Assembly (NCBI GenBank): GCA_903848125.1 | Contig: CAINFN010000273.1 | Coordinates: forward strand, 1-33,223 | Direction of reading: 5' to 3' | DNA length: 33,223 nucleotides | Source of the DNA: an uncultured Bacteroidota bacterium | GTDB taxonomy: Bacteria > Bacteroidota > Bacteroidia > Chitinophagales > Chitinophagaceae | The notes under the pieces: generated by a model | Databases searched by the model: none | What the model was told of the DNA's origin: nothing | The model's input: the letters and a program-made list of their open reading frames with translations, nothing else | Position numbers and translations under genes: made by a program | Shown here: positions 1 through 33,223 of the stretch, piece by piece | How the letters are laid out: every line of letters begins with the position of its first letter | How positions within the stretch are numbered: the stretch's first letter is position 1

Positions 1-1101
1 CTGAATCATATTTTTGAAAAAGTAGCTTCCTATATTTATATGTATAGCGGTATGAGTATCTATTATGCCGAAAGCTTGGATACCATTGGCGATAACTTAA
101 AAGAAATTTGTCCTCAAGCTTTTTCTACGGTGCCAAGATTATTGGAAAAAGTATTTGAAAAAATAATGATGAAGGGGGAAGAGTTAACAGGTGTCAAAAG
201 AAAATTATTTTTCTGGGCAGTTGCATTAGGTGAAAAGTATGATAATTTAATTCCTGGTTCATGGTGGTATCGCACGCAACTAAAGTTGGCCAATAAATTA
301 ATATTTAACAAGTGGAGAGAAGCCTTGGGAGGCAATGTAAAATACATTGTAACAGGTGGGGCTGCTTGTCAAGTAAAATTATTACGCATATTTAATGCCG
401 CGCAAATACCAGTATACGAAGGCTATGGTCCAACCGAAAATAGCCCCATCATAAGTATTAATTTAAGAACACCAGGCGGTACTAAATATGGCACGGTGGG
501 TGAAGTGATCAAAGGGGTGGACTATAAAATAGAAGCGGATGGTGAGATTTGTGTAGCAGGCCCTAGTGTGATGTTGGGTTATTACAAACGCCCCGACCTT
601 ACTGCGGAAACCATTATCAATGGCTGGTTGCACACGGGAGACATTGGAGAAATTGTAGATGGCAGGTATTTAAAAATTACCGATCGTAAAAAAGAATTGT
701 TTAAAACCAGTGGTGGCAAATATGTGGCCCCACAGCCTATAGAAAATAAAATGAAAGAAAATCCTTTCATAGAACAAATCATGTTGATAGGAGACAATAA
801 AAAATTCGTATCAGCATTAATCGTGCCTTCCTTTGCCAAATTAAAAGAATGGTCCAAGCATCATGGCATTGAATATGGAAGCAATGAAACCATTGTTAAA
901 AATACAATGGTAGTCGCCATGATTGAAGCTATTGTGGAGGAGTACAATCAATTATTTAATCAAGTAGAGCAAGTGAAACGCTTTGCTTTACTACCGAGAG
1001 AGTGGAATGTAGACAGCGGAGAGATGACGCCTAAATTAAGCATCAGACGTAAAATAGTATTGGATCATTTCTCAAAAGAAATAGATGCTTTATATGTTTA
1101 A
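1..1101 (+). CDS. Long-chain acyl-CoA synthetase (AMP-binding), 5'-truncated by window edge
   Basis: Frame is open from base 1 (LNHIFEKVASYIYMYSGMSIYYAES...), so the ORF-track ATG at 40 is internal. AMP-binding motifs YEGYGPTENSP, GWLHTGDIGE and ITDRKKELFKTSGGKYVAPQPIE are present. Confidence 0.93.
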   Translation: MNHIFEKVASYIYMYSGMSIYYAESLDTIGDNLKEICPQAFSTVPRLLEKVFEKIMMKGEELTGVKRKLFFWAVALGEKYDNLIPGSWWYRTQLKLANKLIFNKWREALGGNVKYIVTGGAACQVKLLRIFNAAQIPVYEGYGPTENSPIISINLRTPGGTKYGTVGEVIKGVDYKIEADGEICVAGPSVMLGYYKRPDLTAETIINGWLHTGDIGEIVDGRYLKITDRKKELFKTSGGKYVAPQPIENKMKENPFIEQIMLIGDNKKFVSALIVPSFAKLKEWSKHHGIEYGSNETIVKNTMVVAMIEAIVEEYNQLFNQVEQVKRFALLPREWNVDSGEMTPKLSIRRKIVLDHFSKEIDALYV

Positions 1102-1157
1102 AAATGCTATCACTGTATTTTAAATACAAGCCGTACTACGCGTAAAATAACCCTTTC

Positions 1158-2039
1158 ATGATCTATCTAACTAAGCGATACACTTCAGTTATTGTTTGTT
1201 TATTGATGAGCTTACAATTGATTGCACAGTCAAATAAGCAAATGACTAGCAATCCTTTTTTTAATTCAAAAGGGAAATTAATTATTATTGGTGGAGGAGC
1301 GATACCAGATTCTTTATTTACATTTTTTGCCAACTATATTGGCGGCAAGGATCAGCCCATTGTTTATATTCCAACTGCAACCGATGACGAGGAGTTTATT
1401 CGAAATAAAGAGCACTTAGTAAAATTTACTTCCAGAGGGTTTACCAATTTATACACGATACATACACGCAATAAAAAAGAAGCCGACGATCCTAAAAATA
1501 TTGAATTAATGCGCCATGCGAAGGGCTTGTTTTTTGGGGGAGGCGACCAAGATTTAATCGCAGCTGCTTATGGGGGCACTCAATTATATGAGGAGTTTAT
1601 TGCTTTATTAAACAGGGGTGGTGTGATCATGGGCACTTCAGCAGGTGCTACCATTATGGGTTCTTTGTTAATAGGAGGAGATGCTCGAAATAATTTAACC
1701 CAACCCTATTCTTTTAAACCGGCTTTTTCTTTTATGAGCCATACCGCAATAGACCAACATGTGTTGGCACGCAATAGGCAGTTTGATTTAATACCAGTGG
1801 TACAACAATATCCCAATACACTAGGAGTGGGATTAGATGAATCTACTGCTATGATAGTTGAAGCGGGTAAGTTTACAGTATGGGGTTTGTCTTATGCCAT
1901 GATTTATGATCCTAAGGATTGGGCGGCGCAGAAAAAACAATGGGGACGCGTAGTAAAACCATTTAGGATGATGAGTTCTGGACAAGTATTTAATCTAGCT
2001 ACCAGAAAAATAGAAGCTTCCAATTTAAATTTAGACTAA
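1158..2039 (+). CDS. Cyanophycinase-like peptidase (family S51) with N-terminal signal sequence
   Basis: Hydrophobic N-terminus (YTSVIVCLLMSLQLIAQ); GKLIIIGGGAIP, FFGGGDQ and nucleophile motif GTSAGA typical of cyanophycinase/peptidase E-like proteins. Confidence 0.85.
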   Translation: MIYLTKRYTSVIVCLLMSLQLIAQSNKQMTSNPFFNSKGKLIIIGGGAIPDSLFTFFANYIGGKDQPIVYIPTATDDEEFIRNKEHLVKFTSRGFTNLYTIHTRNKKEADDPKNIELMRHAKGLFFGGGDQDLIAAAYGGTQLYEEFIALLNRGGVIMGTSAGATIMGSLLIGGDARNNLTQPYSFKPAFSFMSHTAIDQHVLARNRQFDLIPVVQQYPNTLGVGLDESTAMIVEAGKFTVWGLSYAMIYDPKDWAAQKKQWGRVVKPFRMMSSGQVFNLATRKIEASNLNLD

Positions 2040-2045
2040 ACTATT

Positions 2046-3614
2046 TTATTGTTGTAATTCAAATTTTTCTTTGATAATAGTCTGCACATCTTTGTCTTGA
2101 ATTTTACTTTCCAACCAAGAGATAATGTCTAAGTACATAAAGGCACGGCTTTCTAATTTGTTGTGCGCAAGTGGCGCCAATGTTGCGGATAAAGTGGCAA
2201 ATGATTTTTTAATAACTGCTTTATTGGCAAGTAAACTATTTTCTTCTCCCCCACCTTGGATGGACTTTCTTAAAAAGTTAAAAAGTACTTCTTCCACCGT
2301 ACTTAAATTTTTCATCTTATACATAAAGCGGTACACCGACTTAGATAAATAATTAACTACTTGCATATTGCCCAATTCATAGTGCGCAATTAAATGAAGT
2401 AAACGCGCATAACATTGTAAGTCGTCTCGTAAATTCAATTTCCAATTAATGATGCGATTTAAATAATCAATGGCTTTAGCAGGTTTGCCCGCACCAAAAT
2501 ACAAGCAAGCAATTTTATAATAAAATACCAGAATACGGTGGCTATCTAAATACAATTCAATTTCCTTCAACTTGGCTTCCATGGCGGGTATCATGGCTAG
2601 GCCCTCGCTAAAACTACCCTCTAAAAAGTGCTTGTTAATTTTAGCAATGTATAAGTAGATAAAGCTTTGTATTAAATTATTTTTGTTATTTAATACAATG
2701 GGCGTGTTGCTATAATTTTCTAAGAGAGCAATGGTTTCATTTAATTTTTGAAAATTTCTTAAATCAAAATGAGAAGTAATTAAATTGTGCAATCCCTTAA
2801 TATAAAGGGCCGTCTCATTCATTTTCATATTTTCTTCTTGCTCAAATAAGTCTACCCATTTTTGAGCATACCTGTAATGCATTAGAAAATCTTGTGTAAT
2901 AAAACCATACCAGCAATGACATTGATAACGATACAATCTTTCATAAAATCCTTTTGATTTTTCAACTTGTTCTAAAATTGGATTTTTCATTAACGTATCT
3001 AAAGCAAGCCTGTCCTCATTGTTACGTGCATGACCATGTTGGATATACCAACCATATAATTGCAAGGAAAGATTGGAAACCTTAGCAATATGTTCGAGCC
3101 GAATATTGGCTTCGTCAATTTCTTCACTTAATTGTTTTGCTCGGTCCTGCATACTTCGTGTAATATGCAACGACTCAATTTTCTTTTCTAAAAACAATAC
3201 TTGCAATAAATAAGTAACCTGATTGTTTTGTTTCGTGAGCGTTTTTATTTTTTCTAACAAACGAAGGCTTTGAATGTATAAACCTTTATTGTATAAAATT
3301 TTTGCGTGGTCTAGTTGTTCATGAATTTGTAAATCAATGTTTTCATTTTGTTTTACAATTCTTAAGCTGGCTAAAATTTGATCGTATAAATGGGCTTTTA
3401 AATTGGACAATTGTTGCTTTTGAATGGCCTCGTTTTTGCGTAGCAATTCCTCTTCATCGTATTCCTTCATTTTGTCCAAAGCATCAAAAAGCTGGATAAT
3501 TTTTAAATCAGCAGACGCAGAATTGCGCTTCACATACAATTTAAAGTTGCGTTTCTCGGCCCTTTCTAGGGATTTGACTAAAATAAATATGGCCTCCGTA
3601 CTCAGGTTGGGCAT
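2046..3614 (-). CDS. Conserved hypothetical protein, predicted all-helical/TPR-like
   Basis: 522-aa ORF with helical, Leu/Lys/Glu-rich composition; no recognised catalytic motif. Confidence 0.7.
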   Translation of the reverse strand: MPNLSTEAIFILVKSLERAEKRNFKLYVKRNSASADLKIIQLFDALDKMKEYDEEELLRKNEAIQKQQLSNLKAHLYDQILASLRIVKQNENIDLQIHEQLDHAKILYNKGLYIQSLRLLEKIKTLTKQNNQVTYLLQVLFLEKKIESLHITRSMQDRAKQLSEEIDEANIRLEHIAKVSNLSLQLYGWYIQHGHARNNEDRLALDTLMKNPILEQVEKSKGFYERLYRYQCHCWYGFITQDFLMHYRYAQKWVDLFEQEENMKMNETALYIKGLHNLITSHFDLRNFQKLNETIALLENYSNTPIVLNNKNNLIQSFIYLYIAKINKHFLEGSFSEGLAMIPAMEAKLKEIELYLDSHRILVFYYKIACLYFGAGKPAKAIDYLNRIINWKLNLRDDLQCYARLLHLIAHYELGNMQVVNYLSKSVYRFMYKMKNLSTVEEVLFNFLRKSIQGGGEENSLLANKAVIKKSFATLSATLAPLAHNKLESRAFMYLDIISWLESKIQDKDVQTIIKEKFELQQ

Positions 3615-3726
3615 CGTAGCGAATTTAAGTTCAAGTTATTGAAAATCAATCATTTAATCAAAATATACCCCTATTGCACAATGTAAAATAACTATAAAAA
3701 AATGTGAATTACTTGTGAATAGTGGG

Positions 3727-3734
3727 TAAATTTG
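3727..3734 (+). promoter_or_regulatory. Possible Bacteroidota -7 element (TAAATTTG) upstream of leuA
   Basis: Exact match to TAnnTTTG; no good -33 TTTG at the usual spacing. Confidence 0.35.
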
Positions 3735-3740
3735 AACAAT

Positions 3741-3764
3741 AAACGGGCCAGAAGCCCGTTTTTT
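3741..3764 (+). terminator. Terminator-like hairpin in the leuA leader/intergenic region
   Basis: AAACGGGC-CAGAA-GCCCGTTT: 8-bp stem, 5-nt loop, U-run on + strand (GTTTTTTA). No + strand gene lies immediately upstream (the neighbour is divergent). Confidence 0.6.
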
Positions 3765-3791
3765 ATCTGTAAAAGGTTCATAATCAATAAG

Positions 3792-3860
3792 ATGCTTGCG
3801 ATTTGTTTCCTCAAAAAACGATCCAAAAGGCACTATTATGGAAATAAAATAAATGAGTAA
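3792..3860 (+). CDS. Candidate 22-aa upstream ORF preceding leuA
   Basis: ATG CTT GCG ATT TGT TTC CTC ... GAG TAA = [22 protein letters not shown]; stop codon ends 2 nt before the leuA ATG. Confidence 0.3.
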
Positions 3861-3862
3861 CC

Positions 3863-5026
3863 ATGAGTCAGACCAGTAAGGAAAAAGTATACATTTTTGA
3901 CACCACTTTAAGGGATGGTGAGCAGGTGCCTGGATGCAAACTAAATACGAAAGAAAAATTGGAATTGGCCGTAAGGTTGGAGGAATTAGGCGTAGATATT
4001 TTAGAAGCTGGATTTCCAGTATCCAGTCCAGGTGATTTTGAATCGGTAAATCAAATTGCAAAAACTTTAAAAAATACGGTGGTATGTGGTTTGTCAAGAG
4101 CGGTAAAAAATGACATCGAAGTGGCGGCGGAAGCATTAAAACCTGCCAAGCGTTTTAGAATACATACTGGAATAGGCACATCCGATTTACATATCAAATA
4201 TAAATTCAACGCAACGCGTGAAGAAATCATTGAACGTGCAGTAGCTGCTGTTAAACTAGCGCGCAATTTTACAGATGATGTTGAATTTTATGCAGAAGAT
4301 GCAGGAAGAACTGAAAATGAATTTTTGGCAAGAGTGATAGAAGCGGTGGTGAAAGCAGGCGCTACTACCTTAAATATTCCAGATACAACCGGGTATTGTT
4401 TGCCGCATCAGTACCAAACAAAAATGGAGTACTTAAAAAATCATGTAGCAGGTATTGAAAAAGCAATTTTATCCTGTCATTGTCACAATGATTTAGGATT
4501 GGCAACAGCCAACTCTATTGCAGGTGTGATGGGTGGCGCAAGACAAATAGAATGTACCATCAATGGATTAGGAGAACGTGCGGGCAACACTGCTTTAGAA
4601 GAAGTAGTAATGGTTTTGAATCAACATCAAGATTTAGGATTTTATACCAATATCAATACTAAATTATTAAATCCACTAAGTCGTGATGTAGCTGAAATCA
4701 TGAGAATGGCGGTACAACCTAATAAAGCCATCGTAGGTGCCAATGCGTTTTCACATTCATCAGGCATACATCAGGATGGATTTTTAAAAGAAGCACAAAC
4801 TTATGAAATTATCAATCCAGCAGAAGTGGGTGCGGAAGACAGTAAGATTGTATTAACAGCTCGAAGTGGTCGTAGTGCTTTAGCACATCGTTTGCAAAAA
4901 TTAGGATTTCAATATACAAGAAATGACATAGATATTTTGTATCCCATTTTTGTACAAGTAGCAGATCAAAAGAAAGAAGTGAAAGAAGAAGATTTACAAG
5001 AAATGGCAGCAGCATATAACAAATAA
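3863..5026 (+). CDS. leuA: 2-isopropylmalate synthase, short form without C-terminal regulatory domain
   Basis: [44 protein letters not shown] and HSSGIHQDG motifs; 387 aa; followed by leuCDB. Confidence 0.92.
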
Positions 5027-5065
5027 AAAAACGATTAAATAAAAGATAGAAAATTATAGCGGACA

Positions 5066-6469
5066 ATGGGAAAAACAATATTTGATAAAATCTGGGATAA
5101 GCATGTGGTAAAGATCATTCAGGATGGTCCTTCGGTTGTATACATTGATAAACATTTGATACACGAAGTAACTAGCCCGCAAGCCTTTACAGGTATTGAA
5201 AAAAGAGGCGCGAAATTATTTAGACCCAAACAAATCGTTGCCACTGCCGATCACAATGTGCCTACCCTGCATCAAGAGTTGCCAATCAAAGATGCTTTAT
5301 CAAAATTTCAAGTGGATACCTTAATTGACAATTGTAAAAAACATGGTGTTGAATTATATGGTTTGGGACATAAATATCAAGGCATTGTACATGTGATAGG
5401 ACCCGAGTTAGGTATTACGCAACCCGGTATGACCATTGTATGTGGAGATAGCCATACGTCTACGCATGGTGCATTTGGGGCCATAGCATTTGGTATTGGA
5501 ACCAGTGAAGTACAAATGGTATTTGCTTCTCAATGTATTATGCAAAGCAAACCAAAACTAATGCGCATCAATATTGATGGCCATTTAAAAAAAGGTGTGG
5601 TTTCAAAAGATATTATTTTATACATCATCGCACAAATTTCTGCAAGTGGTGCTACAGGATACTTTGTTGAGTATGCAGGATCGGCCATACGTGCATTAAG
5701 TATGGAAGCGCGTATGACCATTTGCAATATGAGTATAGAGATGGGTGCAAGAGGCGGCATGATTGCACCAGATCAAACTACCTATGACTATATGCAAGGC
5801 AGATTGTTTGCACCTACTGGAGAAGCATGGGATAAAAAATTAGCGGCATGGAAGGAATTGTATACGGATGCAGATGCAAAATTTGATATGGAAATTAATA
5901 TCAAAGCAGAAGACATTGATCCGATGATTACTTACGGAACCAATCCAGGCATGGGCTTATCCGTTCAAGGAAAACTTCCTACTACTGAAAGTTTTAGCGA
6001 TGCTACAGAAAAACAAAATTACGAGAAGGCATTACAATACATGGGCTTAACAGCAGGACAATCTTTATTAGGGATGCCAGTACAAAATGTATTCATAGGT
6101 TCTTGTACCAATTCAAGAATTGAAGATTTTAGATTGGTAGCCAGTATCATCAAAGGAAAACAAAAACACCCTAGCATTAAAACATTAATTGTACCAGGTT
6201 CACAAGAAGTGGCCAAACAAATTAAAGCAGAAGGGTTGGATAAAATATTTGAAGCAGCGGGTGTAGAGATACGACAAGCAGGATGCAGTGCTTGTTTAGG
6301 AATGAATGAAGATAAAATTCCTGCAGGAGAATATTGTATCAGTACCAGCAATAGAAATTTTGAAGGACGTCAAGGAGCTGGAGCCAGAACTTTATTAGCC
6401 AGTCCATTAACAGCTGCTGCGGCATTGTTAACTGGAAAAATTACAGACATAAGAGAAATTTTAAATTAA
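5066..6469 (+). CDS. leuC: 3-isopropylmalate dehydratase large subunit
   Basis: Aconitase-family motifs [37 protein letters not shown] and [12 protein letters not shown]. Confidence 0.97.
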
Positions 6470-6497
6470 TCACTGAATAAGCGAAAATAATTAAGGC

Positions 6498-7085
6498 ATG
6501 CAATCATTACAAAAAATAACAAGTAGGTTTATTCCACTACGTATCGAAAACGTAGACACGGATCAAATCATACCTGCACGTTTTTTAAAAGCAACTACTA
6601 AGGATGGTTTTGGAAAAAACTTATTTAGAGATTGGAGATATGAAAATGATGATGAAACCAAACCTAAAGCCGATTTTGTATTAAATCAAAAACAATACAC
6701 CGGTGAAATATTAGTAGCAGCTAAAAATTTTGGATGTGGATCTTCACGCGAACATGCTGCTTGGAGCATACAGGATTATGGATTTAAAGTAGTGGTGTCT
6801 AGTTTTTTTGCAGACATCTTTAAAAACAATGCTTTAAACAATGGGGTCTTACCTGTTACTGTAACAGATGCTTTTTTGCAACAAATATTTGCAGTAGGTG
6901 CTACGGATACCTTAACCGTGGATTTAGAAAACCAAACCATCACTATCGATGCAACAGGTGCTAGTGAAAAATTTGACATCAATGCGTATAAAAAAACATG
7001 TATGTTAAATGGGTATGATGATATTGATTATTTATTAAACATGAAAGAAGAGATAGAAGCTTACGAAAAAGCAAATCAAGAATAA
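6498..7085 (+). CDS. leuD: 3-isopropylmalate dehydratase small subunit
   Basis: [14 protein letters not shown] and [12 protein letters not shown] motifs; 195 aa, directly after leuC. Confidence 0.97.
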
Positions 7086-7111
7086 TTATAAAGAAATTAA
7101 TTAGACAGGAT

Positions 7112-8227
7112 ATGAAAAAGAAAATAGCGGTGATATTAGGAGATGGCATTGGACCAGAAGTGACGCAGCAGTCTATGAAAGTGTTGGATACCATTGCCCA
7201 ACATTTTAATCATGAATTTAGTTATGAGCAGGCGATGATGGGTGCTTGTGCTATTGATGCCACTGGCAATCCATTGCCAGATGAAACCATAAAAATTTGT
7301 TTAGCGAGTGATGCAATTTTATTTGGTGCTATAGGCGATCCTAAATATGACAATGACCCCACTGCAAAAGTAAGACCAGAGCAAGGCTTATTAAAATTGA
7401 GAAAAGAATTACAATTGTTTGCCAATATCAGACCAGTAACTACTTATGCTGCCTTACAACATCTTACTCCACTAAAACCAAAGTATTTAGAAAATGTAGA
7501 TTTTGTTATTTATAGAGAATTAACGGGAGGCATTTATTTTGGTGCAAAAAGTTTGAGTGAAGATGGAACGGTAGCAAGAGATGATTGTTCTTATTCTGTA
7601 TTTGAAATAGAACGCATTGCTCATTTGGCTTTTAAGCATGCGCAAAAAAGAAGAAAAAAATTAACCTTGGTAGATAAAGCCAATGTGTTAGAAACTTCTC
7701 GTTTGTGGAGAAAGGTTGTTCAAGCGATTGCAAAAGAATACAGTGACGTGGCGGTAGATTATTTATTTGTAGACAATGCTGCGATGCAAATCATTTTAAA
7801 TCCAGCACAGTTTGATGTGGTATTGACCGAAAATTTATTTGGAGATATAATTAGTGATGAAGCATCTGTATTGGCAGGCTCATTAGGTTTATTGCCTTCT
7901 GCATCGGTAGGAAATACAGTGGCTTTGTTTGAACCCATACATGGTTCTTATCCGCAAGCAAAGGGAAAAGACATTGCCAATCCATTGGGATCCATCTTAT
8001 CATCGGCGATGTTACTGGATCATTTTGGCATGACTCAGGAAGCAGGTTTGGTAAGAGATGCAGCAGCATGGTGTTTGAACAGTGGCTTTGTGACCAAAGA
8101 CATTGACCCAATGAATAGTTATACCACTACTGCTATAGGAGATTTGATTTGTGAGTACATCGAAAAACAAGTAACAGGAGAAGGGCATGTGCATCATGAA
8201 AGATTGCATAAGTCAACGATTATCTAA
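7112..8227 (+). CDS. leuB: 3-isopropylmalate dehydrogenase
   Basis: ILGDGIGPEVTQQ, RELTGGIYFG, ENLFGDIISDEAS and EPIHGSYPQAKGKDIANP motifs. Confidence 0.97.
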   Translation: MKKKIAVILGDGIGPEVTQQSMKVLDTIAQHFNHEFSYEQAMMGACAIDATGNPLPDETIKICLASDAILFGAIGDPKYDNDPTAKVRPEQGLLKLRKELQLFANIRPVTTYAALQHLTPLKPKYLENVDFVIYRELTGGIYFGAKSLSEDGTVARDDCSYSVFEIERIAHLAFKHAQKRRKKLTLVDKANVLETSRLWRKVVQAIAKEYSDVAVDYLFVDNAAMQIILNPAQFDVVLTENLFGDIISDEASVLAGSLGLLPSASVGNTVALFEPIHGSYPQAKGKDIANPLGSILSSAMLLDHFGMTQEAGLVRDAAAWCLNSGFVTKDIDPMNSYTTTAIGDLICEYIEKQVTGEGHVHHERLHKSTII

Positions 8228-8290
8228 CAAACATTCGTCTTAAGGTTAGGCGATAAAAGGGGTGTAATTTTACCAATGGTTTTTTAAAGA

Positions 8291-9979
8291 ATGAAAAATA
8301 TGGAACTAAATAAATATTCAAAAACGATCACGCTAGATCCAACGCAACCAGCAGCGCAAGCTATGTTTTATGGTATCGGCTTAACCGATGCCGATTTTCA
8401 TAAAGCGCAGGTGGGTATTGCAAGCATGGGCTATGATGGCAATCCATGTAATATGCATTTGAACGGATTGGCCGATCAAATCAAAAAAAGTATTTGGGAG
8501 CATGATTTAGTAGGCTTAACATTTCATACCATTGGCGTAAGTGATGGCATGAGTAATGGAACGGATGGCATGCGTTATTCTTTGGTGAGTAGAGATGTGA
8601 TTGCAGATAGTATTGAAACCGTATGTGGTGCACAATATTATGATGCTTTAATTGCTGTACCTGGTTGTGATAAAAATATGCCAGGTTCTTTAATAGCAAT
8701 GGGAAGATTAAATCGTCCTTCTATTATGATCTATGGAGGAACGATTGCACCAGGACATTACAACGGACAGGATTTAAATATCGTATCTGCTTTTGAAGCC
8801 TTGGGACAAAAAATAGCAGGTCAATTATCTGAAGCCGACTTTAAAGGTATAGTACAACATGCTTGTCCGGGTGCAGGCGCTTGTGGTGGTATGTATACCG
8901 CCAATACGATGGCTGCCGCTATAGAAGCATTGGGAATGAGTTTACCTTTTTCATCATCTAATCCTGCATTAAGTCAAGAGAAGCAACAAGAATGTAAAGA
9001 TGCAGGTAAAGCCATTAAATTATTATTAGAAAAAGACATCAAGCCACGTGATATCATGACGCGTAAAGCATTTGAAAATGCAGTAGCGGTGATTATGGTA
9101 TTAGGCGGAAGTACGAACGCAGTATTGCACATGATTGCCATGGCAAAGAGTGTGGGCGTAAGTTTTACGCAGGATGATTTTCAAATCATCAGTGATAAAA
9201 TTCCTGTGTTGGCCGATTTCAAACCTTCAGGAAAATATTTAATGCAGGACTTGCATCAATATGGTGGCGTACCTGCTGTGATGAAATATATGTTGGCACA
9301 AGGCTGGTTGCATGGAGATTGTATGACCGTAACTGGAAAGACGATTGCAGAAAATTTAGCGAACGTACCCACTTTAGATTTTGATCAACAAAAAATAATT
9401 TATCCAAAAGAAAATCCAATCAAAGCAACGGGCCATTTACAAATTATGTATGGCAATTTAGCGACGGGAGGAAGTGTTGCAAAAATTTCAGGAAAGGAAG
9501 GAGATATGTTTGAAGGACCTGCGCGTGTATTTGATGGAGAGCATGCGTTAATAGAAGGCATCAATTCAAAAAAGATAAAAGCGGGTGATGTGGTGGTGAT
9601 AAAAAATGTAGGACCCATTGGTGCACCGGGTATGCCAGAAATGTTAAAACCTACCTCCGCCATTATTGGTGCGGGTTTGGGCAAGTCGGTGGCCTTAATT
9701 ACCGATGGAAGATTTAGTGGAGGAACGCACGGATTTGTGATTGGACACATTACTCCAGAAGCGTATAAAGGCGGGTTGATTGGATTGGTAGAAGATGGAG
9801 ACATCATAGAATTGAATGTTCCAAAAAGAACCATGACTTTAAAAGTAGATGACAGTACGATTGAAAAAAGAAGAGCAGCACAACCAGCACCTGTATTAAA
9901 AGCAACCAGTGGTGTATTGTGGAAATATGCACAGTTGGTAAAAGACGCAAGTGAAGGATGTGTAACGGACCAGGCTTAA
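8291..9979 (+). CDS. ilvD: Dihydroxy-acid dehydratase
   Basis: [37 protein letters not shown] and [17 protein letters not shown] motifs; 562 aa. Confidence 0.97.
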
Positions 9980-9989
9980 AAAGAAAATT

Positions 9990-11687
9990 ATGGCAACAAA
10001 AAAATTAACAGGATCGCAGGCAGTATTAGAAGCTTGTATAGCAGAAGGCGCTGACACCATCTTTGGTTATCCAGGAGGTGCCATCATGCCTATCTATGAT
10101 GCATTGTATGATTACAATGATCAGCTAAAACATATATTGGTAAGACACGAACAAGGCGGCATCCATGCTGGGCAAGGTTATGCGCGTACATCGGGAAAAG
10201 TGGGAGTGGTATTTGCCACCAGTGGTCCTGGTGCTACCAATTTAGTAACAGGTTTAGCCGATGCCATGATTGATAGTACACCATTGGTATGTATTACTGG
10301 ACAAGTGTTTGCGCATTTATTAGGTACCGATGCATTTCAGGAAACGGATATCATCAATATTACGATGCCTATCACCAAGTGGAATTATCAAGTGACTGAT
10401 GCCACAGAAATACCAGGCGTATTGGCCAAAGCATTTTATTTAGCAAGAAGTGGACGACCTGGTCCGGTATTAATAGATATTTCAAAAAATGCACAAATAC
10501 AATCCTTCGATTACGAAGGGTATACGCCATGCAATCATATAAGAAGTTATAGACCTAAGCCGGTGATTCGAAAAAATTACATCGATGAAGCCGTTGAATT
10601 AATCAACAATGCAAAAAAGCCATTGGTGATTTTTGGACAAGGCGTAATATTAGGAAAAGCAGAAAAGGAATTCAAGAAATTTATAGAAAAGTCGGGCATG
10701 CCAGCAGCTTGGACCATATTGGGTTTGAGCGCACTTCCAACCGATCATCCACAAAATGTAGGCATGTTGGGTATGCATGGCAATTATGGCCCCAATGTAT
10801 TAACCAATGAGTGTGATGTATTGATTGCAGTGGGGATGCGATTTGATGATCGTGTAACAGGTAGATTGGATAAATATGCCAAGCAAGCAAAAGTGATTCA
10901 TTTGGATATTGATCCATCCGAGATAGATAAAAATGTAAAAGCAACAGTAGGTGTTTGGGGAGATTGTAAAGAGACTTTACCCTTACTTACTTTAGGTATA
11001 CAAGAAAAAGACAGAAGCGAGTGGTTAAAAGTATTTGCGGAATATACCCAAAAAGAATATGATCAATGTATCAAAGAAGAAATTTATCCTAGTGGTAAAG
11101 AGATGACCATGGGAGAAGTGATTAGAATTGTAAATGAAACTACGAAGGGAGATGCTGTGATGGTAACGGATGTAGGACAACATCAAATGGTAACATGTAG
11201 GTATGCCAAGTTTAATGAATCCAGAAGTAATGTTACTTCAGGAGGATTAGGTACTATGGGATTTGGATTGCCCGCCGCTATTGGTGCTAAGTTTGGCGCG
11301 CAAGAAAGAACAGTGATAGCAGTCATAGGGGATGGAGGAATACAAATGACCATACAAGAATTTGGAACGATCATGCAAACAGGGGTGGATGTAAAAATTA
11401 TGATTTTAAACAATCAGTTTTTAGGCATGGTGCGTCAGTGGCAGGAATTATTTAATGAGAAGCGATATTCATTTGTAGATATAGAAAGCCCCGACTATGT
11501 GATGGTGGCTAAAGCCTATGGTATCGCAGGTGCTAAAGTAGACGACAGAAAAGACATCGTGAGTGCCATTCAAACGATGTTAGCACATAAGGGATCTTAT
11601 ATGCTAGAAGTGATGGTAGGCAAAGAAAACAATGTATTTCCTATGGTACCACAGGGTTGTAGCGTAAGTGAAATAAGACTGAAGTAA
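9990..11687 (+). CDS. ilvB: Acetolactate synthase large subunit (ThDP-dependent)
   Basis: FGYPGGAIMPIYDAL, RHEQGGIHAGQGYAR, GDGGIQMTIQEFGT and NNQFLGMVRQWQELF motifs. Confidence 0.97.
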   Translation: MATKKLTGSQAVLEACIAEGADTIFGYPGGAIMPIYDALYDYNDQLKHILVRHEQGGIHAGQGYARTSGKVGVVFATSGPGATNLVTGLADAMIDSTPLVCITGQVFAHLLGTDAFQETDIINITMPITKWNYQVTDATEIPGVLAKAFYLARSGRPGPVLIDISKNAQIQSFDYEGYTPCNHIRSYRPKPVIRKNYIDEAVELINNAKKPLVIFGQGVILGKAEKEFKKFIEKSGMPAAWTILGLSALPTDHPQNVGMLGMHGNYGPNVLTNECDVLIAVGMRFDDRVTGRLDKYAKQAKVIHLDIDPSEIDKNVKATVGVWGDCKETLPLLTLGIQEKDRSEWLKVFAEYTQKEYDQCIKEEIYPSGKEMTMGEVIRIVNETTKGDAVMVTDVGQHQMVTCRYAKFNESRSNVTSGGLGTMGFGLPAAIGAKFGAQERTVIAVIGDGGIQMTIQEFGTIMQTGVDVKIMILNNQFLGMVRQWQELFNEKRYSFVDIESPDYVMVAKAYGIAGAKVDDRKDIVSAIQTMLAHKGSYMLEVMVGKENNVFPMVPQGCSVSEIRLK

Positions 11688-11720
11688 GTATAATAATTAA
11701 AAGATTTTAAAATAGATACT

Positions 11721-12323
11721 ATGGAAACAAATACGGAAAAACAAGAATACACTATTACAGTGTATACCGAAAACCAAGTGGGGTTGTTGAATCGTATTGC
11801 CATTATTTTTTCTCGCAGAAAAATAAATGTCGAAAGCTTAAATACTTCTCCTTCGGAAATTGCAGGCATCCATCGTTTTACGATTGTAGTGATGGAGTCG
11901 CGCGATGTGGTGTTAAAAGTGGTAAGACAAATAGAAAAGCAAGTAGAAGTATTAAAAGCCTATTTTAATACCAATGATGAAATTGTATGGCAGGAGTTGG
12001 CTTTGTATAAAGTATTGTCAGAGGAAATTACAGAAAAAGTAAAGGTAGAAAGATTATTAAGAGAATACGGCGCACGTGCGGTAGCCATTAGAAAAGATTT
12101 TATCGTATTTGAAACCACAGGGCATAGAGAGGAAACCAATAGATTGATGCAAGCCTTGGAGCCATTTGGTTTGGTAGAATTTGTAAGAAGTGCGCGTGTG
12201 GCCATTATCAAAGAAAGCAGTGGGTTTCATGAAAAGTTAAAAGACTTTGAAAACAGAGAACCCAGTGAGGAGGTGATTGAAAATGAATACTTGAACAAAA
12301 GAGAAACGGTATTTACCATGTAA
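11721..12323 (+). CDS. ilvN: Acetolactate synthase small (regulatory, ACT) subunit
   Basis: N-terminal ACT domain (YTITVYTENQVGLLNRIAIIFSRRKINVESLNTSPSE), next to ilvB. Confidence 0.93.
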   Translation: METNTEKQEYTITVYTENQVGLLNRIAIIFSRRKINVESLNTSPSEIAGIHRFTIVVMESRDVVLKVVRQIEKQVEVLKAYFNTNDEIVWQELALYKVLSEEITEKVKVERLLREYGARAVAIRKDFIVFETTGHREETNRLMQALEPFGLVEFVRSARVAIIKESSGFHEKLKDFENREPSEEVIENEYLNKRETVFTM

Positions 12324-12406
12324 TCATTAACAAAGCAATTAAAAATAAATTTCAATAACAATCAATTCATTAAATAATAAACAACACAAATTAAATTTAA
12401 ATTAAA

Positions 12407-13462
12407 ATGGCAAAATTAAATTTTGGCGGAACAGAAGAAAATGTAGTAACTCGTGAAGAGTTTCCATTAGCAAAAGCACAAGAAGTATTAAAAAATGAAA
12501 CAGTAGCCGTAATTGGTTATGGTGTTCAAGGACCAGGACAAGCATTGAACCAAAAAGAAAATGGAGTGAATGTAATTATTGGTCAACGTAAGAATTCAAA
12601 AAGCTGGGATAAAGCCATTGCTGACGGATTTGTACCAGGACAAACATTATTTGAAATTGAAGAAGCCTTAGAAAAAGGAACAATTATATGTTATTTATTA
12701 AGTGATGCTGCACAAATTGCGATGTGGCCAACCGTTAAAAAACATTTGACTAAAGGAAAAGCCTTGTATTTTTCTCATGGTTTTGGTATCACTTTTAACG
12801 AGCAAACAGGTATTGTACCTCCAGCTGATGTGGATGTATTTTTAGTAGCACCAAAAGGTTCTGGAACTTCATTAAGAAGAATGTTTTTACAAGGACGTGG
12901 ATTAAATTCTAGTTATGCCATCTTCCAAGATGCCACTGGAAAAGCTTGGGATAGAGTAATTGCATTGGGTATTGCCATTGGATCAGGTTATTTATTTGAG
13001 ACCGATTTCAAAAAAGAAGTATTCTCAGATTTAACTGGTGAGCGTGGAACTTTAATGGGTGCTATCCAAGGAATATTTGCAGCACAATACGAAGTGTTGC
13101 GTAAAAACGGACACTCTCCTTCTGAAGCATTCAATGAAACAGTCGAAGAGTTAACACAATCATTAATGCCATTGGTAGCAGAAAACGGAATGGATTGGAT
13201 GTATGCCAACTGTTCTACTACTGCACAAAGAGGTGCGTTGGATTGGTGGAAAAAATTCCGTGATGCCACCATTCCTGTATTTATTGATTTATACAATAGC
13301 GTAGCTACTGGAAAAGAATCAGCACGTTCTATTGATTTAAATAGCAAAACAGATTACCGTGAAAAATTAGAAGTTGAATTGGCCGAATTACACAATAGTG
13401 AAATGTGGCAAGCTGGAAAAACTGTAAGAAGTTTACGTCCAGAGAATCAACCTGCAAAATAA
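12407..13462 (+). CDS. ilvC: Ketol-acid reductoisomerase
   Basis: VAVIGYGVQGPGQALN Rossmann motif, VAPKGSGTSLRRMF, FSDLTGERGTLMGAIQGI. Confidence 0.96.
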   Translation: MAKLNFGGTEENVVTREEFPLAKAQEVLKNETVAVIGYGVQGPGQALNQKENGVNVIIGQRKNSKSWDKAIADGFVPGQTLFEIEEALEKGTIICYLLSDAAQIAMWPTVKKHLTKGKALYFSHGFGITFNEQTGIVPPADVDVFLVAPKGSGTSLRRMFLQGRGLNSSYAIFQDATGKAWDRVIALGIAIGSGYLFETDFKKEVFSDLTGERGTLMGAIQGIFAAQYEVLRKNGHSPSEAFNETVEELTQSLMPLVAENGMDWMYANCSTTAQRGALDWWKKFRDATIPVFIDLYNSVATGKESARSIDLNSKTDYREKLEVELAELHNSEMWQAGKTVRSLRPENQPAK

Positions 13463-13465
13463 ATT

Positions 13466-14740
13466 ATGAGCGAAGCAAATAAAATAAATCAACCTGCACT
13501 GGATATTGAGGGAGCAGCCAAAAGATTGAAGTCGGTGGTACATCATACCCCACTACAATACAATGCGAATTTATCTCGCAAATACCAGTGCAGTGTTTAT
13601 TTGAAAAGGGAGGACTTACAAATTGTGCGCTCTTACAAAATAAGAGGTGCTTACAATATGATGAGTCAGCTACCAGCCCAACAGTTGGCGAAGGGAGTGG
13701 TATGTGCCAGTGCAGGAAATCATGCACAGGGTTTTGCCTACAGTTGTAATAAATTGGGTGTAAAGGGTGTTGTGTTTATGCCTATTCCATCGCCACAACA
13801 AAAAGTAAATCAAACAAAAATGTTTGGTGAAAATTTTGTTGAAGTAAAACTAGTAGGTGATACTTTTGATGATACAGCAGTCGCAGCAAAAGCCTATACC
13901 TTAGAACATGGTATGACTTTTATTCCACCATTTGATCATGTGTCCATTATTTCGGGACAAGCTACGGTAGGAGTAGAAATTTTAGAAGATATCAAAGCCT
14001 TAACCAACGCTCCTATTGATTATTTATTTAGTCCAGTAGGCGGCGGCGGATTAACAGCAGGCGTAGGTACTTATTTCAAAGACAAATCACCGCACACTAA
14101 AATAATTGGGCTAGAGCCAGAAGGCGCGCCTAGTATGTATTGGGCGTTAAAATCGGGTGAGCCGGTTGAATTAGAAAACATAGACAAGTTTGTAGATGGG
14201 GCAGCAGTAAAAAGAGTGGGTGATGTTACTTTTAGTTTTTGCAAAGACGTGATTGATGACATGCATTTGGTACCAGAGGGAAAAATATGTACCACTATAT
14301 TACAAATGTATAATGAGGAAGCCATCGTAGTAGAACCAGCCGGTGCGATGTCGGTGGCTGCTTTGGATGATTATGCCGATCAAATTAAAGGCAAGACCAT
14401 CGTATGTATTGTAAGTGGGGGCAATAATGATATTGCACGTATGCAAGAAATTAAAGAACGCTCCTTGACTTATGAAGGATTAAAACATTATTTCTTAATT
14501 CGATTTGCACAAAGGCCAGGTTCATTAAAAGAATTTGTCAATAAAGTATTGGGGCCAGAGGATGACATCACGAGGTTTGAATACATGCAAAAGCACAATA
14601 AGGAAGCAGGTCCAGCATTGGTGGGATTGGAATTAAAATCAAAATCCGATTACAATGCGTTAATTGATAATTTGAAAAAATATCAAATCAATTACGACGA
14701 AATAAACAAAGACGATAATATCTACGGATACTTAATATAA
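13466..14740 (+). CDS. ilvA: Threonine dehydratase, biosynthetic, with single C-terminal ACT-like domain
   Basis: YLKREDLQIVRSYKIRGAYN (PLP Lys), ASAGNHAQGFA, SPVGGGGLTAG; C-terminal RPGSLKEFVNKVLGPEDDITRFEY. Confidence 0.95.
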   Translation: MSEANKINQPALDIEGAAKRLKSVVHHTPLQYNANLSRKYQCSVYLKREDLQIVRSYKIRGAYNMMSQLPAQQLAKGVVCASAGNHAQGFAYSCNKLGVKGVVFMPIPSPQQKVNQTKMFGENFVEVKLVGDTFDDTAVAAKAYTLEHGMTFIPPFDHVSIISGQATVGVEILEDIKALTNAPIDYLFSPVGGGGLTAGVGTYFKDKSPHTKIIGLEPEGAPSMYWALKSGEPVELENIDKFVDGAAVKRVGDVTFSFCKDVIDDMHLVPEGKICTTILQMYNEEAIVVEPAGAMSVAALDDYADQIKGKTIVCIVSGGNNDIARMQEIKERSLTYEGLKHYFLIRFAQRPGSLKEFVNKVLGPEDDITRFEYMQKHNKEAGPALVGLELKSKSDYNALIDNLKKYQINYDEINKDDNIYGYLI

Positions 14741-14759
14741 AAAGATAAAAAATAGGGTT

Positions 14760-17228
14760 ATGCAGGTTTTAAAATTTGGAGGAAGTTCGGTAGGCAGTGC
14801 AGAAGCAATCAATAAAACGGTTGCTATCGTAATGAATAGCATGAAGAAGGAGCCCACTATTGTTGTGGTATCTGCCATGAGTGGTATTACAGATCAATTG
14901 TTAATGTTGGCGCAAACAGCCTCCAAAGGAAATGAAGCCTATAAAACCATTATACAAGGTATTGAACAAAAACATTTAGAAGTAGTAAGAGCCTTATTGC
15001 CTATACAACAACAAAGTGCCACACTAAGTTTGGTAAAGCAATTGACCAATGAATTAGAAGCCAATTGCGAAGGGTTGTTTATGCTCAAAGAATTGTCTAT
15101 GCGCATGCAGGACAAAATAATTAGCTATGGCGAGTTGTTGTCTTCAAAAATAATTTCCGCCACTTTTGAATCAAAGGGGGTTAAGCAGCAGTGGGTGGAT
15201 TCTAGAAATTTAATAAAAACCAATAGCAATTATTTTAATGCAGCCATTGACAAGGAATTAACCTATACGACCATCAAAGCTTATTTTGCTGCAAAAGAAA
15301 ATAAATTTGATTTATATTTTGCACCAGGCTTCATCGCATCCGATATCGAAAACAACACCACTACTTTAGGTAGAGGCGGTTCGGATTATACAGGCGCTAT
15401 CTATGCAGCCGCATTAGAAGTAACTGCTTTAGAAATTTGGACAGATGTAAGTGGGATGATGACCGCAGATCCTCGAATGGTACAAAATGCAAAAGAGATT
15501 CCAGAAATATCTTATCAAGAGGCGATGGAGTTGTCACATTTTGGAGCGAAAGTCATTTATCCTCCTACCATACAGCCGGTGATGCAAAAAAACATTCCGG
15601 TATGGATTAAAAATACTTTTGACCCAGCGCATATTGGTACCATCATCAAAAATGAATCTGCTGCAGATAAAAGTTTTATCAGAGGCATCTCTAGTATCAA
15701 AGATATTTGCTTGTTAAGTTTAGAGGGAAGTGGCATGGTAGGAATACCAGGTTTCTCAAGAAGATTATTTGATGCATTGGCTAAAAAGCAAATCAATATT
15801 ATTTTAATCACACAAAGTTCTTCGGAGCATTCGATATGTGTAGGGGTGAATATGCAGGATGCGCATCAAGCTAAATTAGCCGTGGATGCTGAATTTGAAC
15901 AAGAAATCAATACGCATAAAGTAGAGCCATTGATTATAGAAAAAGACGTGTCTATTTTAGCATTGGTGGGTGAAAAAATGAAAAGTCATCCTGGGGTAAG
16001 TGGAAAGATGTTTGGTGTATTGGGACGCAATGGAATCAATGTAAGAGCCATTGCACAAGGATCTTCAGAAAAAAATATATCAGCAGTCATCGCTACACAG
16101 GATGTACGCAAAGCGATAAACGTATTGCATGAGGAATTTTTTGAAACCTCTTACAAACAAGTAAACGTATACATTGCGGGTGCTGGAAATGTGGGCGGAA
16201 AATTAATAGAACAAATTAAAAAGCAGGTTCCTTATTTACAAAAAACCTTAAGACTACAAATAAATATTGTAGGTATTGCCAATAGTAAAAAGCAATTGAT
16301 CAATTTAGAGGGCATCGATTTAACTACTTGGCGAGAACAATTAAAAGAAGCCAACGCAGGAAACATTAGCGACTATATCGCGTCCATCCTTGAAAACAAT
16401 TTAAGAAACAGCATTTTTGTAGATGTCACCGCACACGAAAATGTATCCAATACCTATGCTACGTTGTTAGAAAAAGCAGTATCGGTGATTGCGTGTAATA
16501 AAATTGCCTGCTCCTCACCTTATGAGCATTATGCTAAATTGAAATCATTGGCCAGGGTCTTCAATGCCTCTTTCTTATTTGAAACCAATGTAGGAGCCAG
16601 TTTGCCCATCATTGGAACTTTAAATGATTTAATCAGAAGTGGCGATAGCATCAATAAAATTGAAGCCGTTTTATCGGGTACTTTAAATTTTGTATTCAAT
16701 AATTACGCGGGCGGAACCGATGGTAAATCCTTTGCACAAGTAGTGAAGCAGGCGCAAGACGAAGGCTATACCGAACCAGATCCAAGGTTAGATTTAGGAG
16801 GCACCGATGTGATGCGTAAAATAATGATATTGGCTCGTGAGGCAGGAAGTAAAATAGAAATGGCGGATATTAGCAATGATACTTTTTTACCAGCCAGTTG
16901 TTTTAATGGAACCGTTGCAGATTTTTACAAAGAAATGGAAAATCAAGAAGCACATTTTAAGAAAATATATGATGCGGCGGCAGCAGAAGGATGTAAATTA
17001 AAATTTGTGGCTAAGTTTGAAACCAATGGAAAAACAACGGCTAAAGTAGGGTTGCAGCACATACAACCAAGTTCAGATTTTTATCATTTATATGGTAAAG
17101 ACAATTTGGTATTGTTTTACAGTATGCGCTACCCGGAATTGCCATTGGTCGTAAAAGGAGCCGGCGCTGGTGCTGATGTAACCGCATCGGGGGTATTTGC
17201 AGATATTATAAGAGCAGCAAGAGTATAA
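14760..17228 (+). CDS. thrA: Bifunctional aspartate kinase / homoserine dehydrogenase
   Basis: N-terminal VLKFGGSSVGSAEAI and GRGGSDYTGA kinase motifs, two ACT repeats, C-terminal GAGNVGGKLIEQ, GTLNFVFN, EPDPRLDLGGTDVMRK; 822 aa. Confidence 0.97.
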   Translation: MQVLKFGGSSVGSAEAINKTVAIVMNSMKKEPTIVVVSAMSGITDQLLMLAQTASKGNEAYKTIIQGIEQKHLEVVRALLPIQQQSATLSLVKQLTNELEANCEGLFMLKELSMRMQDKIISYGELLSSKIISATFESKGVKQQWVDSRNLIKTNSNYFNAAIDKELTYTTIKAYFAAKENKFDLYFAPGFIASDIENNTTTLGRGGSDYTGAIYAAALEVTALEIWTDVSGMMTADPRMVQNAKEIPEISYQEAMELSHFGAKVIYPPTIQPVMQKNIPVWIKNTFDPAHIGTIIKNESAADKSFIRGISSIKDICLLSLEGSGMVGIPGFSRRLFDALAKKQINIILITQSSSEHSICVGVNMQDAHQAKLAVDAEFEQEINTHKVEPLIIEKDVSILALVGEKMKSHPGVSGKMFGVLGRNGINVRAIAQGSSEKNISAVIATQDVRKAINVLHEEFFETSYKQVNVYIAGAGNVGGKLIEQIKKQVPYLQKTLRLQINIVGIANSKKQLINLEGIDLTTWREQLKEANAGNISDYIASILENNLRNSIFVDVTAHENVSNTYATLLEKAVSVIACNKIACSSPYEHYAKLKSLARVFNASFLFETNVGASLPIIGTLNDLIRSGDSINKIEAVLSGTLNFVFNNYAGGTDGKSFAQVVKQAQDEGYTEPDPRLDLGGTDVMRKIMILAREAGSKIEMADISNDTFLPASCFNGTVADFYKEMENQEAHFKKIYDAAAAEGCKLKFVAKFETNGKTTAKVGLQHIQPSSDFYHLYGKDNLVLFYSMRYPELPLVVKGAGAGADVTASGVFADIIRAARV

Positions 17229-17246
17229 AATAAATAATCGTAGCAC

Positions 17247-18206
17247 ATGTTTGTTGAAAATCAATGGATAAAAATAAAAGCCCCAGCTACCGTAGCCAAT
17301 ATGGTATGCGGATTTGATATCTTGGGCTTTGCTGTGAACAATCCATATGATGAAATGGAAATGCGTTGGATGACGCGTGCCAACAACGAACCAAGTATTG
17401 TTATCATTAATATAGATGATTACCAATTGCCTACCGATCCAGAAAAAAATGTAGCGGGTGCAGCCTTGCTTGCTTTATTGGAAGAGTATGAAGAAAAAGC
17501 AGGCGTCCCTAAAATAAAATTCGAAGTAAAAATAAATAAGTTAATCAAACCAGGCAGTGGCGTGGGTTCTAGCGCAGCCAGTTCGGCAGGTGCCGTGGTA
17601 GGGGCAAATTATTTATTAGGTACCATTTTTTCAAAAGATGATTTAGTGCGTTTTGCGATGAACGGAGAAAAAGTAGCATCAGGTGTAAAACATGCCGATA
17701 ATATTGCACCTTGTATATTTGGTGGGGTCACTTTAGTAAGATCTATTTTTCCATTGGAAGTAGTGGCATTGCCTTCGCCACAATTGCATGTTACCATTGT
17801 TCATCCTCAGATAGAAGTAAGAACCTCAGATGCAAGAAGTATTTTAAAGCAACAAGTATTGTTAAAAGATGCCATCAAGCAGTGGGGGAATATAGCAGGT
17901 TTAGTGGCAGGCTTAATGAAATCAGATTATGATTTAATCGGCAGGTCATTGGAAGATGTGATAATTGAACCAGTAAGGTCTATTTTAATTCCAGGTTTTG
18001 ACGATTTAAAAAAAGCCTGTAAACAAGCGGGTGCATTGGGAGGCGGCATTTCAGGATCAGGCCCTTCTATATTTATGTTAAGTAAGACAAAAGAAATTGC
18101 GCTAGCGGTAGAAAAAGAAATGAATCAATTGTATGATGGCATTGGTTTGCCACATCATACCTATGTTACTACTATTAATCAAGCGGGGGTAGAAGTAGAA
18201 GCTTAA
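17247..18206 (+). CDS. thrB: Homoserine kinase (GHMP family)
   Basis: KAPATVANMVCGFDILGFAV, PGSGVGSSAASSAGAVVGAN and GALGGGISGSGPSIFML motifs. Confidence 0.96.
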   Translation: MFVENQWIKIKAPATVANMVCGFDILGFAVNNPYDEMEMRWMTRANNEPSIVIINIDDYQLPTDPEKNVAGAALLALLEEYEEKAGVPKIKFEVKINKLIKPGSGVGSSAASSAGAVVGANYLLGTIFSKDDLVRFAMNGEKVASGVKHADNIAPCIFGGVTLVRSIFPLEVVALPSPQLHVTIVHPQIEVRTSDARSILKQQVLLKDAIKQWGNIAGLVAGLMKSDYDLIGRSLEDVIIEPVRSILIPGFDDLKKACKQAGALGGGISGSGPSIFMLSKTKEIALAVEKEMNQLYDGIGLPHHTYVTTINQAGVEVEA

Positions 18207-18288
18207 TCCTATTTTAATAAACTTATAAAAAAATAATCTTAGGATTTTAGCTATCAATAAAGTTTAGAGTATAAAGAATTTAATAAGT

Positions 18289-19650
18289 ATGCAGTATTAT
18301 AGTTTAGGAAAACAATCACCCAATGTTAATTTTAAAACAGCGGCCATCACAGGACAAGCGCCTGATAAGGGATTGTATTTTCCAACAGAAATTCCTCAAT
18401 TTACTGCTGCACAAATTGAAAGGTTTAAAACATTAGACAAAGGAAGCCTGGCATTTGAAGTCATGAAACCCTATGTGGGCGGCATGATAGACGACGCCTC
18501 TTTACAACAAATATGTGCAGAGACCATTCATTTTGAATTTCCCTTGGTACCTATCACAGAAAATATTTTTAGCCTTGAATTGTTTCATGGGCCAACTTTA
18601 GCATTTAAAGATGTGGGCGCCAGATTTATGAGCAGGTGTTTGGGTTATTTTTCTATACAAGAAAAAGACAAATCAAAATTAACTACGGTATTGGTGGCTA
18701 CCAGTGGTGATACTGGAGGCGCAGTGGCCAACGGGTTTTTAGGCGTAGAGGGAGTGAATGTAATTATATTATATCCAAAAGGAAAAGTAAGTCCGATACA
18801 AGAATTACAATTAACTACCTGCGGACAAAATATTACTGCTTTAGAAGTGGATGGAAGTTTTGACGATTGTCAGGCCATTGTAAAAGAAGCTTTTATGGAT
18901 GGGGCCTTAAATGAAAAATATAATTTAACATCGGCTAATTCCATAAATGTGGCCAGGTGGTTACCACAACAGTTGTATTATTTCTTTGCTTGGCAACAAT
19001 GGGTAAAACAATACCAAGATGCGGAAGGAAATTATCCAGCCATGCATATTGTTGTACCAAGTGGGAATTTTGGAAATATATGTGCGGGCATGATGGCCAA
19101 GGCAAGTGGTTTGCCTTTGGGACATTTTGTAGCAGCATGTAATGCCAATGATGTAGTCACCAGGTATTTAGCTACTGAAAAATATGAAATACATCCAGCA
19201 GTAGCCACCGTGTCTAACGCTATGGATGTAGGTAACCCAAGTAATTTTGTAAGAATTATGGAGATCCTGCAAAATAATTTTAGCCAACTTACTCATGCAC
19301 TTTCTAGTTACAGCATTAATGATGCGACTACAAAAGCCACCATCACTAGGGTTTTCAAGACAGATAATTATACATTGGATCCGCATGGGGCGGTTGCATT
19401 TGCTGCAGCAGAAATATTCTTAGCTCAGGAAGCAAAAGTAAATACCAACGCAAATGCACAGAACAATAATCATCGCGCCATTATTTTAGAAACGGCGCAT
19501 CCGGTAAAATTTCCAGAAGTAGTGGAGGAAGCCATTGGAGAAAAAATTGAAGTACCCGCTTCCGTACAATTTTTATTAGACAAAGCAAAAGTGTCTATTC
19601 CTTTAGCAGCCAATTATACTGCGTTTAAGCATTGGATGATGCAAAATTAA
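18289..19650 (+). CDS. thrC: Threonine synthase
   Basis: FHGPTLAFKDVGARFM (PLP Lys), ATSGDTGGAVANGF, VPSGNFGNICAGMMAK motifs. Confidence 0.96.
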   Translation: MQYYSLGKQSPNVNFKTAAITGQAPDKGLYFPTEIPQFTAAQIERFKTLDKGSLAFEVMKPYVGGMIDDASLQQICAETIHFEFPLVPITENIFSLELFHGPTLAFKDVGARFMSRCLGYFSIQEKDKSKLTTVLVATSGDTGGAVANGFLGVEGVNVIILYPKGKVSPIQELQLTTCGQNITALEVDGSFDDCQAIVKEAFMDGALNEKYNLTSANSINVARWLPQQLYYFFAWQQWVKQYQDAEGNYPAMHIVVPSGNFGNICAGMMAKASGLPLGHFVAACNANDVVTRYLATEKYEIHPAVATVSNAMDVGNPSNFVRIMEILQNNFSQLTHALSSYSINDATTKATITRVFKTDNYTLDPHGAVAFAAAEIFLAQEAKVNTNANAQNNNHRAIILETAHPVKFPEVVEEAIGEKIEVPASVQFLLDKAKVSIPLAANYTAFKHWMMQN

Positions 19651-19660
19651 CTGCATAAAA

Positions 19661-19686
19661 AAAGAGCCTCCAATTGGAAGCTCTTT
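19661..19686. terminator. Bidirectional terminator between convergent thrC and nitroreductase
   Basis: AAAGAGC-c-TCCAATTGGA-a-GCTCTTT inverted repeat, A-run on the left, TTT/AT-rich on the right, located between convergent genes. Confidence 0.75.
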
Positions 19687-19718
19687 AATAAAATAATGGA
19701 TAGTGTTATTATAGAATA

Positions 19719-20348
19719 CTATTTGTTGATCACTAATTTTTTATGATCGCGTCTTACTTTTTTAGCGTTTACTAAATAATCATTCGCCGCATCACGGTAA
19801 CCTAAGGTTAAAGCAACCGTGCTGTGTAAGCCCAATGCTTTTAATCCTAACACTTCATCTACTGCATCTGGAACAAAACCTTCCATTGGAGTTGCATCTA
19901 CTTGTTCAGCAGCGGCAGCCACTAAACCAAAACCTAAAGCAATGTAAGCTTGTTTGTCCGCCCAGATCCTAGCTTGGTCTGCATTTAAATTTTTCAATGA
20001 ACCATTGATGTAACCAGCAAAATCATTTAATGTTTCAACGGCAACACCTCTTTGTTCAGCAATGTCTTGCATGTATTCGGCTACTTCTTTTTCAGTCACA
20101 TTGTTCCAGGCTGCAAAAACAATTACAGCAGAACCATCCACCACTTGTGATTGATTGTAAAATGCAGGTTGTAATTTTTTTCTAGTTTCTTCATCTTCTA
20201 CCACAATAATGGTATAAGGCGTTAAACCAAAAGCACTAGGTGCTAATCGAGTTGCTTCTAAAATTTGATTTAATTTTTCCGCAGGAATTTTAGTTCCGTT
20301 CATTTTTTTCACAGCATAACGCCATTCTAAAGCTTCTATTAATTTCAT
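19719..20348 (-). CDS. NAD(P)H-dependent oxidoreductase / nitroreductase family protein
   Basis: LIEALEWRYAVKKMNGTKIPAEKLNQILEATRLAPSAFGLTPYTIIVVED; 209 aa, FMN nitroreductase-like fold motifs. Confidence 0.9.
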   Translation of the reverse strand: MKLIEALEWRYAVKKMNGTKIPAEKLNQILEATRLAPSAFGLTPYTIIVVEDEETRKKLQPAFYNQSQVVDGSAVIVFAAWNNVTEKEVAEYMQDIAEQRGVAVETLNDFAGYINGSLKNLNADQARIWADKQAYIALGFGLVAAAAEQVDATPMEGFVPDAVDEVLGLKALGLHSTVALTLGYRDAANDYLVNAKKVRRDHKKLVINK

Positions 20349-20375
20349 GGTATTTAATTTTTAAGAGTTATTTTC

Positions 20376-20389
20376 AATGTTTGAACATT
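20376..20389. promoter_or_regulatory. Candidate operator palindrome upstream of nitroreductase
   Basis: AATGTTTGAACATT: 6-bp arms around TG, 28 bp upstream of the nitroreductase start. Confidence 0.35.
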
Positions 20390-20526
20390 AAAACTAGGTG
20401 ATTTTCCTCATTCACCCAATTTTATTTTTGTAAAGGTATTGTAAATCAGTCAATTACAACAACAACATTTTGCTAAAAGGTTCAAAATCAATCACCTAAT
20501 ACCTAGTAACCAATTATTGGCGTAAC

Positions 20527-20542
20527 TTTAAAGTACTTTAAA
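20527..20542. promoter_or_regulatory. 16-bp perfect palindrome (TTTAAAGTACTTTAAA) abutting the start codon of the 113-aa gene
   Basis: Self-complementary over all 16 nt; ends 2 nt before the ATG at 20545. Confidence 0.5.
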
Positions 20543-20544
20543 AG

Positions 20545-20886
20545 ATGTTGTACCATAAAACCATAAGGCCCCTAATTGCACTACTCATGTTGGTGGTTTT
20601 TACGTTTAGTATCACTTCTCAAAAGGCGATTCATGATTTAGTAGCCAAGCACGCTGATCAAGTAAAATGTGATGTACACAAATCGCTGCCCATTGATCAA
20701 GTAGAAAAATCAGCCATTCATTGCGCACATGATAATTTAGTGGTGGCTTCTCCTTTTGCAGATTTCCAATTTCAAATTAATTTATCGCATCCTATCATTG
20801 CGCAAGTTCGCAATACACAACTACTCACATTTAATTTTTCTGCACAAAAAACAGTTTTAGATTCTCGAGGTCCTCCTGTTGCTTAA
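20545..20886 (+). CDS. Small secreted Cys/His-containing protein with C-terminal RGPP motif, upstream of a TonB receptor
   Basis: Signal-like N-terminus (LIALLMLVVFTFSITS), C/H residues KCDVHK and IHCAHDN, C-terminal LDSRGPPVA; directly followed by a TonB-dependent receptor. Confidence 0.65.
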   Translation: MLYHKTIRPLIALLMLVVFTFSITSQKAIHDLVAKHADQVKCDVHKSLPIDQVEKSAIHCAHDNLVVASPFADFQFQINLSHPIIAQVRNTQLLTFNFSAQKTVLDSRGPPVA

Positions 20887-20990
20887 TGTCATCAAGCAAA
20901 TCAAATTACTTTACAATTAATTTGCTGCTTACTTTATGAGTGAATCAGCTCATTAAGTTTTGATACCATCACCTCCCTCAATTCTAAATC

Positions 20991-23366
20991 ATGTTTAAAT
21001 ATTTTTCTAAAATAGCGTTTCTTTTATTTTACACTAGCACCCTGGTGCAGGCGAATCCTTTGCCAGACAAGGTTTTGTTGCATGGTAAAATTATAGATCA
21101 ACTCACTGGACAAATTTTACAAGGCGCTTCCATTTATTTCCCAGATCAAAAAAAAGGGGTAACTAGCAACGATAAAGGAATCTATCAAATAAGTTTAACA
21201 CCCGGTAACTATATCATTGAAGTAAGTTATATCGGCTATACTTTACAAACGATTAATGTAAACTTGCAAAATAATCTTGAAAAAGATTTTCAATTAAATC
21301 ACAATGTGGTAGAAAACACCAATGTAACGGTTACTAGTTTTTTACGTGCTACTTCAAGCAAAAGAACACCTACCCCAATTAGTATTTTAAGAAAAGAAGA
21401 TTTGTTTAAAGGAGCCGCTACCAATTTTATTGATGCGCTTTCTAAAACACCAGGGGTGACTCAATTAACAACAGGACCAGCTATTTCAAAGCCAATCATC
21501 CGAGGCCTAGGATACAATAGGGTCGTGGTTTTGAATGATGGGGTTAAACAAGAAGGACAACAATGGGGAGATGAACATGGAATAGAAATTGATGAGTACA
21601 ATGTAACTCGAACCGAAGTTTTAAAAGTACCTGCTTCCATCATTTATGGGAGTGAAGCCTTATCAGGAGTGATCAATATTGTATCGAATGTACCTGTAGC
21701 AGAAGGTGTGATCAAAGGGAATCTATTTAGTAATTATCAATCTAATAATAATTTACAGGGTTATCATTTTGATCTGGCAGGCAATGAGCATGGTTGGGTA
21801 TGGGGCATTAATGGTTCCAGTAAAAAAGCATCAGATTATAAAAACAAATATGATGGCTATGTTTTTAATTCAAAGTTTAGTGAATTAAATGGAAGTGCTT
21901 TAATTGGTGTAGAAAAAGACTGGGGCTATAGTCATTTTATAGTGAGTGAGTTTACACAAAAACTAGGCATGATCGAAGGATCCAGAAATAATCTAGGACA
22001 ATTTACTAAAGAGGTCATGCAAGGAACAGGCGCTAGTGCTAGCGTTGAAACCATACCTGCAACGGATGCCGATTTTACTAGCAATAACCCAAGTATCCCT
22101 TATCAATCTATCCAACACACAAAATATATTCTAGACAATAGTATCAATTGGGGTACAGGAAAATTAAAAGCCAATATGGCGTATCAAAGAAATCAAAGAC
22201 AAGAATTTGGTAACATAGAAGTTCCAAACGAAAAAAGTTTATACTTTGATTTAGGTACTTTAAATTATTCCTTTCAATATTTATTACCAGAAAAAAACAA
22301 TTGGAAACACACCATTGGCGTGAGTGGAATGAATCAAGAGAATAAAAATAAAGGCGTAGCAACCTTAATCCCTGCATACAAGGCAGTAGAATTAGGTTTA
22401 TTCTTTTTCACACAAAAACACATCAATCAATTGTATTTAAGTGGAGGACTTAGAGTAGATAAAAAAGGAATTGAGTTTAATGGATTGCAAAAAGACTATG
22501 GAGATCTGGCTGGTTCCATTGGCGCTACTTATGAAGCAGAAAATAATATGGTGTTTAAATTCAATATGGCAAGGGGTTACAGGGCACCCAATTTATCAGA
22601 ACTAGGAAGCAATGGGGCACATGAAGGCACCAATCGATATGAATATGGCAATACCAATCTATTATCAGAAAAAAGTTTGCAATTTGATGTAGGCACCGAA
22701 TGGAGCAATGAACATGTATCTGTTGCAGCCAATGTATTTTACAATATGGTGACGGATTATATTTTTTATCAAAAACTTTTATCAGTAAATGGAGGTGATT
22801 CAATACTTATAAAAGACAATAAGCAATTTTACGCCTTTGCCTATCATCAACAAAATGCACATTTATTTGGTGCGGAAGGGAATATAGATTTTCATCCGCA
22901 TCCATTTGATGGATTGCACATAGAAAATACTTTGTCTTATGTAAGAGGCGTCTTTAATGAAGCAGTGGATGGTAGTAGCAACTTACCTACTATTCCCACA
23001 TTCAGATGGATATCGGAATTGAGGTATGAACTCGCCAAGCAAACAGCCAATTATAAAAATACTTATTTGTCCATACAATTAGACAATGTAGCTGCGCAAA
23101 ACAATCCTTTCACAGGCTACCATACCGAAACCAAAACACCGGGGTATAGTTTGATTAATGTAGGTATAGGCACGCAAGTACTAAACAAAGGCAAGCAATT
23201 GTTTAGTATTGCTTTGTTTGCACAAAACATCACCGATGTAGCCTATCAAAATAGTTTAAGCAGGTTAAAGTATACCGACGAAAACTTACTTACAGGCAGA
23301 GTAGGTGTATTTAATATGGGTCGCAACTTTAGTTTAAAAATTAATGTGCCTTTGCAATTGAATTAA
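20991..23366 (+). CDS. TonB-dependent receptor with N-terminal carboxypeptidase-regulatory-like domain
   Basis: Signal peptide; LHGKIIDQLTGQILQGASIYFPDQKKGVTSNDKGIYQISLTPG; plug region TPGVTQLTTGPAISKPIIRGLGYNRVVVLNDGVKQEGQQWGDEHG; typical C-terminal beta strand (GRNFSLKINVPLQLN). Confidence 0.93.
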   Translation: MFKYFSKIAFLLFYTSTLVQANPLPDKVLLHGKIIDQLTGQILQGASIYFPDQKKGVTSNDKGIYQISLTPGNYIIEVSYIGYTLQTINVNLQNNLEKDFQLNHNVVENTNVTVTSFLRATSSKRTPTPISILRKEDLFKGAATNFIDALSKTPGVTQLTTGPAISKPIIRGLGYNRVVVLNDGVKQEGQQWGDEHGIEIDEYNVTRTEVLKVPASIIYGSEALSGVINIVSNVPVAEGVIKGNLFSNYQSNNNLQGYHFDLAGNEHGWVWGINGSSKKASDYKNKYDGYVFNSKFSELNGSALIGVEKDWGYSHFIVSEFTQKLGMIEGSRNNLGQFTKEVMQGTGASASVETIPATDADFTSNNPSIPYQSIQHTKYILDNSINWGTGKLKANMAYQRNQRQEFGNIEVPNEKSLYFDLGTLNYSFQYLLPEKNNWKHTIGVSGMNQENKNKGVATLIPAYKAVELGLFFFTQKHINQLYLSGGLRVDKKGIEFNGLQKDYGDLAGSIGATYEAENNMVFKFNMARGYRAPNLSELGSNGAHEGTNRYEYGNTNLLSEKSLQFDVGTEWSNEHVSVAANVFYNMVTDYIFYQKLLSVNGGDSILIKDNKQFYAFAYHQQNAHLFGAEGNIDFHPHPFDGLHIENTLSYVRGVFNEAVDGSSNLPTIPTFRWISELRYELAKQTANYKNTYLSIQLDNVAAQNNPFTGYHTETKTPGYSLINVGIGTQVLNKGKQLFSIALFAQNITDVAYQNSLSRLKYTDENLLTGRVGVFNMGRNFSLKINVPLQLN

Positions 23367-23387
23367 GTTGTTTTAAAGACAATCTAA

Positions 23388-24191
23388 CCAAACTTTATTA
23401 TCACCTTTACGGGTACTTTTAAATCAACTAGAATCGTAAATGGGCAATCTATAGAAAATGTGGGGCCAGGCATTTTGGATTTTAAAATTTTACATCGCTT
23501 TGGTCCTATTAGCGACGGAGGTTATAATTTTTTTGGATTAGACCAAGCCACCATGCGCATTGGTTTAGATTATGGCATTACCGATAGATTGATGATTGGC
23601 CTAGGCCGTAGTACTTTTGAAAAACAGTATGATGGATTTTTAAAATTTAAAATCATCAGACAACAGCAAGGACAAAAAAATATACCCTTTAGTGTAAGCT
23701 ATGCCAGTTCGGTTATTTATAAATCATTGAAAGATGCGGCTACTACTTATACGCCGTATGTATCCGATAAATTTTCTTTTTCACATCAGTTATTATTGGC
23801 CAGTAAGTTCAATGATTATTTTTCACTACAGTTAACGCCTACTTTAATCCATTATAATATAGTAGATACTAAAACCATGCCCAATGATTTTTATTCATTA
23901 GGTATAGGCTTTAGACAAAGAATAAGTGCAAGGGTAAATATCACTTCGGAATATTATCATAGGTTCAATAAGCTGGAGGGCTATAACGATCCATTATCGG
24001 TGGGGGTGGATATTGAAACAGGCGGGCATGTATTTCAGTTGCACGTATCTAATTCAACGGGTATGACCGATCGTACTTTCATTAATGAAACGGCAGGCAG
24101 TTGGGGTAAAGGAAATTTACGTTTTGGCTTTAATATTTCAAGGGTGTTCACCATTCGCAAGCCTAAAGAGCTTAGAAATATGAAATGGTAG
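23388..24191 (+). pseudogene. Outer-membrane beta-barrel protein (DUF5777-like), apparently 5'-truncated
   Basis: Barrel-type sequence (VGPGILDFKILHRFGPISDGGYNFFGLDQATMRIGLDYGITDRLMIGLGRSTF...). The frame opens after TAA at 23385 with no ATG and no signal peptide; the ORF-track start at 23460 is a GTG inside the conserved segment. Confidence 0.6.
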
Positions 24192-24220
24192 CATCCTATA
24201 AACTGAGGTAAAATAAAATT

Positions 24221-24640
24221 ATGCGCAAAATGACAAAATTAATATACGCTTTAGCGGTAGTAGCTGTTACAGCTTTAGGAGGCTACTATTATGTATTTGT
24301 GTATGCTAAAACGCATCATCGCAATGTGCAAACAGAAAAAGGGATAATTATTATTGCCGATTCATTGAGTGCGCAATTTCAGGCCAATGAAAAAAATGCC
24401 AACACTTTGTATTTAAATAAAGCAGTGGAAGTAAGCGGAAACATTGTTAGCATAGATAAAAATCAGGAAGGAAAAATTACCCTTATCATAGGCCGCGCCG
24501 ATTCTTTTTCTAATGTATCTGTAACTTTAATAAGCACTGCTCCAATTACTCAAAAAGTAGGCGAAACCATTACTATCAAAGGGGTTTGTACCGGCGCCTT
24601 AAGTGATGTGATTATTACAGAAGGGGTGGTGAAGCTCTAA
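24221..24640 (+). CDS. Membrane-anchored OB-fold (tRNA_anti-like) protein
   Basis: N-terminal TM (LIYALAVVAVTALGGYYYVFVYA), then LYLNKAVEVSGNIVSI...ITIKGVCTGALSDVIITEGVV, typical of tRNA_anti-like proteins. Confidence 0.7.
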   Translation: MRKMTKLIYALAVVAVTALGGYYYVFVYAKTHHRNVQTEKGIIIIADSLSAQFQANEKNANTLYLNKAVEVSGNIVSIDKNQEGKITLIIGRADSFSNVSVTLISTAPITQKVGETITIKGVCTGALSDVIITEGVVKL

Positions 24641-24896
24641 GATTTATAATGATATCTACATTGTATAACTATAATAGCATCACTATCAATTCTATAAACA
24701 ATCCTATGTTCAAGATTAATTCTTCTAGACATCCAACCGCTCATATTTCCTTTTAATTTTCTGGTTGTCCTATGCCTTGATTTGAGTTCCTTTTAATATC
24801 CTTAATAATGTCATTGATTTTTTTAAGTAACTTAATGTCATTAGCCTGCCAGTATTGATAGTCTTCCCAGCCTTCGTCTGAAAAAAGGACATTCAT
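24637..24896 (-). pseudogene. yoeB: YoeB-like toxin (mRNA interferase) with a 1-nt frameshift
   Basis: Hand translation of the minus strand: MNVLFSDEGWEDYQYWQANDIKLLKKINDIIKDIKRNSNQGIGQPE // KLKGNMSGWMSRRINLEHRIVYRIDSDAIIVIQCRYHYKS. The frame breaks at the A-run complementary to 24758-24761; length 260 nt is not a multiple of 3. Confidence 0.85.
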
Positions 24897-25147
24897 TATG
24901 TTATTTGTAATTTTTTAAAGCCCTTTTTTGATTTGTATTGTTTAATGGAAGCTTCTAGTCTTTTCGCGTTCGCTGGGCTACTTAATAGGTATAAGGTTTC
25001 ATTTAGGCTAGTATAATCCTCTTTAGATATTACAACGACATCTTCCCCTTGTTGTCTTTTAATAAAATTGGGTTTATGAGATAGCTCTAGACCATCTAAA
25101 TAAGATTTCATGTTTTGTCTAAATTCTGAATAGGTGGCAATGTCCAT
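24896..25147 (-). CDS. yefM: YefM/Phd-family antitoxin
   Basis: MDIATYSEFRQNMKSYLDGLELSHKPNFIKRQQGEDVVVISKEDYTSLNETLYLLSSPANAKRLEASI; its TAA overlaps the yoeB ATG (TAATG). Confidence 0.88.
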   Translation of the reverse strand: MDIATYSEFRQNMKSYLDGLELSHKPNFIKRQQGEDVVVISKEDYTSLNETLYLLSSPANAKRLEASIKQYKSKKGFKKLQIT

Positions 25148-25252
25148 AATAGTGTTTTTACAAAATTAATTAATAAAAATCACATTGTACATAATATTGT
25201 ACAATAATAATTTCTTAATTTCAAGTGCTAAAATATTAAATAGATAGGGTTG

Positions 25253-25278
25253 ATTTCCAAGTATTTACCGCAAGCTTT
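25253..25278. repeat. 26-bp direct repeat, left copy
   Basis: ATTTCCAAGTATTTACCGCAAGCTTT, identical to 26002-26027. Confidence 0.9.
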
Positions 25279-25329
25279 CAGAGGTTAATCCTGATACTAA
25301 CATTTATTATCGCAATAAAGAGTTATTCC

Positions 25330-25644
25330 TTAAAATAAATCACTTTCAGGACTATCTCCGTCTGCTATGGCTTTTTTAAATTGAGCTTCCCAAGTACTAG
25401 GTTTAAGATTCAATTTATTTTTAACGCTTTTACTTTTGGTATAACGCTTCGCTCTAACCAACTCAACTTCTTTAGTAATTTCTTTTAATGATGGAGCGGT
25501 TTTAGCCTTTGAACGAAGATTATTTAACACAGATTGTAAAGTATTTTTTGATGGCTTTTGAATAGTTATCCAATTTTTCTTTACCATATCTTTTAAGATA
25601 ACGTTAGCCTTAGGGTTCAATATGGTTAGTTCAATGGTTTTCAT
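25330..25644 (-). CDS. Putative TA-associated protein (antitoxin-like, 104 aa)
   Basis: MKTIELTILNPKANVILKDMVKKNWITIQ...SLKEITKEVELVRAKRY; small Lys-rich protein downstream of a UPF0175-like gene. Confidence 0.55.
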   Translation of the reverse strand: MKTIELTILNPKANVILKDMVKKNWITIQKPSKNTLQSVLNNLRSKAKTAPSLKEITKEVELVRAKRYTKSKSVKNKLNLKPSTWEAQFKKAIADGDSPESDLF

Positions 25645-25685
25645 AAAAAATTTTAAAGCTCTTCCTTTAAAATAATTAGTAATTA

Positions 25686-25913
25686 TTAAGCATATCTCAG
25701 ATCTGATTCTAAATCAGATGCAGGGTAATTGAAAACGGAGATGTTATATTTCCCCAATAACTCAATAAATGAATTTTTAGAACAGCCTATCATTTCTGAA
25801 GCCTGCCCTAAAGAGAGTTTCCCTATTTCATATAACCTTGTAGCTACGATAACCGTTAGTTCGTTGCTGTTGATTTCTACATTATCGGGGATATTTAAAT
25901 TCATACTCTTCAT
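25686..25913 (-). CDS. UPF0175-family protein (HTH antitoxin-like)
   Basis: TVIVATRLYEIGKLSLGQASEMIGCSKNSFIELLGKYNISVFNYPASDLESDL matches the UPF0175 signature. Confidence 0.8.
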   Translation of the reverse strand: MKSMNLNIPDNVEINSNELTVIVATRLYEIGKLSLGQASEMIGCSKNSFIELLGKYNISVFNYPASDLESDLRYA

Positions 25914-26001
25914 TATTCGAATTTAGAGAAAATATTGCCATTTTTCGTACCCTACAAATAATTTAATGTTAATCAGCGAATTAAGCACTTAAATCAATCC
26001 A

Positions 26002-26027
26002 ATTTCCAAGTATTTACCGCAAGCTTT
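26002..26027. repeat. 26-bp direct repeat, right copy
   Basis: ATTTCCAAGTATTTACCGCAAGCTTT, identical to 25253-25278. Confidence 0.9.
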
Positions 26028-26075
26028 TGGGGTATAAATGAATTGAACTAAATTGAGTGATCCTAAAAAGTCACT

Positions 26076-27473
26076 ATGAAAAAAGCAATCTTATTTACGA
26101 CAATCTTATTTAGTATTTGCATTGGAGCAAATCAAACCTTGAAAGCTCAAACTACTCAAGCCACCACCCCCTTCAGCAAGGAAGAACAAAAAGTAATGGA
26201 CTATATCGATGCCAATATGCCAAGGGCTATTGCGCTTTTAAAAGAATCGGTAGATATCAATAGTGGTACTTTAAACATAGAGGGCGTAAAAAAAGTAGGC
26301 GCCATTTTTGCGCGTGAATTTGAGAAAGCGAATTTTAAAACCAAGTGGGTGCCTATGCCCGATTCATTGCGCCGCGCAGGACATTTGGTAGCGAGTATTG
26401 GATTTAACAATGCCGCAGCAACTACCGCCGCAATAGAAAAGAAAACTGCTTCTAAAAAGAAAACCGAATTAGCTAAAACCAATAAAGGAAAAAAACTTTT
26501 TTTAATAGGACATTTAGATACGGTGTTTGAACCCGATATGCCTGCGAACCCATTCACCATGTTGAATGATTCCACCGCCACAGGACAGGGCGTGACTGAT
26601 ATGAAGGGCGGAGATGTAGTAATGATTATAGCACTACAAGCCTTACAGGCACAGGGTTTATTAAAGGACGCCAACATCATTGCTTATTTAACAGGAGATG
26701 AAGAACATGCAGGCAATCCACGTGAAGTGAGTAGAGGAGATTTTATTGAAACTGCTAAGCAAACAGAAATCGCTTTGGCATTTGAAGGGGCCAATGGATT
26801 AAATTCAGTAGCTACTGCACGTAGAGGTGCGAGTGGTTGGTTATTAAATGTAAAAGCAAAAACAGGACATAGCTCGGGCGTGTTTACACCCAGTGCAGGC
26901 TATGGTGCTATTTATGAAGCAGCCAGAATTGTAAATGAATTTAGAGTCCAGTTAAGTACCGAAAAATATTTAACCTTTAATCCTGGTGTATTTATTGGCG
27001 GATCAGAAATGAACTACGATGAAACCAAAGCAACAGGCACTGCTATTGGCAAATCAAATATTATTTCTCCTGCTGTAACGGTAACAGGCGATTTACGTTT
27101 TTTAACAGAGGAGCAAAAAATAAATGCAAGAAAAAAAATGCAAGCCATTGTTGATCAAAGTTTAGCAGGCACGAAAGCCACTATACATTTTGAAGATGGC
27201 ATACCTAGTATGGCACCAACGGATGGCAACAATAAAGTATTAGAAGTAATTAGTGGCGTGACGCAATCAATGGGCTTAGGCGCCACCACAGCAGGCGATC
27301 CAGGATCTCGTGGTGCTGGAGATATTTCTTATATCGCAGCTTATGTAGATTGTATTGATGGCTTAGGCTCTTCAGGAAGAGGTGCACATGCCCCAGGAGA
27401 AACCATCAATTTAAAAGAACTGCCTTATTTAATTAAAAGAGCAGCCTTGACTATTTATAGACTAAGCAAATAA
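26076..27473 (+). CDS. Exported M20-family metallopeptidase (glutamate carboxypeptidase-like)
   Basis: Signal peptide; LFLIGHLDTVFEPD, GQGVTDMKGGDVVMI, LTGDEEHAG, GAGDISYIAAYVDCIDGLGSSGRGAHAPGE motifs. Confidence 0.92.
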   Translation: MKKAILFTTILFSICIGANQTLKAQTTQATTPFSKEEQKVMDYIDANMPRAIALLKESVDINSGTLNIEGVKKVGAIFAREFEKANFKTKWVPMPDSLRRAGHLVASIGFNNAAATTAAIEKKTASKKKTELAKTNKGKKLFLIGHLDTVFEPDMPANPFTMLNDSTATGQGVTDMKGGDVVMIIALQALQAQGLLKDANIIAYLTGDEEHAGNPREVSRGDFIETAKQTEIALAFEGANGLNSVATARRGASGWLLNVKAKTGHSSGVFTPSAGYGAIYEAARIVNEFRVQLSTEKYLTFNPGVFIGGSEMNYDETKATGTAIGKSNIISPAVTVTGDLRFLTEEQKINARKKMQAIVDQSLAGTKATIHFEDGIPSMAPTDGNNKVLEVISGVTQSMGLGATTAGDPGSRGAGDISYIAAYVDCIDGLGSSGRGAHAPGETINLKELPYLIKRAALTIYRLSK

Positions 27474-27566
27474 TTTTAATCCTATAAAATTTAAAGTAGA
27501 TCAGACTAAAAAAATAAAGAGTAGAAAAAAGTACAGCTCTTAAGTAAATCTTAAACAAGATTAATT

Positions 27567-28322
27567 TTATTTACTACCTCTAATTTTTTGTAAAATCACT
27601 AAAGGAATAAAAATAGGTGCTTCAATAAAATATCTTTTAAACATACGCTTGGGTTCTTGCGTAAAACGGTAGAACCATTCCAACCCTGCTTTTTGCATCC
27701 ATAAAGGTGCTCTATTAATTAAACCTGCAGTCACTTCAAAAGCACCGCCAATGCCAATAGCAATTTTAGTGTTGAGCATTGCTAAATTTTCACTAATCCA
27801 AATATCTTGTTTGGGTGCAGTTAAACTTACTAAAACAATATCGGGTTGCACGGCATTGATAGCAGCTATCATTTTATCATTTTCTGCTTTTTCAAATTTA
27901 GCAGCAAAGGGTGGGCAGTAAACACCTTTAATATTAATGGAAGGGTAAAGCAACTCTGCTTTTGCTTTTAAGGCATCTCCCACACCAGGGGAAGCCCCTA
28001 AAAAAAATAAACTAAAATTATGGCTAGCGCAAAATGCTAATAAAGCAGGAAGTAGGTCGAGACCTGTGATGCGCTCCTCAATAGGTGTACCCAAAAAGCG
28101 GGAAGCCCATAAAACAGGCACCCCATCACAAAGTGTATAAGTGGCATTATTGTAAATAGCCAATACTTGGGCATTTTTTCGGGCGGCTAAAATGGAATTC
28201 ACGGGGGTGATGCAAACACTCGCTTTGTTGCCTGAGCGAATAAAGCCTGCAAAATCAGCCAACAAATTAGTCATTGAAATAGAGCTAACCTGAATACCTA
28301 ATATATTGTGTTTTGGATGCAT
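27567..28322 (-). CDS. WecG/TagA/CpsF-family glycosyltransferase
   Basis: SVCITPVNSILAARKN, DGVPVLWASRFLGTPIEERITGLDLLPAL, FFLGASPGVGDALKAKAELLYPSINIKGVYCPPF, VSLTAPKQDIWI. Confidence 0.93.
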   Translation of the reverse strand: MHPKHNILGIQVSSISMTNLLADFAGFIRSGNKASVCITPVNSILAARKNAQVLAIYNNATYTLCDGVPVLWASRFLGTPIEERITGLDLLPALLAFCASHNFSLFFLGASPGVGDALKAKAELLYPSINIKGVYCPPFAAKFEKAENDKMIAAINAVQPDIVLVSLTAPKQDIWISENLAMLNTKIAIGIGGAFEVTAGLINRAPLWMQKAGLEWFYRFTQEPKRMFKRYFIEAPIFIPLVILQKIRGSK

Positions 28323-28365
28323 GATTGGATCAAATTTAGCCCTAAAGCTTAAAAATAGGCCAAAG

Positions 28366-28382
28366 ACCCGGTTTTTTCGGGT
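28366..28382. repeat. Hairpin ACCCG-GTTTTTT-CGGGT in divergent intergenic region of the polysaccharide locus
   Basis: 5-bp GC-rich arms, 7-nt loop, followed by ATTTT. Confidence 0.4.
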
Positions 28383-28424
28383 ATTTTAGGGGTATTTTGT
28401 CTGATTTTCAATAGTTTTGAGCGA

Positions 28425-29267
28425 ATGAAAGCAGCTAAATCACTTATTGTAATTACTTGGGACGGGGTATCAAAACCTTTGGAATATGTACTGCAGGATG
28501 TAGAAAGAAATTTCGATTTATTAATCTTCGACCATAGTGCTAAGGCGCCCAAGGAACTAGTGGCCCATTTGAACCCAGAATTCTATGTATCTACCCGAAC
28601 CGAGAACAAGGGACAGGTATTTTACGAGGTCTATAAATATTTGTATCCCAACAATGAAGAGCGTTACGAATACATTGGTGTGATAGACGATGATATTTAC
28701 ACTTCTTATTCCGACTTAAATAAATTAATATTTATAGGTCAGATTAATCATTTAGATGTTTTTCAACCAAGCATTACTCAGGATAGTTATCATGATCATC
28801 AAAGGTTTATACATAAGTCTGGTATACAAATACATGAAACAAATTGGGTAGAAATAATGTGCCCATTCTACAAAGAAGAAATATTCAAAGCTATTCAACC
28901 CTATTGTAAATTCACAGTTTCTGGACAGGGTATTGATATATATTTAATTCCTTGTTTACAAAAAATTTTACAATTAGATAAAACTGCAGTAGTTCATGCT
29001 ATTCAGATTAAGCATTGTCGTCCTATACAATCTGGAAATAGATTATATTCAAACGGAAAAAATAATTTGGAAGAGATTGAAATAATTAGACAAGAGTGTT
29101 TAAAACTAGTTACTGAAACAAAACACGGGGTATTTGACAAAGAGTTTATAGAATCAACATTAGAAATAGATCATTTTAAGAGAAATAATATTAAAGTAAA
29201 GTGGGGTCGATTAAAGACACTAATTAAAAACCTTCATATTGATTTAATTAAATCAAGTTATAGATAA
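28425..29267 (+). CDS. DUF707-like / glycosyltransferase-like protein
   Basis: SLIVITWDGVSKPLEYVLQDV, YIGVIDDDIYTSYSDLNKL, DVFQPSITQDSYHDHQRF; DDD motif typical of this family. Confidence 0.6.
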   Translation: MKAAKSLIVITWDGVSKPLEYVLQDVERNFDLLIFDHSAKAPKELVAHLNPEFYVSTRTENKGQVFYEVYKYLYPNNEERYEYIGVIDDDIYTSYSDLNKLIFIGQINHLDVFQPSITQDSYHDHQRFIHKSGIQIHETNWVEIMCPFYKEEIFKAIQPYCKFTVSGQGIDIYLIPCLQKILQLDKTAVVHAIQIKHCRPIQSGNRLYSNGKNNLEEIEIIRQECLKLVTETKHGVFDKEFIESTLEIDHFKRNNIKVKWGRLKTLIKNLHIDLIKSSYR

Positions 29268-29282
29268 AAATTAAAATTAAAA

Positions 29283-29939
29283 ATGTCAATCAATAAATTA
29301 CTAGAAGATAATCCTAGCTTTCATTCATGGGATAGTGGAGAAATCGCCAACTTTGGTGTTTCAGATAAAGTAGTGAAATATATTTATAGTAAATTAAAGT
29401 CCGGTTTTTCCACAATAGAAACCGGTTCTGGTAAAAGCACCTTTGCTTTTTTAACTGCAGGCTGTAATCATATAGCAATTAGTCCAAATGAATTAGAAGA
29501 GGAGAGAATTAGAAAGTATTGCCAAGAAAACAATATTGAATCAAAATTTAAATTTATTTGTGGCAGTTCAACAGAAGAATTGCCTCATTTGATAAATGAA
29601 ATAAATCATTTTGATTTAATTTTTATAGACGGAGCGCACCGATATCCTTTTGCTGAAATTGATTATCATTATACAGAAAAAAAATTAAGAGTAGGAGGTT
29701 ATTTGGTTTTGGACGACGTCCATTTACCTTCAGTTAGAAATTTATTTTTATTTCTAAAAAAAGAAAAAAACTGGGAATTAGAAACAATCATTGACCACAC
29801 AGCCTTTTTTATAAAAATTGCCGAAGAGGTAATAATTGATGATTGGCAAAATCAAGGCATTAATAAAAACTTTAAAAAATTTGAATCTTTAAAACATTAT
29901 ATTAAGCTAACAATTAAAAGATTTTTAAGAATTCAATAA
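29283..29939 (+). CDS. Class I SAM-dependent methyltransferase (Methyltransf_24-like)
   Basis: FSTIETGSGKSTFAFLTAGCNHIAISPNELEEERI, DLIFIDGAHRYPFAEIDYHYTEKKLRVGGYLVLDDVHLPSV. Confidence 0.75.
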   Translation: MSINKLLEDNPSFHSWDSGEIANFGVSDKVVKYIYSKLKSGFSTIETGSGKSTFAFLTAGCNHIAISPNELEEERIRKYCQENNIESKFKFICGSSTEELPHLINEINHFDLIFIDGAHRYPFAEIDYHYTEKKLRVGGYLVLDDVHLPSVRNLFLFLKKEKNWELETIIDHTAFFIKIAEEVIIDDWQNQGINKNFKKFESLKHYIKLTIKRFLRIQ

Positions 29940-29953
29940 ATCAAACTAAATTA

Positions 29954-29981
29954 TTGATATAAATAACAATTTGTATCTTTA
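29954..29981 (+). promoter_or_regulatory. Possible Bacteroidota promoter before wzz-like gene
   Basis: TTG (29954-29956), 17-nt spacer, TATCTTTA (29974-29981), near the TTTG/TAnnTTTG consensus. Confidence 0.3.
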
Positions 29982-30005
29982 CTTTAATTTTTTCAAATTA
30001 ATAGA

Positions 30006-31031
30006 ATGACAAATTCAGGCACAGAAACCATAAAATATTCAGAACTAACAGCTGGCGTTAAGCGCTTCCTGAACTATTTTATAAGCCAGTATAAAATCAT
30101 CTTATTCACCACCCTCATTACCAGTGCTTTAGGTTTATTGTATGGTAAATTGCAACCATCTACGTTCAAAGCAACCTCTACATTTATAGTAGAAGATAAA
30201 TCGGGAAAAAGCGGTGGAGGTTTATCAGGCTTAGCATCTCAGTTTGGAATAGATGTGGGTGGATTAACAGGCGGCGAAGCTGGTTTATTTGATGGTGATA
30301 ATATTTTAGAAATTATCAAATCAAGAGCGATCATAGAGAAGGTACTTTTAACTAAAATAGAAGAACCTGCTTCTTTAAAAGGACAAACCATTGCCGATTA
30401 TTATATTCAAATAAATAATTTAGCGCCTGCATTTGAAAGTAAAAACATAAATGTTAAATCATTAAACTTTGCTAGTTTAACTCAGGTAGCAAAGCATTCT
30501 GTGGTTCAAGATAGTATATTATATGTTTTGTACAATAAAGTTTATAAGGATTTAAATGTAGAAAAGAAAAATAAGAAGAGTACAATTATAACTTTAGAAG
30601 TGGTATCGAATGACCAGGTTTTTTCAAAAATTTTCGTGGAGGAATTAATAAAACAAACAAGCGATTTGTATATAGATATTAAAACAGGTAATTTATCAAG
30701 AAGTATTGCAAGAATTCAGCAAAAGGCTGATTCTTTACAAAACTCTTTAGGCAGTATTTATCAAAATTCATTTCAAATTAATAGTTCAAGAATTGAGGTA
30801 ACAAATAGAGATAAGACTGTATCAAGTACACTATATGGTGAAGTATTAAAAAACTTAGAGACTTTAAAATTATCTTTAATAAATCAAACACCTGTTATAC
30901 AAGTGTTAGATTCTCCTAAATATCCTTTGTTTGATCAACGCACACCAGCAAGGTATGCCTTAATTATTGGCTTTGCTGTTGGGTTTGCGCTTTCCTTGTT
31001 CTATGCGCTTTATAAGTATACCTCCAATTAA
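30006..31031 (+). CDS. Wzz/chain-length-determinant family LPS biosynthesis protein
   Basis: N-terminal cytoplasmic/TM (YKIILFTTLITSALGLLYGKLQPSTFKATSTFIVEDK), C-terminal VLDSPKYPLFDQRTPARYALIIGFAVGFALSLFYALY. Confidence 0.88.
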   Translation: MTNSGTETIKYSELTAGVKRFLNYFISQYKIILFTTLITSALGLLYGKLQPSTFKATSTFIVEDKSGKSGGGLSGLASQFGIDVGGLTGGEAGLFDGDNILEIIKSRAIIEKVLLTKIEEPASLKGQTIADYYIQINNLAPAFESKNINVKSLNFASLTQVAKHSVVQDSILYVLYNKVYKDLNVEKKNKKSTIITLEVVSNDQVFSKIFVEELIKQTSDLYIDIKTGNLSRSIARIQQKADSLQNSLGSIYQNSFQINSSRIEVTNRDKTVSSTLYGEVLKNLETLKLSLINQTPVIQVLDSPKYPLFDQRTPARYALIIGFAVGFALSLFYALYKYTSN

Positions 31032-31040
31032 TTTTTAAGT

Positions 31041-31901
31041 ATGCATCGCCTATTTTTATTAAGGGCTTATGGCGACTTTGTAATTTTATTACAAGCCCTA
31101 ATTCAAAGCCCTCAAAAAAATAAGTATACAATTATTGCCTCTAAACATTTACAGCCACTATATCAAGCGCTTGAATCAGTAATTGATTTAAAAAGTATTC
31201 AAATTCAATTTGTTGATTTTGGTATAACCAAAACACAATTAAGTTTATTTACTAATAAGCATTTACTAAGTTTAGTTACCCTTATCGAATTAAAACAAAT
31301 TAAAAAATTTGTACAGCAAAATCCAAACAACGAAGGAATTGATTATATCGAACAGGATAAAAGAATAGGATTGTTTAATTCAATTACTGGACTAAGTTTT
31401 AATTCTATTATAAGTAAAGAGCCTGTATATATTTCTTATGCCAAGTTTTTTGACATTCAAGATATAAAAGAAGTAGAAGTTAGGGAAGAAAGTAGAGAAG
31501 ACATCAACTCAAAAAAGGTTTTATTATTTCCCGATACTAGACAAGCTAAAAAAAATATACCCACCACTTTAATTAGTAAGCTTGAAAATGAACTATCCGC
31601 TAAAGGCTATAAATTAGAAATTGCTTATTTCAAAGAAGCACCCAATAGCAACAGTACAAATAATACAGCTACAAAAACGAAGGAAGTAGTGTATTCCAAT
31701 TTCAAAACGCTTATTCAATTGATACAAGAGGCTGAATTAATTCTAGGTGCCGATAGCTTACCCATTCATCTTGCTTATTTATTAAAAAAGCCACATTATA
31801 TATTGTATCCCAATGGCTATCCTCAATTGTTTATCACACCTTATGCTCAAATAAATAATAGGTTTGGTACCTTTGATCATCATCATTTTAGTTTTTTGTA
31901 A
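31041..31901 (+). CDS. GT9 (heptosyltransferase)-like protein
   Basis: N-terminal LFLLRAYGDFVILLQAL; C-terminal TLIQLIQEAELILGADSLPIHLAYLLKKPHYILYP resembles the GT9 acceptor/ADP-heptose site. Confidence 0.65.
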   Translation: MHRLFLLRAYGDFVILLQALIQSPQKNKYTIIASKHLQPLYQALESVIDLKSIQIQFVDFGITKTQLSLFTNKHLLSLVTLIELKQIKKFVQQNPNNEGIDYIEQDKRIGLFNSITGLSFNSIISKEPVYISYAKFFDIQDIKEVEVREESREDINSKKVLLFPDTRQAKKNIPTTLISKLENELSAKGYKLEIAYFKEAPNSNSTNNTATKTKEVVYSNFKTLIQLIQEAELILGADSLPIHLAYLLKKPHYILYPNGYPQLFITPYAQINNRFGTFDHHHFSFL

Positions 31902-31906
31902 GCAAT

Positions 31907-32632
31907 ATGGTCGCAGCAATTAATACTTATATCCTCTACTCACCTTTAGAAAAGGACAGAACAGTTAGGGTAGAAGCTATGCGCCAGCAGTTCAAGCAGT
32001 TTACTATTTCAGAATCTATTTATCCAAGTAATACTCATATTCCTTTTTTAAAGGCCATTATAGAAAAATCAAAAGAGCGCACGGGTAAAGCCTTAATGGC
32101 CACAGAAGTGGCTTGCTTATTAGGCCATAGAAGGATATTAAGGCAAATTGTAAAGGAGGCCACCAATAATGAAGAGCATTTTTTGGTCCTAGAATCGGAT
32201 AGTAAAATTCTTAATTTTGAGCTCTTAAAAAACCATTTTGAACCTATATCCAAGCAGTATGACTTCTTTTTTTGGGGGGCCTGGGAGGGCAATGCCAAGG
32301 TAAAAAGGTCCAAAGGCCAGGTGATTGAGGGTAAGTATACTATTGGAGAGCCCTTATTGCATACCATATACTGTACTTATGGCTATTCTTTAAATAAACC
32401 CACAGCCCAATATTTATTAAAACAAAGCAGGATCATCACTACGCCCTTTGATATTTTCAAGCAGTTTATTGACCCTAGAAAAATAAGACTAGGTACTATT
32501 ACTAAGGAAATAATTACCACTTGGGACGAGGGTAGTTATATCAGAAATGATAAATTTTTTAAACGCTCTAAAAAGGCAGTTTTTATATTTTTCTTAAATA
32601 TAAAAAATACGATACAGGCTTATTTTTCATAG
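31907..32632 (+). CDS. GT25-like glycosyltransferase
   Basis: KALMATEVACLLGHRRILRQIVKEATNNEEHFLVLESDSKI, parallel to the GT25 GEIGCxLSHxxxxxxI...LEDD pattern; CTYGYSLNKPTAQYLL. Confidence 0.65.
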   Translation: MVAAINTYILYSPLEKDRTVRVEAMRQQFKQFTISESIYPSNTHIPFLKAIIEKSKERTGKALMATEVACLLGHRRILRQIVKEATNNEEHFLVLESDSKILNFELLKNHFEPISKQYDFFFWGAWEGNAKVKRSKGQVIEGKYTIGEPLLHTIYCTYGYSLNKPTAQYLLKQSRIITTPFDIFKQFIDPRKIRLGTITKEIITTWDEGSYIRNDKFFKRSKKAVFIFFLNIKNTIQAYFS

Positions 32633-32664
32633 CTAGTTCACTTATTTTTTTGTACTTTTAAATC

Positions 32665-33223
32665 ATGTCTGTAAAGAATAGTGTTTTTTATAATGTGCTG
32701 CTTGCTATATCACAGGTTTTCTTTCCTCTGATTACTTTTCCTTATTTGGCAAGAACATTAGGACCAGAACATGTGGGGGTTTTAAATTTTGCAGAAAGTA
32801 TTGCTAAGTATTTTGTGATGTTAGCGGCTCTAGGCATTCCTATTTATGGTATTAGAGAAATTGCTAAAGTGCAAAACGAACTAAAAGAGCGTACTAAAAT
32901 ATTTGCTGAAATTTTTACCATTAATCTAATATGTACTTTAGGGCTTTCTTTTATTTTTTTAGCCGCAGTTTTTTTTATACCACAACTCAATAAAGAAAAA
33001 GTACTTTTTTATTGGACCATTGCTTATTTTGTATTTCAGGTATTTTATTTAGAATGGTTTTTTAATGGCATGAACCAATTTAAGTTTATTGCTATAAGGC
33101 AGTTTATTATTAGGTTCTTTTTTATCATTTTTGTATTTATACTCATAAAGTCGCAGTTAGATTATGTGAACTACATGAGAATGCAATTTGGCTTAAGTGT
33201 CTTATTATCTATTATTAATTTTA
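32665..33223 (+). CDS. Oligosaccharide flippase (Wzx/MATE-like), truncated by window end; not in the ORF track
   Basis: Hand translation: MSVKNSVFYNVLLAISQVFFPLITFPYLARTLGPEHVGVLNFAESIAKYFVMLAALGIPIYGIREIAKVQNEL... with multiple TM helices; open to the last base. Confidence 0.9.
   Translation, partial: MSVKNSVFYNVLLAISQVFFPLITFPYLARTLGPEHVGVLNFAESIAKYFVMLAALGIPIYGIREIAKVQNELKERTKIFAEIFTINLICTLGLSFIFLAAVFFIPQLNKEKVLFYWTIAYFVFQVFYLEWFFNGMNQFKFIAIRQFIIRFFFIIFVFILIKSQLDYVNYMRMQFGLSVLLSIINF

Follow-up and report, generated by a model that had tools for sequence, protein, structure and literature searches.

The window, the whole stretch of 33,223 bp analysed here, carries a group of small genes between two boundary genes: a tRNA_anti-like (OB-fold) protein gene on the left (24221–24640, + strand; PF12869, E 2.5e-15) and an M20-family peptidase gene on the right (26076–27473, + strand; PF01546, E 1.5e-18, and PF07687). 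Between them, the order is a frameshifted yoeB, yefM, an A-type flank, a 26-mer, ~54 bp of filler, a 104-aa ORF, a UPF0175 gene, a B-type flank, and a second copy of the 26-mer, followed by the peptidase gene. The tRNA_anti-like gene, a conserved left boundary, was found at the same place with 82–85% DNA identity in the genomes G483, G507, G508, G511, G400, and G512, and is partly or wholly lost in G498, G528, and G426; close orthologues of the M20 peptidase lie at the same place in related genomes.

The initial annotation described a perfect 26-bp direct repeat enclosing a two-gene toxin-antitoxin (TA)-like cassette, and the repeat itself is borne out: ATTTCCAAGTATTTACCGCAAGCTTT is present at 25253–25278 and at 26002–26027 (+ strand), in the same orientation, 749 bp apart, and with 0 mismatches. 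Chance was rightly judged an unlikely origin, as 100 dinucleotide shuffles of the window yielded no match at up to 3 mismatches. The 1.84-Mb source assembly (metagenome-type; 274 contigs; 79% complete), of which the window is one contig, contains exactly two copies at up to 3 mismatches, and the 26-mer is therefore not a dispersed repeat; matches in the genus are likewise single, all at the M20 peptidase gene. GTDB contigs were scanned with a 19-base core of the 26-mer, which was found in seven stretches. Five of these are in Bacteroidetes/Chitinophagaceae/Sediminibacterium genomes, all directly 5' of the same M20-peptidase gene; for the remaining two (a Lactobacillus and a Spirochaetales), the likeness ends at the core plus a few bases. 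Other matches in the family, with one mismatch, had no similarity beyond the core. An exact search of viral contigs for the core gave no match, and a search of Rfam gave only a chance match far below the cut-off.

To obtain the set of alleles, the peptidase was searched in 147 genomes of the genus, mostly draft or metagenome assemblies, and the upstream regions were retrieved and aligned. The 26-mer is observed as a single copy in six other genomes of the genus (exact or with one to two changes), where it marks the upstream boundary of a conserved block; in the aligned alleles, it is the outer part of a ~75-bp block that reaches the peptidase start codon and is kept in alleles with and without a cassette. 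The rest of this block (26028–26075, + strand) shows 100% identity to G483, is also kept in G528, G512, and G400, and is the probable promoter or leader of the peptidase gene. G512, which has no cassette, retains only the inner part of the block, and the 26-mer is degraded in G400. The 26-mer normally occurs once, as a native part of the block upstream of the M20 peptidase gene, and is not a special insertion site; the right copy (26002–26027) is the native start of this block, and the left copy (25253–25278) can be read as the truncated edge of a former one.

As first described, the ORFs between the copies encode a UPF0175 protein and a 104-aa protein. They do not make up a toxin-antitoxin pair: a type II operon has one toxin and one antitoxin, whereas both enclosed genes are of antitoxin type and the toxin gene is deleted. 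The UPF0175 gene (25686–25913, – strand; 75 aa; PF03683, E 5.3e-18) is intact and without its PIN partner, the site of the DUF3368 PIN toxin gene being reduced to a scar (25645–25685, – strand); the PIN gene is present in G508 (= L012) and G400, and the same scar is present in G507. In the 104-aa ORF (25330–25644, – strand), residues 1–73 match a VapB15-like antitoxin, a type partnered with PIN_3, and residues 66–104 match the C-terminal tail of a MazE-type antitoxin, a type partnered with MazF/PemK; judged from these matches, the protein is an apparent VapB/MazE-tail chimera. The VapB15-like antitoxin adjoins a PIN_3 gene in G483 and G496 and a similar ORF in G486, G439, and G219, and a MazE-type antitoxin with the matching tail adjoins a MazF/PemK toxin in the single case scanned (L087). 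The 104-aa ORF is intact in the window and in G400 and broken in G508 and G507, occurs within the genus only at this locus, and has a dN/dS of 0.3 against G400.

The yefM/yoeB pair that the initial annotation placed in the same hotspot holds for its antitoxin half: yefM (24896–25147, – strand; 83 aa; PF02604, E 8.7e-18) is intact, but the yoeB-type toxin gene (24646–24896, – strand) is frameshifted by the lack of one T in the T-run at 24757–24760 relative to L015 (= G498), such that the ORF stops after 47 aa and PF06769 covers residues 5–46 only; the homologue in G498 is intact and encodes 84 aa. YefM differs from that of G498 by 4 nonsynonymous and 11 synonymous changes (dN/dS ~0.08), and the UPF0175 protein from that of G508 by 5 and 11, respectively (dN/dS ~0.1); changes are mostly synonymous in both, but much of this divergence may predate toxin loss. 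Overall, the window has three intact antitoxin-type ORFs and no intact toxin.

The intergenic region between the tRNA_anti-like and M20 peptidase genes is a variable hotspot in the genus, at which small TA modules and other genes differ between genomes. In G498, an intact yoeB-yefM pair is followed by a single 26-mer and the peptidase gene. In G483 (= L014), the single 26-mer comes after genes for a PIN_3 toxin and a VapB15-like protein of 77 aa and has the same left flank as in G498 and the window. G508 has a frameshifted homologue of the 104-aa gene, the DUF3368 PIN gene, UPF0175, and a single 26-mer with two changes, and G400 has the same genes with the 104-aa ORF intact. In G511 (= L011), the PIN gene is cut to a short 5' remnant and UPF0175 is intact, and G507 has a 236-aa ORF without a Pfam match, a 104-aa gene with an internal deletion, a frameshifted UPF0175, and a single 26-mer with one change, and shares the PIN deletion of the window. 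There is no cassette in G528 (= L013) or G512, and G426 and G435 have a different gene in the slot; in G426 (L047, 2010–3305), this is a gene for an AAA_14/DUF4143 ATPase, which takes the place of the tRNA_anti-like gene, the TA modules, and the conserved block upstream of the peptidase gene. Five other cassette-bearing alleles (G483, G508, G511, G507, and G400) were searched across the region for exact direct repeats of at least 12 bp with copies more than 250 bp apart, and none was found. In more distant members of the genus (L071 and L072, from G486 and G496), a VapB15-like/PIN_3 module directly adjoins the tRNA_anti-like gene, and the hotspot is therefore possibly old or anchored on that gene. 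In the set of papers searched, there was no report on Sediminibacterium toxin-antitoxin loci.

Compared with these alleles, the window resembles two known alleles placed in tandem and connected by ~54 bp of unmatched filler. The A-type flank (25201–25252), upstream of yefM, runs into the 26-mer in G498 (88% identity) and, for its last ~37 bp, in G483 (84% identity). The empty-site alleles that a cassette would predict do exist in these two genomes, in which the left flank of the window, one 26-mer, and the right flank of the window are contiguous. The B-type flank (25914–26001), upstream of UPF0175, runs into the 26-mer with 95–98% identity in G507, G508, and G511, where this flank, a single 26-mer, and the peptidase gene are contiguous and alignable; both parental allele types are thus observed in relatives. 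Identities are mosaic: the yoeB-yefM segment is 94% identical, to G498 only; the segment with the deleted PIN gene and UPF0175 is 96% identical to G507 over its whole length; and the peptidase upstream block is 100% identical to G483.

The left join of the window reads A flank, 26-mer, and then CAGAGGTTAATCC, the filler (25279–25332) lying at the presumed illegitimate junction. No convincing match to the filler was found in the 147 genomes or elsewhere in its own genome, and its origin as a decayed remainder of the M20 upstream block was rejected, the alignment being no better than that of shuffled sequences (p 0.1–0.17). The motif TACTAACATTTAT(T/C)ATC is common to the filler (25295–25311) and the same hotspot in G528 (G528:C1:32320–32336), with p 0.006 for that target; these are the only two exact matches among the 147 genomes, both at the hotspot, and matches with one mismatch are at control level. 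This motif is a possible trace of the origin of the filler, as a weak lead.

We infer that toxin-antitoxin modules at the hotspot were exchanged by homology-facilitated illegitimate recombination, with the repeat as a by-product, and regard this scheme as the probable one. The resident in the window lineage would have been a yoeB-yefM allele as in G498, and the donor an allele of the 104aa-UPF0175 type found in G507, which had lost its PIN toxin beforehand. The donor DNA would have brought a peptidase upstream block of its own and recombined by homology on the peptidase side, while the other side would have been joined illegitimately and without homology, at a point 26 bp inside the resident block. 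Those 26 bp, left behind at the join, would form the left copy, and the repeat would therefore result from the join rather than cause it; once present, it could permit precise loss of the segment by slippage. The order of these events was reconstructed by parsimony on few alleles.

The scheme is favored by the contiguity of both parental arrangements in relatives, the mosaic identities, the lack of repeats around other cassettes, the unmatched filler at the join, and the restriction of the core in GTDB contigs to sites 5' of the peptidase gene, bar the two distant taxa. In homology-facilitated illegitimate recombination, one of the two junctions lies within a long stretch homologous to the donor, as found here with G507, G508, and G511, and the other lacks homology, often with 3–10 bp of microhomology; here, the second junction has a filler that matched no donor sequence against which microhomology could be assessed. 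Also against the scheme, the two copies of the repeat are identical, whereas the alleles otherwise differ by 4–18%, which needs a recent origin or closely related parents, and the window is one contig of a fragmented, incomplete assembly. This type of recombination is documented in competent bacteria (PMC3240628), and a ComEC/Rec2-family gene is present in the genome, which is compatible with DNA uptake but is not a demonstration of it.

The initial annotation proposed a mobile or exchangeable cassette, and part of this proposal stands: the hotspot holds exchangeable DNA with empty sites, but a cassette of site-specific or integron-like type with the 26-mer as its border is not supported. Were the 26-mer a true site-specific site (integron-like, Xer/dif-like, or att-like), with the cassette mobilized by a recombinase in trans, the perfect repeat, the precise empty site, and the exchangeable TA cargo would be accounted for, and five Phage_integrase-family (tyrosine recombinase) matches in the genome could supply the enzyme. 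However, these matches are at family level and every control genome also has the family; no recombinase was found nearby, as first noted, and the contig of the window has no Phage_integrase-family match. Furthermore, no second copy accompanies the other cassettes at this place, there is no second 26-mer locus in the genome or genus, and the 26-mer belongs natively to the block upstream of the peptidase gene. No inverted repeat or symmetric half-sites occur within the 26-mer, unlike Xer/dif-type modules, which have inverted half-sites around a short spacer and a site on both sides; an integron would have an attC-type site at each cassette border, whereas the suggested attC-like fold was no better than in shuffles for the left copy on either strand, and for the right copy a weak hairpin was seen only on the + strand, with flank bases outside the repeat taking part. 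We consider a site-specific cassette highly unlikely. A further proposal, that recombination in this genus prefers the 26-mer upstream of the peptidase gene and keeps swapping TA modules there, and that the 104-aa chimera is a functional antitoxin against two unrelated toxin families that was kept after toxin loss, is in our view equally improbable.

The polarity of the change could be reversed, with the tandem older and single-26-mer alleles such as G498 derived from it by slipped-strand or RecA-mediated deletion. Loss between the two copies in the window would yield the flank arrangement of G498 and, at the 26-mer, that of G483; however, the 26-mer and block are also contiguous in alleles without any trace of a tandem (G528, G508, and G511), and the filler is found nowhere else, such that a single gain in the window is simpler and the reverse order seems unlikely. 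An assembly chimera of coexisting strains joined at the shared 26-mer would suit a metagenome-type assembly of 274 contigs and a genus in which the two parental allele types share this sequence, but joining G498-like and G507-like alleles there would give one copy, not two, and the join of 26-mer and filler would still be needed in some real molecule; there is little chance that the tandem arose in this way. A direct repeat flanking an insertion also recalls target-site duplication by a transposon or MITE whose ends have since been lost, although 26 bp is unusually long for such a duplication, and no terminal inverted repeats lie just inside the copies, positions 25279 and 26001 not being the outer ends of any pair of inverted arms. 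This explanation is already contradicted by the G507, G508, and G511 alleles, in which the inner right end is normal sequence adjoining the 26-mer with no repeat on the opposite side, and is scarcely credible.

Returning to homology-facilitated exchange, the hotspot has probably been varied by flanking-homology exchange and one illegitimate join, not as an integron-like cassette, and is ordinary in kind. It illustrates that a gene pair enclosed by a perfect direct repeat can mimic a mobile cassette even where the repeat is a by-product of allele joining. Toxins disabled and antitoxins retained at one place by different lesions bear on the decay of TA modules, and the locus also holds an apparent two-family chimeric antitoxin that is open to direct test.

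Integron cassettes and pdif modules carry exchangeable small TA cargo; unlike these, the present locus has no repeated site per cassette, no site symmetry, and no attC-like fold. Genes of the antitoxin-type UPF0175 family have been reported together with PIN genes (PMC2701414), and the COG2886/UPF0175–PIN pairs described there resemble G508 and G400, in which UPF0175 lies beside a PIN-type (DUF3368) gene, in contrast to the window, which has lost the PIN gene. Other bacteria commonly carry small variable segments of broadly this type, which have been attributed to illegitimate recombination assisted by homology (PMC2884548); like the hotspot, they are short, exchangeable, often intergenic between conserved genes, in some cases with short direct repeats, and without the hallmarks of mobile elements, whereas toxin-antitoxin genes make up most of the cargo here, in a freshwater and largely uncultured genus of the Chitinophagaceae. 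A closely similar scheme was proposed for the orphan immunity-gene arrays of the type VI system in Vibrio cholerae, in which a new module is placed beside the old via a conserved anchor and one illegitimate join, and the toxin part is lost while the protective gene is kept (PMC5361080); those arrays are built of effector-immunity modules, whereas the locus described here consists of toxin-antitoxin modules and has only three antitoxin-type genes.
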